Shown in pieces: positions 1-64,000 of a DNA stretch of 64,000 bases. The stretch is from Spirochaetales bacterium. Its GTDB lineage: Bacteria; Spirochaetota; Spirochaetia; Treponematales; Treponemataceae. The notes beneath the pieces are model-generated. The model was not told where the DNA came from and searched no databases. It was given only the letters and a program-made list of their open reading frames with translations. Position numbers and translations under genes: made by a program. The stretch covers positions 1-64,000 of the forward strand of contig JAQXNX010000033.1 in the NCBI GenBank assembly GCA_029098225.1. The letters are read 5' to 3'. The stretch's first letter is position 1. Every line of letters begins with the position of its first letter.

Positions 1-49
1 GATTTTCTACATGGTTTAATAATTCCTTTACTGTTGGTTTTACCATCAT
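1..49 (-). CDS. rpoZ: RNA polymerase omega subunit, N-terminal fragment (probable)
   Basis: The reading frame starts at 49 on the minus strand and runs off the left edge, so only about 16 residues are visible (MMVKPTVKELLNHVEN). A strong ribosome site, AGAGG, lies about 9 nt upstream. The short N-terminus resembles RpoZ proteins, which begin with a Pro-x-(I/V)-x-x-L-L-x-x-V-(D/E)-N-R pattern. The location just downstream of yicC and remA also fits the common yicC-remA-(gmk)-rpoZ order. Too little is present to be certain. Confidence 0.5.
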   Translation of the reverse strand, partial: MMVKPTVKELLNHVEN

Positions 50-70
50 TTTAAATTACCTCTTTCCCTT

Positions 71-322
71 TTAATCCTCAATTTCTTCGTCTTTATCAAA
101 TCTGCCGGCTACTGTTTCTGGTTGTACAGCAGATAAAATTATGTGACCTGAATCCATAATAAGTACAGCTCTTGTTCGTCTTCCATATGTTGCATCTACA
201 GCCATTTTGCTATCTTTTGCCTCTTGTACCATTCTTTTTATCGGTGCAGATTCAGGGCTTACTATTGCAATAATTCTGTTTGCAGATACAATATTTCCAA
301 ATCCAATATTGATAAGTTGCAT
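71..322 (-). CDS. remA: RemA-like regulatory protein (DUF370)
   Basis: This 83-residue protein matches the RemA/DUF370 family along its whole length, including the N-terminal [18 protein letters not shown] block and the central [11 protein letters not shown] block. In Bacillus subtilis RemA is a DNA-binding activator of matrix and osmoprotection genes; its role in spirochaetes is not established. The start is supported by a very good AGGAGG site about 8 nt upstream. It lies 13 nt downstream of yicC in a run murC-yicC-remA-rpoZ and is probably co-transcribed with it. Confidence 0.9.
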
Positions 323-335
323 TTTAATTTTCCTC

Positions 336-1202
336 CTACTCTATATTTTGAATTTGCTCGCGAACGTCTTCTATGATTGTTTTTACTTCTACTACAAGAT
401 TTGTTATGTTTAAGCTATTTGCTTTAGAGCCGATTGTGTTTATTTCGCGGTTCATTTCCTGACATATAAAGTCAAGTTTTTTGCCAGGCGCCGGATTTTT
501 AGCCAGTTCCTCGCGCATTGCCGCAATATGACTATTCAGGCGAACAATTTCTTCATTAATTGTATATTTTACAAGCATAGCCGCCGTTTCAGTCATGATA
601 CGGTTTTCATCTGCCTTGTCTTCCAGAAGCTCACGAAACTTTGCCGTAATCTGTTCTTTGAACATATCTTCCATTTTTGGCTGCCATTCTGTAAAAAAAT
701 TTGCACACTCAGAGAGTTTTTCAAGTTTTTGCTGTAAATCTCGCTTCATATTTTCGCCTTCACGCTCGCGATCTGCATTAAATTTTTTAAGTACAGCTTC
801 AAATACAGGCTCAATCATTGCCTTAAATTTTTCTACATCATATTTTTTGTTTACATTCAAAACACCCGGCTGACTTATAATAAGCCCAAGAGAAACATCA
901 TCAGAAAAACCAGTTGCTTCTGCAATTTTTTTAATGGCATTCATATATGCAATAGCCGCATTTGTATCCGGAATTACTTCAGCATCACTTTCATTTTCCC
1001 GCACTCTGATATAAACATCAACCTTACCGCGAAGAACCTTTTCTGTAATCTTACTGCGAAAATAGCTTTCAAGCGGATTCAAATACGGAGGAAGATTTAT
1101 TGTAAGGTCAAGAAAACGAGAATTTACAGATTTTATTTCAACAGATACAACTGCTTCCTCTGTTGATTTTTCTTCATACGCATAACCTGTCATTGATGTC
1201 AT
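336..1202 (-). CDS. yicC: YicC/YloC-family endoribonuclease
   Basis: A 288-residue protein with the YicC N-terminal signature MTSMTGYA followed by the [13 protein letters not shown] block, and the conserved C-terminal region containing [23 protein letters not shown]. The family is a set of broadly conserved endoribonucleases acting on structured RNA. Its ATG overlaps the TGA of murC by 4 nt, so translation is probably coupled. Length and motifs are normal for the family. Confidence 0.93.
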
Positions 1203-2722
1203 TTTGTTTCCTCGTATTCTTTCAATATTTCTTTACCAAGTTTCCAGTTATCGCCGGCACCCATTGTTATAAAAAGATAACCATCAGGATATTCTGAGCC
1301 AGGAGCCTTTTCTAATTCTGACTTTGCAAAGTCTGCAGCATCCAGAATTTCTTCGTAATAGCTTACATTCTTCTGACCGGTTGCAAGCACAGCTTCGTAT
1401 AAGGTTCGTCCTGTAATTTTAAAATCAGCAGGATTTTCGCGTGCTGAACTATATATTTTATGCAAAATAACTTCGTCAGCCGCAGTAAAACACTTTGCAA
1501 ACTCCGGCAGCAAAGCTTGAGTTCTTGAATAAGTGTGACTCATAAAATCAATAATGATTTTACGCCCTTTGTAAAATTCCCTGTAACCTTCAAGAGTTGT
1601 TTTTACAGCTGTAGGATGATGTCCGTAATCATCAAGGACAATTACATCAGCCCCATTTTTATTTTTAAAATGTCCTACAATTTCACTACGACGTTTCCCA
1701 CCGCTAAAATTTAAGAGTCCCCGCTGGATATTTTCATAATAATCAAGCGGATTTTTTCCGTAAGTAACAAGAAGCCGGCACACAAGAGCAACTGCTGCAG
1801 CTGCATCCAGAACCTCATGCCGACCAGGCATACTCAATGCAAAATCTCCTTTTTCTTTAAATAAAGCAAGAGTAAAACAGTTTCGTTCGTTTTCAACCTT
1901 ACCAAAGCTTACTGTAAAATCAGCCGAAGATAATAATTCAGCTTTTTCACCATAAGGAATAAGAACAATATCTGGTCTTTTTTTATGAACAAGGTCTATG
2001 GTATCACAGGCACCTTTATCATCTGCACAGTAAATTACTTCTCCACCCTCAGGAAGCTTGCAGATATAATCAATAAAAGCCTGACGAATATCTTCGTAAG
2101 TAGGATAATAATCCTCGTGATCCGGCTCAACAGATGTCAGAATGATTTTCTGAGGACAAAAACTCATAAAATGACGCTGATATTCACATGTTTCGGCCAC
2201 GAATATGGACTTTCCATTCCCTGCATCCGGGGAAGTATAAGTACAGGTTCCTCCAAACGAATTAATTACACTACCTGCAAGCACCTGGCCAGATAAATCA
2301 ATTTCTTTAAGGATTGTCCCCACAAGCCCTGTTGTAGAAGTTTTTCCATGGACACCACATACACCACATGAATAAGCCCGTTCACTGTATGCGCCAAGTG
2401 CCTGAGTGTACAAAAGACATGGAATACCTCGACGACCTGCCTCAATCAAATCAGGATTCTTATCTGTTTTATATGCCGATGAATAAATTACATACTGAAC
2501 ATCAGCTGTAATATTTTGAGCCGAAAAAGGAACTGCATGAAGACCAAGTTTTTCAAGAACTTCATCAGTATAAAATCGCTCAGAAACATCAGAACCGGTA
2601 ATAACAGCACCCTTATGAAATAAAATTTCCACAAGCGCAGCCATTCCAGTTCCCTTAATTCCAACAAAATGTATGTGAACACCTCGAAAATCTTCGGGTA
2701 AAGAAATATCTGAGTTTTGCAT
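1199..2722 (-). CDS. murC: UDP-N-acetylmuramate--L-alanine ligase
   Basis: MurC adds L-alanine to UDP-MurNAc, the first peptide step of cytoplasmic peptidoglycan precursor synthesis. The 507-residue sequence has the N-terminal nucleotide-sugar loop GIKGTGM (about residues 21-27), an ATP P-loop GVHGKTSTT (123-131; the usual form is GTHGKTTTT), and the DDYGHHPTAV motif typical of Mur ligases in the third domain. It is the first gene of a murC-yicC-remA-rpoZ run. There is no Shine-Dalgarno site; a promoter ends 6 nt before the ATG, predicting a leaderless mRNA. An Mpl-type recycling ligase is the alternative, but the similarity is better to MurC. Confidence 0.9.
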   Translation of the reverse strand: MQNSDISLPEDFRGVHIHFVGIKGTGMAALVEILFHKGAVITGSDVSERFYTDEVLEKLGLHAVPFSAQNITADVQYVIYSSAYKTDKNPDLIEAGRRGIPCLLYTQALGAYSERAYSCGVCGVHGKTSTTGLVGTILKEIDLSGQVLAGSVINSFGGTCTYTSPDAGNGKSIFVAETCEYQRHFMSFCPQKIILTSVEPDHEDYYPTYEDIRQAFIDYICKLPEGGEVIYCADDKGACDTIDLVHKKRPDIVLIPYGEKAELLSSADFTVSFGKVENERNCFTLALFKEKGDFALSMPGRHEVLDAAAAVALVCRLLVTYGKNPLDYYENIQRGLLNFSGGKRRSEIVGHFKNKNGADVIVLDDYGHHPTAVKTTLEGYREFYKGRKIIIDFMSHTYSRTQALLPEFAKCFTAADEVILHKIYSSARENPADFKITGRTLYEAVLATGQKNVSYYEEILDAADFAKSELEKAPGSEYPDGYLFITMGAGDNWKLGKEILKEYEETK

Positions 2723-2728
2723 AAAACT

Positions 2729-2757
2729 ATTTTATCACAATCAGATATTTAAGACAA
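2729..2757 (-). promoter_or_regulatory. sigma-70-type promoter of murC, leaderless spacing
   Basis: On the minus strand TTGTCT (2757-2752) is followed after exactly 17 nt by TAAAAT (2734-2729). The murC ATG begins 6 nt further on. Transcription would start at or within one or two bases of the ATG. No ribosome site is present in the gap. Confidence 0.6.
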
Positions 2758-2846
2758 CGAATGTATCTTTAGTACACAATCACATAGTAAATATTTACGC
2801 TGGAAAGAAATATAATCGTTAACTCAGAAATTCTGTTTAATGATTT

Positions 2847-3284
2847 TTAATCCCACACAGCTTCTTCGCCGGTTGCAAGTTCTCCCCATTTACTTGCCCA
2901 TCCTTCAACAAAGCAGGCTGTATAACGAATTTTCTTTTGTTCACGAAGTTTCTTAAAAACAGGCAGCATTCCCCAGGAAGTAGAAATTATACCAACAATA
3001 AGATAAAACGGTCCAAGCAGCATTGCCTGAAAGCAATGTCCATATTCATGAACCTTACACTTGCTGTAATAATCCTGTTCGTTTGTAGGAGTAAAAATAA
3101 AAAGTCCAAGACTAAGTCCCATATATTTACTATTCCATTGAGTTTCAATTGCACCACGATACCATCTGTGAGGACATTTTATATTTTTAAGAAAATATAA
3201 AAACCCCATAATTGTTGGTCCAAGAGCCCATGTACACTGAATTAAAATAAACAAAAATCTCTTAAAATTATTAAATGGTTTCAT
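2847..3284 (-). CDS. membrane-associated HExxH (zincin-like) protein
   Basis: A 145-residue protein of unknown function with hydrophobic segments at about residues 10-32 and 86-105. Between them lies HEYGH (79-83), an HExxH zinc-peptidase motif, and downstream FVEGWAS supplies a glutamate (E128) in a position suited to be a third zinc ligand of a gluzincin. Proteolysis has not been shown for this type of small protein, so the function is inference. The ATG has an excellent AGGAGG site. The gene is alone: the flagellar operon upstream ends at a terminator, and the gene has its own promoter with tandem repeats and a GC-rich leader element. Confidence 0.75.
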   Translation of the reverse strand: MKPFNNFKRFLFILIQCTWALGPTIMGFLYFLKNIKCPHRWYRGAIETQWNSKYMGLSLGLFIFTPTNEQDYYSKCKVHEYGHCFQAMLLGPFYLIVGIISTSWGMLPVFKKLREQKKIRYTACFVEGWASKWGELATGEEAVWD

Positions 3285-3299
3285 TCTTTCCTCCTATTA

Positions 3300-3350
3300 C
3301 CCCACCGCGGGCAGCGGTCGCGCACGGATGCGCGATATCGCAATATTCTG
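3300..3350 (-). repeat. GC-rich palindromic element in 5' leader
   Basis: A roughly 50-bp GC-rich island in AT-rich DNA, directly before the ribosome site of the HExxH gene. It contains the stem TCGCGCA-CGGA-TGCGCGA, the palindrome GCGATATCGC, and a CCGC-N5-GCGG stem. Its two ends on the minus strand (ATATTGCG... and ...GCGACC-GCTGC) recur in the element at 27861-27977, which also sits directly before a ribosome site. Confidence 0.6.
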
Positions 3351-3367
3351 CTTTGTTTTATAATTAT

Positions 3368-3439
3368 ATTATAGGTATAAAAAATCCAGACAGCAATCCT
3401 TCAAAAGGTAAGATGCATTTTTTATCGGGTAAGATGCAT
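3368..3439 (-). promoter_or_regulatory. promoter with two direct 12-bp repeats upstream of -35
   Basis: On the minus strand TTGCTG (3396-3391), 17 nt, TATAAT (3373-3368) forms a promoter for the HExxH gene. Upstream of the -35 lie two identical 12-bp direct repeats (plus-strand form GGTAAGATGCAT) at 3407-3418 and 3428-3439. Their 21-bp period equals two helical turns, which is the geometry expected of a tandem activator-binding site. The leader would be about 75 nt and contains the GC-rich element. Confidence 0.6.
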
Positions 3440-3450
3440 AAAATGTACTC

Positions 3451-3486
3451 AAAAAAAAGTTCCTGCACGCCAACGACGACAGGAAC
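3451..3486 (-). terminator. rho-independent terminator of flgF-flgG-flgJ
   Basis: A perfect 7-bp stem GTTCCTG/CAGGAAC (3459-3465 with 3480-3486). On the minus strand it is followed by eight T residues (3458-3451). It lies about 70 nt after the flgJ stop. Confidence 0.85.
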
Positions 3487-3557
3487 TAAGATGTAAATAA
3501 ATTATCAGAGAACGCTCTGTTTTTTAATATTTTGTGCGGCTAAGCCGGATTTTATCA

Positions 3558-4070
3558 CTATACAAGTGATAAGTAAATCTGATCTGCAAGACCAAAGCCT
3601 GCATTTTTTGTTAATGCTGTTGCATATTCATCATAGAGCATATCTTCGTATGTCTGACGTGCATAATCAGATTCTTCTGCTCTGTGAATTGTTTTACGCA
3701 TTTCAGAAAGCATTTGTTTTACAAAATAGCTTTCAAGCTCCATGGCTTTTTCATAAAGCTCAGATGTTTTATCAATATTTTTCTGTTGAACATGAATATT
3801 TGCCTGATTAGCTGCAGCACCACGAGGAACTGCAGTCTTATCTGCTTGAGAAGTAAAAGTTCCAGAAAAACCTGATGTATAATCTCCGTTCAATCTTCCT
3901 TTTTCTGCAATTTGACTGGAAGAAATTGTTCCGCGGCCATCATCCTGATCAACAAGTCTCTGAACTAAATCTGCAAAAACAGCCTTATCAGATGCTGTAC
4001 GGGCATTCTGCAAGGCATCCTGCCCGCCGGTTATTCCGCTAAATGTATTAGAAACTAAACCAACATTCAT
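3558..4070 (-). CDS. flgJ: FlgJ-type flagellar rod-binding protein
   Basis: A 170-residue protein with a C-terminal rod-binding domain (from about residue 105; key stretch LESYFVKQMLSEMRKTI, then YEDMLYDEYATALTKNAGFGLAD). It has no muramidase domain, as is usual in spirochaetes, so a separate enzyme must open the wall for rod assembly. I chose the ATG at 4070, preceded by GGGTGGT, over an in-frame TTG at 4091 that lacks a ribosome site. It is the last gene of flgF-flgG-flgJ. The N-terminal half is poorly conserved and Gln/Asn/Ser-rich. Confidence 0.88.
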   Translation of the reverse strand: MNVGLVSNTFSGITGGQDALQNARTASDKAVFADLVQRLVDQDDGRGTISSSQIAEKGRLNGDYTSGFSGTFTSQADKTAVPRGAAANQANIHVQQKNIDKTSELYEKAMELESYFVKQMLSEMRKTIHRAEESDYARQTYEDMLYDEYATALTKNAGFGLADQIYLSLV

Positions 4071-4104
4071 TTTTACCACCCGAAAATTCAAAAGCCTGAA
4101 CTAC

Positions 4105-4902
4105 TTATGCTCTCTTTAAGTTCACTGCAGTACTCAGCATATTATCAGATGTCTGTACAGCCTTACTGTTAAACTCATAAGCACGCTGAGCAACAATCAT
4201 CTGAACCATTTCGTTTACAACAGAAACATTACTCATCTCCAGGAACTTGTGACGAACATCGCCAAAACCATCATAACCTGGCCGACCAGCAATAGCTTCT
4301 CCACTTGCTGCTGTAACTTTAAAGTAGTTATCGCCTTCTGCCTGTAAACCTACTGCATTCGGGAATCTATAAAGTTCTATCTGTCCTACTTCTACAGGAT
4401 CATTACCACCATTTACCTTTACACTTACAAGACCTGTCTGTGTAATATTTAAAGTAGAAACATCATAACCTTCCGGCAAAATAATCTCCGGAACTACGCG
4501 AAGTCCATTATTTGTAACTAACTGACCTGCTGAATCTACTTTAAAAGAACCGTCGCGGGTATAAACGAAGCTTCCGTCATACTTCTGAACCTTAAAAAAG
4601 CCCTGTCCGACAATTGCTACATCAGTATCAACTCCAGTATTCTGAAGAGAGCCCTGATTCATAATTCTCTGGGTAGCGCCAACTTTTACACCAGTTCCCT
4701 GCTGAATTCCAACAGGAGTTACTGTATCTTCTGTTGCAGGTGTTCCTGCAAGTTTTAAATTCTGGTAAACTAAATCTTCAAATTCAACACGCTGCTGTTT
4801 GTAGCCTGTTGTATTTACATTTGAAAGGTTATTTGAAATTGCATCTATATTTGACTGCTGACCGTTCATTCCGGTAGCTGCTGTCCATAATGATCTTACC
4901 AT
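4105..4902 (-). CDS. flgG: flagellar distal rod protein FlgG
   Basis: FlgG forms the distal rod of the basal body, here spanning the periplasmic flagellum base. The 265-residue protein has the N-terminal rod/hook signature (SLWTAATGMNGQQ, then AISNNLSNVNTTGYK) and the C-terminal matching helix ending VNEMVQMIVAQRAYEFNSKAVQTSD-type sequence. Length is standard. It follows flgF by 9 nt and has an AGGAGA ribosome site. Confidence 0.95.
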   Translation of the reverse strand: MVRSLWTAATGMNGQQSNIDAISNNLSNVNTTGYKQQRVEFEDLVYQNLKLAGTPATEDTVTPVGIQQGTGVKVGATQRIMNQGSLQNTGVDTDVAIVGQGFFKVQKYDGSFVYTRDGSFKVDSAGQLVTNNGLRVVPEIILPEGYDVSTLNITQTGLVSVKVNGGNDPVEVGQIELYRFPNAVGLQAEGDNYFKVTAASGEAIAGRPGYDGFGDVRHKFLEMSNVSVVNEMVQMIVAQRAYEFNSKAVQTSDNMLSTAVNLKRA

Positions 4903-4911
4903 TTATTTCTC

Positions 4912-5709
4912 CTATCTAAGTACAGCAAACTTCTGCCAGAGAGTACCCATCATTGAATCTTCTGACTGAATTGTCTTCTGATTTGCTTCATAAGCCCGGT
5001 TTACTTCAATCATCTGTACCATTTCGTTTACAACATTTACATTGCTTGTTTCTGTATAGCCTTGTAAAAATCCCGGACGTTCACGCCCCTCTGCAATATG
5101 AGCCGGACCAGAAACATCTGTTTCTGCATAAAAACTGTTTCCCATCTTCTTAAGATAGCGTTCGTTATCAAAACGAACTACCTTAAGGCGGTCAATATCT
5201 GAACCTTCTTCTTCAGTACGGAGAACACCGTCTTCATTTACATAAAATTTATCATCATCAACATAAATATAACCGTTTTCTCCAAGAACCGGATATCCGT
5301 CTTTAGTTTCAAGAATTCCTTCTTTTCCAATAAAAAAATCACCGTTTCTTGTATATCGCTCTCCATAAGGAGTATCAACTACATAAAAACCTTCGCCATT
5401 TAGGGCTATATCTGTTTTTGTATTTGTAATTTTGAATGACCCCTGCGAGAAATCAACATAATTTTCATTTGTTTCTGCACCAAGTCCTAATTTTCCAATA
5501 ATTGGAGCAATATCAGCTGAACCAAATTCAGTACTGTACACTCCATCAAAATTCATTCTGCTTACTAAAAGCTCTGAAAAGTTTTTAGAAACCGAAACTT
5601 CCCTTTTATATCCCGCAGTATCGACATTTGCAAGATTGTTAGAAATTGCATTTAACCGATTCTGCTGAACATTCATTCCGGAAGCACCGATATACCAACC
5701 TCGAATCAT
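4912..5709 (-). CDS. flgF: flagellar proximal rod protein FlgF
   Basis: A 265-residue paralogue of the downstream FlgG with the same architecture: N-terminal IGASGMNVQQNRLNAISNNLANVDTAGYK signature and C-terminal SNVNVVNEMVQMIEVNRAYEANQ helix. Position before flgG and a shorter, more divergent middle fit FlgF. GGAGG lies about 8 nt before the ATG. It is the first gene of flgF-flgG-flgJ and has a sigma-28-type promoter upstream. Confidence 0.9.
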   Translation of the reverse strand: MIRGWYIGASGMNVQQNRLNAISNNLANVDTAGYKREVSVSKNFSELLVSRMNFDGVYSTEFGSADIAPIIGKLGLGAETNENYVDFSQGSFKITNTKTDIALNGEGFYVVDTPYGERYTRNGDFFIGKEGILETKDGYPVLGENGYIYVDDDKFYVNEDGVLRTEEEGSDIDRLKVVRFDNERYLKKMGNSFYAETDVSGPAHIAEGRERPGFLQGYTETSNVNVVNEMVQMIEVNRAYEANQKTIQSEDSMMGTLWQKFAVLR

Positions 5710-5747
5710 TAAGAATCCTCCATTAAAAAATTTACATCTTACTTATA

Positions 5748-5774
5748 AAATCGGAATTACAAAAAATTTGTTTA
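5748..5774 (-). promoter_or_regulatory. sigma-28 (FliA-type) promoter of flgF operon
   Basis: On the minus strand TAAA (5774-5771) is separated by exactly 15 nt from TCCGATTT (5755-5748). The FliA consensus is TAAA-N15-GCCGATAA; the -35 is exact and the -10 matches the CCGAT core. Its place 39 nt ahead of the first flagellar gene supports it. Confidence 0.6.
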
Positions 5775-5861
5775 GAAAAATAATTTGCATTATAAACTTT
5801 TACGACTTATAATTAATCAGTAATAAAAAAAATTACAGAACAACCATAGAGGAGCATTTAT

Positions 5862-7151
5862 ATGGCAGAAGAACCAAGAGTACTATCAATTATTTTAGGT
5901 GGAGGCAAAGGAACTCGTCTTTATCCACTCACAAAGGAAAGATCGAAACCGGCTGTTTCGTTTGGTGGAAAATACAGAATTGTTGATATTCCGCTTTCAA
6001 ACTGTATAAACTCAGGCTATAAAAAGATTTATCTTTTAACACAATTCAATTCAGCTTCACTTCATCTTCACATTACAAATTCATATAATTTTGATCGTTT
6101 TTCGGGCGGATTTGTTGAAATTCTTGCTGCAGAACAAACATTGGAGCATTCAGGATGGTACGAAGGAACTGCGGATGCCGTAAGAAAGAATTTTATCCAT
6201 TTTAAAAATCAAAAACCAACCCACTACATAATTCTTTCCGGTGACCAGCTTTATAAAATGGATTTAAAAGCCTTTATGGATGCTCATATTAAGTCAGGAG
6301 CTGATGTTACAATTGCTACAACTGCCGTAAACCGTCATGATGCTTCGGGCTTTGGAATTATGAAAATAGACGAAGAAAACAGAGTCAAAGCATTTATGGA
6401 AAAACCAAAGCCAGATGCAAATATTGACGACTGGAAAATTCCACCGGAAGCAAGAGGCTCTCTTCCTCCTGAAAAAGAATACCTTGCTTCTATGGGTATT
6501 TATATTTTTAATGCTAATACGATGGAAGAATGCCTTCTTGGCGAAAACGCAAAATACACAGACTTTGGTAAAGAAATTCTTCCTCTTGCAATCGGAAAAA
6601 AGAAGATTAATTCTTATGTTTTCGACGGATATTGGGAAGACATTGGAACTATCAGAAGCTTCTATGATGCAAATATAGCCCTTTGTGAACCTTATCCTAC
6701 TTTTGACTTCTTTGGTGAAACACAGCCAATTTACACTCACATGCGTAACCTTCCTCCTTCAAAAATTAATAAAGCTGATATAAATGCTTCTCTTATTTCT
6801 GAAGGATGTATTATTACTCAGGCTACATTAAACAAATCTGTAATTGGTGTTCGCTCTATAATCAATGAAGGATCAAAACTCGACGGTGTAATTATGATGG
6901 GTGCTGATTTCTATGATACAGACGAAGAAAAGGCAGATTTTTCAAATAAAGGAAAACCAGCTACAGGAATCGGTAAAAACTGTCAGATTGCAAATACAAT
7001 CATCGATAAAGACGCAAAAATTGGCGATAACTGTAAAATCGGCGTAAGTGGAAAGAGATATGATGATGGTGATCACGGTTCATTCTACAGCGCAGATGGA
7101 ATAATAGTTATTCGAAAAGGTGCAGTTATTCCTTCCGGAACAGAAATCTAA
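5862..7151 (+). CDS. glgC: glucose-1-phosphate adenylyltransferase
   Basis: GlgC makes ADP-glucose from ATP and glucose-1-phosphate, the committed step of bacterial glycogen synthesis. The 429-residue protein has the nucleotidyltransferase loop GGGKGTRLYPLT near residue 13, the SKPAVSFGGKYRIVDIPLSN block, the YEGTADAVRKN block, and a C-terminal left-handed beta-helix region. An AGAGGAG ribosome site precedes the ATG. It is a single-gene unit, divergent from flgF and closed by a strong terminator. Phosphoglucomutases elsewhere in the window (35.6-39.2 kb) could supply its substrate. Confidence 0.95.
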   Translation: MAEEPRVLSIILGGGKGTRLYPLTKERSKPAVSFGGKYRIVDIPLSNCINSGYKKIYLLTQFNSASLHLHITNSYNFDRFSGGFVEILAAEQTLEHSGWYEGTADAVRKNFIHFKNQKPTHYIILSGDQLYKMDLKAFMDAHIKSGADVTIATTAVNRHDASGFGIMKIDEENRVKAFMEKPKPDANIDDWKIPPEARGSLPPEKEYLASMGIYIFNANTMEECLLGENAKYTDFGKEILPLAIGKKKINSYVFDGYWEDIGTIRSFYDANIALCEPYPTFDFFGETQPIYTHMRNLPPSKINKADINASLISEGCIITQATLNKSVIGVRSIINEGSKLDGVIMMGADFYDTDEEKADFSNKGKPATGIGKNCQIANTIIDKDAKIGDNCKIGVSGKRYDDGDHGSFYSADGIIVIRKGAVIPSGTEI

Positions 7152-7173
7152 TTATTTTACTATTGAAAACTTA

Positions 7174-7212
7174 AATACCGTGCCGATATATTAGGCACGG
7201 TATTTTTTTTTA
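7174..7212 (+). terminator. rho-independent terminator of glgC
   Basis: A perfect 11-bp stem (AATACCGTGCC, 7174-7184, with 7194-7204), a 9-nt loop and a run of T from 7203. Confidence 0.95.
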
Positions 7213-7499
7213 CACTTTTTGCGAAGTAAGAAACGTGTAAATTAAAAATATCAGGAAACAATATAATAATCTCATAATTTATGCATAAAAACTGCATAAA
7301 TATACATACTATAGCTTTAATGTGTCTATACTTCCTTTTTACAAAGTTATGCATAGCACACTAAATATGGTGTGTATACTTTATTTTACTATACATTACA
7401 TAAAACATGTATATATTTTTATACAAATCCGTAAATTTCAAATATAAAATCAAGATTTTACTTCAGAAAATCAGTTACTGTATGAATTTTTATGCAGTA
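7213..7499. other. AT-rich convergent intergenic region
   Basis: Between the glgC terminator and the end of the sigma-54 regulator gene. It is very AT-rich with repeated short words (ATGCATA, GTGT(C/G)TATAC) and a weak stem near 7370, but I see no gene, clear promoter or good terminator in it. Confidence 0.5.
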
Positions 7500-8849
7500 T
7501 TATTTTATAGACAGTTCATCAATTTTTCGATGCAGAGTTTTTCGCCCTATTCCAAGAATATCTGCGGTCTTAGATTTATTTCCATTATTAAAAGCAAGGT
7601 TTTCCTGAATAATTATTTTTTCAGCTTCGTCCATTGTGATTCCCAACGGAATTCTTATAACCTGTTCGTTATCGCGAGACTGCACGGAAGATGGCAAATC
7701 TTCAAAAGATATTTCTTCAGAGCTGCACATAACAACTGCACTTTCTACACAATTCTTTAATTCACGAATGTTTCCCGGCCAGGAATATTTGAGCATAGTT
7801 GCCTTAGCTCTGTTATCAAAGCCTTTGATATTTTTTTCATTTTCGATATTAAATTCTCGTAAAAATGAATGCATCAAAAGAGGAATATCATCCTTTCTTT
7901 CGCGCAGAGGAGGAACTTCAATTCTTACAACATTAAGTCTGTAAAATAAATCTTCACGGAATTTTCCATTTTTAACTTCTTCTTCAAGATTTCTGTTTGT
8001 AGCAGCAATAAGTCTTACATCACATTCAATAGTTTCTTCTCCGCCTACCCGTTCAAACTTTTTTTCCTGCAGAACGCGTAAAAGCTTAACTTGGGTTGCC
8101 GGATTAATTTCTCCAATTTCATCCAGAAAAATTGAACCTCCGTCTGCAAGTTCAAATCGACCTTTGTGCTGATTTTCGGCTCCAGTAAAAGCTCCTTTTT
8201 CATAACCAAAAAGTTCACTCTCCAGAAGACTTTCAGACAAAGCTGCGCAGTGAACAATTATAAAAGGCTTATCCTTTCTTGGAGAATTTTCATGAATTGA
8301 TTTTGCGACGAGCTCCTTTCCGACTCCGCTTTCTCCAGTTATCAAAACAGTTGCCTTTGTTGGAGCTGCCTTAGAAATCATTGTCCGCACTTTTCCCATT
8401 TCGGCACTTTTACCGATCATGTCTTCCTTGCCGGAAATTTTTAATAATTTTTCTTTGAGCTCTTTATTTTGCAATGCAAGAATTTTTCCACGAAGCGCAT
8501 TTTTTACAACAATGTTTAAGTGATCAAGATCAAGAGGCTTTGTTAAAAAATCAAAGGCTCCGGCTTTAATCGCAGCAGTAGCATCGTCAATACTTCCATG
8601 CCCGGTTAAAACAATAACCGGAATGGCAGGAAAATCCGAAGCAACTTTCTGAACGACCTCTTCTCCTGAAATTCCATCCATTCGTAAATCTGTAATAACA
8701 ACATCAACTTTATTTTTACTGATAATCTCTAAGCCCTTTTTTCCATTTTCAGCCTGAAGAACATTGTAGCCTTCAAGCTCAAAATTATCAGCAAGACCAT
8801 TTCTGATATTTTCTTCATCATCAATTGTAAGGATTGTAAATTTTTCCAT
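7500..8849 (-). CDS. sigma-54-dependent response regulator (NtrC/AtoC type)
   Basis: A 449-residue activator with three domains. The receiver (about 5-115) has the acidic pair D10-D11, phosphoacceptor D54, T82 and K104. The AAA+ domain (about 140-375) has Walker A GESGVGKE (172-179), the sigma-54 contact loop GAFTGA (219-224) and Walker B in SIFLDE. The C-terminus carries a Fis-type helix-turn-helix ending in GIGRKTLHRKIDEL. It would drive sigma-54 promoters when phosphorylated by the kinase encoded 51 nt upstream. AAGGAAG precedes the ATG. Targets are not evident in the window. Confidence 0.95.
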   Translation of the reverse strand: MEKFTILTIDDEENIRNGLADNFELEGYNVLQAENGKKGLEIISKNKVDVVITDLRMDGISGEEVVQKVASDFPAIPVIVLTGHGSIDDATAAIKAGAFDFLTKPLDLDHLNIVVKNALRGKILALQNKELKEKLLKISGKEDMIGKSAEMGKVRTMISKAAPTKATVLITGESGVGKELVAKSIHENSPRKDKPFIIVHCAALSESLLESELFGYEKGAFTGAENQHKGRFELADGGSIFLDEIGEINPATQVKLLRVLQEKKFERVGGEETIECDVRLIAATNRNLEEEVKNGKFREDLFYRLNVVRIEVPPLRERKDDIPLLMHSFLREFNIENEKNIKGFDNRAKATMLKYSWPGNIRELKNCVESAVVMCSSEEISFEDLPSSVQSRDNEQVIRIPLGITMDEAEKIIIQENLAFNNGNKSKTADILGIGRKTLHRKIDELSIK

Positions 8850-8900
8850 AATTACTTCCTTTTATAAAAATCATTCAAAAAGCCATAGCGGCAGTTATAT

Positions 8901-10124
8901 TTATTCTTTACAGGTTTCGTCGTTTAAAAGCTTTGTATCTTTTTGTGGAATCGGGAATGAAAGAGTAAATTTTGAACCTTTATTTTCTTTAGAATCAACT
9001 AGAATTTCTCCGGAAAATTCCTTTACAATTTTATAAGCCATAGTCATTCCAAGTCCGGTTCCATTTGCCTTTGTCGTAAAATACGGTTCAAAAATTTTTG
9101 AAACTGTGTTTTCATTCATTCCGCAACCATTATCAGAAAGAACAATTATATATTTATTATCATTAATAAATGTCTGGATTTCAAAAAGTCCGGAATAATT
9201 TTTTTGGTTTTCAGAAATACGTGTTTTTATTGCAGCCAGAGAATTTTGAGTAAGATTAATTATCACATCACGGAATAATTTTTCATCCAGCATTATTTTT
9301 TTAGAGTTGCCTTCAAATTTTGTTTCTATTTGAATTCCGCAATTCAAGAATTCTGGTCTAATAAATTCAATTACATTTTTAATAATTGTATCCGGGATCT
9401 TTAATTCAAGATTTGCGTTTACAGGTCGGACGGCAAGCAGGAAATCCATTACAAGCTTATTTAAATGTTCAATTTCTTCGTTCACAACATCAAGATGATT
9501 TTCCAGAAATTTCTTTTCAGGTAAAGAATCATTTTCGCGGGCCTTTACAAGTGCTTTTTGAATAAGCTGAATATGAATACTCATTGCTCCAAGCGGATTT
9601 TTAATTTCATGAGCCATGCCGGCAGCAAGGTTTGTAAGATTAGCAAGATTTTCCATTCGATGAAGTCTTACATCCTGATTTTTTTTGTGAGTAATATCAT
9701 TAACCAGAATAATTTTTCCACAAAGATTTCCTTCCTGCATTAATGGAGAAATAGAAATATTTAAAAACCGGACAGAACCGCCCGAAGTAACTGTAGAAAA
9801 CTCTTCTGTACTGTTAGTAATTTCTTTTTCCATACAGTTCTTAAAAAATCCGGCAATTTCTTCATCTTCAATATATTCCCACAAAGGATTATTTGAATCT
9901 TTTATTTCATCAAGATGAACAGAAAAAGGAATTCTACTTTCTACTATTAAATTATTTCTTAAAAGACAAAAATTATTATCTACAATTAAAAGACCGTTAG
10001 AAAGAGAATCTATAAGAGAATATAAGCTTTCATTTTCTGAATACAATTCATTTATAATAGAAAGAAGCTGTTCATTCGAAAGCTTAGAAGCTTTTTGATT
10101 GATTCTTTTTACATATTCACGCAT
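8901..10124 (-). CDS. PAS-domain sensor histidine kinase (NtrB-like, soluble)
   Basis: A 407-residue kinase with no membrane segments. A PAS domain occupies about residues 36-145. The H-box AAGMAHEIKNPLGAMS has the phosphorylatable H172. The catalytic domain shows the N-box (NLTQNSLAAI), the G1 box (LSDNGCGM) and the G2 box (GTGLGM). It is the likely partner of the downstream sigma-54 regulator. The first 16 nt overlap the end of holB, so the pair is joined to a holB-cvpA-murG transcription run. The signal sensed is unknown. Confidence 0.92.
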   Translation of the reverse strand: MREYVKRINQKASKLSNEQLLSIINELYSENESLYSLIDSLSNGLLIVDNNFCLLRNNLIVESRIPFSVHLDEIKDSNNPLWEYIEDEEIAGFFKNCMEKEITNSTEEFSTVTSGGSVRFLNISISPLMQEGNLCGKIILVNDITHKKNQDVRLHRMENLANLTNLAAGMAHEIKNPLGAMSIHIQLIQKALVKARENDSLPEKKFLENHLDVVNEEIEHLNKLVMDFLLAVRPVNANLELKIPDTIIKNVIEFIRPEFLNCGIQIETKFEGNSKKIMLDEKLFRDVIINLTQNSLAAIKTRISENQKNYSGLFEIQTFINDNKYIIVLSDNGCGMNENTVSKIFEPYFTTKANGTGLGMTMAYKIVKEFSGEILVDSKENKGSKFTLSFPIPQKDTKLLNDETCKE

Positions 10125-11374
10125 ATTTTCATAATACCTTCATATTTTATATTCACTGCAGAAATATCCCGTAGTAAAATTTCAAAAGCAGAAAGCGGCG
10201 TCTGATTATATAACATTATATTATCGCGACAGGTATGAAGAACTGCCGAAAGATTATGTAAAAATTCAAAGGCCATTGAACTTTTATTTAACAGTTCATT
10301 TTTTTCTATTGCAAGATTAAATGATTTTTTTAAATATATAAGAATTTCTTTAAGGAAAATATCAAGCTCAATTCTTGGGGAAAAGTTTCCACATTCTTTA
10401 ATAACCTCTGCACAATCTGGAATTTGCCTTAGTGCAATTTTTTTGCAGAATTCCACAGCAGACTTTTTAATAACCTCTGGAGAAACAGGAAGAAATGTCA
10501 GCAGATATTCATTAATATTTCCGTTAAAACTTTCGTTATGATAAACCCTGCTTATTACAGATTTCTGTTGTTCAGATGTACGTTCTGCAAAAGTATATGT
10601 TCTAACCCGCGAAAGAATTGTCTGCATAATTGAATTTCTTTTAGAAGTAAGCAGAATAAAAACACAATCCTGCGGCGGCTCTTCAAGAATTTTAAGAAGA
10701 GCATTTCTTACACTATTCTGCATTCTGTCTGCATTTTCAATAATTATAGTTTTTTTACCTTCATCACTTTTTATTCGCGCCCAGTCTTCAAGATTTCTTA
10801 TCTGATTTACCGGAATTGAATCATATAAAAAATCTTCTTCCAGCTTAAGTGCATCTTTTTCAAGAGAATCACAAAGTTCAGAAACATTTTCATATTCAGG
10901 AAGCTCTCTTGGAAAATCAAGAATTTCAAGATTCTCATTTATACCCTGAATAATATTTCCAATTTTAGAAAGATTTGTTTCACCTTCCCATAAAATTGGA
11001 TTAAATCTTAGAGTTAATTTTCTTATACTTCGTAAAAACAGATATCTGGTAGCATTTAAATATGAGGCATTACAAGAAAGCGCTTGTAAAAATGTTTTCT
11101 TAGCAGCAGAAATTTCCAGACTACAATCGCGCGGACCTAAAAGCATAATATTATTAAAGGTTAATGCCTTTGACTGTAAGCAGGTACTGCACTCACATTG
11201 CCACTGACCTTTTTTTTCTGCCCTGCATCCGAATATTCTTGCAGTTTCCAAAGCCGCAGTTAATTTTCCAGAGCCAACCGGACCTGAATATAAAACCGAA
11301 CGCGGAAAAGTGTTATTTTTTATATCAGAAATAATACTTTTGCTGATATTTTGTGATACAAGATTTTCAAACAT
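10109..11374 (-). CDS. holB: DNA polymerase III delta' subunit
   Basis: The clamp-loader delta' subunit, 421 residues. It has a P-loop GPVGSGKLT (31-39), a four-cysteine zinc module (C50, C60, C62, C65), and the conserved ALLKILEEPP motif followed by the sensor/SRC-like stretch ILSRVRTYTF, where Arg-Val replaces the usual Arg-Cys. An insertion of about 90 residues between the zinc module and ALLKILEEPP makes it longer than most HolB proteins (about 330). GAGAGG precedes the ATG. It could also act as a gamma/tau paralogue, but tau would be longer. Confidence 0.85.
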   Translation of the reverse strand: MFENLVSQNISKSIISDIKNNTFPRSVLYSGPVGSGKLTAALETARIFGCRAEKKGQWQCECSTCLQSKALTFNNIMLLGPRDCSLEISAAKKTFLQALSCNASYLNATRYLFLRSIRKLTLRFNPILWEGETNLSKIGNIIQGINENLEILDFPRELPEYENVSELCDSLEKDALKLEEDFLYDSIPVNQIRNLEDWARIKSDEGKKTIIIENADRMQNSVRNALLKILEEPPQDCVFILLTSKRNSIMQTILSRVRTYTFAERTSEQQKSVISRVYHNESFNGNINEYLLTFLPVSPEVIKKSAVEFCKKIALRQIPDCAEVIKECGNFSPRIELDIFLKEILIYLKKSFNLAIEKNELLNKSSMAFEFLHNLSAVLHTCRDNIMLYNQTPLSAFEILLRDISAVNIKYEGIMKICVNM

Positions 11375-11383
11375 ATATTCCTC

Positions 11384-11869
11384 TCAGGCAGTTTTCATCT
11401 GTGTAAAATCTGTATTTTTAATAAAATTATGAATTAAATTATAGAAATAACTATTTTCAAAAAGATTTTCAATTTTAAAGAAAGGCTGAGTCTCCAGGAA
11501 AACGATTAAAATCCAGCAGAGTGCAAAACCTTCAAAAATTCCAAAAAATACTCCAAGAGTTTTATCAAGACTATTTAAAATTTTAAACTGAAACAGCTTT
11601 GAAATAACCGTCTGAATTATTTTTAATACAAGAAAGACTGCAATAAAAATAGCAAGGAATGCAAGAATATCAGAAAGCATTACATTTTTTATGGCACTAA
11701 AATATTTTATGGAAACTGCTTTATAAAAAATACAGCCAAGCAAAAGACCTGCAACCCAGCATAAAATTCCAAATATACTGTCTAAAAAGCCTTTTATTAA
11801 ACCGATTAAAGCGAATAAAACAATAATTCCACAAATAACGTAATCAACTACAGTAAATGTCATTTTCAA
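11384..11869 (-). CDS. cvpA: CvpA-family membrane protein
   Basis: A 161-residue integral membrane protein with four predicted helices (about 9-27, 32-50, 65-87, 103-125) and the CvpA family pattern, including VDYVICGII, LIGLIKGF and the LDKTLGVFFGIFEGF stretch. CvpA was first linked to colicin V production; its general function is unclear. The ATG overlaps the murG stop by 4 nt and holB follows by 9 nt, so it sits inside a murG-cvpA-holB run. Confidence 0.85.
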   Translation of the reverse strand: MKMTFTVVDYVICGIIVLFALIGLIKGFLDSIFGILCWVAGLLLGCIFYKAVSIKYFSAIKNVMLSDILAFLAIFIAVFLVLKIIQTVISKLFQFKILNSLDKTLGVFFGIFEGFALCWILIVFLETQPFFKIENLFENSYFYNLIHNFIKNTDFTQMKTA

Positions 11870-13035
11870 TATCCAATTTTTTCAAAAATTAGTTCAGCAA
11901 TTTTTTCAGAAGGACGTTTTCCTTCTCCAACAACTATACGTAAATTATCGGAATATTCTGAACGAATCTTTGTATCTAAAAATTCATCTAACGCCTTGCA
12001 AAGATTTTCGTCTGTCGCTTCTGTTCCGACAAGGATTTTTGCAGCTCCTTTTTCCTTAAAGAATTCAGCATTATCAACCTGATCCCCACGTGTTCCCGAA
12101 CCACACAAAGGAATTAAAACAAGAGGCTTAGACAATACAGCAGCTTCCCATAAAGAATTAGCACCAGAACGAGAAAGAACAATATCTGCACACGCAAGAA
12201 CATCCGGCATTTGTGAATAAATAAAATCAAAAGGATGATAATCAGGATATTTTTCTTTTAACTCTTCAGAAACTTTACCATCAGTATTTACAAGACCAGT
12301 CTGATGAACAACAATAAAATTTTTGCAAAGATATTCAATATTTTGCTGAACAAGCTCATTTATCTGTTTTGCACCAGAACTTCCGCCAAGAACAAGAAGA
12401 ACAGGCTTAGAAGCTTTATTCTTTTCTATTCCTAAAAACTCAAGACCTGCTTTAGCTTCCGCATTATAAAAAACTGGTCGAACAGGATTTCCTGTTACAA
12501 TCACTTTTTTCTGATTTAATTCCGAAAGATTATTTTTAGTAGCTTCGTAGGAAACAAGCATTTTATCTGCAAACCGGAAATTTATTCTGTTAGCAAGACC
12601 AAGAGTAAAATCGCATTCATGAATGAAGACAGGAATTCGTAACAGATGAGCTGCAACACATGGCGGAACGCTTACAAAGCCACCTTTCGAAAACAAAACC
12701 GCAGGTTTTGTTTTTCTAAGGATATGAAAGGCACAAAAAAATCCGGCAAGAATTCTAAACAGGTCAGAAAAATTTTTAAGAGAAAAATATCTGCGGAGTT
12801 TACCTGAAGGAATTCCGTAAAAATTTTTGCATAATTGATTTGAATCAGAACCTTTTGAACTTTCAACAATTTTACGGTCCATTCCTTTTGAACAGCCAAT
12901 CCATTCAACTTCAAGAGGAATTCCTTTTTTTAAAGCCAGCTGCTTTAACTCATCAGCAACAGCAAGTCCGGGATAAATATGTCCGGCAGTTCCTCCACCG
13001 GTAAAGGCAACTAAATTTGTGTTATTTTTTTTCAT
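11866..13035 (-). CDS. murG: UDP-GlcNAc--undecaprenyl-PP-MurNAc-pentapeptide transferase
   Basis: MurG converts lipid I to lipid II at the inner face of the membrane. The protein has the N-terminal glycine-rich GGGTAGHIYPGLAVA motif near residue 14, FSKGGFVSVPP, a second G-loop LVLGGSSGA and the donor-binding SRSGANSLWEA segment. I place the start at the ATG at 13035 (389 residues), not the in-frame TTG at 13047, because TTG falls in the -10/start region of a good promoter. The mRNA would have a leader of only about 4 nt. It heads murG-cvpA-holB-kinase-regulator. Confidence 0.9.
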   Translation of the reverse strand: MKKNNTNLVAFTGGGTAGHIYPGLAVADELKQLALKKGIPLEVEWIGCSKGMDRKIVESSKGSDSNQLCKNFYGIPSGKLRRYFSLKNFSDLFRILAGFFCAFHILRKTKPAVLFSKGGFVSVPPCVAAHLLRIPVFIHECDFTLGLANRINFRFADKMLVSYEATKNNLSELNQKKVIVTGNPVRPVFYNAEAKAGLEFLGIEKNKASKPVLLVLGGSSGAKQINELVQQNIEYLCKNFIVVHQTGLVNTDGKVSEELKEKYPDYHPFDFIYSQMPDVLACADIVLSRSGANSLWEAAVLSKPLVLIPLCGSGTRGDQVDNAEFFKEKGAAKILVGTEATDENLCKALDEFLDTKIRSEYSDNLRIVVGEGKRPSEKIAELIFEKIGY

Positions 13036-13046
13036 AAAGTGTGTCA

Positions 13047-13084
13047 ATTTTACCCTTTACATGACTTTAAATCAATAATAGAAT
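13047..13084. promoter_or_regulatory. overlapping divergent promoters of murG and iorA
   Basis: Minus strand (murG): TTGATT 13075-13070, 17 nt, TAAAAT 13052-13047. Plus strand (iorA): TTTACA 13056-13061, 17 nt, TAGAAT 13079-13084, then ATG 7 nt later. The two promoters occupy the same 38 bp, so polymerases cannot bind both at once. Confidence 0.65.
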
Positions 13085-13091
13085 AAGTTTT

Positions 13092-15044
13092 ATGTCAAAA
13101 CAGATGATTATGGGAAATCAGGCAATTGCTCTTGGAGCATTAAAGGCCGGTGTAAACCTTGTTGCAGGTTATCCTGGAACTCCTTCCAGCGAAATAATAG
13201 AGTTTATTTCAAAATATAATAAAAAAACAGGAACCTATGTTGAATGGTCTGTAAACGAAAAAGCTGCCGTAGAAGTTGCAGCCGGAGCAAGTTATGCAGG
13301 AAGCCGTACACTTGTTACAATGAAGCAGGTTGGACTGAACGTTGCCAGCGATCCTGTTATGTGTCTTTCTTATGTGGGAATAAAAGGCGGCATGGTAATT
13401 GTCAGTGCCGATGATCCGGGACCAATTTCAAGCCAGACAGAACAGGATACAAGAACCTTTGGTTCATATTCTAAAATTCCGGTTTTTGATCCTTCAACTC
13501 CATCAGAAGCTTATGAAATGATTCAGGAAGCCTTCGAACTTTCAGAAAAATACAATACTCCTGTAATTCTGCGACCTACAACAAGAGTAGACCATGCATA
13601 TGAATCAATGGAATTTCCAGAATTGAAAAACTGCCGCAAAAATGGAGTTTTTGAAAAAGACACACAGCGCTGGGTAATTTTTCCAAAAGCGTCTTATAAT
13701 AATCACAAAAGAATTTTCGAAAGAAATGAAAAAAATCTTCCACAGGAATTTTCAAAATCAAGATGGAATTTTGCAGGGGGAAGTCTCCCCCTCGCTTCAG
13801 CCACCGCAAATGCGGCGTCTTCCGCTACCCCTTCAAGCGGGGAAAAATTTTCTTCAGATACCCTTCCCCGCAACGCCCCGCTTTTATTTGCCGCAGGAGG
13901 AATTTCTTACTGTTATTTAATGGAAGCACTTTCAATATTGCACAAAGAAAATCCGGAAAACCGGCAGATTAATAAGGCTCAGGTTTTAAAAATCGGAACA
14001 CCTTATCCATTTCCAAATCAGCTTGCAAAAGATTTTATAACAGAAAATTTTTCTTTCTCTGCAAATGAAAGTCATACAGAAATTACAGTTTTTGAAGAGC
14101 TTGATCCTGTAATAGAAAATGCTCTTATTTATCTTTGCGGAAAAGAAAAGCTTACCTGTACCATTCATGGAAAAATTGATAAAACTGTTCCAGAAGCCGG
14201 AGAACTTTCTGTTGAAATTGTTAAAGAAATAATTCAGAAAATTGCAGGAATAAAAGCTTCTGAACCAGAAAATCTAAAGCTTCCAGAGCTTCCGGTTCGC
14301 CCTCCGGTTTTATGCGCAGGCTGTCCTCACAGAGGAGCTTTTTATGCTGTAAAGCAGGCAATGAAAGGCGAAAAAACAGTTTATTGCGGAGACATCGGCT
14401 GTTACACGCTTGGAAATGCAAAACCACTTGATATGTGCGATACCTGTCTTTGTATGGGTGCAGATATAACAATGGCCCAGGGTTTTTATCATAATGAACC
14501 GGACAGAAAATGTTTTTCTTTTATAGGAGATTCAACATTTTTTGCCTCTGGAATAACAGGTGTTGTAAATGCAGTTTATAATCAGTCACATCAGACAATC
14601 TGTATTCTTGATAATTCAACAACAGCAATGACAGGACATCAGCCTCATCCCGGAACTGGCCGAACAATGATGGGCGAAATTGTAGAAAAAATCAGCATAG
14701 AAAAAATATTAACTTCTATTGGAGTTAAGCCTGTAATTACAGTAAATCCATTTAATCAGCCAGAAGCTGTAAATGCTGTAAAAGAAGCTGTTGCAAGCGA
14801 AGGAGTTAGTGCAGTAATTTTTAAGGCACCTTGTATTGCAATAGCTTCAAAAGTCGGCTGGGAAAAGCCTCACGCATTAAAAGTAGATGAAGCAAAATGC
14901 ATTGCCTGCAGAAAATGTATTAATGAACTTGGCTGTCCTGCATTAAGCATAAGTACAGAAAACAAAAAAGTCGAAATTGATTCATCATTGTGTACAGGCT
15001 GCGGCTTATGTAAAAATGTTTGTCCTGTAAAGGCAATCAATTAA
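13092..15044 (+). CDS. iorA: indolepyruvate:ferredoxin oxidoreductase alpha subunit
   Basis: IorA, with IorB, converts aryl-2-oxoacids (from Trp, Phe, Tyr) to aryl-acetyl-CoA with reduction of ferredoxin; the reaction is reversible. The 650-residue protein has the N-terminal pyrimidine domain (GNQAIALGALKAGV, YPGTPSSE), the TPP-binding domain with CAGCPHRG and GDIGCYTLG, and two C-terminal 4Fe-4S clusters (CIACRKC...C and CTGCGLC...C). It is longer than usual because residues about 229-262 are encoded by a GC-rich palindromic insertion. It is likely leaderless. iorB follows 25 nt downstream. Confidence 0.95.
   Translation: MSKQMIMGNQAIALGALKAGVNLVAGYPGTPSSEIIEFISKYNKKTGTYVEWSVNEKAAVEVAAGASYAGSRTLVTMKQVGLNVASDPVMCLSYVGIKGGMVIVSADDPGPISSQTEQDTRTFGSYSKIPVFDPSTPSEAYEMIQEAFELSEKYNTPVILRPTTRVDHAYESMEFPELKNCRKNGVFEKDTQRWVIFPKASYNNHKRIFERNEKNLPQEFSKSRWNFAGGSLPLASATANAASSATPSSGEKFSSDTLPRNAPLLFAAGGISYCYLMEALSILHKENPENRQINKAQVLKIGTPYPFPNQLAKDFITENFSFSANESHTEITVFEELDPVIENALIYLCGKEKLTCTIHGKIDKTVPEAGELSVEIVKEIIQKIAGIKASEPENLKLPELPVRPPVLCAGCPHRGAFYAVKQAMKGEKTVYCGDIGCYTLGNAKPLDMCDTCLCMGADITMAQGFYHNEPDRKCFSFIGDSTFFASGITGVVNAVYNQSHQTICILDNSTTAMTGHQPHPGTGRTMMGEIVEKISIEKILTSIGVKPVITVNPFNQPEAVNAVKEAVASEGVSAVIFKAPCIAIASKVGWEKPHALKVDEAKCIACRKCINELGCPALSISTENKKVEIDSSLCTGCGLCKNVCPVKAIN
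13773..13881 (+). repeat. GC-rich palindromic element inserted in frame in iorA
   Basis: About 108 bp with base composition quite unlike its surroundings. It contains hairpins GGGGG-AAGTCT-CCCCC, CCGCA-AA-TGCGG and CCGCT-N8-AGCGG, and C/G runs near both ends. It encodes a Ser/Ala/Pro-rich stretch (residues about 229-262) that interrupts the linker before the conserved LLFAAGGISY strand. The frame is kept open. Confidence 0.7.
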
Positions 15045-15069
15045 AAATGTAATAAACTGGAGTAAACAA

Positions 15070-15636
15070 ATGGCTAAAAATATATTGATTTGTGGAGTCG
15101 GCGGACAAGGAACAGTTCTGGCCGCTAAAGTACTTTCTCAGGCAGCAATTTCTTCCGGCGAAAAAGTCCTTTCTGCAGAAACTATTGGAATGGCCCAAAG
15201 AGGCGGTAGTGTTGTAAGCCATGTAAGAATTGGAGAAGATGTTTTTTCTCCACTAATTCCAGAACACCAGGCAGATATCATAATTGCCTTTGAAGCTGCA
15301 GAAGCTGTAAGAAATCTGGCGTACTTAAAAAAAGATGGAATGATAATTGTAAACAAGAAGGTTGTTCAGCCTGTTACTGCAAGCCTTACAGGAAAAGCTT
15401 TTTCAGAAGATGTTATGCTGGAAGCTCTCAAAAGCAGTGGGGCAAAAGTTACCTGCGTTGATACCGATAAAGCATGTGCTGAGCTTGGAAGTTCAAAAAT
15501 TGTAAATATTCTATTATTAGGCTCTGCTTGCAAAACAGGAATAATAGATTACAGTTCAGTAGAAGATGCAATTAAAAATCTTGTAAAACCAGAATTTTAT
15601 GAACTTAATCTAAAAGCCTTGCATTACGAAAACTAA
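15070..15636 (+). CDS. iorB: indolepyruvate:ferredoxin oxidoreductase beta subunit
   Basis: IorB is the small gamma-type subunit of the 2-oxoacid oxidoreductase. The 188 residues include the N-terminal GVGGQGTVLAAKVLSQAA motif, ETIGMAQRGGSVVSHVRIG, and the FEAAEAVRNL block that are typical of the family. Only 25 nt separate it from iorA and a CTGGAG site precedes the ATG, so the two form an operon. The 3' end converges on the ankyrin gene, 4 nt away, with no visible terminator. Confidence 0.95.
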   Translation: MAKNILICGVGGQGTVLAAKVLSQAAISSGEKVLSAETIGMAQRGGSVVSHVRIGEDVFSPLIPEHQADIIIAFEAAEAVRNLAYLKKDGMIIVNKKVVQPVTASLTGKAFSEDVMLEALKSSGAKVTCVDTDKACAELGSSKIVNILLLGSACKTGIIDYSSVEDAIKNLVKPEFYELNLKALHYEN

Positions 15637-15640
15637 ATTC

Positions 15641-16543
15641 TTATGCTTCTTTGTGATATGGTTTTAAAATTTCTACAAGCCTATCTTTTTTGAACAAAGT
15701 TGCATAATTATAAGCGCTCATTCCCATCATATCTTTTACATCTGGATCAGCACCATTTTCTGCAAGTATCCTTACAAGATTTTCTCTGTTTGCGCCTACA
15801 GCAAGAATAAGATTACACTGCCCTTCTTTGTTAATTGTATTTAACTGAGCTCCCTTAGAAATAAGGAATTTTGTTATTTTTTCATTTCCCCGCCATACAG
15901 CATCCATTACAGCAGTATAGCCACGGTCATCAGATACGGCATCAAGTTCAGCACCTAAGCCAAGCAGCATTTCTACAAATTCATAGTTATCATTTCTGCA
16001 GGCAATATTAAGCATTGGAGTTCCTGTATCATCGCGGGAATTAACACTCATTCCAGCCTCTAAGAAATCATTAACAATTTCAATTTTATTTTTGGCTATG
16101 TAAGTTCCAAAGCAATCAGAAGTAAATGGAATACCTCTGTCTAAAAGCTTATTTTTTGCCAGACGTTTTTTTGCTGCTTCAGAGATTTTTTTATAGTCCT
16201 TTTTAAGCTTCTTTTCAAACTCATCTGATGAAGAAAGAAGAATCAAATCATCACAAAATAATTCATTCTTTTCTAAGTCTTTTATATTTGTAATCAAAGG
16301 AATTTTTTCGCAGGCAACAAATCCAGAAAGCGAAATTAAAGAAGAAACTGAAGCCTCAATAGATTTTATATTTTCGCAGTAAACAATTATAGAAGCAAAA
16401 CTTTTAAAAGCTTTTTTTTGTTTTTTTAACTGTTCAATTTCAAACGAAGAAACTACACATTTATTTTTCTTATCCAGCAATTCTAATTGTGAAGTGATAT
16501 TTTGTGTAAAAGTCTGACTGTCAGTAATAATTAACCATTTCAT
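15641..16543 (-). CDS. ankyrin-repeat protein
   Basis: A 300-residue cytoplasmic protein. The N-terminal half (1-130) looks like a receiver-like alpha/beta fold but has no recognisable phosphorylation site; I do not assign it. The C-terminal half (about 150-295) contains four ankyrin repeats, with GTPMLNIACRNDNYEFVEMLLGLGA and GYTAVMDAVWRGNEKITKFLISKGA as the clearest. Partner unknown. The ATG at 16543 is preferred to an in-frame TTG at 16579: a near-consensus promoter ends 7 nt before the ATG and the TTG lies within its -35 box. Confidence 0.75.
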   Translation of the reverse strand: MKWLIITDSQTFTQNITSQLELLDKKNKCVVSSFEIEQLKKQKKAFKSFASIIVYCENIKSIEASVSSLISLSGFVACEKIPLITNIKDLEKNELFCDDLILLSSSDEFEKKLKKDYKKISEAAKKRLAKNKLLDRGIPFTSDCFGTYIAKNKIEIVNDFLEAGMSVNSRDDTGTPMLNIACRNDNYEFVEMLLGLGAELDAVSDDRGYTAVMDAVWRGNEKITKFLISKGAQLNTINKEGQCNLILAVGANRENLVRILAENGADPDVKDMMGMSAYNYATLFKKDRLVEILKPYHKEA

Positions 16544-16550
16544 AAATTCA

Positions 16551-16579
16551 ATTATAAATCGAAATATATAATAAAACAA
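16551..16579 (-). promoter_or_regulatory. promoter of ankyrin gene, leaderless spacing
   Basis: Minus strand TTGTTT (16579-16574), 17 nt, TATAAT (16556-16551), then 7 nt to the ATG at 16543. No ribosome site is present. Confidence 0.65.
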
Positions 16580-16589
16580 GTATGCGCTT

Positions 16590-16721
16590 TTACATCCCTA
16601 AATCTCGAAATGCAAGACCATTAAAATGAACAATAACTTCTTTTGGAATATTTTTGTCACCGTTATATGAGAAATACGGATGTGTAATACCTAAGTAAAT
16701 AATTAAAATTGGTAGGTTTAA
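16590..16721 (-). pseudogene. gene remnant, unknown protein C-terminus
   Basis: A frame on the minus strand, open for 43 codons without a start, reads like true protein sequence (for example THPYFSYNGDKNIPKEVIV, then HFNGLAFRDLG) and ends in TAA at 16592-16590. I do not recognise the family. It looks like the surviving 3' end of a decayed gene. Confidence 0.35.
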
Positions 16722-16723
16722 TT

Positions 16724-16849
16724 ATGCTGTTATTAGTTCTGTTAATCAGTTTTGTAGTTTTAATTATTTTGTTACGCAATTGCTGTAAAAAATCAAGTTA
16801 TACTCGTCCATATTCCGGCAGAAATTTTGCATATCTGGGACGCAAATAG
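16724..16849 (+). CDS. possible 41-residue single-pass membrane peptide
   Basis: ATG at 16724 to TAG at 16849, preceded by GGTAGG at a 7-nt spacing. The peptide begins with a strongly hydrophobic helix (about residues 1-17), followed by Arg-Asn-Cys-Cys-Lys-Lys and a polar, aromatic tail. It looks like a small membrane protein, but the region also holds gene remnants, so this may be chance. Confidence 0.4.
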   Translation: MLLLVLLISFVVLIILLRNCCKKSSYTRPYSGRNFAYLGRK

Positions 16850-16949
16850 CTATGCCTATGTTGAAAATCGCTTCTTTACGTTTTATGAAACAAAGGAAGA
16901 ATGTCAGAAGCAGATTGATTTTTATAACAGCTTCAGGATTGAAAATTAG
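16764..16949 (+). pseudogene. gene remnant overlapping the small membrane peptide
   Basis: In another plus frame, without a start codon, the sequence reads WDANSYAYVENRFFTFYET, then KEECQKQIDFYNSFRIEN before TAG at 16947-16949. The composition is that of real protein. It may be the 3' end of a decayed gene or a frameshifted continuation of the 41-residue frame. Confidence 0.35.
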
Positions 16950-16959
16950 GCTCTTTTAT

Positions 16960-16992
16960 AAAAAAAAAGGCTTCCTACTTTCGTAAGAAGCC
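16960..16992 (-). terminator. rho-independent terminator of tRNA-Phe
   Basis: On the minus strand GGCTTC-TTAC-GAAA-GTAG-GAAGCC (10-bp stem with one G-T pair and a GAAA loop, 16992-16969) followed by nine T residues. It starts 2 nt after the tRNA end. Confidence 0.9.
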
Positions 16993-16994
16993 AT

Positions 16995-17067
16995 TGCCAC
17001 AAGTTAGAATCGAACTAACGACATACGGATTTTCAGTCCGGCGCTCTACCAACTGAGCTATTGCGGC
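16995..17067 (-). tRNA. tRNA-Phe (GAA)
   Basis: A complete cloverleaf on the minus strand, 73 nt. The acceptor stem GCCGCAA pairs with TTGTGGC (one G-T), the D-arm contains AGCTCAGTTGGTAGAGC, the anticodon loop is CTGAAAA with anticodon GAA, and the T-arm contains GTTCGATTC. The discriminator base is A. CCA is not encoded. Confidence 0.97.
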
Positions 17068-17215
17068 ATGTGATGAATAGAAATATATACTTTTCTAAGC
17101 TTTATGTCAACATGTGAAAGCCATTTTTTTTAAATTTTTATGTAAAATTTTTTATAAGCTTTTTATAAAAATTTAAAAGAGGAAATCAAAAAAATGGCAA
17201 AAAATTTAAAACCTG

Positions 17216-17224
17216 TGTTATAAT
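17216..17224 (+). promoter_or_regulatory. extended -10 promoter of 7TM-GGDEF gene, leaderless spacing
   Basis: TG-T-TATAAT, an exact extended -10, ends 7 nt before the ATG at 17232. No good -35 is present at 17-18 nt, which an extended -10 can tolerate. Confidence 0.6.
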
Positions 17225-17231
17225 ATATCCG

Positions 17232-18932
17232 ATGGAAAATTCTTCAACTTCAACAGAAACTAAAAAGAAGCAAAAAATTAATACAGTTAGTTTTATCCGT
17301 TACTCTACACTTTTTTTAATTATTGTCATTCTGCTTTTTTCTTTAATCATTCTATTAGCCGGGCGTGATACCCAACGTATTGATATAGAAAAAAATCCCA
17401 TTCAATACATTAATACCGGCTGGTATTATTATGATGACTCGGGAAATAAAATTATAATTGACTCACTTCCTGTAAAACTTTCAGAAAAAGATTCGCTTTC
17501 TGGTAAATACAAAATCTATAGGGAAAAAACTGAAGATCTTGCAGAGAGTAAATTTCTTAGTTTTTATTCACATCATGCAGGCTTTAAATTTTATTCTGAT
17601 TCTGAATTAATTTATGAATTTTCTAATACAACTTTCCCTAAAAAACTAAAAACTTACAGAGCCTTTTATCATCTTATCAGCTGCCAGAGAATAAAAGGAA
17701 AAACAATTTCTATTGAGCTTGAACCCAAAATTTCTTCTAAAGCAGAATTCTCAGAAATAGAATTGGGAACAGAATTTGACATTCTATATGCACATTTTTT
17801 TGCACGCTATAACAGACTGATTCTTGGTTTTATTCTTCTTATTGTAGGCTTTGTTATGTTATTAAATTGTATTGTCTTTAAAACTCTAAAAGAGGATAAT
17901 TCTCTTTTATACCTGTCTATTATTTTAATACTGGTTGGATTATGGCAGTTTGAAGAATCAAGATTCATACAATTTATGATTACTTACCAGCCGGTTCACT
18001 GGATTTTAGAATACGCAGTTCAACCGCTAATTCTTCTTTCTTCTTTTCTTTTCATCCGCGAAATTTCCTCTACAAAAAAAGAACGAATGTTAGTCTTCTT
18101 ATTTATAATGGATTGCGCTGCTATTATTATTCAGTTAATTCTTCAGATTGCCGGAATTATGGCAATGACAGAAACTGTAATTTTTATTCATATCTGTTAT
18201 ATTTTCAGCACCTTCTACGTTTTTGCATTAATTAATAAAAACTATAAATTTAAAACTTTTGCTGCACGAGTAGTTTTCGACATAAATCTGTTGATGGGTG
18301 TTTTTTCTTTTCTTACTGCCCTTTTACTTTCTAATTATACTAAACATAATGTTTCAAACTTTACGTTTATTGGCTTTGGATTTACATTTATTGCACTTGC
18401 AATAATTATAGGAAAAAGAATTAATCATCAGCTTAATAAAATTCAGAAAGTTTCTCATTATGACTCTCTTTCTTATCTTGATTCCCTGACAGGCGTGTTT
18501 AACAGAAACAAATGGTATCAATTTAAAGAAACAATTGATAAAACTGAAAAAAAATATCCGGAAAGCTGTCTGATTATTTTTGAAATATCTAATCTTAAAC
18601 AGATTAATGAATCATTTGGTTATTCAGAAGGTGATAAAGTTTTAACAACTTATGCATCTTTTGTAAAACGCGCAGTCCCGGAAAAATCGCCGGTCTACAG
18701 AATTAAGGGAAACATTTTTGCAGCTTTCTGTACAGAAATCACAAAAGAAGATGTAAGGAAAATTATATTAAAAATTAACCGATATGTAATAAATCAGCAT
18801 GACTTTAATTTTGCAATTGCAAGCTGCACCGGCTATTCTTTCTTTAAGCCAAGAACTACAGCAGACTTCTTTATTGCTCAGGATGAAACTACAAAACAGA
18901 TTGAAGAACAAAAAAAGTTAATGAAAATTTAA
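17232..18932 (+). CDS. 7TM membrane sensor with degenerate GGDEF domain
   Basis: A 566-residue protein with one N-terminal membrane helix (about 24-43), a periplasmic sensory region (about 44-190) and seven further helices (about 195-400), which is the 7TMR-DISM plan. A GGDEF-type domain follows from about 415, recognisable by DSLTGVFNRNKWYQF and the later INESFGYSEGDKVL. The signature GGDEF itself is replaced by KGNIF (about 492-496), so diguanylate cyclase activity is unlikely. It may instead bind a nucleotide or transmit a signal by contact. No partner gene is adjacent. It lacks a ribosome site. Confidence 0.85.
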   Translation: MENSSTSTETKKKQKINTVSFIRYSTLFLIIVILLFSLIILLAGRDTQRIDIEKNPIQYINTGWYYYDDSGNKIIIDSLPVKLSEKDSLSGKYKIYREKTEDLAESKFLSFYSHHAGFKFYSDSELIYEFSNTTFPKKLKTYRAFYHLISCQRIKGKTISIELEPKISSKAEFSEIELGTEFDILYAHFFARYNRLILGFILLIVGFVMLLNCIVFKTLKEDNSLLYLSIILILVGLWQFEESRFIQFMITYQPVHWILEYAVQPLILLSSFLFIREISSTKKERMLVFLFIMDCAAIIIQLILQIAGIMAMTETVIFIHICYIFSTFYVFALINKNYKFKTFAARVVFDINLLMGVFSFLTALLLSNYTKHNVSNFTFIGFGFTFIALAIIIGKRINHQLNKIQKVSHYDSLSYLDSLTGVFNRNKWYQFKETIDKTEKKYPESCLIIFEISNLKQINESFGYSEGDKVLTTYASFVKRAVPEKSPVYRIKGNIFAAFCTEITKEDVRKIILKINRYVINQHDFNFAIASCTGYSFFKPRTTADFFIAQDETTKQIEEQKKLMKI

Positions 18933-18940
18933 AAAATAAA

Positions 18941-18979
18941 GCTGCCCCTAAAGCTATAAAACTTTATATAAAGGGCAGC
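18941..18979. terminator. hairpin between convergent genes, likely paaK terminator
   Basis: GCTGCCC (18941-18947) pairs with GGGCAGC (18973-18979). On the minus strand it is followed by TTTATTTTTT, which fits termination of paaK. The T-run on the plus side is poor. Confidence 0.55.
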
Positions 18980-18990
18980 CTTTATAATTT

Positions 18991-20232
18991 CTATTCAAAA
19001 CGTCTGTCATCAATTCGTTTTGTTTTCTTTTCACTTCTTGGAAGCTCTCCTATTCCAACGACAGAAACTTCTGGGGTCAGATTGTATTTCTGCTTAAAGT
19101 TATAGGCAATTGATAGAGCAACCTCTGATCTGTCAGTTCCACCTTCAACCTCTACAAAAACAGTCATTTTATCTTTTCCGTCTACATGTTCAATAACTGC
19201 TCTATATTCGCTTGAAGTACCCGGAACAGTTTTAATTACATCTTCAATTGTACTTGGGAAAATAATATTTCCTTTTACTTTAACCATATCATCACTGCGT
19301 CCAAGGATTTGTGTAATTCTAGGATATTTCAAACCACTCTTAGAAGGCTCTTTTACAAATGCAGCAAGATCATGAGTTCTAAAGCGGAATAATGGAGCAC
19401 CTTCTTTTACAAGAGTTGTAAGTGTAATTTCTCCAATTTCTCCTTCAGGAACAGGCTTTCCAGTCTGCGGATCAAGAATTTCTATATATACAAAATCATC
19501 AAAAATATTGATAGCTTCTTCACCCACACAGTTAATTCCAATTCCTGGTCCATAGCATTCGGTTAAACCGTAAATATCGTAAAGCTCAATTCCAAGAATA
19601 TTCTGAATACGGTTCCTCATTTTTTCGCCCCATCGTTCAGAACCAATAATTCCTTTTTTAAGATAAATCTTATCTTTAATATTTCGTTTTTCAACTTCCT
19701 CTGAAAGTAAAAGTGCATAAGAAGATGTAGCACAAATTACTGTAGATTTTAAATCCTGCATCATCTGAAGCTGCTTTTCTGTATTACCCGGTCCCATTGG
19801 AACAGCCATTGCACCAAGCTTTTCACAACCGGCCTGAAATCCTATTCCAGCAGTCCATAAACCATAGCCCGGTGTAATCTGAATTCTATCTTTATTTGTA
19901 ATTCCAGCAAGTTCGTAACAGCGTGCAAACATTGTTGCCCAGTCATCAACATCCTTTTTAGTATAAGGAATAACAACAGGCGCTCCGGTAGTTCCGCTTG
20001 AAGAATGAATACGTACAATTTCTTCTTCAGGTACAGTAGCAAGTCCAAGAGGATAAGCATCTCTAAGTTCCTGTTTAGTTACAAAAGGAACAAGATTTTC
20101 AAAATCCTCCTGAGTTTTTATATCTTCTGGATTTACATTCTTAAATCTATTTACATAAAAAGGATTTCCAAATTCTTTAACACGACGAATCTGGTTTCTA
20201 ATCTGTTCAAGCTGAAGTTCTGTTAATTTCAT
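18991..20232 (-). CDS. paaK: phenylacetate--CoA ligase
   Basis: A 413-residue AMP-forming acyl-CoA ligase of the PaaK family, which activates phenylacetate and other arylacetates with ATP and CoA. The ATP-binding loop IHSSSGTTGAPVVIPY is near residue 85, DIYGLTECYGPG is the second adenylate motif, and the C-terminal lid contains GRSDDMVKVKGNIIFP. Length is a little short of 430-440 but complete. It fits functionally with iorAB 4 kb away. A good GAGGCGG ribosome site and a consensus promoter with a palindrome over the -35 precede it. Confidence 0.93.
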   Translation of the reverse strand: MKLTELQLEQIRNQIRRVKEFGNPFYVNRFKNVNPEDIKTQEDFENLVPFVTKQELRDAYPLGLATVPEEEIVRIHSSSGTTGAPVVIPYTKKDVDDWATMFARCYELAGITNKDRIQITPGYGLWTAGIGFQAGCEKLGAMAVPMGPGNTEKQLQMMQDLKSTVICATSSYALLLSEEVEKRNIKDKIYLKKGIIGSERWGEKMRNRIQNILGIELYDIYGLTECYGPGIGINCVGEEAINIFDDFVYIEILDPQTGKPVPEGEIGEITLTTLVKEGAPLFRFRTHDLAAFVKEPSKSGLKYPRITQILGRSDDMVKVKGNIIFPSTIEDVIKTVPGTSSEYRAVIEHVDGKDKMTVFVEVEGGTDRSEVALSIAYNFKQKYNLTPEVSVVGIGELPRSEKKTKRIDDRRFE

Positions 20233-20272
20233 TTTTCCGCCTCAATAAAAATATTTTATTATTTATAAGATT

Positions 20273-20309
20273 ATTATAACCCCGCATTTTGTTTCTGTCA
20301 ATAGAAACA
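20273..20309 (-). promoter_or_regulatory. consensus promoter of paaK with palindromic operator
   Basis: Minus strand TTGACA (20301-20296), 17 nt, TATAAT (20278-20273): both boxes are exact. A 20-bp palindrome TGTTTCT-N6-AGAAACA (20309-20290) is centred on the -35. That arrangement suits a dimeric repressor that blocks polymerase. The leader is about 35 nt. Confidence 0.75.
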
Positions 20310-20401
20310 TCCATAAAAATTTATTTCCTTCATATCAAAAAAAATTTTTATGGATAATTTATTATTTCAGTTTGAAAATATTTTTTTCCCGCTGAAATAA
20401 T
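20310..20401. repeat. two perfect inverted repeats upstream of paaK promoter
   Basis: First, 13-bp arms TCCATAAAAATTT / AAATTTTTATGGA at 20310-20322 and 20342-20354. Second, 10-bp arms ATTATTTCAG / CTGAAATAAT at 20361-20370 and 20392-20401. They lie in the stretch 20310-20473, where I find no gene. They could be regulator sites or cruciform-forming DNA. Confidence 0.6.
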
Positions 20402-20473
20402 TAATTCATCGTGTAAATTATTTTTGGATCGCGGAAAATTAATTCTTACAGACTAATAAAAAATTCTTCGGAC

Positions 20474-20514
20474 AAAAAAAATCCTGAAGAACTGATGGAT
20501 TGTTCTCCAGGATT
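20474..20514 (-). terminator. rho-independent terminator after flgE
   Basis: On the minus strand a 13-bp stem with one mismatch (arms 20514-20502 and 20492-20480) is followed by a T-run (20479-20474). It closes the flagellar block. An additional 8-bp stem TTAGCCTT/AAGGCTAA near 20572-20597, just after the flgE stop, has no T-run. Confidence 0.85.
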
Positions 20515-20609
20515 AAACAATTTCTAATTAACAATGATGATTAAAAGTCCCCTCTACTTTAAATCATAACCTTAGCCTTACCCTCCCGCAAGGCTAACAT
20601 GTTATCCTA

Positions 20610-22001
20610 CTATCTCTTAAGACTTAATACAGTTTCAAGCAATGTATCAGCAGTCTGAATAGTTTTTGCGTTAGACTGGAAACCACGCTGGGTAACAATC
20701 ATATCTGTCATCTGTTCAGCAAGGTCTACGTTTGACATTTCAAGTGCACCGGCAAGCAAAGAACCTTTTCCGGCAATTCCCGATTCACCAATCATGGCCA
20801 TTCCAGAGTTGTTAGATTCAACATAAGTATTGTCGCCAGCCTTTTCAAGACCGCGGTCGTTTGCAAATGTTGCCAAAGCAATCTGACCGATTGTACGGTT
20901 TGTACCGTTTGAATAAACGCCGGTAATAATTCCGCTTGAATCAATCTTGAATGTATCAAGATATCCAAGTGCATATCCATCCTGATAGAAAGCTTTTGTA
21001 CTAGGCTTTGATGCATCCTGTGTAATTGTATCTTCAAAGCTTCCGATTGTTCCAAGATTAATATTAAATGTCTGGCGGTAAGGATTTCCGTCTGCATCCG
21101 GATTAGATTCTGCAACAGCAAATGATGCAGTTAAGAAAGCCTGTCCTTCCGGGTTTGATGTGTTTCCTGCGCTGTCAGTAATTGACTGAAGTGCACCAAG
21201 GTTATCGAATGTTACGATGAATGTATTTTCTACACCATCAGTTGTTCCAATACCTACACGCGTCTGTGTATAGTCTGCATTATCTGCATCAACATTTACT
21301 GTTGCAATCCACTGGTTAGGTGTTTCCGGATCTCTTACAAAAGCAATTGAAAGTAAATGTTTATTTCCAAAGCTGTCATAAATTTCCTGTTCTGTTGCCC
21401 ATGTACCTTTTGCAATATCTTCAGGACTTGCACCTTCTCTTATTACAGGAATGTTTTTATCAAGGTTACATCTGTAATTTACATTCTGTGTTGCTTTTGG
21501 AGGATCTTTTGCTCCAACAGGAATAACAAGATCTGTAGGAGTTGCAGCTGTTGTCAAAACCATGCTGCCGTTAATCTCTTCTGCCATCCATCCCTGAACA
21601 CGCATACCGTTTGCAGGATTTACGAGTGTTCCTTCCTTATCAAGGCCAAAAGCACCGTTTCTTGTATAGAATGATTCTTCACCGTTTTTAAGAATAAAGA
21701 ATCCGTTTCCCTGAATTGCAATATCTGTCTGAACTCCTGTTGACTGAAGGTTTCCCTGTGTAAAGATATTGTCAATTGTTGCAACAGTCATTCCAAGTCC
21801 TACTTCCTTAGGGTTTACACCACCAAGCTCATCTGTAGGTTTTGCAGCTCCGCTCATCTGCTGGCTTATCATATCCTGGAAAGTAACACGTCCTCGTTTA
21901 AAGCCGTTTGTATTTACGTTGGAAATGTTGTTTCCAATTACGTCCATTCTAGTCTGGTGATTCTGTAATCCTGAAACTCCAGAATAAAGTGATCTCATCA
22001 T
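20610..22001 (-). CDS. flgE: flagellar hook protein FlgE
   Basis: FlgE builds the hook. The 463-residue protein has the N-terminal rod/hook signature ([13 protein letters not shown], then [19 protein letters not shown]) and a C-terminal partner helix ending [21 protein letters not shown]-like sequence. It carries Lys165 (in PVGAK) and Cys178-Asn179 (in NYRCNL). In T. denticola FlgE, Lys165 and Cys178 are the residues that form the self-catalysed lysinoalanine crosslink between hook subunits, so the same covalent hook is expected. Here flgE is the last gene and is followed by a terminator. Confidence 0.97.
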
Positions 22002-22042
22002 AAAGCCTAATCTCCTTTTTCTAAAATTGTGTAGTAATAAAA

Positions 22043-22513
22043 TTAATCTGAATAAACAGTCTTAATTTTATCCATTGTGTAGTACATACCATTCACAAGG
22101 ATTTGCGGATTATCCCCACGAGTTGCCCCTTCCACAATTCCAGATATATTTGCATCTCCAACAGCTAAATCAACTTTTTTACCTAAAGTCGAAACTGCTT
22201 CGGATGCAGTAATATAATTTGCCATTTTTGTAAATGACGAACTCATATTCGTCATCTGCTCCAGAGAAGAGAACTGAGCCATCTGAGCAATAAACTCAGT
22301 ATTTTCCATAGGCTCAGTAGGATCCTGATTCTGAAGCTGGGTAATAAGAAGTTTCAAGAACTCATCTTTTCCAAGTTGATTAGAAGTCGTTCTTCCATTT
22401 TCACTCACAAGAGTTTTGTTGTAGTAGTTTACCTCATTATCCAGGTTAAACTTATCTGCAGCACTCATTTGAGTATTTACAGAGTTTTGTACGCTTGGCA
22501 TATCCATCATCAC
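22043..22513 (-). CDS. flgD: flagellar hook capping/assembly protein FlgD
   Basis: A 156-residue FlgD, the scaffold that caps the growing hook. It has the N-terminal conserved [41 protein letters not shown] block (residues about 47-88). It is short compared with enterobacterial FlgD and seems to lack most of the C-terminal FlgD Ig-like domain, as other spirochaete FlgD proteins do. It lies between fliK and flgE, 41 nt from flgE. Confidence 0.92.
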
Positions 22514-22564
22514 CTCACTAAAACTTGTGCCTTTTACAGCAGCCGCAATTTCTATATCGTCACT

Positions 22565-23986
22565 TTATGCAACGATGTTAATTGAATAATTAGAATTTTC
22601 CGGAAAATTTTCAGAATAATTCATTGAATTTTCAGAAAAACCATCTACAGAGCTTTCGTAAACACGTTTTGCAAAATAATTTGAACTTTCATCCTGTAAA
22701 AATTCCTGAGAATTATGTTCTGCAAAACTTCCGTTATTAAGCGAAACATCAAAATTAGAAACATCAAAACCGTTTTTAATAAATGCTTCCCTTAAAGTTT
22801 CTGCATTATCTTTAAAAACCTGCAATGCCTCTTTTGTAGTAACCGCAATATGGCCGCTCAAAGTTTTGCCGTCCATAGAAAGATGAATTTTTACATTTCC
22901 CAAATCATCTGGATGCAAAACTAAATTAATTGTTCCCTGATTATTATCCTTTAAGATAATATTTCCGCTTTTTACAATTTCCGAAGCATTCTGAGAAATC
23001 TGATTAGCAAGCATTGCCTGGAAATTTGAACCATTTGCAGAAGCGCTCTGATTATTCATTGAAAGAACATTTTCGGTAACAGCATTTTCCTGATTCATCT
23101 GCATCATAAAATTATTTTCTTCTGCAGAATTGTTTCCAGAATTCTTATTATCGCTCTTTGAAGATTCATTAAGTGAACTTATTTTTTGAGTTCTCTGATC
23201 TTCAACAGAAATCTTCTGTTCTTTATCTAAAAATAACCCGGACTTTTCTTTTGATCCGCTGTTTTTTTCTGATTCTTCTTCAACAAGTTTCTTAAAATCA
23301 CCGGAAAGCTCAGTTTTATCATCATTTAATTTTTCAGAAATTAATTGAGAATCTGAATTTTCCAGATTTAATTCAAAAGTAATTTCGTTTTCTTCAGAGA
23401 CATTTTCTTTTACATTATTTTTCTGAATTCTATTTTCCGAAATTGCTGATGAATTTGTTAATCTTTCCAATTGAGAAAAATCAGCTTCTATTTTCTTCGA
23501 TTTCTTTTCAGCATCGTTTGAATTTTTCTGCGATTTTTCATTTTTAAGATTTTTCTTAACCTGATTTTCAGAATTTTTATCCTGAATTTCAGATTTCTTT
23601 TCAAAATCGAATTCTTTTACTTCAACTTTGAGTTTTTCATCAGTTTCTTCAACTTTTGAATCAGAAGAATTTGTTGAACTGTCGTTTTTAGATTCTATAG
23701 AATCTTTCTTTTCAGCTTCTTCAACCTTATCAGTTTTGGATTTTTCATCTGCAGCTTCAGTTTCTACTTTTGAATTCTCGTTATCCAAAGTTGTTTTAGA
23801 AACTTCAGATGATTTTTCTTCCGGAACTTCAGAAGAATCAGAATATGATGAAACTAAATCTCTAAAGCTTGTGTTTGATTTTTCTGTATTTAATGAAAAA
23901 TCAACAGGCTCAAGCTTTACAGTCTTTTGAAAATCATAAACATTTGGTGAAGAGGCTAAAATGTCAGTTATTGTCTGATAAGACAC
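22565..23986 (-). CDS. fliK: flagellar hook-length control protein FliK (FlbC-like)
   Basis: A 473-residue protein. Residues about 40-310 are low complexity, rich in Ser, Glu, Lys and Asn. The conserved Flg_hook domain follows (about 335-440), with NLVLHPDDLGNVKIHLSMDG and LREAFIKNGFDV. This two-part plan, a disordered N-terminal ruler and a C-terminal switch domain, is that of FliK. The order flbB-fliK-flgD-flgE is that of the long spirochaete flagellar operon. The base composition of the low-complexity part is extremely A-rich on the coding strand. Confidence 0.88.
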   Translation of the reverse strand: MSYQTITDILASSPNVYDFQKTVKLEPVDFSLNTEKSNTSFRDLVSSYSDSSEVPEEKSSEVSKTTLDNENSKVETEAADEKSKTDKVEEAEKKDSIESKNDSSTNSSDSKVEETDEKLKVEVKEFDFEKKSEIQDKNSENQVKKNLKNEKSQKNSNDAEKKSKKIEADFSQLERLTNSSAISENRIQKNNVKENVSEENEITFELNLENSDSQLISEKLNDDKTELSGDFKKLVEEESEKNSGSKEKSGLFLDKEQKISVEDQRTQKISSLNESSKSDNKNSGNNSAEENNFMMQMNQENAVTENVLSMNNQSASANGSNFQAMLANQISQNASEIVKSGNIILKDNNQGTINLVLHPDDLGNVKIHLSMDGKTLSGHIAVTTKEALQVFKDNAETLREAFIKNGFDVSNFDVSLNNGSFAEHNSQEFLQDESSNYFAKRVYESSVDGFSENSMNYSENFPENSNYSINIVA

Positions 23987-24038
23987 TTGGCAAATCTCCT
24001 TTTTTCCTTAAAAAAACAAAGAGAAGTGCCAAATAATT

Positions 24039-24668
24039 TTAATCCAGAGTCTCCGGCTTGCTTAACATCTTGCGTTGGATTTGTGCCGCACGCGTAGGAT
24101 CCATTAAAGAAAGCCAGTAAGAGCCCAGGGAAGATGAACCTTCTTCTGCAGCAATTTCTTCAACCTTTCTAAGGACATCAATTACAGTCTGATCATCCAG
24201 TGCAGAAAGGATATCAACCGCAGCTTCCGGTCTCATACCATTCAGATTTTTGGCAATCTGCTCTATGTTCTTATCTTTAATATCGTATCTTTCTTTATTT
24301 TGATTAAATGTTTTTTCTTTTTCTTCAAGATTTTTTTCTCTTTCTTCAAGCTCAACAGCTATCTGCTGATACTGCTGTTCTGATGCCTGAATATCTGCTT
24401 CACGCTTATCGAGTTCTTCTTTAAATAACTCAAGAGATTCTCGCTGTTTTAGGATTCTTTCTTCGTCACGATTTGCAACAAGAGGATTAGATTGAGTTGC
24501 AGTAGTTGAAGTCTGTACGTCTTTTTTTAGAATTTTCATTACGGGCGAAAATAATTTATTTACGTGAACAATTCCAAGATGATTAAAAATCAAAAGTCCA
24601 CCAGCAATAAGAATCAGCAAAATAATTAATAAAACAAATGTTTTCCCGAATCCTTTTTTACCTGCCAT
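24039..24668 (-). CDS. flbB: periplasmic flagellar collar protein FlbB (MotE-like)
   Basis: A 209-residue protein with one N-terminal membrane helix (about 9-28), a long coiled coil (about 66-150) rich in Glu, Lys and Gln, and a C-terminal MotE/MgtE-N-like segment containing MRPEAAVDILSALDDQTVIDVL. The position before fliK and flgD matches spirochaete FlbB, which in Borrelia is the base of the flagellar collar around the motor. A GGGGGA ribosome site precedes the ATG. A 70-nt gap separates it from the hexokinase gene upstream. Confidence 0.82.
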   Translation of the reverse strand: MAGKKGFGKTFVLLIILLILIAGGLLIFNHLGIVHVNKLFSPVMKILKKDVQTSTTATQSNPLVANRDEERILKQRESLELFKEELDKREADIQASEQQYQQIAVELEEREKNLEEKEKTFNQNKERYDIKDKNIEQIAKNLNGMRPEAAVDILSALDDQTVIDVLRKVEEIAAEEGSSSLGSYWLSLMDPTRAAQIQRKMLSKPETLD

Positions 24669-24738
24669 TATTTTCCCCCGTTTTCTTTCCTTTTATATCG
24701 TAATAATCGGTATAAAAATGAAAGTCCCACATAAAAAA

Positions 24739-26025
24739 CTAATCTATAAGTCCAGAAATTGCAGCTCCCAGTGTAATATCATTATCGCACGAAACTATAT
24801 TCCAGTAAATGCCTAACTGCTGTGTAAGAATAGAATCAAGATAACCATAAACTCTTTCTTTTATACGCCAGGTCTTAAAGAATGTAGTACCGTCACAAAG
24901 AATACAAACTGGTTCAGAAGCATTCTTTCCCGCGCCAGTCTGCATTGCACATGCAATAAGGATTGCAGCAGAATATCTTGCAGAACGTTCAACAATACTA
25001 TCAAGAATCTGGAACATAGAATCTACATCTTCTGCACTGGCCTTGCCTGCAATTTCGCCAAGTATACATTCCTTATTAAATGGACCGTGAAGGAATTTAT
25101 CCATTTCTATAAGAGAAAGACTTTCTATTGCTTCGATTTTTTTTGCAACATCTGCTGCAAAAATTCCATCTTTTGCAGCAGACTTGAGTGCTATTAAAGA
25201 AACCGGACCAAGATATGCACCAGAACAAAGTTTTTCAAGGAAGAAGGTTCCCGGCTTTACAGTTGTTTTATCAAATTCAACATCAAAATCTGAACGATTT
25301 ACAGAAAGGAATTTTCCGCTTTCGCATACAACAATCTGCTTTTTAATATTGCAGCAATCGCAGTCCGGCTGAATATAAGCAGCGTTCATTCCAGTTCCAA
25401 GAATAAATCCGATATATGATGAATATTTATCTGCATCAGTTGCGCAGGCAGCACCGGCAAGCAAAGCCGCAACAGTATCATTACATAATGTAATACGTTT
25501 AATAGAATTCCAGCCGCGATCTGCAAGCGCTTCTTTTAAACATTTTCCAACTTCGCAGCCAACAACTTCCGGGGCCTTTACTTCTTTAGAAAAACCTAAA
25601 AGAACTCCATCGCCGTTTTCTTTAATTTCCATAGGATAAGAAAAACAGAAACCTATTCTGTCTGATTTGTTTTTTAAGTGCTCAAGATTATCGGCTATCT
25701 GTGCAAAAAAATCTTTTCTTGAAAGTTCTTTTTCTACACCAGGCATCTTTGTTTTTTCCATTTCAGAAATAGAAGGAACTCCATTCTGATCAAAAGAAAC
25801 CAGGCAGGAACGGAAATTTGTTCCACCAGCATCAATAACTATAACAGATTTTCCTTTAGCAGAAGTTTCCGGTGGATTACAGAAAGTACGAATCATATCT
25901 TCATCCGATTTTTCGCGGCGAAGACCTTTTTTCATATCATCAGAAATTGCTTTTGCAACAGAATAAATATCTACATGATTAACAAAATTATGCTTAGACA
26001 AGAATGAACTGATTGAAGGTTTCAT
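24739..26025 (-). CDS. hxk: hexokinase (eukaryote-type family)
   Basis: A 428-residue ATP-dependent hexokinase that phosphorylates glucose and related hexoses. It has the phosphate loop DAGGTNFR (65-72), the sugar-binding and catalytic segment with CNDTVAALLAGA, and the ILGTGMNAAY loop. These are hallmarks of the eukaryotic hexokinase family, which is found in treponemes but is uncommon in bacteria; the bacterial Glk family has a different pattern. A GAGGAT site precedes the ATG. It lies directly upstream of the flagellar block on the same strand. Confidence 0.9.
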   Translation of the reverse strand: MKPSISSFLSKHNFVNHVDIYSVAKAISDDMKKGLRREKSDEDMIRTFCNPPETSAKGKSVIVIDAGGTNFRSCLVSFDQNGVPSISEMEKTKMPGVEKELSRKDFFAQIADNLEHLKNKSDRIGFCFSYPMEIKENGDGVLLGFSKEVKAPEVVGCEVGKCLKEALADRGWNSIKRITLCNDTVAALLAGAACATDADKYSSYIGFILGTGMNAAYIQPDCDCCNIKKQIVVCESGKFLSVNRSDFDVEFDKTTVKPGTFFLEKLCSGAYLGPVSLIALKSAAKDGIFAADVAKKIEAIESLSLIEMDKFLHGPFNKECILGEIAGKASAEDVDSMFQILDSIVERSARYSAAILIACAMQTGAGKNASEPVCILCDGTTFFKTWRIKERVYGYLDSILTQQLGIYWNIVSCDNDITLGAAISGLID

Positions 26026-26132
26026 TTAAAATTATCCTCAAATTATTTTTTTATACTATATAATATTATACAGTGATTCTTTTATAAAAGCAAACAGAAC
26101 AAAACCGGAGTCTGTCTGCTTTTTAAAAGATT

Positions 26133-27848
26133 TTATCTTCCAAAAAATCCCTTTAATTTCTGCCAGAAAGACTTCTTCTGTTCAGCAGGTTTATTGGAAG
26201 CATTATTAGCCCCACTCTGTTTATATGACTTCTTTTTATAATCAGCCTTTTTGTAGTCGCCTTTTTTGTAGTTTGACTTCTTTGAATCATAAGGCTTTTT
26301 CTTATAATCATTCTTTTTAAAGTCACCTTTTCCAGAAGAACTTCCGGAAGCATAAGCTTCTTTATACATCTTCATGCGCTCTTCATAAGAAAGACCGGCA
26401 AGTTTTGCAGGATCAATATATCTCGCAGCAGAGATATTTCTTGAATTTCCGCTTCGGGAAAAATCAGATTTACCATTAGATTTTCTATTTTTATAATCGC
26501 CTTTCTTACCATCATAAGATTTCTTGTAACCGTCACGACGGTCATCACGTCCGTGTCCACCACGTCCCCGTCTATCGCCTCTGTCATCACGACGTCTGTT
26601 ATGAATATCGCCATCCTTACCCTTGCGGTAGCCGCCACGATTATCATAATCATCATCACCGCGCCAGTTTTCTGTCTTAATGTACATTCCGGCAGACTTA
26701 TCTTCTTCCATCTGCTCAGGGTAAGCAACAGTGGCAGGAATCTGCATTTCAATATAGCGCTCAATTGCAGGAAGGTTATAAACATCCTGTTCTGAACAGA
26801 AGGTATATGCCTTTCCAGATTTACCTGCGCGGGCAGTACGGCCAATGCGGTGAACATAGTTTTCTGCCTCAACAGGAAGGTCGTAGTTAATTACCATTGC
26901 AAGGTCATCAACATCAATACCGCGTGCAGCAACATCAGTTGCAACGAGAATCTTAATCTCCCCGGCCTTGAACTTCTTCAAAATTGCAAGACGCTTACTC
27001 TGTGGCAGGTCTCCAATCATAAACTCAGCACCAATCTCATTAATAACAAGACGCTTTGCAATAACTTCGCAGCTTCTTTTTGTATTACAGAAAATAATTG
27101 CAGATTCCGGATTTTCGTGCTTAAGGATTCCAACAAGAAGCTTCATTTTTTCATCAGATGAAACATGGAGCAGCTCCTGCTGAATCTCACTTACAGTAAT
27201 GTTTTCTGCTTCAATTGTAATTTCAATCGGGTCGCGTGTATATTCCCAGGCAAGATTCTTTACATAAGTATTGAGAGTTGCTGAGAAAAGCATTGTCTGT
27301 CTTGTTTCTGCTTCTGGAAGCTTCTTTAAAATTTTTCGCAAATCGTCATAAAAGCCCATATCAAACATACGGTCAGCTTCATCAATTACGCAGAAATGAG
27401 AGTTACTCAGGTCAAGATTTCCGCCTTCATTCAAATCGATTACACGGCCAGGAGTTCCAATTAAAATATCAACACCCTTTTTCAAAGCCGCAATCTGCTT
27501 TTCGTAACCAACACCACCATAAACAGAAAAAGCCTTAAGTCCGCTTGTACCAACAAGAACCTTAGCTTCCTCTTCAATCTGAACAGCAAGCTCACGGGTT
27601 GGAGCAAGAATCAAACATTTTTTACCTGCATTCTGCTCTTTAAGCATTTCACCAATAACAGCAACAAGATAAGCGCAGGTTTTTCCAGTTCCAGTCTGAG
27701 ACTGAACATACAAATCGGGGCCCTTATTACCCTCTGCTGATTTTGAAGCTTTAATCACCTGTTCCTGAACCGGCGTACATGTAACATAACCGGAAGCTTC
27801 AATTCCTTTCATAAGTCTTTCATCAAGACCAAATTCTGTAAAATCCAT
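26133..27848 (-). CDS. DEAD-box RNA helicase with basic repeat tail
   Basis: A 571-residue ATP-dependent RNA helicase of the RhlE/DeaD group. The core shows motif I QSQTGTGKT, Ia PTRELA, II DEAD, III SAT and VI HRIGRTARAG within the first 370 residues. The tail (about 390-571) is highly basic: first RGG/DRR-rich, then many copies of KKxDYKK-like units, and it ends in KKSFWQKLKGFFGR. The tail probably binds RNA without specificity. AAGGAT precedes the ATG. The leader of about 175 nt contains a GC-rich palindromic element. Cold induction is possible for this family but not shown here. Confidence 0.93.
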   Translation of the reverse strand: MDFTEFGLDERLMKGIEASGYVTCTPVQEQVIKASKSAEGNKGPDLYVQSQTGTGKTCAYLVAVIGEMLKEQNAGKKCLILAPTRELAVQIEEEAKVLVGTSGLKAFSVYGGVGYEKQIAALKKGVDILIGTPGRVIDLNEGGNLDLSNSHFCVIDEADRMFDMGFYDDLRKILKKLPEAETRQTMLFSATLNTYVKNLAWEYTRDPIEITIEAENITVSEIQQELLHVSSDEKMKLLVGILKHENPESAIIFCNTKRSCEVIAKRLVINEIGAEFMIGDLPQSKRLAILKKFKAGEIKILVATDVAARGIDVDDLAMVINYDLPVEAENYVHRIGRTARAGKSGKAYTFCSEQDVYNLPAIERYIEMQIPATVAYPEQMEEDKSAGMYIKTENWRGDDDYDNRGGYRKGKDGDIHNRRRDDRGDRRGRGGHGRDDRRDGYKKSYDGKKGDYKNRKSNGKSDFSRSGNSRNISAARYIDPAKLAGLSYEERMKMYKEAYASGSSSGKGDFKKNDYKKKPYDSKKSNYKKGDYKKADYKKKSYKQSGANNASNKPAEQKKSFWQKLKGFFGR

Positions 27849-27860
27849 AAGAATCCTTTT

Positions 27861-27977
27861 GGCTGGGCGTTTCCTGCCTGCAGCAGGTCGCTATGTCCGC
27901 ACTTCGCTACCGCTCACCGTCCTCACTTCGTTCCGGTCGGCTGCCTTGCAGGTGCTCCCAGCGCTAACGCAATATAT
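27861..27977 (-). repeat. GC-rich palindromic element in helicase 5' leader
   Basis: About 115 bp of GC-rich sequence directly upstream of the helicase ribosome site. It has GCTGGG/CCCAGC near its two ends, the internal palindromic stretch CCTGC-CT-GCAG and several CGAAGTG(C/A)GGAC-like words. Its ends match those of the shorter element at 3300-3350. In the plus direction it is preceded and followed by AT-rich DNA with no gene. Confidence 0.6.
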
Positions 27978-28029
27978 TTTTACCGCACCATACACAGACG
28001 GCGGGATAAATACAAATTATGAGACTATT

Positions 28030-28058
28030 ATTATAATGTTTTTTCAGATTAATGTATA
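28030..28058 (-). promoter_or_regulatory. promoter of DEAD-box helicase
   Basis: Minus strand TATACA (28058-28053), 17 nt, TATAAT (28035-28030). It predicts a leader of about 175 nt. It is the best promoter in the gap but others in this AT-rich stretch cannot be excluded. Confidence 0.45.
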
Positions 28059-28086
28059 TGTATATAGGAAAAACTATTAAACGTGT

Positions 28087-28287
28087 TTACAGTTTCTTTT
28101 CCCGGGTTTTAACCTTATTCAGTTCTTTATAATAATCAAGATACTGATTCAAAACACCAAGGGCTGCCATTACACTCTGCTGAACATTTTCATCTTCATC
28201 AGCTTCTACAACATTTGCATTAAAAATTGCATCTCTCAGCCGGCAGAATTCATTATTCATTGCAAGATACTTTTCAGTAGCTGTCAT
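28087..28287 (-). CDS. small helical protein of unknown function
   Basis: 66 residues, acidic in the middle (EADEDE) and basic at the end (KTREKKL), predicted mostly alpha-helical, without a signal or membrane segment. I do not recognise the family. It begins 16 nt after the outer-membrane protein gene upstream and is likely co-transcribed with it. Confidence 0.65.
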   Translation of the reverse strand: MTATEKYLAMNNEFCRLRDAIFNANVVEADEDENVQQSVMAALGVLNQYLDYYKELNKVKTREKKL

Positions 28288-28303
28288 ATCTTTCTATACT
28301 CCA

Positions 28304-29461
28304 TTAATTCAAAGCAAAACGTACGCTGGACTCAAAACTCCATACATTCGAAACAAACGTATAGCCGATTGCAGAAGTTAGATCTACTACAGAAATATCA
28401 AAGGCATAACCAAGATAAATCTGCGGACGGAAAATCCATTTTCCTTTTACACCGCCACTCAAAGTTTTTGGCAGAAAATAACTTACAGCTTTATCGATAT
28501 TGCTTGAGCCTGTTCCCAAAAGACCTTTCCAGTCAGGCGAAACAGACCAGTCTAAAGAACCACGACTCAAGATAAAGCGAACGCCACCATAAGGAACAAA
28601 GAAATTTGCAAGTTTTACAGAAACCTGACCGCCAGTTGTAAATGTAATTGTCTTAAAAGTTGTATCAAAAGAATTAATAATTTCGTTTGAACCATTATAA
28701 TTCATACCGAATTTTGAATAATAAAATCCGCCGTTTACAGAAACTTTAAAATCATATGGCATATCTTTAATTAAAGCATAGCGAAAGTCGCCGCCAATAG
28801 AAAAATAATTAAAAGTTAATCCGCCAAGAGCTGCAGTTAAAGAGTCCATTTTTGAAGTATTTAATACAGCAAGCTCAAAACCAATATCAAATGGAAGATA
28901 ATATCCGCCTAAGCGCAAATCAAAATTGGCAGTTGGAAGAGGAAGAACATTTGTTTTTATCGCTTCTATTTCTTTTAAACCAAGTTGTGAACTTACTCTT
29001 TTAATTGTCTTTAAGCTTACAGTTGTCACTCCAAAATCTACACCAAGACCAAAATTAACACCCGGAACAAGAGAACCAATCCATGACTGCGCCCACTGAT
29101 TCTGGAAAACCTGCGCAGCCGAAACTGAATTTAATAAATCAAGAGTAAAATCATCAAGTCCGTTCTTAATTGTATTATATTTATCTGTAAAACCAGATGT
29201 TACACCTGTTCTTGGACTGGAAGATGTACCAAGAGCATTTTCAATTTCATTTTTGGCACTGGTTAAATCAGAAGAAGAAACATGATTATCTTTTATTGCA
29301 TCTTCTATCTGAGATTTATAATCATTAATAAGATTGTCATATTCATCAGGAATATCAAAAGTTACCGGAACTCCATCAGCACCTGTAAAAGTAAATCTTC
29401 CGGCAAAAACAAAGCTAACAGGAATAAAAATAATCAAAAATAAAGATAAAAGTCTTTTCAT
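28304..29461 (-). CDS. predicted outer-membrane beta-barrel protein
   Basis: 385 residues from the ATG at 29461, which has AAGGAG at a 9-nt spacing; an in-frame TTG at 29503 is rejected. The N-terminus is a clear signal peptide (KRLLSLFLIIFIPVSFVFAG). From about residue 130 to the end there are alternating hydrophobic/polar strands rich in Gly, Tyr and Phe, and the protein ends in a phenylalanine-containing strand (FESSVRFALN). This suggests a beta barrel of about a dozen strands. Residues 40-90 look helical. Function is unknown. Confidence 0.7.
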   Translation of the reverse strand: MKRLLSLFLIIFIPVSFVFAGRFTFTGADGVPVTFDIPDEYDNLINDYKSQIEDAIKDNHVSSSDLTSAKNEIENALGTSSSPRTGVTSGFTDKYNTIKNGLDDFTLDLLNSVSAAQVFQNQWAQSWIGSLVPGVNFGLGVDFGVTTVSLKTIKRVSSQLGLKEIEAIKTNVLPLPTANFDLRLGGYYLPFDIGFELAVLNTSKMDSLTAALGGLTFNYFSIGGDFRYALIKDMPYDFKVSVNGGFYYSKFGMNYNGSNEIINSFDTTFKTITFTTGGQVSVKLANFFVPYGGVRFILSRGSLDWSVSPDWKGLLGTGSSNIDKAVSYFLPKTLSGGVKGKWIFRPQIYLGYAFDISVVDLTSAIGYTFVSNVWSFESSVRFALN

Positions 29462-29628
29462 AACATGCACTCCTTCCGTAAATAACAGGAAAATGGAATA
29501 CAAAGTATTTCCGTGAGTATTCTAAAGTCTTTTCTTCAATCCATCAAGTTTAAATAAACGGAATTTTTTTTTCAAAATTGCACGCCACTCCATTCTGCAC
29601 GTAATTGCGAAACGCAATAATAAAAGGT

Positions 29629-29657
29629 TTGTCTGTTTTTTTTATTTATGGTAAATT
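29629..29657 (+). promoter_or_regulatory. promoter of RlmK-like gene, leaderless spacing
   Basis: TTGTCT (29629-29634), 17 nt, TAAATT (29652-29657), then 6 nt to the ATG at 29664. The -35 is the same hexamer as at murC. No ribosome site lies in the gap. Confidence 0.5.
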
Positions 29658-29663
29658 ACATTC

Positions 29664-30863
29664 ATGGACGATAAAATTACATATCAGGCAGAACTATTTT
29701 CTAACAGACTTAAACGCAAGTATAAGGAATTGCGTAAACAAATGCGCAAAAACCGAATTTCCTGCTACAGACTTTATGACCGTGATATTCCCGAAGTTCC
29801 TCTTTCTTTAGACTTGTATGAATTTTTGCCACAAGGAATTGATTCTGTTCTGGAGGCTGCACGCTTTATATCTGAGCAGAATGCACGACTCAGTGCAAAT
29901 GATTCTTCTATAGAAAAAGAGATAAAAGAACGTACATATGCTGTTCTTTATCTTTACGAGCGTCCATATGAAAAATCGGAAGAAGAAGAAAATCTATGGT
30001 TAAATGCAATGGCTGCTTCAGCTGCAGAAGTTCTTGGACTTGAAAAAACTCATATTATAAAAAAATCACGCGGACATAAAAGCCATAAAGATTCAGATAA
30101 CGAAGAAAATTCGCAATATCAGAAAGCATCAGCAGATAACGGCGGATTCACTCAGACAGAAGGACTTGTCCTCGAACAGGGACAGCTTTTCCGCATTAAT
30201 CTTACCACTTATCTGGACACAGGACTTTTTCTGGACCATAGAACACTGCGCTCAGAAGTCCGAGAAACAGCTAATCAAAAACGTGTACTAAACCTTTTTT
30301 GTTATACAGGAAGCTTTTCTGTTTATGCAGCACAGGGAAATGCCCGTTTTGTTGAATCAGCAGATCTTTCAAATACATATCTTGGCTGGGCAAAAGAGAA
30401 TATGAAGCTCAACGGTTTTACTGATAAAGCCCGATACATTTATACCCGTGCAGATTGCATGCGATTTTTACAGGAAAAAGCAGTGTCTGCAAAATCAGGA
30501 AACCTTACTTCACAAGCTCTTTACGATTTAATTATTTTAGATCCACCTACTTTTTCTAACAGCAAGGCAACAACAGACATTCTGGATATAAACCGTGACT
30601 GGCCGCAGCTTGTAAAAGACTGCCTGAATATTTTAGCACCAGGCGGAACACTTTATTTTTCTACAAATTCAGAACGCATTAAATTTGATATATCTAAAAT
30701 TCCTGCTAAAACTGCAGCCGGTTTAGATTTTATCTGTCAGGATATAACAACACAGACAATTCCCGTAGATTTTGCCGGGAAAAAGCCTCATAGAGTATGG
30801 AAATTCATTGTTCAGGAAAAAAATAAAGCTACTGAACAGAAAAAGGATAAGGTATTTCTATAA
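29664..30863 (+). CDS. class I SAM-dependent rRNA methyltransferase (RlmK-like)
   Basis: A 399-residue methyltransferase. The SAM-binding motif VLNLFCYTGSFSVYAA lies near residue 211, followed by the acidic end of strand 2 (ESADLS) and the catalytic DPPTFSNSK motif near 292. These match the C-terminal half of RlmKL, which makes m7G2069 in 23S rRNA, and the RlmI group. Residues 1-150 are a divergent RNA-binding region. The exact target is inference. Its 3' end overlaps the convergent pseudouridine synthase by 35 bp. Confidence 0.82.
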   Translation: MDDKITYQAELFSNRLKRKYKELRKQMRKNRISCYRLYDRDIPEVPLSLDLYEFLPQGIDSVLEAARFISEQNARLSANDSSIEKEIKERTYAVLYLYERPYEKSEEEENLWLNAMAASAAEVLGLEKTHIIKKSRGHKSHKDSDNEENSQYQKASADNGGFTQTEGLVLEQGQLFRINLTTYLDTGLFLDHRTLRSEVRETANQKRVLNLFCYTGSFSVYAAQGNARFVESADLSNTYLGWAKENMKLNGFTDKARYIYTRADCMRFLQEKAVSAKSGNLTSQALYDLIILDPPTFSNSKATTDILDINRDWPQLVKDCLNILAPGGTLYFSTNSERIKFDISKIPAKTAAGLDFICQDITTQTIPVDFAGKKPHRVWKFIVQEKNKATEQKKDKVFL

Positions 30864-31542
30864 TAAGATTTTTGCCGGAAATATTGAACTTTGCAGAATC
30901 AGAATTTTCAGTTTTATAACAAACTTCTGAAGAAATATAATTCAAAGGAATAGAAAGCCTTACCGAAGCCAGCTGAAGTCTTTTTATTTTTAGGGCTTTT
31001 TTAAGAAGTTTGTTTGCCTTAAAATTTCCATGAAGATCATCTCCAGCTATCGGGCAGCCTTTTTTAGCAAGGTGAATTCTTATCTGATGCATACGCCCGG
31101 TATCTAAAATAAGCCTTACAAGGCAAAGCTTCAGTTCCAGAGGACCTGTATTTTCATCTTCAATTTTTTCATTCCATTCTTTTTCCACTATAAAATTAGT
31201 AATGGCTTGTTTAATCTGCCCGTGCTGTTCTATATCTTCGCAGATTACACCTTTTTTTTCTTTTAACGTTCCTGCACAAAGAGCAAGGTATTCCTTTTTA
31301 ATTTCTTTGCCGGCAATTAATTTTGTCCATTTAGAAGCCGCAGAAGATGTTTTTGCAACAATCATAAGTCCGCTGGTATCTTTATCAAGCCTGTGAACAA
31401 GAAAAACCTTCTGACCAGTCTGCCTGGCAAAATCAACATCAAGTGAATGAGAAATATTTGCACCGCCCTGAACGCTAAGACCGGCACTCTTATTTATTAC
31501 ATAAATTTCATTATCTTCATATAAAATATCAATCAAATTCAT
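30829..31542 (-). CDS. RluA-family pseudouridine synthase
   Basis: A 237-residue synthase that isomerises uridine in rRNA or tRNA. It has the catalytic HRLDKDTSGLM motif (Asp essential) and the later RMHQIRIHLAKKGCPIAGDDLHG block. No S4 domain is present. The start is the ATG at 31542; the in-frame TTG at 31566 lacks a ribosome site. A promoter ends 8 nt before the ATG, so the mRNA is probably leaderless. The substrate position cannot be read from the sequence. Confidence 0.88.
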   Translation of the reverse strand: MNLIDILYEDNEIYVINKSAGLSVQGGANISHSLDVDFARQTGQKVFLVHRLDKDTSGLMIVAKTSSAASKWTKLIAGKEIKKEYLALCAGTLKEKKGVICEDIEQHGQIKQAITNFIVEKEWNEKIEDENTGPLELKLCLVRLILDTGRMHQIRIHLAKKGCPIAGDDLHGNFKANKLLKKALKIKRLQLASVRLSIPLNYISSEVCYKTENSDSAKFNISGKNLIIEIPYPFSVQ

Positions 31543-31550
31543 CCGAAAAC

Positions 31551-31579
31551 AATATAATGGAGGCAAATTAAAATGACAA
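31551..31579. promoter_or_regulatory. overlapping divergent promoters, RluA-like and transglutaminase-like genes
   Basis: Minus strand: TTGTCA (31579-31574), 17 nt, TATATT (31556-31551), 8 nt to ATG. Plus strand: TATAAT (31553-31558) overlaps the same bases and serves the gene at 31573, which by contrast has a GGAGG site. Its -35 is weak. Confidence 0.5.
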
Positions 31580-32781
31580 TAACCTCAGATTCAATAAGTT
31601 CAAAAAAAATAATCAAAAAATTAATGTGCTGCCTGTTTATTTTTGTTTCAATTTTTTGCCTTAATGCAGAAATCCTTATAGATAATGAATTCGGCTATTA
31701 TCTGGATATTCCAGAAGGTTATCAGATTCAACAGTCTGAAGATAATGGAAAAAGTTATCTTTTTTACCATCCGAACATTCCTGTAAACCTAGCTATAAAA
31801 ATCTATTCCGAAGCACAATATAATAATTCCATGCAGGTAATGAAAACTGCACTTTCAAAGCTTTCAGTTACTCAAACAGAAGAAAATACTTCTTCTATAA
31901 CCTGGAATGACAGAAGCTGCACAGTTTCTAATTTTACGATGATGCTTGATAAAGCATATTACACCTGGGCAGTCTGTGTTCCGTGTGATGTTAAAAACTC
32001 TTATTTATACTTAATGTGTTACACCCCCTATGATATGAAGGAAATAACTGAACAATTCATTATTTCTACAATAAATTCGCTCTACATGAGCGAAAAATAT
32101 AAAAATACAGCAGGAATAATTTCAAGCCTTGCTTTTAAAAATACAAAGGAAGTTTCCGGCGTAGAAAAATTAAATGGAAAGGAATTCAATTTTACAATCG
32201 GAGACCAGGATTTAGAAGGAAATAAATTTATCACAGATCTGGAATATTCAGTTTTATGTCTTTATAAAGAGCATAAAGCCGGAATTGAAGCCTGGAAGCG
32301 TTTTTACCGTCAGATATATAAAGACAGCTATGAGCGGCTTAAAAACTTCAGCGAAGCCTTTTACAAAACATATTACCCTCAGGCAAAGCTTAATAATCCG
32401 CAGAATCCAGACATTGCCTATGCACAGATTGTTTTAGACTATGTTCATACGCTTCAATATAAAAGGAATCAAGGAAAAAACGAAACAGATTTTACTTCTA
32501 TGATAGAAATTCTATATGGAGTTGGAAATGACTGCGACAGCCGCAGCATGATGGTCTGCATTTTATTAAATTATGCAGGAATTGATTCAATAATGCTGAT
32601 TTCGCCAGCTTATTCCCATGCAATGGCAGGTGTAAATAATAATGCGCCAGGACAAAAATATACTCTTCAGGAAAATGGAAAAACTTATCTTTACGGAGAA
32701 ACCACAGATAATGTAACCTGGGGTATGCTTCCTCAGAATTATTCGGATGAATCTCAATGGATTCCAATTGTTTTTGATTAA
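31573..32781 (+). CDS. exported transglutaminase-like protein
   Basis: 402 residues with an N-terminal signal peptide (hydrophobic 15-31, cleavage near NAE). The C-terminal part carries a plausible Cys-His-Asp triad: C321 in NDCDSRS, H349 in YSHAMAG, and the E376/D379 region in YGETTDN. This resembles the transglutaminase-like fold, which in bacteria includes proteases and peptide-modifying enzymes. Residues 35-200 form an unassigned domain. A GGAGG site precedes the ATG. Likely periplasmic; the substrate is unknown. Confidence 0.7.
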   Translation: MTITSDSISSKKIIKKLMCCLFIFVSIFCLNAEILIDNEFGYYLDIPEGYQIQQSEDNGKSYLFYHPNIPVNLAIKIYSEAQYNNSMQVMKTALSKLSVTQTEENTSSITWNDRSCTVSNFTMMLDKAYYTWAVCVPCDVKNSYLYLMCYTPYDMKEITEQFIISTINSLYMSEKYKNTAGIISSLAFKNTKEVSGVEKLNGKEFNFTIGDQDLEGNKFITDLEYSVLCLYKEHKAGIEAWKRFYRQIYKDSYERLKNFSEAFYKTYYPQAKLNNPQNPDIAYAQIVLDYVHTLQYKRNQGKNETDFTSMIEILYGVGNDCDSRSMMVCILLNYAGIDSIMLISPAYSHAMAGVNNNAPGQKYTLQENGKTYLYGETTDNVTWGMLPQNYSDESQWIPIVFD

Positions 32782-32804
32782 TTATTAAAAAAAGATGAGC
32801 GTAA

Positions 32805-32823
32805 CCGGCTTCAAAGAAGCCGG
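32805..32823. terminator. hairpin between convergent genes
   Basis: Perfect 8-bp stem CCGGCTTC-AAA-GAAGCCGG. T-runs on both sides are distant or broken, so it may be a weak bidirectional terminator. Confidence 0.5.
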
Positions 32824-32839
32824 CCTGCGTATTTAGTTA

Positions 32840-33487
32840 TTACACACTCACAAGAATGTCATAAATTTCTTTTTCGTTAAGTGCATTTATCATTGCGTCT
32901 CTTAAATCTTTATCTTTAAGCATGGCACTAAAATGCGAAATAGTCTTTAAATAATAAGAATGCTGGTTATAAGCAGCAGCAATCATAATCAGAATATTTA
33001 CAGGTTCATCATCAATTGTCTGATAATCAAGAAGTGGTGAACGGCAAACGCCGACTGCCATAACTAAATCTGTAACAGAAGAAAGCCTGACATGAGGAAT
33101 TGCAATACCTCTTCCAATTGCTGTAGACATTAACTCTTCACGCTTAAGAATTTCCTGAGTAAGCTCAGTTTCATTTTTTACCTGAGGAGCTGTTGCAAGC
33201 ACCTGAGACAAATAAGTAATAGCATCGTGCTTAGAATTCTGATTAAGGAAAACAACTCTGTTAGGAGCAATTATGTTTTTTGCCTGAACACTTATTTCCT
33301 GAGGACGGGAATTTTCTGAAGAAAGACGAGCATTAACCCAATTTTCAATTTCAGACTTTTTAAATCGCCATACGGTACCAATTTTACCGGCAGGAATTTC
33401 ACCCTTCTGGGCCCAATCATAAACAGTTCTGTCAGAAACTCTTAAATATCTGGCAACTTCTTCTATGGTTAAAATATCTTCTTCCAT
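32840..33487 (-). CDS. ptsN: HTH-PTS EIIA(Ntr) fusion protein (PtsN-like)
   Basis: 215 residues from the ATG at 33487, which has GGGAG at an 8-nt spacing; an ATG 15 nt earlier has none. Residues 5-55 are an excisionase-type helix-turn-helix (ILTIEEVARYLRVSDRTVYDW). Residues about 75-215 are a PTS EIIA domain of the Fru/Ntr type with the phosphorylatable H132 in GIAIPHVRL. The fusion suggests a DNA-binding protein controlled by PTS phosphorylation. I recall PtsN-HTH proteins in other treponemes. No PTS transporter is nearby. Confidence 0.88.
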   Translation of the reverse strand: MEEDILTIEEVARYLRVSDRTVYDWAQKGEIPAGKIGTVWRFKKSEIENWVNARLSSENSRPQEISVQAKNIIAPNRVVFLNQNSKHDAITYLSQVLATAPQVKNETELTQEILKREELMSTAIGRGIAIPHVRLSSVTDLVMAVGVCRSPLLDYQTIDDEPVNILIMIAAAYNQHSYYLKTISHFSAMLKDKDLRDAMINALNEKEIYDILVSV

Positions 33488-33589
33488 ATTGAATACTCCC
33501 ATATTTTTGAAATCTTTAGAATATTTTGCATATTTTACGTTATATTGTCAATATCTTAACCCACAAGTAGCGAAAAGTCAAATAATTTC

Positions 33590-33621
33590 TTGAATTTTAG
33601 CACATTATACTCTAATATAAT
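33590..33621 (+). promoter_or_regulatory. promoter of propeller-like gene, leaderless spacing
   Basis: TTGAAT (33590-33595), 17 nt, TAATAT (33613-33618), overlapping TATAAT (33616-33621). The ATG is at 33628, so the start site would be at the ATG or a few bases before. No ribosome site exists. Confidence 0.55.
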
Positions 33622-33627
33622 TATATA

Positions 33628-34692
33628 ATGAAGAAAAAAATTGCATTGATTCCTTTTATACTTATTGCTTTGTTCTTTACAATTTTATATATAATTCTTG
33701 CAGCAAAGCCTTTACACAAAGATTATCAGTTTACACCGGTATGGAAAATAAACACTGCAAATCCGGCAGTTGATGATGTTCAGGACCTGTCAAAACAGTA
33801 TTATTTCCATTTGGGACAAACTGCAGGATATTTTACAGAAGATGGAAAAATTACCTGCTTTAGAACATTTCCTGCAAAAGTTTCTATATCAGATTCTTAT
33901 TTTGCCCTTTACAATACAGATGCATCAAATACAGATTTTTTTACATCTAATGGCGAAAAAGCAGGTGTAATTAAAGGCGCAGGCTATCCGTTTATTGTTG
34001 AAGATTCCATATTCCGTTTTTTGCCAGGCGGATCCTCTTTTGCTAAATGCGATGCAGGTGGAGAAACCTTATGGCTTTATGAAGGTGTTATTCCAATTAC
34101 AGCCTTTTCTACAAAAGAAAATTTCTGTACGGCAGGTTTCGCAAACGGAAGCATTAAAGTCTACGATAATAAAACTGGAAATATTGAATCAGATTTTGTT
34201 CCTGGAGGAAGTGATTATCCTGTAATTTTAGGTCTTGATATTTCTAATGACGGGCTATATATTGCTTCAATTTCCGGCCATGATCGTCAGCGCTTTGTAC
34301 TTTCTCACAAGGAATCAAATCAGCAGAAAATTATATTCCATACATTTTTAGAAAAAGAAACATCTTCAAGAACATTAGTTCATTTCTGTAATGACAATGA
34401 AAGAGTTTTATACTGCTGCCAGGATTCAATAGGAATTTATAATATAAAAACTCAGGAAAACTTTTTTATAAACATGGAAAGTAAAATAATTTCTATAGAA
34501 GAAAGTGATGATTTTGTATTTCTTCTTGGGAAAAATCAGTCAAACTACACTGTTTTCTTAATAGATAAAACAAATACTCTGGAAGGATTATTTTCTTTTG
34601 AAGCACAGAGTGCTTTTATAAATTGCGATAACAACAATCTTTTTATTGGAAGCGACACTTCAATTTCCAGAATTGCAATTACTAAGGAATAA
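33628..34692 (+). CDS. membrane-anchored beta-propeller-like protein
   Basis: 354 residues. An N-terminal membrane helix (about 5-26) anchors a periplasmic region made of repeated beta-rich units of about 40-45 residues with patterns such as AGFANGSIKVYDNKTGNI and LGLDISNDGLYIASISG. This is typical of WD40/YVTN-type propellers. Function is unknown. It is followed after 3 nt by a degenerate LytM gene, so the two products probably work together in the envelope. Confidence 0.7.
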   Translation: MKKKIALIPFILIALFFTILYIILAAKPLHKDYQFTPVWKINTANPAVDDVQDLSKQYYFHLGQTAGYFTEDGKITCFRTFPAKVSISDSYFALYNTDASNTDFFTSNGEKAGVIKGAGYPFIVEDSIFRFLPGGSSFAKCDAGGETLWLYEGVIPITAFSTKENFCTAGFANGSIKVYDNKTGNIESDFVPGGSDYPVILGLDISNDGLYIASISGHDRQRFVLSHKESNQQKIIFHTFLEKETSSRTLVHFCNDNERVLYCCQDSIGIYNIKTQENFFINMESKIISIEESDDFVFLLGKNQSNYTVFLIDKTNTLEGLFSFEAQSAFINCDNNNLFIGSDTSISRIAITKE

Positions 34693-34695
34693 AAA

Positions 34696-35559
34696 ATGAA
34701 AAAATCAATATTATTTGCATTTATTATATCGTTTTCTTTTATTTTATCAGCTTTTGAATGGCCGGTAGAAGAAATAACTCCAGATTCCTATGGTTTATAT
34801 TTTGCGCAGAATCGTGGAGACCTTTTTTCAACCTCGCAGATTTTTTCACAACCATCTGAAGTTCATGCCAGCGAAGAAGGAATTGTCCTTGTTGTAATTA
34901 CAGAATTAGAAGAAGATAATGATTTTTTTCCTTCAACCTTAGGAAGTGCTGTAATTGTAAATCATCAGGATGAACTGCTTACTGTATATGCAAATCTTGA
35001 TTCTGAATCTATAGCAATAAGTAATAATGGAATTCAAAAAGTAGAAGCTGGTCAGTTGCTTGCACAAAGCGGAGATACAGGCTGGCAGCATGGAAAAAGT
35101 AATCTTGAATTCCAGATTATAGATAAAAAAAATAATACGGCAATTAATCCAAAAATTCTTATGCCAAGAATAGAAAGCGAACTTCAACTATCGCTTGGAG
35201 GAATTGTTGTACAGAATAAAAATGGTGAACAGTTTGAACTGGCTAATCATAAAAATTTTCAGGCCGGAATTCATAAAATCTACTGCAAAAGAAACGAAGT
35301 TGCATTTCCTTTCAAAACTTCAGTTGCAGTAAATGGCGTTGTTCTGGATGAGATTTTTTATGATACGATTATTCAGGAAAATTCTAAACTGCTTGTAACA
35401 GGAAAAAGAAAATATACCAGCAGCGACATTTTCCCTTCAGAAAAGCTTCAACTTTTAGGTGAAGTTATGTTTACTTCTGGAAAAGCGACCCTTACACTTA
35501 TAATTGAAGATAATCTGGAAAATAGACGACAGGTGAATTATAATATAACAGTATACTAA
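34696..35559 (+). CDS. exported degenerate LytM/M23 protein
   Basis: 287 residues with a signal peptide (KKSILFAFIISFSFILSAF). Residues about 50-160 follow the M23 (LytM) fold, with VNHQDELLTVYANLDSESI and the GQLLAQSGDTGWQHGKSNLEFQI stretch. The zinc ligands HxxxD and HxH are absent; the last is SNLEF. It is therefore probably a non-catalytic regulator, as EnvC and NlpD are for amidases in E. coli. A C-terminal beta domain (about 165-287) is unassigned. It forms an operon with the propeller gene. Confidence 0.72.
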   Translation: MKKSILFAFIISFSFILSAFEWPVEEITPDSYGLYFAQNRGDLFSTSQIFSQPSEVHASEEGIVLVVITELEEDNDFFPSTLGSAVIVNHQDELLTVYANLDSESIAISNNGIQKVEAGQLLAQSGDTGWQHGKSNLEFQIIDKKNNTAINPKILMPRIESELQLSLGGIVVQNKNGEQFELANHKNFQAGIHKIYCKRNEVAFPFKTSVAVNGVVLDEIFYDTIIQENSKLLVTGKRKYTSSDIFPSEKLQLLGEVMFTSGKATLTLIIEDNLENRRQVNYNITVY

Positions 35560-35601
35560 TTCTGCAAGAGTAATTCTGCAGAATTATTCTGGGAGGCTTT
35601 T

Positions 35602-37374
35602 TTGGAACACAATATGATTCTTTCGGCTTCTGGCTGGAGAAAAATTTTTGCCGCTTCTGGAGATGAGCAGGATAAAACCCCTGTAATATCCGAAGAAGAC
35701 AGAGCTCTCTGTATTATTGCAGGTGAAGTCTACTTTGATTACATAAAAAAAATGTCTAACCAGGAAATTCCTGTAATTGCAGTTGGAACAGATTCACGCC
35801 CTACAGGACCTGCCATAGCGGATGCAATAATCCGTATTCTTATTAAAAAAGGCGCAATAATTCAATATTCTGCAGTTACTTCTGCTCCAGAAATTATGGC
35901 CTACGCAAAAAAGCTGGATGGTTTTATTTATATTTCTGCAAGTCATAATCCGATTGGTCATAATGGAATAAAATTTGGAACAAATGAAGGTGGAGTTTTA
36001 AACGCAGAAGAAAATGCAAAATTAATTGAAGACTTTACAAATAGAATTAAAAATGATGAAGAAGTAAAAGCTTCTGTTAAAAAAGCAGATTCCTGCACCA
36101 CTTCTGAATTAAAAACTGTATACGATGTAAAAGACAGCTCAAAACACAATGCATTATTTGCTTACAAAAATTTTGCAAGAGAAACAATAACAGGAACAGA
36201 TAACAAAGAATATCAGACTGACTTTTTTGGTATGCTGGCAACTTATATAACAGAATGCCCGGTTGGCGTTGTCTGTGATTTTAACGGAAGTTCAAGATAT
36301 TTAAGTATAGACAGGGAATTCTTTGCTGAAAATAAAATTGATTTTCATTCTATAAATGAATTCAATATTGCGCACGAAATAATTCCTGAAGGAGATAACT
36401 TAAAGTTTGTAGCAGAAGAAATGGAAAATCTTCACAAGAAAGGCTACGAAAATGTTATTTTAGGTTATATGCCGGATTGCGACGGTGACAGGGGGAATAT
36501 TGTTTACTGGAATGAAAAAAAATCCAGGGCAGAAATTTTACAGGCCCAGGAAGTTTTCAGTCTTTCTGTTCTGGCTGAATTAACTTATTCAATCTGGCAG
36601 CACAGCGAAGAAAGTAACTTTAAACCAGCAATTGCGGTTAACTGCCCTACTTCCATGCGAATAGAAGAAATTGCAGAAAAATTAGGAGCAAAAGTTTTTA
36701 GAGCAGAAGTTGGAGAAGCAAACGTTGTAAATCTTGCAAGGAAAAAAAGAAACGAAGGATATAACATCAGAATTTTAGGAGAAGGTTCTAACGGAGGAAC
36801 AATTACATATCCATCTTCTGTACGAGATCCATTAAACACAATTTTTGCACTCTTAAAACTTCTTTTAATGAAAGAAAATGGACTTTACAAAATGTGGTGC
36901 GAAAAATCGGGCCATAAATATAAAGAAAATTATACGCTAACAGATGTAATAGAAAGTCTTCCTGAATATACAACTACCGGTGTTTCTGATCCAAGGGCAC
37001 TTTTAAAAATTAAGGCAAATGATCACTCTGTTCTAAAAAAGAATTTCCAGACTATCTTTGAAAAAGAATGGAAATCAAAATCAAAGCAATTAAAAAAAGA
37101 TTTTGACATTTGTGATTATGAAGCAGTAATTACAAAAGGAACTGAAGAAACAAGAGATGTTAAGGATTTTTCTCTTTCGGGAAAAGGCGGCCTAAAAATC
37201 ATTTTTAAAAATTCAAAAGCAGAAAACATTGCATTCATCTGGATGCGTGGAAGCGGAACAGAAAAAGTATTCCGTATAATGTGCGATGTAAAAGGAAATG
37301 ATGACAAAGCCTGCAAAATGGAAAAGGAACTTTTACAATGGGAAACACAAATGCTTGAGAAAGCAGATAAATAA
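35602..37374 (+). CDS. phosphohexomutase (phosphoglucomutase/phosphomannomutase family)
   Basis: 590 residues of the alpha-D-phosphohexomutase superfamily, which moves phosphate between C1 and C6 of hexoses. It has the phosphoserine loop ISASHNPIGHNG (S114), the metal loop DCDGDRGN and the sugar-phosphate end loop RGSGTEKVFR. The start is a TTG at 35602 with GGGAGG at a 5-nt spacing; the first ATG is too far from that site. It is quite different from the mutase encoded next to it, so the two likely serve different sugars. Confidence 0.85.
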   Translation: MEHNMILSASGWRKIFAASGDEQDKTPVISEEDRALCIIAGEVYFDYIKKMSNQEIPVIAVGTDSRPTGPAIADAIIRILIKKGAIIQYSAVTSAPEIMAYAKKLDGFIYISASHNPIGHNGIKFGTNEGGVLNAEENAKLIEDFTNRIKNDEEVKASVKKADSCTTSELKTVYDVKDSSKHNALFAYKNFARETITGTDNKEYQTDFFGMLATYITECPVGVVCDFNGSSRYLSIDREFFAENKIDFHSINEFNIAHEIIPEGDNLKFVAEEMENLHKKGYENVILGYMPDCDGDRGNIVYWNEKKSRAEILQAQEVFSLSVLAELTYSIWQHSEESNFKPAIAVNCPTSMRIEEIAEKLGAKVFRAEVGEANVVNLARKKRNEGYNIRILGEGSNGGTITYPSSVRDPLNTIFALLKLLLMKENGLYKMWCEKSGHKYKENYTLTDVIESLPEYTTTGVSDPRALLKIKANDHSVLKKNFQTIFEKEWKSKSKQLKKDFDICDYEAVITKGTEETRDVKDFSLSGKGGLKIIFKNSKAENIAFIWMRGSGTEKVFRIMCDVKGNDDKACKMEKELLQWETQMLEKADK

Positions 37375-37409
37375 TATTAAAATACATATTATCATTTTTG
37401 GAGGAAAAA

Positions 37410-39152
37410 ATGGATAAAGAAGAAATCTTAAAACGTGCAAACGCTTATATCAACGAAGAAAAAGATGAACGCTTCAGTAATGAAGTAAAGGAACTCATCG
37501 CAAAAGAAGATTATAAAGAACTGGAAGATAGATTTTATCAAACTCTGGAATTTGGAACAGGTGGACTTAGAGGTATTATGGGCGGTGGAACAAACCGTAT
37601 GAATACTCTCGAAATAAATCTTGCAACACAGGGACTTGCAAACTATGTTCTTAAAGCTTTTCCAGAAAAAGCAAAAAACGGTACATTAAGCGCAGTAATT
37701 GCTTATGACAGCCGATTGAATTCAGATGTATTTGCTGAAGCTACTGCATTGATTTTTGCAGCAAACGGAATTAAAGCATATCTGTTCTCAGGCCTTCGTC
37801 CTACACCTGAGCTTTCTTTTGCAATTAAAACATTAGGAGCACAGACTGGTGTTGTTGTAACAGCTTCTCATAATCCACGAATGTACAATGGATATAAAGC
37901 ATACTGGGACAATGGTGCACAGGTAATTGAACCTCATGACAAAGGAATAATTGAAGAAGTCAATAAAGTAAAAGACGTAAAGACAATGACTCGTACAGAA
38001 GCAATCAGCAAAGGCCTTTTACAGATTATAGATAAAGAAATTGATGAAAAATTCTGGGAAATGTGTAAGGCACAGCTTTTCCGTCCTGATTTAATTAAGG
38101 CAAAGGCTAAAGATGTAAGAATTGTTTACACACCTCTTCACGGAACTGGTGCCATGCACGTTGAAAAAGTTCTTGGTGATTTAGGATTAAACGTGATTAC
38201 AGTTCCAGAGCAGAGAGAACCAGATGGAAGATTCCCGACTGTAGAAAAACCAAATCCGGAAGAAAAACCTGCATTAAAGCTTGCTGTTGAACTTGCAACA
38301 AAAGAAAAAGCAGATGGACTTATGGCAACAGATCCTGATGCAGATCGTTTTGGTACAGCATTCCCAGACAAAGACGGAAACTTTGTTCTTTTAAGCGGAA
38401 ACCAGATGGGTGCCCTGTTAATGGATTATGTTCTTCTTTCAAGAAAAGAGCTTGGAAAAATGCCTGCAAATCCGGCAATTATCCGTTCAATCGTTACATC
38501 CCCATTCGGAGATTACATCTGTAAGAAATATGGCGTAACAATGCTTGAATGTCTTACAGGCTTTAAATGGATTGCAGCTATAGAAGATAGTTTTGAAAAA
38601 GACGGTTCATACAATTATGTATTTGGTCTTGAAGAAAGCTATGGCTACAAGGTTGAAAAAGAAGTTATGGATAAAGATGGAGTTTCAGCAGCAGCAATGT
38701 GTGCAGAAATGATTCTTTACTGGAGAAGTCAGGGAAAGTCTCTTCTTGAACATCTTGATGAGCTTTACAAGGAATTCGGTTATTTTGAAGACAGAGCAAT
38801 TTCTCAAAACTTCCCGGGAGCTTCTGGTGGAGAAACAATGAAAAATATGATGGCATCAATGCGTGCTAATCCACCAGCTGCATTAGGCGGAGAAAAAGTT
38901 GTAAAAATCCGCGACTGCATGAATGATCCAAATCTTCCAAAAAGCAATGTTCTTCAGTTCTACCTTGAAAGCGGAACTATAGTAAGTGCACGTCCTTCTG
39001 GAACAGAACCAAAAATTAAATTCTACATTAATTCAATGGTACCAGCAGGAGACGGAAGCGATGCATGGTTTGCAGATGCAAAGAAAAAAGCAGCTGCATT
39101 GTGCGATGGAATTTCCAGCGATATTCAGAAAATAATTGATGCAGCAAAATAA
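37410..39152 (+). CDS. phosphoglucomutase (PGM2/PgcA type)
   Basis: 580 residues from the ATG at 37410 (GGAGG at a 6-nt spacing). Motifs: FGTGGLRGIMGGGTNRMN at the N-terminus, phosphoserine loop TASHNPRMYNGYKAYW (S153), metal loop DPDADRFG, and phosphate loop RPSGTEPKIKFY. These are typical of PGM2-like phosphoglucomutases, which connect glucose-6-phosphate and glucose-1-phosphate and so feed GlgC. It lies 35 nt after the first mutase; dnaQ starts inside its last codons. Confidence 0.92.
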   Translation: MDKEEILKRANAYINEEKDERFSNEVKELIAKEDYKELEDRFYQTLEFGTGGLRGIMGGGTNRMNTLEINLATQGLANYVLKAFPEKAKNGTLSAVIAYDSRLNSDVFAEATALIFAANGIKAYLFSGLRPTPELSFAIKTLGAQTGVVVTASHNPRMYNGYKAYWDNGAQVIEPHDKGIIEEVNKVKDVKTMTRTEAISKGLLQIIDKEIDEKFWEMCKAQLFRPDLIKAKAKDVRIVYTPLHGTGAMHVEKVLGDLGLNVITVPEQREPDGRFPTVEKPNPEEKPALKLAVELATKEKADGLMATDPDADRFGTAFPDKDGNFVLLSGNQMGALLMDYVLLSRKELGKMPANPAIIRSIVTSPFGDYICKKYGVTMLECLTGFKWIAAIEDSFEKDGSYNYVFGLEESYGYKVEKEVMDKDGVSAAAMCAEMILYWRSQGKSLLEHLDELYKEFGYFEDRAISQNFPGASGGETMKNMMASMRANPPAALGGEKVVKIRDCMNDPNLPKSNVLQFYLESGTIVSARPSGTEPKIKFYINSMVPAGDGSDAWFADAKKKAAALCDGISSDIQKIIDAAK

Positions 39153-39753
39153 AAAATTAGCTGATTATAAAAGACTGTACAAGCTTTACGAAGCTGGTAC
39201 AGTCTTTACAGCATTTGATACAGAAACAACAGGCTTAAGACCAATTGATTCAACAATAATAGAAATTGGTGCCATAAAGTTCAATTACAACGGAATTATC
39301 AGTACTTATTCTGAACTGTTTAATCCTGGAATAAAGCTTCCACCGCAAATAACACAACTAACTCACATTACAGATTCAATGCTCGAAGATAAACCACATT
39401 TATCAGAAAAAATCAGAGGCTTTCTTGAGTTTCTTGGAGATACTGTAATTGTGGCACATAATGCTCAGTTTGATATAGATTTTTTAAACTCTGAATGTGC
39501 AAAAAATTTTCTGAAAAGAACTAACAATAAATTTATAGATACCTTAGGCTTTTCAAGAATCGTATTTAAAGATTATAAATCTCATAAACTTTCATTTCTT
39601 GCAGATAAATTTGGAATAGACAAAGGGAATTCACACAGGGCTTTAGATGATGCAAAAACCTGCATGTTACTTTTTGAAAAATGCCTTTATCCAAATGGAA
39701 AACCAGCTTTCAACAAAAAAGAAAATGAGGATATTCAGTTATCGTTATTTTAG
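39139..39753 (+). CDS. dnaQ: DnaQ-like 3'-5' exonuclease
   Basis: 204 residues with the three exonuclease motifs of the DEDDh group: DTETTGL near residue 22, HNAQFDIDFL near 105, and HRALDDA near 160. It could be the proofreading epsilon subunit or a separate epsilon-like nuclease; the conserved C-terminal clamp-binding part of E. coli epsilon is not evident, but QLSLF at the very end resembles a clamp-binding peptide. The ATG at 39139 overlaps the mutase gene by 14 nt. The 3' end overlaps the LysM gene by 4 nt. Confidence 0.87.
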   Translation: MQQNKKLADYKRLYKLYEAGTVFTAFDTETTGLRPIDSTIIEIGAIKFNYNGIISTYSELFNPGIKLPPQITQLTHITDSMLEDKPHLSEKIRGFLEFLGDTVIVAHNAQFDIDFLNSECAKNFLKRTNNKFIDTLGFSRIVFKDYKSHKLSFLADKFGIDKGNSHRALDDAKTCMLLFEKCLYPNGKPAFNKKENEDIQLSLF

Positions 39754-40643
39754 TTTCTAGGAGCTTTAGAAGGATCAATAGGCTGACCATTCTGGAATAC
39801 CATAAAAGTCATCTGAGGCTTCTGGCTTATAGAATCTAAACCAACAGAACCAAGCTCACTTCCAGAAAGAATATAATCGCCTTTATGAACCTTAACAGAA
39901 CCGAGACCTGTATAAGCGTAAATTAAACCTGTTTTACTCTGAACAAATACAACCTGACCAAAGCCTCTGTAAATTCCTACAAACATTGCTGTTCCTTCGG
40001 CTATACTTTTTACAGCTTCATTTTCTTTTGCAGAAAGTTGAACTCCCCAAACCTTTCCTTTTACCTGAGTAATTGTAGGATTAGAAACCGGCCACTTTAT
40101 TGAAGAATCAGCAGTAATTGTAGTTCCATAAGTTCTTGTATCCGGAGCTTTTTCTGCAGGTGTATTTTTTGTAGTTGTTGAAGAATTATCTGCAGCAGAA
40201 GAAATAGTAGCATTTGTATTAATTGCAGCAATCTTGATTTTCTGACCTGCTTTAATCACTGTATTTGAATCAAAATTATTAATTGCAAGAAGTTCAGCAA
40301 CACTAAGTCCGTTATTTTTTGCAATTCTATAAAGAGTGTCTCCTTTTTGAACCGTATATTCTGTAGTCTTAATAGAAGAATTATTAGATTTAGATGTAGA
40401 AGATAAAGCCGCAGCATTTCCAATATCTGCATCAGGAATTATAAGCCTTTGACCGGCTTTAATAACATCATTTTCTGAAAGATTATTTGCAGCTCTAAGC
40501 TCGGCTACTGTAATCTGATATTTTCTGCTTATTGAATATAATGTATCTCCTTTATCAACCTTGTATGTATTTTCTGCAAATAATACAGTATTTAATAAAA
40601 GAATAAAGGAAACAATAATTGATTTTCTATTAAAAATTTTCAT
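39750..40643 (-). CDS. LysM-LysM-degenerate LytM envelope protein
   Basis: 297 residues: signal peptide (to about residue 23), two LysM peptidoglycan-binding repeats (about 26-70 and 95-138, each with KGDTLY), a Ser/Thr linker, and a C-terminal M23/LytM domain (about 185-290). The LytM zinc ligands are missing: GLIYAYTG replaces the usual YGHL and QMTFMV replaces HLHFEV. It should be a wall-binding regulator and not an enzyme. Its sigma-28-type promoter suggests a flagellar role such as local wall remodelling. Confidence 0.85.
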   Translation of the reverse strand: MKIFNRKSIIVSFILLLNTVLFAENTYKVDKGDTLYSISRKYQITVAELRAANNLSENDVIKAGQRLIIPDADIGNAAALSSTSKSNNSSIKTTEYTVQKGDTLYRIAKNNGLSVAELLAINNFDSNTVIKAGQKIKIAAINTNATISSAADNSSTTTKNTPAEKAPDTRTYGTTITADSSIKWPVSNPTITQVKGKVWGVQLSAKENEAVKSIAEGTAMFVGIYRGFGQVVFVQSKTGLIYAYTGLGSVKVHKGDYILSGSELGSVGLDSISQKPQMTFMVFQNGQPIDPSKAPRN

Positions 40644-40650
40644 AAATATA

Positions 40651-40677
40651 TTATCGGCAGAAATTAATGGATATTTA
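40651..40677 (-). promoter_or_regulatory. consensus sigma-28 (FliA-type) promoter of LysM gene
   Basis: Minus strand TAAA (40677-40674), exactly 15 nt, GCCGATAA (40658-40651): a complete match to the FliA consensus. The ATG at 40643 follows after 7 nt, so this mRNA would also be leaderless. Confidence 0.8.
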
Positions 40678-40729
40678 GAAATTACTTTAAGCTAAGAACA
40701 AAAAGTGTTCAAAAAAAAACGAAATCTTA

Positions 40730-41950
40730 TTACATTATAATATTTCTATAAAATGAATTAACATCTATTCCGCTTATTATTTCGCCCTTTGCATAATGAT
40801 TTAATATTGATTCTCTGCCGGAAGTTAAATGAGCAGAAGAAATTCCATATTTTATTGAAATATCAGCTTCCATTAAAGCAGAAAAATGATCGCAGATTCT
40901 TACTAAGCGCCCGTCAACAGGCTGAAATTTTTCTTCATTATATTTTTGATTTAACTCTTCCCATGAAACATGTTTTGTTTTTCCATCTGCATCAAGTATT
41001 CGGTCAGAAAATTCATCACTTGTATAATAAATCAATTCATTCACAAAAAAATCTTCCATAAGAGGAACAAGTTCTTTGTTTACAATTTCATCTTCAATTT
41101 TTTTAACAATATTAGGAAGAGCATCTGTTGCCTGTTTTACTGGAGAAATAATATCTCTGGTAACAGATTCAGGAAGATCATGAAATAATGCACTAAAAAA
41201 ATTATTAATGACCCGCTGCCGGCACATATCTGGATTACATTCCCTTCCCAACAGCAAAGTCATAATGGCTACATAAAAACAATGTCCAAGAACTGAGGTA
41301 CCTGGAATTCTTGGGGTTTGATTCCATCTGGTCTGAAACCTTAACTGTTCAATTTTTAACAGGAACTGATAAGATTTTTGATGAGTCATTAATTTTTGAA
41401 GACCTTCAAGATCCAGATATGGTTGAATTTCTTTTTCAAGTTCTTCTTTTATATCAAGGAAACGCTCTTTTTCGTTTACGACTTCAAGCATTTCCATTTC
41501 ACGAATTGTAGAATATTTATGTGCAGCACTATAAACCCTTACAGAAGGTAAAAGCTCATCTGAAATTGAAAAAGAACCCGACTTTTGTCCTACATAAATT
41601 GTAAATTCAGAAAAAAGCTTTTCATCTTTTATCATTGAACGATATTGGTTCAATACCCATTCATTAAGACGCATGTATTCATTAGGAAACTGCTTTTTTA
41701 GCATCTGCTGAACAGGAGATTTAATATCACAAAGAGAAATTTTTCTTAATAAATCAAATAAAGAAGCATAGATTATCCAGAGCCAGTCAATTTTCTTCCC
41801 GCGATTTTCTTCAAACTTTCCAAGAATATAGGCAATAACCATTTTTTCGCCGGCTTTATCCATTTCTACAATATCAAAAGGGCGAACTAAATCATTCCAT
41901 CGCTGTATAGAAAATCCTTCGAAAATTTTAAATGCAAGCTCTTTTTCCAT
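40730..41950 (-). CDS. HD-domain protein (YfbR-like hydrolase family)
   Basis: 406 residues. The central-C-terminal part has an HD metal-dependent phosphohydrolase pattern: SVLGHCFYVAIM (first His), FFSALFHDLPESVTRDI (His-Asp), and a later Asp in VRICDHFSALMEA. This resembles YfbR-type HD_3 proteins, which are 5'-deoxynucleotidases, but the protein is twice as long and its N-terminal 200 residues are unassigned. It follows the unknown helical gene by 5 nt in the cheW-to-HD run. Confidence 0.75.
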   Translation of the reverse strand: MEKELAFKIFEGFSIQRWNDLVRPFDIVEMDKAGEKMVIAYILGKFEENRGKKIDWLWIIYASLFDLLRKISLCDIKSPVQQMLKKQFPNEYMRLNEWVLNQYRSMIKDEKLFSEFTIYVGQKSGSFSISDELLPSVRVYSAAHKYSTIREMEMLEVVNEKERFLDIKEELEKEIQPYLDLEGLQKLMTHQKSYQFLLKIEQLRFQTRWNQTPRIPGTSVLGHCFYVAIMTLLLGRECNPDMCRQRVINNFFSALFHDLPESVTRDIISPVKQATDALPNIVKKIEDEIVNKELVPLMEDFFVNELIYYTSDEFSDRILDADGKTKHVSWEELNQKYNEEKFQPVDGRLVRICDHFSALMEADISIKYGISSAHLTSGRESILNHYAKGEIISGIDVNSFYRNIIM

Positions 41951-41955
41951 AAAAC

Positions 41956-42759
41956 CTAATTACTAAGTCCTTTTTTATGATCTGCATCCATCTTATCTTT
42001 CCAGACAACGGCTTTCTTTTTAGTTTCTTCGGCCAGCTCTGATTTTCCCAAAGCAACATATAATTTTCTTTGAGCCAGAAGATATTTTATTGCATTTTTC
42101 ATATCATCAATACGTCTGGTAGAAAGTTCATATTTATCACGGTAAGCATTTGCTGATTCACTTAATAAATTTTCAACAAGTCTAACAAACAAAACTGTTG
42201 TTTCATAATCATTTGAATTAGGATCAAAATAATCTTTTGTACTGTTACGCATATCAAGAATATTTTTTGCAACTGTAGTAAAACGACCTTCAATTTCTAC
42301 AAATGACCATTTCCATTTACTGTTATCACCAAAAGCATCTTTTAGAATATTTATAGCAAGTCCTAGTTTTCTTACAATTAAAAATCGTCTGTGAATCGAA
42401 ACATTTTTTAACCTTTCCCAATAATCAGTTAAATCTCCATAAGAAACATCAATAATATCAGTAACAATATCTTCAAGATAAATAATTGCCTTATAAAGAA
42501 TTTTTCTGGCATCATTTAAAGCATCATTATTCTTTACATCCATCATTTTTAAAGAAAGAGAATTAAGAGCAACATAAAGAGAACAAAGATAAATCATATC
42601 CTCACAAAGCATAAGCTTTTTATTTTCGTAATCGATATCACCTTTGTGAGTACTGTTGAGCATAGTTTTTTCTTTTTCAAGCAATCCGTTAATTTTTTCT
42701 TTATAAGGAATAATTGCTTCGCCGAATTGAAGTCTTGACTCTTCAGAAACCTTTGCCAT
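41956..42759 (-). CDS. helical protein of unknown function in recN operon
   Basis: 267 residues, predicted almost entirely alpha-helical with charged heptads, no signal peptide and no membrane segment. I recognise no domain. Its ATG shares one base with the recN stop (ATGA-type overlap) and the HD-domain gene follows after 5 nt, so translation of the three is likely coupled. A scaffolding or partner role for the HD protein is possible but only inference. Confidence 0.7.
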   Translation of the reverse strand: MAKVSEESRLQFGEAIIPYKEKINGLLEKEKTMLNSTHKGDIDYENKKLMLCEDMIYLCSLYVALNSLSLKMMDVKNNDALNDARKILYKAIIYLEDIVTDIIDVSYGDLTDYWERLKNVSIHRRFLIVRKLGLAINILKDAFGDNSKWKWSFVEIEGRFTTVAKNILDMRNSTKDYFDPNSNDYETTVLFVRLVENLLSESANAYRDKYELSTRRIDDMKNAIKYLLAQRKLYVALGKSELAEETKKKAVVWKDKMDADHKKGLSN

Positions 42760-44498
42760 TACATACCTCCGCTATACTTAGCCAGAAGCGTTCGAGCATG
42801 TTCAAGAGACTGCTGAGTGTCAGAATCACCGGAAAGCATTCGTGCAATTTCGGTAACTCTGTCTTCTCCTTCTACAACGAACACATTCGAAGACGTTATC
42901 TCGCCAGTTACGCTTTTTTCAATCTTAATTTGATTATCGGCATAAACAGCAATACTCGCTAGATGTGTTATGCAAAAAATCTGTCTGTTTTTAGCAAGAT
43001 TTTGAAGATGTTTACCAACTGCAACAGCAACTTCTCCACCAATTCCAGTATCAATTTCATCAAAAATTAAGGTTTCTACTCCATCATTTCTTGCAAAAAT
43101 TGTCTTTAAGGCAAGCATTACACGCGAAAGTTCACCACCAGAAGCTATTTTTGCAAGAGGTAAAAGCGGATTTCCGGGATTTGCACTTATTAAAAACTCA
43201 ATATCGTCCTTTCCATACGGCCCGCATTTTTGAATAGCATCAGAAGATTCTTTTTCTTTTATGCTTACTTCAAAATGTGTACCATTCATGCCAAGATTTT
43301 TTAAGATTGAATCTACTTCTGAATTGAGGACAGAAGCCGTTTCTTTTCGTTTTTTAGAAATAGAATCTGCAAGAGCTAAAACCTGTTTTTCAAGAACACG
43401 GACTTCATTTTCCAGAACTGATTTTTGATCGTTACCATTAGAATTTTCTTCTACGAACTTTTTAGCTTCTTCATAATATTCAAAAACTTCATTCAAAGAA
43501 CTATTCACAGAGGAAGCATATTTCTTCTTTAAATTGTTAATTACCGAAAGTCTTTCCTGAATTTCTGCAAGCCGCTGAGGATCAAAAACTAAATTTCTTT
43601 CATAATTCTGAAATTCACTTGAAATATCAGAAAGTTCATAAAATGCCGATTCCAGTCTTTCATTCAATGAAAATACGGATTTATCATTATCACAAATTCG
43701 TGAACTATCTCTTAATGTTTTTTTCAGCTGGCTTAATATCGAATTCTCAGAATTTTCCAAAGCTTCATTTACATTTTTTACATCAGAAAATAGTTTTTCA
43801 AAAGACAAAAGTCTGGACTCTTCACTTTCCAGCTCTTCATCTTCATTTTTCTTAAGCTTTAATTCTTCAATTTCTTTAATTGCAAAACTCATCATATCAA
43901 GTTTACGAAGTCTTTCACTGTCCGAAAGTGAATATTGAGCAAGTGCATTTCTTTTAGAAACAAGAGTTGAATAAAGGCCTGTAAATTTTTGAACTTCATC
44001 AACAATACCGGCTCTTGCATCAAGAAATTTTCGATGCTCGCTTATCTTCATAAGTGACTGATGTTCATGCTGGCCGTGAATATCAACAAGGAAAGATGAA
44101 AATTCTGCAAGATCTGACTTAGTAACCGGAGTATCATTTATCCATGAACCTGTTTTTCCAGAATCACGAATAAAACGTCTAAGTAAGACACGATTATTTT
44201 CCAGTTGTATACCATGAATAAAAAGCCATTCAGATGCATTTAATGGTTCATCATCCTCCGAAAAATTCTCCCGAACTGATTCGGCATTTAATAAAAAAGT
44301 TCCGCTTACGGAGGCTTCTGACTTTCCGCTTCTTATTTGAGAAACTTCTGCTTTTCCACCTAATAAAAAAGATAAAGCACCAATAAGAATAGATTTTCCT
44401 GCTCCGGTTTCTCCGGAAAAAACTGTAAAACCTTTAGAAAATTCAAGATAATCAGAATCTATCAACGCAAAATCTTTTACTGTTAAATCTTCAAGCAT
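42759..44498 (-). CDS. recN: DNA repair ATPase RecN
   Basis: 579 residues of the SMC-like RecN family, which acts early in double-strand break repair. It has Walker A GETGAGKS (29-36), long coiled coils in the middle (about 160-370), the ABC signature in ASGGELSRVMLALK and Walker B in TLIFDEIDTGIGG. Length is standard. It overlaps nadK by 8 nt; the nadK-recN neighbourhood is common in bacteria. Confidence 0.96.
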   Translation of the reverse strand: MLEDLTVKDFALIDSDYLEFSKGFTVFSGETGAGKSILIGALSFLLGGKAEVSQIRSGKSEASVSGTFLLNAESVRENFSEDDEPLNASEWLFIHGIQLENNRVLLRRFIRDSGKTGSWINDTPVTKSDLAEFSSFLVDIHGQHEHQSLMKISEHRKFLDARAGIVDEVQKFTGLYSTLVSKRNALAQYSLSDSERLRKLDMMSFAIKEIEELKLKKNEDEELESEESRLLSFEKLFSDVKNVNEALENSENSILSQLKKTLRDSSRICDNDKSVFSLNERLESAFYELSDISSEFQNYERNLVFDPQRLAEIQERLSVINNLKKKYASSVNSSLNEVFEYYEEAKKFVEENSNGNDQKSVLENEVRVLEKQVLALADSISKKRKETASVLNSEVDSILKNLGMNGTHFEVSIKEKESSDAIQKCGPYGKDDIEFLISANPGNPLLPLAKIASGGELSRVMLALKTIFARNDGVETLIFDEIDTGIGGEVAVAVGKHLQNLAKNRQIFCITHLASIAVYADNQIKIEKSVTGEITSSNVFVVEGEDRVTEIARMLSGDSDTQQSLEHARTLLAKYSGGM

Positions 44499-45333
44499 AA
44501 GGTCCTCCGAGCCAATTTAATTTTGAACGAAGAGCATTATAAAATCTTTCCCTGCATGCAAAAATAAGTTTTACTTTTTTTGAAAACTTTGTAATTATAA
44601 TTTCATCTTTTATACAAAGAGGAAAAGGCTTTTGTCCATCAACAGTAAGACTCATTTCTTTTGCACGGCTGTTTGCTATGCTTATAGATAACAAACCATC
44701 GGTACTAAGGACAATTGGCCTTCCAGATAACGAAAATGAATTAATAGGAGTCATTACAAAAGCATCCAGATGGGTATCTACAATCGGACCACCTGCAGCT
44801 GCAGAATAAGCAGTAGAACCTGTAGGCGTAGAAACAATAATACCATCGGCCTTTAAATGACACAAAGGAAGGTTATCATAATTAACATCCAGCAAAACGG
44901 TAGAAGTTATTTTAGAAGCACAGATTACACTGTCGTTTAATGCCAGAGCTTCAAAAATTATTTTATCATTTCGTTTTACCTGAATTTTCTGCATGGAACG
45001 CTCTTCGTAAAAGGCTTTGCCTGCAAGAAAAGTTTCTAAAGGCTTTTTCCAGTTTGAAGGTTCAACAGAAGCTATAAAACCAAACTGACCTAAATTTACA
45101 GGAAAAATCGGAATTCCATATTCAACAGCGCCTCTTGCCGCAAATAAAACAGTTCCATCACCACCAAGAGTTACTATAAAGCTATATTTTGAAAAATCAA
45201 CATCTATTTTTTTGCCGTCAAAATTTATAATATCAGAAACAATTTTTTGAGTCTGCAAAAAATCATTAATCTGAACAGAAAGAGCAACTGATTCCTTTTT
45301 TCCTGTGTTAACAATAATAAGAACTTTTTTCAT
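44491..45333 (-). CDS. nadK: NAD kinase
   Basis: 280 residues. NAD kinase makes NADP. It has the GGDGT motif (LGGDGTVLFAAR near 55), NLGQFGFIA, and the NAD-binding TPTGSTAYSAAAGGPIV segment. Standard length. It lies between the aminotransferase gene and recN, overlapping recN by 8 nt. No clear ribosome site is visible. Confidence 0.95.
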   Translation of the reverse strand: MKKVLIIVNTGKKESVALSVQINDFLQTQKIVSDIINFDGKKIDVDFSKYSFIVTLGGDGTVLFAARGAVEYGIPIFPVNLGQFGFIASVEPSNWKKPLETFLAGKAFYEERSMQKIQVKRNDKIIFEALALNDSVICASKITSTVLLDVNYDNLPLCHLKADGIIVSTPTGSTAYSAAAGGPIVDTHLDAFVMTPINSFSLSGRPIVLSTDGLLSISIANSRAKEMSLTVDGQKPFPLCIKDEIIITKFSKKVKLIFACRERFYNALRSKLNWLGGPYA

Positions 45334-45367
45334 ATTCCAATAAAAGATTAGTACAAAAGTAAAAATC

Positions 45368-46432
45368 TTACGGCAATGTTGTTAAAACCTTTACAATCTT
45401 TGCGCTTTCTGCATGAGTTAATCTGGAATATAGAGGCACATGAATGCATCGCAAATATAAAGATTTCGCATGAATGCATTTTTGAGATAAATCGTCATTT
45501 TTTGCAATAACAGAATTCTCAAATGCTAGCTGAATTTCAATATCCTTTTTTGAAGTATATTGCTTTACATCTTTATAAGAACTTGAAAGAACAAGCGGGA
45601 ATGAACAGATTGTTGAACCTTCATCCATCTCTCTGACAAGCATTTTATGTTTTCCCATCAAACAGGCATGCTGATACATTGCGAACAATTCTTTTCTTGC
45701 CTTTTCATTCCTGTTAAATTCCTTAAACTGAACCCAGGCCAGAGCCGCATTTATATCAGGCAAAAGATCTGTTAATGGAGCAACATCAACAAACTTTTTT
45801 AATACAATCCAGTCTCTTCTTCCTGCTGCAAAAAGAATTGCTCCACCACCTGCCGTAAGCACATCTTTTTCTTCAAGTCCCAGAATTGTAAAAACGCCAA
45901 ACTGTCCGGCTTTAATTCTTGGAGCATTTTCTCCCTGTGCAGAATCATCTTCTGTCTTTACTTCTACAGAAGCACCGGCACTTTGAGAAATATCTTCTAT
46001 AAAAGGAATTCCCAATTCTTTAATTCCTTCAAAATCAGGAAGGATTCCTTCTGCTTCATGTAAAATTAAAAGGGCTCCACCTTGTTCAATACCAGCCTTT
46101 ACAGCCTCAACTGAAACTAATGCATTTTCCTCCTGAACATCAAGGACAAGAGGTTCATAACCAAAAGAAATTAATGAAGTGTACTGCCAGCCTGGAGCTA
46201 AAGCAGAAATCATTACCTTTGATCCCTTTGGCAAATCTAAAGCCTTTAAAGCATAATCAAGAGCAATAGACGGACTTCTTAATGCTATGGCACCGTCACA
46301 TTTAATAAATTCCTTTAACTGTTGAATTAATTTTACATTAATATCACCAGGACCAATTTTTTCATCTACCATACATGTAAGTACGGCGTCCATTTCTTTT
46401 CTGCGGATTGTTGTACTATAAGTATTTATCAT
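45368..46432 (-). CDS. DegT/DnrJ/EryC1-family aminotransferase
   Basis: 354 residues of the PLP-dependent DegT family, whose members transaminate nucleotide sugars. It has the aspartate motif IPFIEDISQSAGA and the region GQFGVF...KDVLTAGGG; the Lys (K189) is at the normal distance before GGG, so PLP binding seems intact, although residues before it are unusual. No other sugar-nucleotide genes are adjacent. It lies 3 nt after cheW and 34 nt before nadK. Confidence 0.78.
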   Translation of the reverse strand: MINTYSTTIRRKEMDAVLTCMVDEKIGPGDINVKLIQQLKEFIKCDGAIALRSPSIALDYALKALDLPKGSKVMISALAPGWQYTSLISFGYEPLVLDVQEENALVSVEAVKAGIEQGGALLILHEAEGILPDFEGIKELGIPFIEDISQSAGASVEVKTEDDSAQGENAPRIKAGQFGVFTILGLEEKDVLTAGGGAILFAAGRRDWIVLKKFVDVAPLTDLLPDINAALAWVQFKEFNRNEKARKELFAMYQHACLMGKHKMLVREMDEGSTICSFPLVLSSSYKDVKQYTSKKDIEIQLAFENSVIAKNDDLSQKCIHAKSLYLRCIHVPLYSRLTHAESAKIVKVLTTLP

Positions 46433-46435
46433 TGC

Positions 46436-46909
46436 TTACTGATTCTCAATAATTTTCTGAAGTTCTTTTGCATTGAAAAGCTTTCTGGTATTGAGCATGA
46501 TGAGATAGCCTTCATTTTCTCGTACTACCCCTTCAATATATTCTGTACCAATACCGCTGAGCATCTGAGGAGGCTCTTTTACATCTTCACTATGAACAGT
46601 AACAACTCGTTCTACTTTATCAATAATAATACCGATTTTACCGCCATCAATGTTCAGAATAATAAAACCACCTTCAATTTCTATATCAGCTGATTTATTA
46701 ATTGATTGAATTTTAAAGCGCTTATGAAGGTCAATTATAGGGATAATTTCTCCACGAAGATTAATAATTCCTTCCACATAATAAGGTGCGTTTGGAATTA
46801 CACGTACATTCTGTAAACGAACAATTTCTTTTACATCCATGATGTTTACACCATACAATTCTTCACCAAGATGAAATGTTACCATTTGAAACTGAGATTC
46901 ACCAGCCAT
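46436..46909 (-). CDS. cheW: chemotaxis coupling protein CheW
   Basis: 157 residues from the ATG at 46909, which has GGGAG at a 6-nt spacing; the in-frame TTG at 46930 is rejected. CheW links chemoreceptors to CheA. Conserved blocks: FHLGEELYGVNIMDVKEIVR, NLRGEIIPIIDLHKRF and GIIIDKVERVVTV. It is a stand-alone copy with no other chemotaxis gene nearby and heads the cheW-aminotransferase-nadK-recN run. Confidence 0.95.
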   Translation of the reverse strand: MAGESQFQMVTFHLGEELYGVNIMDVKEIVRLQNVRVIPNAPYYVEGIINLRGEIIPIIDLHKRFKIQSINKSADIEIEGGFIILNIDGGKIGIIIDKVERVVTVHSEDVKEPPQMLSGIGTEYIEGVVRENEGYLIMLNTRKLFNAKELQKIIENQ

Positions 46910-47042
46910 ATTTTCTCCCAAAATCCGCAAGCGCAGAAATATAATAAATCTGTCAATGCATAAGATTAACTATTTAATTATATTCCAAAAAGGTAAATTT
47001 TGCAATCTTTAGTTTTGTATTCTTTAATTAATTGCAAAATTA

Positions 47043-47840
47043 TCAATCTACATTGAATAAAGTTACAGCATTTACCGTTTTTATTCCTCCTTCTTTTAAA
47101 ATTTTTGCACAGCATTCTATTGTTGAACCTGTCGTGCATACATCATCAATAAGCCATACTTTTTCTGGAAGCTGCATATTAAAAGGTTTTAGAATTTTTA
47201 GAAGTTCCGCATTACATTTCATTGAATACGCAGATTGCATATGGGACAGTCTTTCTTTTCTATTTAATTTTTTCTGCTGTACCGTTGAATTGCGCTGCAA
47301 AATTCTTAAAATTCTAAAACCATATCGGTAATCCAAAAACTGACACAAGTCTTCTATCTGATCCCATCCTTTTTCCTGAATCTTACCTTTCCTTGGAGGA
47401 ACTGGAACAATGAATATTTTATCAGAACTGAATAATCCATTTTTTTCCGAATGAATTTTCAAAACTTCAAATAATACTCTGGCAAATACAGAAGAAAGAC
47501 TTCGTATTTCTTCGCTTTTCCATAAGAACATTAATTCTTTATTCCACAATCTGTAAGAAAACACAGGAAGCATCAAATCGACATTAAACAGAATTGGCTT
47601 TTCCCGACAGCTGAAACAGATTTTTTCCGCAGAAACAAGAACCTTTCCGCATCTTTCACATCTGGATTTTTCAAGTGCAGACTTTACATTAAAAAAAGAA
47701 TTTAAACATACAGGACACAATTGTCTTAAAAATGTCTTTCTTCCGCAGATAATGCAATCATATCCACCTTTTAAATAAGAATTGAATATCCTCAAAAATG
47801 AAAGAAGGAACTGCTGTGCTTCAAAGAAAAATTTGTTCAC
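47043..47840 (-). CDS. comF: ComF-family protein
   Basis: 265 residues from a GTG at 47840. Four Cys pairs near the N-terminus (CIICG, CPVC, CERCG, CFSC) form zinc ribbons, and the C-terminal part is a phosphoribosyltransferase fold with the PRPP loop VWLIDDVCTTGST. ComF acts in DNA uptake in naturally competent bacteria. The frame is open further upstream to a GTG at 47897, but that would translate the terminator T-run, so a start near 47840 is more likely. No ribosome site is clear. Confidence 0.83.
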   Translation of the reverse strand: MNKFFFEAQQFLLSFLRIFNSYLKGGYDCIICGRKTFLRQLCPVCLNSFFNVKSALEKSRCERCGKVLVSAEKICFSCREKPILFNVDLMLPVFSYRLWNKELMFLWKSEEIRSLSSVFARVLFEVLKIHSEKNGLFSSDKIFIVPVPPRKGKIQEKGWDQIEDLCQFLDYRYGFRILRILQRNSTVQQKKLNRKERLSHMQSAYSMKCNAELLKILKPFNMQLPEKVWLIDDVCTTGSTIECCAKILKEGGIKTVNAVTLFNVD

Positions 47841-47892
47841 ATATATATAAACGCAAAAACTATTAAAAAAAGGAAATATAATTAAAAAAAAA

Positions 47893-48030
47893 AGCACCGA
47901 AGTGCTTTTTTTTTAATTTACGCATTTTTTGCTTCGCAAAAAAGTGCTCATTATCTAAAAATAAGCACCGAAGTGCTTTTTTTTTTTAATTTACGCATTT
48001 TTTTGCTTCGCAAAAAAATGCTCATTATCT
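47893..48030. repeat. tandem duplication of a two-hairpin terminator unit
   Basis: Two copies (47893-47956 and 47964-48030; period 71). Each has AGCAC-CGAA-GTGCT with T-runs on both strands, then a second stem GCATTTTTTTGC-TTC-GCAAAAAAATGC (perfect in copy 2, one mismatch and one base shorter in copy 1), then CTCATTATCT. It lies between mutS and comF and should stop transcription in both directions. Confidence 0.85.
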
Positions 48031-48061
48031 GAATTATTTTATTATAATTTATGAGATTTTA

Positions 48062-50668
48062 TTACAATCCTGAAAGTTCTTTTTTCCATCTTGAAAGATT
48101 TTGAAGCGCAGCCATTGGAGTCATATTATCAAGATCGCAGGAAAGAATTTCTGAAATTATTATTTCTTCATCACTAAAAAGTCCTGCCGAAACATTTTTA
48201 TTATCTTTTTTTGGTTCAGATACAGGAATATTATCCATTACTAATGGATTTTCATTTGCAAGCGATTGAATATATGAAAGAATATCTGAAGCTCTCTGAA
48301 TAACATAAGGAGGAAGCCCTGCAAGCTTTGCAACATGAATACCATAAGAATTTTGAGTAACTCCATCTTTAACCTTGCGTAAAAAAACTACAGCGCCATT
48401 TTCTTCGCGAACATCCATACAAAGCATTCTTAATGCAGGATGCTCCATTCTTGAAAGCTCATGATAATGAGTTGCAAAAAGAGTTCTGCACTTTATTGTA
48501 TCCAGCAGATATTCAGAAACAGCTCTTGCGATTGCAAGACCATCTTCTGTGGAAGTTCCGCGCCCTACTTCATCCATAATAACAAGTGATTTTCTTGTTG
48601 CTGCATTCAGAATATTTGCAGTTTCGGTCATTTCTACAAGAAAGGTAGATTCACCTTTTGCAAGATTATCAGAAGCTCCTACACGGCAGAAAATTCTATC
48701 TACAAGACCAATCCGTGCTTTAGAAGCCGGAATATACGAACCGGTCTGAGCAAGTAAAGCAATCAAAGCGTTCTGTCGAAGATACGTACTTTTTCCTGCC
48801 ATATTTGGTCCGGTAATCAAATCAAAAGAAGGAGAATCGTCATTTTCACTGGAAAGCATACTGTCGTTTGGAACAAACTCACCTACAGGAAGATGCTTTT
48901 CTACAACAGGATGACGTCCATCTTTTATATCAAATATTGTTGAATTTTCCAGCTCAGGTTTTGTCCAGCCATGTTCAATTGCGGCATAAGCAAGAGAAGC
49001 ACATACATCTGTATCTGCAATTTCATCTGCAACCTGCAAAAGATAATTTATGTATTGATGAAGTTCAGTTCTAATTTCAACAAATAAATCTCTTTCAAGT
49101 TCAAGTATTTTTGTAGAAGATTCATTAAGCTGCATTTCCAGAGACTGAAGTTTTTCTGTTGTATAGCGGTCTCCATTTACAAGTGCACGCCTCATAATAA
49201 AATGTGGAGGAACAGCAGAAAGTTTTCCTTTGCTGACCTCTATAAAATATCCGAATGCATTTGTATATTTTATTTTTAAAGTTGAAATACCTGTGTTTTC
49301 ACGTTCTTCTTCTTCATAAGCATCAAGCACACTGTTAAAATTATCATGAATACCACGCCAATAATCCAGATCTTTTGACCAGCCGCTCTTTATTATTCCA
49401 CCATCTGTTAATGAAGTTGCCGGATCATCAAGAATCGCACTTTCTATCATATTACAGATTTTTAATGACTGTTCATTATCTACAAAAGAAAAATCGTAAT
49501 TTGTCAGATAGCCTTTTATTTTATCCCAATACTCCAGACTCTGCCTTAAAGCCTGTAAATCTTTTGCATGAGCTTTATCCATTGCAATACGGCCAGTAAG
49601 ACGTTCAACATCTAAAATTGATTTTAAATCCAGATTAATTTTTGAAAGAAGATTTCTATCATTATAGAATTTTGAAATTTTCTCCTGACGAACAACGATT
49701 GGCTCTAGCTGCGTTAATGGAAATAAAAGCCATTTTCTTAAAAGTCTTGAGCCCATTGCCGTCTGCGTGTAATTGACACAATCAAGTAAAGAATAGGCTG
49801 ATGTTCCATCTCTCATGTTTTCTGTAATTTCAAGATTCTTTCTGGAACTATTGTCCATAATTAAGAAATCAGAATCTGAGTATTTTTTTATTGAAGAAAC
49901 ATGAAGCAATTTTGTATTTGCAGTTTTTTCCAGATAATCTAAAAGAAATCCTGCAGGAACAATTGCAGGATCATCTTCTTCCATTCCAAAAGCCTTTAGA
50001 TTAACTGTATTAAACTGCGCAGTAAGTTTCTTAAAAGATAATTCAAGAGAAAAATCCCAGTCTGGATAATAAGAAACCGAAAGATTTGTATTCTGAGCAA
50101 TAGTTTCTTTTATGACATCATTATTTTTTAAGGAATTAGGAAGCAAAAGTTCCCTGGGTTTTGCCCTGTTTAATTCCTTATTAAAATATTCAGCCATTTT
50201 ACTAGCTGGCCAGGTTGTTACCTGAAAATCCGAAGTTGTAACATCTATAAAAGCAAATGCCGCCTGAGCTTTTGTTATGCTTAAGGCAGCTAAAAAGTTT
50301 GCATTATTTCCATCAAGATATTCAGTTTCAATTGCAGTTCCGGGAGTAATTATTTCTACAACCTTTCTTTCAGTAATTCCTTTTCCGGCAGCAGGAACAT
50401 CGCCTACCTGTTCACAAATTACAATTTTTTTGCCCAGGCGTAAAAGACGGGCAATATAAATTTTTGATGCGTGATATGGAACACCGCACATAGGTCTTCC
50501 GGCTCTATGTGTTAATGTAAGGTTTAATAATCTGGAAACCTCTTTTGCATCATCTTCAAACATTTCATAAAAATCACCAAGTCTGAAGAATAAAACTTCG
50601 TTTTTATACTTTTCTTTAATTCCCCGCCATTGAATCATCATCGGGGTGTCTGACTGAATCTCCGGCAT
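48062..50668 (-). CDS. mutS: DNA mismatch repair protein MutS
   Basis: About 868 residues. The mismatch-binding N-terminus has FFRLGDFYEMF (Phe-x-Glu motif) and HRAGRPMCGVPYH; the ATPase has Walker A TGPNMAGKSTYLRQ, the FLVEMTETANIL block and DEVGRGTSTEDGLA. The start is uncertain: the ATG at 50668 or a GTG at 50686 (which would overlap skp by 11 nt). Neither has a well-placed ribosome site. It is the last gene of tamB-bamA-skp-mutS. Confidence 0.96.
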   Translation of the reverse strand: MPEIQSDTPMMIQWRGIKEKYKNEVLFFRLGDFYEMFEDDAKEVSRLLNLTLTHRAGRPMCGVPYHASKIYIARLLRLGKKIVICEQVGDVPAAGKGITERKVVEIITPGTAIETEYLDGNNANFLAALSITKAQAAFAFIDVTTSDFQVTTWPASKMAEYFNKELNRAKPRELLLPNSLKNNDVIKETIAQNTNLSVSYYPDWDFSLELSFKKLTAQFNTVNLKAFGMEEDDPAIVPAGFLLDYLEKTANTKLLHVSSIKKYSDSDFLIMDNSSRKNLEITENMRDGTSAYSLLDCVNYTQTAMGSRLLRKWLLFPLTQLEPIVVRQEKISKFYNDRNLLSKINLDLKSILDVERLTGRIAMDKAHAKDLQALRQSLEYWDKIKGYLTNYDFSFVDNEQSLKICNMIESAILDDPATSLTDGGIIKSGWSKDLDYWRGIHDNFNSVLDAYEEEERENTGISTLKIKYTNAFGYFIEVSKGKLSAVPPHFIMRRALVNGDRYTTEKLQSLEMQLNESSTKILELERDLFVEIRTELHQYINYLLQVADEIADTDVCASLAYAAIEHGWTKPELENSTIFDIKDGRHPVVEKHLPVGEFVPNDSMLSSENDDSPSFDLITGPNMAGKSTYLRQNALIALLAQTGSYIPASKARIGLVDRIFCRVGASDNLAKGESTFLVEMTETANILNAATRKSLVIMDEVGRGTSTEDGLAIARAVSEYLLDTIKCRTLFATHYHELSRMEHPALRMLCMDVREENGAVVFLRKVKDGVTQNSYGIHVAKLAGLPPYVIQRASDILSYIQSLANENPLVMDNIPVSEPKKDNKNVSAGLFSDEEIIISEILSCDLDNMTPMAALQNLSRWKKELSGL

Positions 50669-50675
50669 AGGAAAA

Positions 50676-51200
50676 TTAATAACCACCTAATTCAGAAATA
50701 ACCTGATTTGTAATATCTACAGATGAGCTATACCATAAAATTGAATTTGCATCCTGAAGACTTAAAATCATACTATAACCGCCGCTTTCTGCAATTTTTG
50801 CAAGTACGTTATATAGTTTTTTATAAAAATCATCAGAAGTCTGCAAGGTTTTCTGCATAGTCTCTAATTCTACATTTTTTGCATTAGCGTATTCTGTAAT
50901 ATATTCTTTTTTCTTTGTAATTTCTGCTTCAACTTTTAAGGCAGCTGTGTCATTGCCTGAATTTACATATTCAAGACGCTTCTGCTGAAGCTGATTCAAG
51001 CTTTCTGTCTGTTTGTTTATTTCTTCCTGGAATTCAGCCTTTTTCTTTTCGTAATTTCTGATTGCAGTTGAATTTCTATAATAAGCATTATAAACTTTAG
51101 AAGTATCTACAACCCCGAATTTTGTAATCTGCTGAGAATACATTTTTGCTGAACAGAACAAAATTAATAAAACTGCAAAAAATTTAATATTTGACTTCAT
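50676..51200 (-). CDS. skp: periplasmic chaperone Skp/OmpH family
   Basis: 174 residues with a signal peptide (to about residue 21, CSAKMYSQ) followed by the OmpH/Skp pattern FGVVDTSKVYNAYYRNS, a long helical region rich in Glu, Lys and Gln (about 45-135), and a C-terminal GYSMILSLQDANSILWYS strand. Skp carries unfolded outer-membrane proteins to BamA, encoded 46 nt upstream. Confidence 0.92.
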   Translation of the reverse strand: MKSNIKFFAVLLILFCSAKMYSQQITKFGVVDTSKVYNAYYRNSTAIRNYEKKKAEFQEEINKQTESLNQLQQKRLEYVNSGNDTAALKVEAEITKKKEYITEYANAKNVELETMQKTLQTSDDFYKKLYNVLAKIAESGGYSMILSLQDANSILWYSSSVDITNQVISELGGY

Positions 51201-51246
51201 AACAAAACTCCAATTACTTTTGTAAAATCAATGTAATAACTCTATT

Positions 51247-53649
51247 TTAGCGATTTACTATATTATATGAAAGTACCAGCTGGAATGGCAGAGTTGTCCA
51301 GTCTCCATCAACAACTTTTCCTCTGAATGTAAAGAGTACATGCAGAGGAAACTGCTGAATCAAGAAACGCACACCAGGTCCCCAGCTAAAGTACCAGTCT
51401 TCTGTTTTTGGCAAAAGGCTATGCTTTAAATCCGGTTTTGTATAAGCTGCATCAAAGAATCCGCAGATTCCAATTATGCTTGGAATAACCGGTAATCTGA
51501 GTTCAAGCTTATTAGAAAGCATAAACTGTCCGCGGGAAGCAGAAAATGCATCTGTCCAACCGCGTCCATTAAGCAAACCATCTATATAAAGCTTATTTGA
51601 ATCGCTTAAACTTGATTTATCTGTTGGCAATACAAATGAAACTCCAGTATATCCTGCAAGAACAAGTTTAAATGTCCAGAAGTCTGAGAATGAGAATTGA
51701 GCCAATTTAGCGTACCCCTCAAGCTTTGTATCGCTTCGCATAAAGAATTCTTTTTCTACAGAAGGAAGAATTCCATACCAGGCAATACGTTCATTAGCAA
51801 ACCAGCCTTTTGATGGCTCATACATAAAGTCTCTGTTATCAACAGAAATACTTGTAAATATAGAATTAGAAAGACCAAGTCTGTTTTCATAGAAAGAAAG
51901 TCCGGTATTTACAGGAACATTAAGACTTGCATCGTATGCATTATATTGAAGCGAATTTGTAAGACCACCAGCTAAAGTAATAATAGCATAGTTAGGATAC
52001 CATCTTCTTGAAAGCGCAGAAGAAAGAGTAGCCGCATAATTATCATAAGACATACTTAAAGCACCACGTTCCAATGTTCCTGTAAAGCTGTCAAAATATA
52101 GCTGGGAAGAATATGTTTTTTCATGTGAGAAAGATAAATTTTCGCTCCAGGCAATTGGTAAATCACCAATCCAGTTTTGTGCATAGCCTAAGTCAAAAGA
52201 CTGATTATCAGAAGCAAGTTTTACACCTGTAGAAACTGTTCTTCCTTCTCCAAAAAGGTTAGTATTTTCAAGATTAGCAAACAAAGAAATTGGCAGAGAG
52301 TTAGATTCTGTAACACCAGTAAATGTTAAACCGAACTGAACATTTGCTGTTGACTGTTCTTCTACAGTCCATATAAGATCTACGAGATTTTCTTCACTTC
52401 CTGGACCAGGTTCTGGAATAATACTTGAAAAGTACTGGAGATTCATTAAATTTCTGAACGCATTAATAATACTGTCTTGAGAGAATACATCTCCAGATTC
52501 AATAGGGATTTCCCTTCTGATTACATATTCCTTTGTTTTTGTATTTCCTTTAATTACAATGTTTTCTATATGTGCTCTTGAATTTTCTATAATACCAACT
52601 TCATAAGAAATTTCGTTTTTATCTGTATTTTTTGTTGGAATAGGATAGAACTGAGCAGACATGTAACCATTTTCATAATATTTGCCGGTAATAGTCATCA
52701 TGTCTTCCTGGAACTTTGTTTCATTATATGTATTGCCAGCTTTTAATTTTGTTCCGGACAAAAGCTGTTTCTCAGAGAATACTTCGTTTCCTGTAATCTT
52801 CATTCCACCATAAGTATATAAAGAACCTTCAGATACGATATATGTTAATATAAGTTCATTTCGCTGTTTATCTGCATTATAATTTGTGACTATGTTTACA
52901 TCCAGAACGCTGGCATCGGCATAACCCTTATCTTTATAATACATCACGATTTTCTGCTTATCCTGTTCTATAGCTGCAGGCTTATAGGCACCATCATGAA
53001 TTAATCCAAAAATTCCAATTTCGCGCATAGAAAGCTTACTGCGCAAAGTTCTTTCAGAAACAACTGAATTTCCTGAAAAGTGAATTTCTTTAATAATTGT
53101 ATTTTGACCTTCGTTAATTTCAAAAGAAACTACAACACCCTTTTCTGTTTCTTTCACAGTATGGGTAACAGAAGAAGCTGTATACCCTTTTTCAAGGTAA
53201 TAATTTCTTATAGTTCTTTCATCAAGAAGGATTTTTGCTTCAATATAAATATCACTGGTTTTTGATTTTATTTTTTCGCGTAATTCACCATTTCTGATTT
53301 TGCGGTTTCCGATAAAATTTATTTCTGCAATCAGAGGACGTTCAACAACTTCAAAAACGAGTAAAACGTCATCACTGTTTTTAGAGGCATGCTTTACATA
53401 AGGTGTAATATCATCAAAAAATTCAAGTGCATAAAGTCTGTCTAGAATTTCATTATACAAATCTTCTGAAAAAGGCTTATCAATATAAGAAGAAGTAATT
53501 CCAGTTAATTCAGATTTTTTTACAGTTTTTAACCCTTCAAAATCAATTTTAGAAACATTCTGATTCCAAAACCATTCATTACTCTGCGCATTGGCAAAGA
53601 ATACAACAGCAAAAAAAATGAAAACAACAGAAACAAGCCGTCGATGCAT
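51247..53649 (-). CDS. bamA: outer-membrane assembly factor BamA
   Basis: 800 residues from the ATG at 53649 (AGGAG at a 6-nt spacing; the preceding TTG is rejected). A signal peptide (to about residue 21) is followed by five POTRA-like repeats (about 30-420), each with the beta-alpha-alpha-beta-beta pattern, and a C-terminal 16-strand Omp85 barrel (about 450-800) with the GRGWTD lid-lock-type motif and a final FQLVLSYNIVNR strand. It inserts outer-membrane proteins and is essential in most diderms. Confidence 0.96.
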   Translation of the reverse strand: MHRRLVSVVFIFFAVVFFANAQSNEWFWNQNVSKIDFEGLKTVKKSELTGITSSYIDKPFSEDLYNEILDRLYALEFFDDITPYVKHASKNSDDVLLVFEVVERPLIAEINFIGNRKIRNGELREKIKSKTSDIYIEAKILLDERTIRNYYLEKGYTASSVTHTVKETEKGVVVSFEINEGQNTIIKEIHFSGNSVVSERTLRSKLSMREIGIFGLIHDGAYKPAAIEQDKQKIVMYYKDKGYADASVLDVNIVTNYNADKQRNELILTYIVSEGSLYTYGGMKITGNEVFSEKQLLSGTKLKAGNTYNETKFQEDMMTITGKYYENGYMSAQFYPIPTKNTDKNEISYEVGIIENSRAHIENIVIKGNTKTKEYVIRREIPIESGDVFSQDSIINAFRNLMNLQYFSSIIPEPGPGSEENLVDLIWTVEEQSTANVQFGLTFTGVTESNSLPISLFANLENTNLFGEGRTVSTGVKLASDNQSFDLGYAQNWIGDLPIAWSENLSFSHEKTYSSQLYFDSFTGTLERGALSMSYDNYAATLSSALSRRWYPNYAIITLAGGLTNSLQYNAYDASLNVPVNTGLSFYENRLGLSNSIFTSISVDNRDFMYEPSKGWFANERIAWYGILPSVEKEFFMRSDTKLEGYAKLAQFSFSDFWTFKLVLAGYTGVSFVLPTDKSSLSDSNKLYIDGLLNGRGWTDAFSASRGQFMLSNKLELRLPVIPSIIGICGFFDAAYTKPDLKHSLLPKTEDWYFSWGPGVRFLIQQFPLHVLFTFRGKVVDGDWTTLPFQLVLSYNIVNR

Positions 53650-53667
53650 CAAATTCTCCTAAAAAAA

Positions 53668-56600
53668 TCAAAATGTAAATTTCCAGGATAACGTCAAAGA
53701 CGTGGAAGGTACAAATTGATTATTAAATAAAGCTTTTATATCTGGCGCCATATTAAAACGAATGTTTGCATATGGCGATTCCAGTTCCAGTCCAAATTCA
53801 GGCTGGAATTTTAAGGTACCAGTATTCGTATATTCATTGATACGATTGTCTTCCATAGAAACATGAAGCATTGCATCAACATATAATGCGTTTCCCAGGT
53901 ATTTACCAATATAAACAGTTGAATTATCAAAAAGGTTACCTAAAGTAATTTTGCCTTTTCCATAATTATCAGAAAGTCGCAGATTAACCGTATTCTGAAT
54001 TACATTAGTTCTGACAGAGAATATATCAAAATTCAGGACTTGACGCAATGCATTTTCGACCTGTCTTACAACAACAGATTGAAGCGCATAATCTCCGGCA
54101 GCAGTTATTAAATCTGTAGGAGACATAGCATCTGCAATTGCAATTTGTCCAAGCATGTTTCGTATTTCGCTTTCCGACCTTGCAGGAACCGCAGTAAATT
54201 TTGGCGATAAATCCTGTAAATACTGATTTTCTACATTCATAGAAATTTTTACAGTCTGACCATTATTGTCTTTTTCTCTGGTTTCTGCATTAAACGTTAA
54301 TATAGGGTTAGTTAATTCTGCAGGATTAAATTTTAATTCTCCAGATTTTATATAAAAACTTCGGCTTAAATATGCAATATCACCGGATTTAATCTTTAAT
54401 GCTCCGTCCACAGAATAAAATGCATCTTCCATATCCATGCGGACATTTATTGAACTGTTAGGAACAAAAACACATCTTAAAAGCGGGTCAAAATTTAAAG
54501 AAGAATGAGAGCCTATTGTAAGTTCAATATCGCTCTTTACAAAAATTGGAAACGGTTTTGATTCAGTTTTAGTAAGCTCCGTAAAAGTATTTCCAACGCT
54601 TGAAGTTATGTCTATATTTTCTCCATAAACTTTACCCTTAACATCAAGTGTTCTGTCTTCAAAATAATAAGAAAGATCACACGAAACATCTCCTTCAAGC
54701 TTTACAATAGAAGAATTAATATACAGAGGGAATAAATCTTTTTTGTAAGTCTTAACAGTTCCTTCCATATTTTCCATCAGCCATTTATTTAAATATACAT
54801 TCAGCGAAAGCTCCACTCTCTGATTATTTTTTGCTTTAACAATAAATGGATCAAAAAGAATTTCATTATGATTTAATACGGCATTTATTGAAGGTGTTGA
54901 AAGATTATTTCGCGTAATAGAAGGCATATTAATTACAGGCTCTACAACCTCAATAGAACCATAGAAATCAGGATCATACAAAGAACCTGAAAGAATTATA
55001 TTTCCTTCAAGATTGCCTTCTTTAATTGCAATAAGCTCATCAAAATTCAAATAAGAAAAAACAGAAGCAAGATTTACAGACAAATCATATAAAGCAAGAT
55101 TTGCTTCTGTTCTATTTATAATTCCATCAAGTTTAAAAGCCGCAAACGATTTATTATCCAAAGAAAGTTCAAGATAATTAGAGGCATCGTAAGTTCCATA
55201 AAGTCCTATGTTATCCGAAGACCAGAGATTAAAGGTTTTGTCAAAATACATTAAAGAAAGAGAAAGCGGAAAATTTTTCTTAAGTAAATCCCCAGAAAAA
55301 TTTACAGCTTCCAGATTTGCTGTAAAAGATTGAGGAAGAATTTTTCCTTCGGGAATATAAGAATCGGTTATAGATAATGACAATGGCGAAGAAAGCTTTT
55401 TTCCTAATAATTCATATGAAAGATTTCCTGAGGCTTCCAGAGTCATATCAGAAACAGAAGCATGCGCAGAAATTTCATTTACAGAAACATCTGCATATTT
55501 TACAGAAAAATCCATTACAGAAAGCTCTCTGTCTTCAAGAATAACATCGCCTTTTAAATGCAAAAGTTCAGAAGATAGTAAAATATTTGCTTTATCTATT
55601 GAAAGCGAAACAAATGGATGAAGAATTGTTCCGGTTGCAAAGATTGAACCCGTAAGCGCGTTATCATCATTCTGCTGAACTGTAAAGCGATTCAAACTTA
55701 ATGAATTAATATTTACCATAAGATTCATGTATAGAGAATCTAAAATATTATCTGAAGAAAATATCTTTCCGTCCGGATTAGAAAATTCTCCGTCTAAAGA
55801 AATTTTTTCATCACCAACCGGATTATCCAGCTGCATTTGAATATTTGCTGAATTAAAAATTCCATCGTTTATATTTATAAGAGCCGAAGCCGAGCCTTCC
55901 ATAACAGAAAATATATCTGAATAAGAAATTGAAGAAATTGTTGCACCATACTTAGAAACATCAGCAGAAAAAGTTAAACGAGGATTTACAGAATAGAGTG
56001 AACTAGCCTGCTCTACTTCGAAATGTTTTATAGAAATTTCCGGACCATTTTTCTTATCAAAAGAAAAATCTGTATTGGCAGCAATTATTAATGGATTTTC
56101 CGTTAGCTTAACCGGGAAATTTTCTGCATTAAGATTTCCATAAATTTTGTTTTTATCAAAACGAATTTCTGACTGAACACCATAATCACCGACAATTGAA
56201 CACACATCTGAATACCAGGATCCTGAAAAATGATAAGGAATTGAATCGGCATTTAAAGAAAGATCAAAGAAGAAGTCTGAAGAAAATGGATTTCTATCTA
56301 AAGAAGCTGTGGCTTCTACTGAATGTTTTCCTAAAACTAAAGAAAACATATTCATCTGAATATTTTCAAGATTACCGTCAAAACCAGCCATCAAAACCTG
56401 ATTTTCTTTTTTTGTATTGGCAAGAATGATATAAGGCACGTTATAAGAAAAACTCTTAAAATCTGTAGAAACATAAAGATCGTTAGAAAAAACATAAGGA
56501 GTTAACGAAGGAATTACTTTTTCTACATTTTCAGCAGCCTCATAAGGCAAAAATTCTTTTACAATAGAAACAATACTGTCTGCATAAAGAGAAGTTGTTG

Positions 56601-58050
56601 TTATATTAGACTGAAGGTAAACTGAAGAAGTAATAAAACTTCCTTCGGCACGAATCTGACCTTCACCAGCTTCATCATAATGAGAAAAATCCGAAGCCTG
56701 TAAAATGAAGTCAAAGGAATCATTTACCGGACTGACCGAAAGCTGAATATCAGAAAGGTTTTGAAGGCCCATCATAAGGCTTGGCGCATATGCAACAAAA
56801 CCTTTTTCTTCGGGCTTATCTTTCTGGCCTGGTTCAAAGAAAATTTCTGTAGAAATTTCATTGCCATTATATAAAGTTATAAACGGTATATAAAGAAAAC
56901 CTGAAGCCCTGAAGGTATCAAAAACAAAATCCAGAGTTCCATTTGCCTTGCAGCCTAAGCCTGTTATATCAAAATCGGTAAGCTCGACATGTTTTTCATC
57001 TCCAAAAAAGGAAGCATTTACATCGAGTCCGCCTTTTATAACAGAAGAAGGAACTGTTCCCGAAAAATCACAGAAATAATTAAAAATATTATCCTTTATC
57101 TGATATTTTAAAATCGAATCAGTATCTATAATTACATTTTTAAATTTATTCAATTCCTTTTGTTTTGAATTTATAGAAATAAGAGAAGCAGGCTTTAAAT
57201 TCTCAGCCTTTATCTGAATATTTAAATCTGAATTATCTATTGAATAAACTGCGCCTATAAAAATTGGATTGACAGATTGAACGGTTCTAACTTCTATTTT
57301 TCTATTTTCATAAGAGGCAAAAAGATTTAATCTGTTTAATTTAACATCTCCGTTAGTAAAATTTTCAAGTTTAGCATTCAAATAAGATCCGTCTAAAGTT
57401 CCTGGAACAACTGCAGAAAGCTGAACCCTGCCGTTAATTTTCTGTTTAATTTTCTTAATTTCTGCATTTGCAATTCCATCAAGATGAAGTTCAAGAGAAT
57501 CTTTTTTGGAAGAATTCGAAAGCGAAGCAGCTTTAACTGCCAGCGAAACATCATAATCATCTTGAGTATAAAATAAGGTTACATTCTTTAATTTTATTAA
57601 TGATGGAATATTCTGCTTTATCTTTTCAAAATCAATTATTCTTACACCGAAAATTTTCTTCATTCTAAGGCCAAAATCAATTGCGCCGTCAATATCGAGT
57701 TTTATTCCATCTACAACTACGCTGTAAACTCCATTGCTTACATCATTTTTTAATAATTTGGAAAGCTTAATACCAACTTTTGTTTTATTTATGGAAAGTA
57801 CCAGATTATTATTTTCGTCGTAAAATTTTATGTTTCTTATATAAACCCCAGAAAGAATAGAAGGAGAAAGAGAATCGAAAGTGAATCGTAAACCTGTTAA
57901 ATCATATACCTGTCCGCTGAATTCATCTATCTGCGCATGGGCATAAGAAATTATTCGGTTTCTTACAGGAACCAGAATTGCGAGAGCAACAATAACGAGT
58001 ATAATCATAATGTAGCTTCGGACCCGCCGAATAAAAGACAATACGCCCAT
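53668..58050 (-). CDS. tamB: TamB-like translocation and assembly protein
   Basis: 1460 residues. One N-terminal membrane helix (about 13-30) anchors a very long beta-rich periplasmic region, ending in the conserved DUF490/TamB domain (about 1120-1460), with SDIELTIG, LTNPILTFNAETRE and the end ...STSLTLSWKFTF. Such proteins form a hydrophobic groove spanning the periplasm and are linked to outer-membrane protein assembly and lipid transport. It is first in tamB-bamA-skp-mutS, the order I recall from T. pallidum. A TATAAT lies 12 nt before the ATG. Confidence 0.92.
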   Translation of the reverse strand: MGVLSFIRRVRSYIMIILVIVALAILVPVRNRIISYAHAQIDEFSGQVYDLTGLRFTFDSLSPSILSGVYIRNIKFYDENNNLVLSINKTKVGIKLSKLLKNDVSNGVYSVVVDGIKLDIDGAIDFGLRMKKIFGVRIIDFEKIKQNIPSLIKLKNVTLFYTQDDYDVSLAVKAASLSNSSKKDSLELHLDGIANAEIKKIKQKINGRVQLSAVVPGTLDGSYLNAKLENFTNGDVKLNRLNLFASYENRKIEVRTVQSVNPIFIGAVYSIDNSDLNIQIKAENLKPASLISINSKQKELNKFKNVIIDTDSILKYQIKDNIFNYFCDFSGTVPSSVIKGGLDVNASFFGDEKHVELTDFDITGLGCKANGTLDFVFDTFRASGFLYIPFITLYNGNEISTEIFFEPGQKDKPEEKGFVAYAPSLMMGLQNLSDIQLSVSPVNDSFDFILQASDFSHYDEAGEGQIRAEGSFITSSVYLQSNITTTSLYADSIVSIVKEFLPYEAAENVEKVIPSLTPYVFSNDLYVSTDFKSFSYNVPYIILANTKKENQVLMAGFDGNLENIQMNMFSLVLGKHSVEATASLDRNPFSSDFFFDLSLNADSIPYHFSGSWYSDVCSIVGDYGVQSEIRFDKNKIYGNLNAENFPVKLTENPLIIAANTDFSFDKKNGPEISIKHFEVEQASSLYSVNPRLTFSADVSKYGATISSISYSDIFSVMEGSASALININDGIFNSANIQMQLDNPVGDEKISLDGEFSNPDGKIFSSDNILDSLYMNLMVNINSLSLNRFTVQQNDDNALTGSIFATGTILHPFVSLSIDKANILLSSELLHLKGDVILEDRELSVMDFSVKYADVSVNEISAHASVSDMTLEASGNLSYELLGKKLSSPLSLSITDSYIPEGKILPQSFTANLEAVNFSGDLLKKNFPLSLSLMYFDKTFNLWSSDNIGLYGTYDASNYLELSLDNKSFAAFKLDGIINRTEANLALYDLSVNLASVFSYLNFDELIAIKEGNLEGNIILSGSLYDPDFYGSIEVVEPVINMPSITRNNLSTPSINAVLNHNEILFDPFIVKAKNNQRVELSLNVYLNKWLMENMEGTVKTYKKDLFPLYINSSIVKLEGDVSCDLSYYFEDRTLDVKGKVYGENIDITSSVGNTFTELTKTESKPFPIFVKSDIELTIGSHSSLNFDPLLRCVFVPNSSINVRMDMEDAFYSVDGALKIKSGDIAYLSRSFYIKSGELKFNPAELTNPILTFNAETREKDNNGQTVKISMNVENQYLQDLSPKFTAVPARSESEIRNMLGQIAIADAMSPTDLITAAGDYALQSVVVRQVENALRQVLNFDIFSVRTNVIQNTVNLRLSDNYGKGKITLGNLFDNSTVYIGKYLGNALYVDAMLHVSMEDNRINEYTNTGTLKFQPEFGLELESPYANIRFNMAPDIKALFNNQFVPSTSLTLSWKFTF

Positions 58051-58160
58051 TTTAGCCGAATAATTATATCAAAAAATCGGAGAAAAATATAGATATAAAA
58101 ATTCAGGCAAAATTTTAAGCAGGCTTGAAGAATATAGATTTTATTGAAAAGCGGTGAGAG

Positions 58161-58796
58161 TTATTGCAAATTCAACGCTTTGTTTATGAGTTGAGAAACT
58201 TCATCAATGCTTTTTGAAGCATCAATCTTTATAATTTTCATTATTTGAGTCTGAGCATCTGATAAAGAAAGTTCATTCATCTTTTTTTCATATGAAGAAA
58301 TTACTTTGTCATATTGTTCAGCTATTTTCTTCTGTAAATCCAGTTTTTCATAAATTTCTTTCTGACCGTTACGACTGTTTACTCGGTTTAAGGCTGTTTC
58401 TGCATCAATTTTAAAATAAAAGAGATATTCTGGAAGCGGAAAAAGAGAATTAACCATTAATGGAAATTCTTCTCCGCAGCTTATAGACTGATATGCAAGA
58501 CTTGAAAAAAAATATCGGTCACTTATAACAATTTTACCGTTATTTATCTGATTAATTATTCCTTCTTTTCCGTAAATATGTTCACAACGGTCTGCAGCAA
58601 ATAAAAAAGCATTTGTTTTTTCATCTACAGAAAATTCTCCTTTTAGCATTTTTCGTAAAAAAAGTCCGGTCGGAAGAGAAGTTGGCTCTGCTGTCTGATA
58701 ATATAATTCAGGATTAGTTTCTGCCAGGCGCTTTAGCTGAGTTGTAGTTCCGCTGCCATCTATTCCTTCAAATACAATAAAATTTTTTAATACCAT
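58161..58796 (-). CDS. tmk: thymidylate kinase
   Basis: 211 residues. Phosphorylates dTMP to dTDP. It has the P-loop FEGIDGSGTTTQ (9-20), the DRYFFSSLAYQ motif and the FLFAADRCEH block. Normal length. It is a single-gene unit, divergent from the exported protein at 58858, with a promoter that ends 6 nt before the ATG and no ribosome site. Confidence 0.95.
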   Translation of the reverse strand: MVLKNFIVFEGIDGSGTTTQLKRLAETNPELYYQTAEPTSLPTGLFLRKMLKGEFSVDEKTNAFLFAADRCEHIYGKEGIINQINNGKIVISDRYFFSSLAYQSISCGEEFPLMVNSLFPLPEYLFYFKIDAETALNRVNSRNGQKEIYEKLDLQKKIAEQYDKVISSYEKKMNELSLSDAQTQIMKIIKIDASKSIDEVSQLINKALNLQ

Positions 58797-58802
58797 AATC
58801 TA

Positions 58803-58831
58803 AGTATATATAAAAAAAGCCTTCAGGGCAA
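58803..58831 (-). promoter_or_regulatory. promoter of tmk, leaderless spacing
   Basis: Minus strand TTGCCC (58831-58826), 17 nt, TATACT (58808-58803), then 6 nt to the ATG at 58796. Confidence 0.55.
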
Positions 58832-58857
58832 ACGCATTTTTCTCCGATAATATAAAC

Positions 58858-59472
58858 GTGAAAAAATCTATTTTATCTTTAATTTGTTTAATTACTTTTT
58901 TTTCTTTTTTTACAATGCCTCTTGATGCATATATGGTAAAGTATAAGGAAGACTGGTACAGACTTTATCATATTCACTATCAGCAGGACGTTGATGACTG
59001 TATAGAAAATATTTACTACCTTGAGCAGGCTACAAAAGCTGATTTTTGTAATCCGCTTTATGCAAATGCTAAAATAGAAACAGAAAAACAATGGGAAAAA
59101 TACCGCTATCTCTTTCAGATGCATTTGAATTTAAAGCTCATTGAACAGCATCTGCGGGTTGCACGCCTTTATGACAAAAAATGCATATATTTTTACGATT
59201 CACCGTGGAAAGATGAATACTTAAGAAATTTGAATACTGCACTAACCTATTATAAAGCTGGTCTTGCATACTGGCAGGAAGCAAAACTCTGGTACGAAAA
59301 AGCAGATGCTCCTTCATTTAATTTTATGTTCCTTTCAGATCTCCAGAACTGGGAAGATGAACGGGAAAGAATAAAAACTGGTGAATTGAATTACGAAACT
59401 ATGCTTAATCGGGAAATAGAAAGAGTAGAAAAAAACATAAATGAACTTAACAATATGGATAAAAAATACTAG
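58858..59472 (+). CDS. exported helical protein of unknown function
   Basis: 204 residues from a GTG start. A signal peptide (KKSILSLICLITFFSFFTMPLDA) is followed by a helical region unusually rich in Tyr, Trp and His, with tetratricopeptide-like spacing (LNTALTYYKAGLAYWQEAKLWYEKA). No catalytic motif is visible. It may be a periplasmic interaction protein, but I cannot name the family. There is no ribosome site; CCGATAATAT lies just before the GTG. aroB follows 11 nt downstream. Confidence 0.72.
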   Translation: MKKSILSLICLITFFSFFTMPLDAYMVKYKEDWYRLYHIHYQQDVDDCIENIYYLEQATKADFCNPLYANAKIETEKQWEKYRYLFQMHLNLKLIEQHLRVARLYDKKCIYFYDSPWKDEYLRNLNTALTYYKAGLAYWQEAKLWYEKADAPSFNFMFLSDLQNWEDERERIKTGELNYETMLNREIERVEKNINELNNMDKKY

Positions 59473-59475
59473 AAT
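59447..59475 (+). promoter_or_regulatory. internal promoter of aroB, leaderless spacing
   Basis: TTAACA (59447-59452), 17 nt, TAGAAT (59470-59475), then 8 nt to the ATG at 59484. It lies inside the end of the preceding gene, whose TAG stop is part of the -10. Confidence 0.5.
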
Positions 59476-59483
59476 AGCGCATT

Positions 59484-60608
59484 ATGAATGCACTAAATTT
59501 TTCGATTAACTACCCTTCAATCCATTCTGGAACAGACAAGTCTATTATAAATTTTTATAATGAGCAGATTGATTTATATTCTGTCTTTTATTCAGAAAAT
59601 CAGTCAGAAAACAACGATAGAAAAAGATTTTTTGTTACTGATTCTACAGTTGCAACTCTGGAATGCGTAAAACCATTTGTTCAGAAATTTGAAGACGGAA
59701 CTTATAAAAATGATACTCTATTAATTCTTGGTTCCGGTGAAAAATATAAAACTATCGAAAGTGTTCTTCAGATAATTTCTGAAGCTGTAAAAGCTGGCCT
59801 TACAAGGAAAGATACTTTTATTGGAATTGGTGGTGGTGTTATCTGCGATATAACAGCATTTGCCGCTTCTATTTTTAAAAGAGGAGCAAGTGTTGAATTT
59901 GTTCCTACTACACTTCTTTCTATGGTTGATGCTTCTATAGGTGGAAAATCAGGCTGCGATTATGAAAACTGTAAAAATATAATAGGAACATTCTTTCCTG
60001 CTAAAAGGCTTTACTATTTTCCACAGTTTGTCCAGTATTTAAGCGAAAATCAATATAATTCAGGACTTGCAGAAGCTTTTAAAACAGCATTACTTGCAGA
60101 TAAAGAACTCTATGAACTTTTTAAAAACGAAGCTGAAAAAATTAATAAAAGAGATCCTCAGATTTTGCAGACTATAATTCAAAAATGTGTAAAAGCAAAG
60201 GCAGATTATGTTGAAAAAGATTTTACAGAACAGAATATAAGGGCTCACTTAAATCTTGGTCATACTTTCGGGCATGCTCTGGAATCAGTTGCCGGTTTTG
60301 GAACTGTAACTCATGGTTATGCAGTAGCCTGGGGAATTGGCCGTTGTCTAGAGCTTTCATACAAAAAGGATTTATGCAGAAGCTCATATAAAGATGAAGT
60401 TTTAAATATATTAAAAATGTATAACTGGGAAACAAAGTCAATTCCAGACTGTATAAAAGGCGGCGGAGTTGGAGAACGTTTAATTAAGGTTATGCATTCA
60501 GACAAAAAGAATCAGAATCAGAATATAAAGATTATTATGCAAAAAGATATTTGCAGCACAGTAATTGAAGAATGTAGTGATTCAGATATACTTTCTGTGT
60601 TAAAATAA
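59484..60608 (+). CDS. aroB: 3-dehydroquinate synthase
   Basis: 374 residues. AroB closes the first ring of the shikimate pathway to aromatic amino acids. It has the NAD-binding GIGGGVICDITAFAASIFKRG, the PTTLLSMVDASIGGKSG block, and the zinc-ligand segment LGHTFGHALE with HGYAVAWG. Complete. Other shikimate genes are not in the window. No ribosome site is visible. Confidence 0.95.
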   Translation: MNALNFSINYPSIHSGTDKSIINFYNEQIDLYSVFYSENQSENNDRKRFFVTDSTVATLECVKPFVQKFEDGTYKNDTLLILGSGEKYKTIESVLQIISEAVKAGLTRKDTFIGIGGGVICDITAFAASIFKRGASVEFVPTTLLSMVDASIGGKSGCDYENCKNIIGTFFPAKRLYYFPQFVQYLSENQYNSGLAEAFKTALLADKELYELFKNEAEKINKRDPQILQTIIQKCVKAKADYVEKDFTEQNIRAHLNLGHTFGHALESVAGFGTVTHGYAVAWGIGRCLELSYKKDLCRSSYKDEVLNILKMYNWETKSIPDCIKGGGVGERLIKVMHSDKKNQNQNIKIIMQKDICSTVIEECSDSDILSVLK

Positions 60609-60634
60609 TTATTGTTCCAGGGCAAAAATAATTT

Positions 60635-61780
60635 ATGAATATTGAACATTATTTTGACTGGGCTGCTACAAGTCCAGCTGACGAAGACATTCTCAGAGAA
60701 TCGCTTGAAGAAACACTTGAGTTTTGGGGAAATCCTTCGAGTACACATGAAGTTGGAAAAAAAGCACGTAAACTATTTGAAAGCGCAAGACTTCGTGCAG
60801 CGAATGCAATTGGTGTAAAACCTGAATGCATTTATTTTACTTCTGGCGGAACCGAAAGCGATCAGATTACACTTCTTTCTGTTTTGACAAAACCCATGAA
60901 AGGTACAGTTCTTGTAAGTTCAATTGAACACCCGGCAATTCGTGAACAGTCAGAAGCATTAAAAAACTGCGGCTGGAAAGTACTCCAGATTCCCGCTGAT
61001 TCAGATGGAATTATTCAGCCACAAACTGTAGCCGAAATGATTACAAATGATACAGTTCTTATCTGCATAATGGCTGTAAATAATGAAACCGGGGTTATTC
61101 AGCCGATTTACGAAATTGCAGATGCAATCACAAAAGCAAGTGAAGGAAAACGCCGTCCAAAATTCCACGTTGATTGTGTTCAGGCAGCGGGGAAAATAAA
61201 TTTAAATCTTTCTTATAAAGGAATCGACAGTGCGGCCTTAAGTTCTCATAAAATTTGTGGACCACGCGGAATTGGAATTCTTTACATGAAAGATGCCTGT
61301 GAACCTTTTTTAAGAGGCGGTGGCCAGGAAAAAGGTATTCGCAGCGGAACCGAAAATGTATTTGGAGCCGTTGCTTTTTCTAAATGTCTTGAACGGTATT
61401 ATAATAAGGCAAAAAAATCAGATGCGGAACGTACAAATAATTTTATAGAAAAACTGGGTGAACTTCCTGGCTGCACAATTATTCCCCCGGGACGTTTGCA
61501 GAAAAAAGATTTATTTTCGCCATATGTTGTTCAGGCTGCATTTAATAATATTCCAGGAAATGTAATGCTTCGTGCTCTGGATTCAAAAGGATTTTCAATT
61601 TCAACAGGAAGTGCTTGCTCTGCAAAAAAAAACAAAAGACCTGTACTTGAAGCAATGCATGTAGATGCGCAGCTTCGTGAAAATGCAGTCCGCTTTAGTT
61701 TTGGTCCGCATACAACAGACAAAGCTGTAGATGAATTAGTTGCCGCAGTTTCTGAAATTAATTCACAATTTAATAAATAG
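60635..61780 (+). CDS. cysteine desulfurase (NifS/IscS family)
   Basis: 381 residues of the class V PLP aminotransferase fold. It takes sulfur from cysteine for Fe-S clusters or tRNA thiolation. Motifs: YFDWAATSP at the N-terminus, FTSGGTESDQ, the PLP lysine in SSHKICGPRGIG, GTENVFG, and the active-site Cys in STGSACSAKKNKRP. It lacks the basic IscS-type extension at the C-terminus. It lies 26 nt after aroB. Confidence 0.92.
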   Translation: MNIEHYFDWAATSPADEDILRESLEETLEFWGNPSSTHEVGKKARKLFESARLRAANAIGVKPECIYFTSGGTESDQITLLSVLTKPMKGTVLVSSIEHPAIREQSEALKNCGWKVLQIPADSDGIIQPQTVAEMITNDTVLICIMAVNNETGVIQPIYEIADAITKASEGKRRPKFHVDCVQAAGKINLNLSYKGIDSAALSSHKICGPRGIGILYMKDACEPFLRGGGQEKGIRSGTENVFGAVAFSKCLERYYNKAKKSDAERTNNFIEKLGELPGCTIIPPGRLQKKDLFSPYVVQAAFNNIPGNVMLRALDSKGFSISTGSACSAKKNKRPVLEAMHVDAQLRENAVRFSFGPHTTDKAVDELVAAVSEINSQFNK

Positions 61781-61912
61781 AGTTTTTATATATTCTCTAA
61801 TTTACAATTTTTCGAATATATGATATTTTATATTTAAATCTAATCGAAATTACAAGGGAAGGTTCTTTGCGTTTTTTTTAAGGGCTCTCCCCTAATATAA
61901 GGAGTTTTTTTT

Positions 61913-62293
61913 ATGGGAGCTAGAGGAGAACTTTTTACTACACAAGTCTATCTTGATAATCGTTCATATTTTTTTAATGTAAAAGAAAACCGCTCTGGTG
62001 ATGTTTTTATGCAGATTGTAGAAAGTAAAAACAGAGACGGTGTAGAAGCAGACAGACATCAGATTGCCATTTTTGCAGAAGACATGCAGAAATTCCTTCA
62101 GGGAATGGAAAAAGCCCTTGATTTTGTTGAAAAAGACCGTAAGACAAAACAGAAAGCTGTAAAAGAAAAGAAAGCTCAGAAAGAATCTGCTGAAGGAAAA
62201 AAGATTTACAAAGTTAAAAAGGATTCTACAACTAAAGAAGACGATGGTGTAAAGAGAACAGGACGTGTTCATATTGTAAGCAAAAAGCAATAA
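61913..62293 (+). CDS. PUR-domain nucleic-acid-binding protein (DUF3276)
   Basis: 126 residues. The N-terminal 75 residues form a PUR-alpha-type domain (MGARGELFTTQVYLDNRSYFFNVKENRSGDVFMQIVESK), followed by a Lys-rich tail. The Borrelia homologue BpuR binds DNA and RNA and regulates gene expression. AAGGAG precedes the ATG at a longer than usual spacing through a T-run. The gene has its own upstream region (61781-61912) and a terminator. Confidence 0.88.
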   Translation: MGARGELFTTQVYLDNRSYFFNVKENRSGDVFMQIVESKNRDGVEADRHQIAIFAEDMQKFLQGMEKALDFVEKDRKTKQKAVKEKKAQKESAEGKKIYKVKKDSTTKEDDGVKRTGRVHIVSKKQ

Positions 62294-62317
62294 ATCTTAA
62301 TAAATTCATGTTTCATA

Positions 62318-62348
62318 AAAAATCCAGGTGTGAAAAACCTGGATTTTT
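62318..62348. terminator. bidirectional terminator between PUR gene and rnhB
   Basis: Perfect 11-bp stem AAAAATCCAGG/CCTGGATTTTT with a 9-nt loop, A-run before and T-run after. It directly adjoins the rnhB stop. Confidence 0.92.
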
Positions 62349-62945
62349 TTATACATTAAAACTCAATCTTTGAATTGGTGAAGGACCAATTTTTTTACAT
62401 ATTTCTCTATGCAGCTTTGTAGGATATCCCTTATGCTTTGCATAGCCATATTCCGGATAGAGTTTATCCATTTCTATCATATAACGATCACGCTCATTTT
62501 TAGCAATAATGCTTGCAGCCATTACACATGGATACTTTGCATCGGCCTTTGGCTCTGCACGACATTCAATCATAACATCAGGAATAAAAGTTCCATCTGC
62601 AATTCCAGAAATTACATACTCCTTAAGATCTATATTATTCTTTACAGCCCAATCAGGCAATTTTTTAAGCATTGCTTCACAGGCTTTTTTCATTGCAAGT
62701 AAACTAGCCTGTAGAATATTTATTTCATCAATTTTTTTATGATCTATAAAAGCATGTCCATAACAGGCCTTTTCCAAAATTATTTTTTCGGCGGCAATTC
62801 GTTTTTTTTCTGAAAGTTTTTTTGAATCATTTAAAATTTCAACAGGAAAATCAAAAGGTAAAATTACACAAGCCGCACTTACAGGACCAGCAAGAGGACC
62901 ACGGCCAGCTTCATCAAAACCAGCATAAAGAATTTTAGAAGACAA
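62349..62945 (-). CDS. rnhB: ribonuclease HII
   Basis: 198 residues. It removes ribonucleotides from DNA-RNA hybrids. It has the catalytic GFDEAGRGPLAGPV motif at the N-terminus, the NDSKKLSEKKR block, ISGIADG, and the MAASIIAKNERD block. Complete. It overlaps the upstream beta-helix gene by 11 nt. Confidence 0.95.
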   Translation of the reverse strand: MSSKILYAGFDEAGRGPLAGPVSAACVILPFDFPVEILNDSKKLSEKKRIAAEKIILEKACYGHAFIDHKKIDEINILQASLLAMKKACEAMLKKLPDWAVKNNIDLKEYVISGIADGTFIPDVMIECRAEPKADAKYPCVMAASIIAKNERDRYMIEMDKLYPEYGYAKHKGYPTKLHREICKKIGPSPIQRLSFNV

Positions 62946-64000
62946 CTATATTATTCCCCTCTTCCATAACACTGCAGTTTTCGTTTTTATAAACACATTG
63001 GGCATTATCAGAAGATTCAATACATACTTTATATGAATTGTTTTTTAAATTTCCCTTTACACTAAATAATTCGGCAATTCGTCCGGTCTTTCCGGTAATT
63101 AAAAATGAATTTTTAATGCAAGAAATATTTCCTTCATTTGCTGAAATTACAACACAGGTATTAGAACTGGCGCTTATCGAAGAATTATTTATATCAATTC
63201 GTGATTTTACAGAAGACAAAAATGAACAATAAGCTTTTGAATTTACAGAAGCAGTCAAAGATGAAATAATAATGATTGAATTATAAGAATCGATTACATT
63301 TGCATTATTTAAATAATTAAATCCCATCGTGCAGTCTTTTATTGAAAGAACAGCATTTTCCAGCTGTAAAACAGAATTTTCTTTTGAAGAAGAATTGATT
63401 ATATTCTGGAAATGAAAATTTGAGAATGAAAAATTTGAACTCTTAAGCTTTAAACTTCCTGAATCCTTAAAAGTTATGGTAGCGTTATTTTCGCCAATAA
63501 AAACAAAATTTGTGTATAGAAGATATTCTTTTGCAATTTCCATATTTCCGCTTACATGGATTGTTGCAGAACGAACATCCTTTAAAACTTCATAAATTTG
63601 TTCGAACTCTGTAAACGGATTTTCTTGTGTTCCTTCGGCATTTTCTGTTAATGCTGAACTATCAAAATAATAGCTTGTCTGATCAATAATTAAACCGTAC
63701 TCAACAGTTTTACTTACATTATCTCCACGCTTTGTATAAGCCTGAACTTTATAATATACAGTTTCTGAATTTCTTGGATTCCAGATTACTGAGAAGGAAT
63801 TTTTTGAAATCTTTTTAAATTCTCCCATCTGTATTTTTTCAAAAAGAGGACTTTTTGGAGTATAGATTTCTTCCGAGCCTGGAACAGGAAAAGGATTACT
63901 GAATGAAATAAAAAGCTCACAATCTTTTGGACAGGAAATTTCTATTTTAGCAGGATTTCTTGAATAAAATGATTTTGCTGAAGAAGAAATTTTTGGAACA
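62935..64000 (-). CDS. beta-helix surface or exported protein, C-terminal fragment
   Basis: The frame is open from the right edge of the window to the stop at 62935, so only the last 355 residues are seen; the first internal ATG (63828) is not the true start. The visible N-terminal part looks like Ig-like or chitobiase C-terminal-type repeats (NPFPVPGSEEIYTPKSPLF). From about residue 85 there is a right-handed parallel beta-helix rich in Asn, Ser, Ile and Val. Such proteins are often exported. Function unknown. Confidence 0.72.
   Translation of the reverse strand, partial: VPKISSSAKSFYSRNPAKIEISCPKDCELFISFSNPFPVPGSEEIYTPKSPLFEKIQMGEFKKISKNSFSVIWNPRNSETVYYKVQAYTKRGDNVSKTVEYGLIIDQTSYYFDSSALTENAEGTQENPFTEFEQIYEVLKDVRSATIHVSGNMEIAKEYLLYTNFVFIGENNATITFKDSGSLKLKSSNFSFSNFHFQNIINSSSKENSVLQLENAVLSIKDCTMGFNYLNNANVIDSYNSIIIISSLTASVNSKAYCSFLSSVKSRIDINNSSISASSNTCVVISANEGNISCIKNSFLITGKTGRIAELFSVKGNLKNNSYKVCIESSDNAQCVYKNENCSVMEEGNNIVVF

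Follow-up and report, generated by a model that had tools for sequence, protein, structure and literature searches.

Rickettsia palindromic elements (RPE) are repeats of about 100-150 bp that lie in frame in many unrelated genes and add tens of residues to their products, with several unrelated families per lineage (Ogata/Claverie; PMC10969869, PMC3733652), each family encoding one conserved peptide (PMC10969869). The GTAG- and CGTC-tagged REPs are also palindromic and multicopy, mostly intergenic with an intragenic minority; the classical REP is a single hairpin of 20-40 bp with a tag at one end, and different REPs have been found at about one site in Xanthomonas recB (PMC3733652). Bacterial MITEs (ERIC, NEMIS, and others) are small, non-coding, and dispersed, and can fuse in frame with ORFs (PMC10969869, PMC3733652). 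Finally, STAXI, a motif of tandem pseudoknots near antirestriction genes, is putatively structured as single-stranded DNA (Weinberg 2010, PMC2864571).

We describe here a palindromic segment inside the iorA gene of a gut Treponema whose nearest named IorA relatives include cultured Treponema bryantii strains (Table 1; the window is the whole stretch of DNA analysed, 64,000 nucleotides). The segment is very probably a copy of a non-autonomous selfish palindromic repeat which is translated with its host and tolerated as a disordered loop. Specifically, i) the host ORF scores 702.7 bits against TIGR03336 (cut-off 650.9), identifying it as IorA; ii) the GC content is 61% over the 104 bp of the element, compared to 34% in the window; iii) R1, a covariance model built from an alignment of 35 copies from this and related genomes, matches positions 13775-13878 with 67.6 bits (E 3.9e-13), its sole match in the window; iv) the element is read through in frame as the 35 residues G229-P263, GGSLPLASATANAASSATPSSGEKFSSDTLPRNAP; and v) in an AlphaFold prediction for IorA (41 homologues; mean pLDDT 81.7), residues 233-257 fall below pLDDT 50 and form a loop that joins strand 226-230 to strand 265-269, the inserted loop itself being at pLDDT 37-47. 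A sequence-only reading of this locus had placed a GC-rich, hairpin-forming palindromic element in frame within iorA at 13773-13881, and all of this is borne out; comparison with other copies sets the core ends slightly further in, from 13776 (GGGGG) to 13879 (GCCCC). The same reading put the addition at some 34 residues, which is right for the element proper; the compared linker stretch is 50 residues long here, a net gain of about 19-29 over uninserted linkers, which have 21-31. As that reading also implied, the segment is not a feature of most IorA proteins: the compared stretch is short (21-34 residues) in about half of 74 distinct Treponema sequences and in nearly all of the non-spirochaete ones. 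Four loci from relatives (L062, L070, L077, and L080) carry further copies just past the iorA stop codon, in the opposite orientation.

Table 1. Features of the iorA locus, other genes holding in-frame copies, and plasmid leader loci.
Feature	Position	Strand	Basis or remark
iorA, indolepyruvate ferredoxin oxidoreductase alpha subunit	13092..15044	+	TIGR03336; ORF 650 aa; element = residues 229-263
Three-hairpin palindromic element, 104-bp core GGGGG...CGCCCC	13776..13879	+	R1 match, own-genome BLAST family, copy-derived boundaries
Hairpin 1, GGGGGAAGTCTCCCCC	13776..13791	+	R1 helix 1
Hairpin 2 with variable loop, CGCTTCAGCCACCGCAAATGCGGCGTCTTCCGCTA	13793..13827	+	R1 helices 2-3
Hairpin 3, GCGGGG...CCCCGC, extended loop with TTTTCTTCAG	13837..13871	+	R1 helix 5; loop comparison
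Probable iorB, uninterrupted partner gene 3' of iorA	15070..15636	+	ORF list; name inferred from position and sequence
In-frame hosts iorA, gltB (two sites), asnB, purF, carB, mnmE		both orientations among copies	PDB or family matches
Further in-frame hosts hsdS, ABC transporter, GlcNAc/cellobiose epimerase			PDB or family matches
Further in-frame host, putative radical SAM gene			Weak match to YydG; name tentative
Plasmid leader loci	L296:1461-1640, L314:2501-2680, L312, L301, L315, L316, L317, L311		

The alignment underlying R1 gives the consensus AGGGGGAAGTCTCCCCCTCGCTCCAGCC-loop-GTCTTCCGCTACCCCTTCTGCGGGGACACCCCGCAACGCCC, in which three hairpins covary; copies run from about 75 to 130 bp, usually 75-105 bp, and end in GGGG...CCCC. 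The own-genome alignment was fitted to R1, a step biased towards the structure; pairing is found in 96.0% of its cells. Bases have changed on both sides of a pair in 162 cells, as against 49.4 in shuffled alignments (none of 500 as high) and 12-19 in slid controls. In the own-genome copies, helix 1 is paired in 98.8% of cells, with 3 pairs changed on both sides, and helix 3 shows covariation at all six of its pairs. The loop motif of hairpin 3, TTTTCTTCAG, recurs in the mnmE copy as TTTTTTTCTTCAG. The paired changes are nearly all from one Watson-Crick pair to another (one pair has 13 of 15 G-U cells), and hairpins that are kept as DNA, or subtypes that are copied whole, would therefore fit better than a functional RNA. 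Ahead of the core, a 5' flank consensus A-G-G is found in 67-69% of copies, which suggests either a target preference or a true 5' end lying a few bases further out.

The element is dispersed throughout its own genome. R1 finds 59 copies at E≤0.1, of which 55 remain at E<1e-3, in the 3.05-Mb draft, where the E-value calibration is rough and copies at the ends of the 33 contigs may be missed; since these lie both inside and outside genes, the second copy sought by the sequence-only reading is amply provided. Used as a BLAST query, the iorA element gives many partial matches with identity down to about 72%; a left-end pattern has 33 matches, nearly all part of complete short copies, compared to 0 for the same pattern reversed as a control. 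Most copies are intergenic, and by the gene calls often lie a few bases from a stop codon or 20-30 bases from a start. Of random 80-nt stretches drawn from the loci of the copies, 61% lie within long ORFs, as against 11 of the 59 copies; intragenic copies are thus depleted, as expected if frame-breaking insertions are purged. One copy (G000:C24:96928-97028, L211) spans a TTTCGACAAGCTCAA repeat, suggesting from its sequence that one palindromic family may be nested in another.

At least 11 copies in 10 genes are in frame, in both orientations and several reading frames; these were counted from frame-open spans flanked on either side by 45 or more residues, because gene calling had missed gltB at C4:49866, and a spurious-looking ORF (C7:9639) was omitted. 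The insert is 29 residues long in PurF, compared to 2 in the solved homologue from B. subtilis, and 36 in AsnB and 41 in CarB, compared to 5 and 6, respectively, in the solved homologues from E. coli.

Beyond this genome, the genus has the element in 64 of 79 genomes; in other spirochaete families it is sporadic, with a few copies that are weaker but were confirmed with the model. R1 also matches plasmids of Agrobacterium, Sphingopyxis, Tardibacter, Magnetospira, Haematobacter, Bradyrhizobium, Novosphingobium, and others, one acidobacterial plasmid, some IMG/VR contigs, and, in a partial match, a clade of Microviridae. The Microviridae copies, from rodent and yak faeces (L299:1202-1272, L319:613-677, and L318:119-195), consist mostly of hairpins 1 and 2, and lie inside, or at the 3' end of, a small hypothetical gene. 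On several alphaproteobacterial plasmids the element opens a conserved leader, in which it is followed by AGAGTGAGAG, a GACGGG...CCCGTC hairpin, and, where annotated, the start codon of an ArdC-like or DUF932 gene 87-89 nt downstream; in Granulicella it lies 290 nt upstream of ArdC, and other plasmid copies adjoin no ArdC-like or DUF932 gene. A search of Rfam gave no relevant match for the window element, its copies, their plasmid relatives, or the plasmid leader. Identity with an Rfam family, including radC and STAXI, both of which presumably share gene context with the plasmid copies, was rejected, as none reached threshold.

The plasmid leaders raise the question of whether the element's main role is that of a regulatory module of structured RNA or single-stranded DNA, as it would be in those leaders, with the intragenic copies a by-product of dispersal. 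The position of several copies 87-89 nt ahead of ArdC-like or DUF932 genes, the second conserved hairpin that follows, and a covariation that stands on the plasmid set alone (both sides have changed at 17 pairs, a number reached in none of 500 shuffles) all speak for such a module. We nevertheless find it rather doubtful as a primary role, since the Treponema copies are multicopy and tied to no single type of gene, the downstream part of the plasmid leader is missing from the Treponema consensus, and the overwhelmingly Watson-Crick nature of the paired changes does not favour RNA in particular.

Repeated insertion of a selfish repeat is more readily reconciled with the state of the host loops in related species. 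The IorA linker in relatives may be empty, or may hold the same element, other subtypes of it, or unrelated palindromes. Among T. bryantii strains, B25 (L086) has the full element, NK4A124 (L076) a variant element, and XBD1002 (L093) a TTCGA-type palindrome in a linker identical to that of L038. When the linker columns are left out of the tree, the insert state of IorA changes at least 10 times, and the starred branches force at least five changes of the intact-element class; the insert classes come from pattern matching and include a few errors, L043 and L035, for instance, in fact containing element sequence. Turnover is also seen at the PurF, AsnB, GltB, ABC transporter, and radical SAM loops. 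For AsnB, three relatives have an exact contiguous empty site with 31 fewer codons. Copies stand in opposite orientation at two of these loops: PurF has a forward copy in this genome but a reversed one in G076, and in the radical SAM gene a reversed copy here corresponds to forward copies in four relatives, among which hairpin-2 subtypes differ. To judge from the sequences, such pairs may possibly be in-place inversions.

The same loops also hold palindromes of other kinds. TTCGACA-, CGTC-, and CACACGGATTC-type palindromes occupy the element sites of AsnB, GltB, PurF, the ABC transporter, and IorA: the AsnB site of other species holds TTCGACARGCTCA-, CATGCTGAACTTG-, or CACACGGATTC-type palindromes, with the CACACGGATTC type at both the AsnB and the ABC transporter site in G024, while G015 has a TTCGACAAGCTCA-type insert in GltB and an unrelated palindrome, GGTTTCGATACACC..., in the PurF loop. 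The suggestion of the sequence-only reading that this genome may hold two families stands insofar as a second palindromic family, TTTCGACARGCTCAA, is present in about 17 exact copies; none of these lies within the window, and the contrast drawn there between the iorA segment and "leader elements" is thus borne out only in part. Several further repeats were seen in passing. A TCACACGGATTCG...CGAATCCGTGTGA family is in frame in two G024 genes, asnB (L241) and an ABC transporter (L249), and, on a T. saccharophilum plasmid (L300), lies next to the three-hairpin element on its downstream side; the own-genome ABC transporter gene retains CCGTGTGACAAT directly 3' of its element, perhaps a remnant of this family. 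At 47886-48033 the window contains two tandem AT-rich units about 74 bp apart, with hairpins AAGCACCGAAGTGCTT and TTTTTTGCTTCGCAAAAAA.

Could a single ancient insertion into IorA, passed on by vertical descent and then rewritten through gene conversion or inverted in place, account for this pattern? The site is common to many IorA proteins of the T. bryantii group; conversion could swap subtypes; and the hairpin-2 subtype is the same in opposite orientations at PurF and, for 2 of the 4 relatives, in the radical SAM gene, as inversion would allow. We consider such a history unlikely, however, given the at least 10 changes of state on the IorA tree and the unrelated families found at the same sites, which lie beyond the reach of within-family conversion and are not explicable by inversion either.

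Turnover bears equally on the idea that the loops are functional, the peptide or an mRNA hairpin regulating its host, perhaps as a shared regulatory tag on the many hosts (GltB, CarB, PurF, and AsnB) that are enzymes of glutamine/ammonia or amino-acid metabolism. Five of the 11 in-frame copies do lie on one contig (C4), in gltB, carB, purF, and asnB, and several relatives carry inserts at the same loops. But clustering on this contig may reflect a shared genomic neighbourhood; HsdS, MnmE, an ABC transporter, and an epimerase are hosts as well; relatives exist without an insert at the exact site; and neither peptide nor RNA sequence is conserved, because unrelated palindromes or copies in opposite orientation fill the same loops. 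We regard a regulatory tag as improbable. GC-rich hairpins inside genes recall bypassing elements, and this likeness is what speaks for removal of the insert before or during translation as a mini-intron, intein, or translational bypass, a reading we scarcely credit, since the frame is kept and free of stops in every intragenic copy examined (all of them, it is true, found through their open frames) and removal would need neither.

Returning to a selfish repeat, then, we envisage that copies insert in either orientation; that those hitting genes survive where the frame stays open and the loop tolerates 20-35 extra residues; and that the other survivors persist between genes. The IorA peptide would be made and be near neutral, lying disordered, on the predicted structure, in a loop that links two beta strands and would take no part in catalysis. 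Movement of the copies would depend on an enzyme that acts in trans on the hairpins, which may then be single-stranded DNA, and the family may have reached Treponema with the plasmid-borne leader elements, or may share ancestry with them.

As to the nature of this enzyme, no autonomous partner came to light, and mobilisation by IS200/RAYT was considered and rejected: Y1_Tnp (PF01797) is absent from the own genome, and in the genus, where it occurs in 16 of 79 genomes, it is not associated with element abundance as judged by first-look candidate counts per genome (7 of 27 element-rich and 9 of 52 element-poor genomes; Fisher p 0.39). G076, a nearly complete genome in two contigs, has many element candidates and no Y1 hit. 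No consistent target-site duplication was found in the 59 flanks or in the gene comparisons, and long inverted ends were not seen, the terminal complementarity consisting only of GGGG/CCCC, about 4-5 bp. Integron attC sites were dropped because of the three-hairpin architecture and the copies inside genes. A G4-type single-strand initiation site has been considered as a candidate, prompted by the three stem-loops and by the copies found in microviruses and on plasmids.

A broader scenario seems to us possible, if somewhat short of probable: a hitherto undescribed three-hairpin DNA module crossed phyla on conjugative plasmids and phages, proliferated in Treponema, and together with at least three unrelated families recurrently colonises the same enzyme loops, possibly in a targeted manner, while perhaps acting as folded single-stranded DNA in antirestriction-type leaders. 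The plainer reading of the shared sites is that structural tolerance, rather than targeting, brings different families to the same loops. If the broader scenario holds, palindromic insertion would be a recurrent, and possibly targeted, source of protein loops. In-frame palindromic insertion has been known mainly from Rickettsiales and scattered REP cases, and is found here on a large scale in a genus of gut spirochetes. Neighbouring species serve as natural replicates in which a given loop is empty, filled, flipped, or holds an unrelated palindrome, so that the neutrality, frequency, and mover of the insertions become testable; and the link to plasmid leaders and phages is a concrete lead to the mobilising machinery.

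How, then, does the element compare with known systems? A literature search of open sources found nothing relevant on palindromic insertions in Treponema. MITEs differ in their terminal inverted repeats of 15-30 bp and target duplication, neither of which was seen here. STAXI resembles the element as a structure near antirestriction or DNA-handling genes on mobile elements which possibly acts as single-stranded DNA, but is built of tandem pseudoknots, and the Rfam search had returned no match to it. As to the REPs, the AsnB-site insert of one relative (L239) starts with CGTC and resembles the CGTC superfamily; the three-hairpin element itself differs in having three hairpins over about 75-130 bp, an invariant CTAC with CTAC/GTAG internal only, and an own genome without Y1/RAYT. 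Closest in way of working are the Rickettsia palindromic elements, a likeness drawn from described features which does not imply membership: both are dispersed, multicopy palindromes (59 copies here) inserted in frame in unrelated protein genes. The sequence-only reading was apt in recalling RPE as regards in-frame insertion, unrelated hosts, and use of loops, but this does not extend to family membership, as the host is Treponema, of another phylum, the architecture is one of three separate hairpins with a variable loop, and several frames in both orientations are used in place of one conserved peptide. In view of its host and the lack of one conserved peptide, we have not filed the element as an RPE. 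Same-site insertion is not wholly new in view of the Xanthomonas recB precedent (PMC3733652); what is new, as far as the open literature shows, is the scale of insertion and the mixture of families at the same loops.
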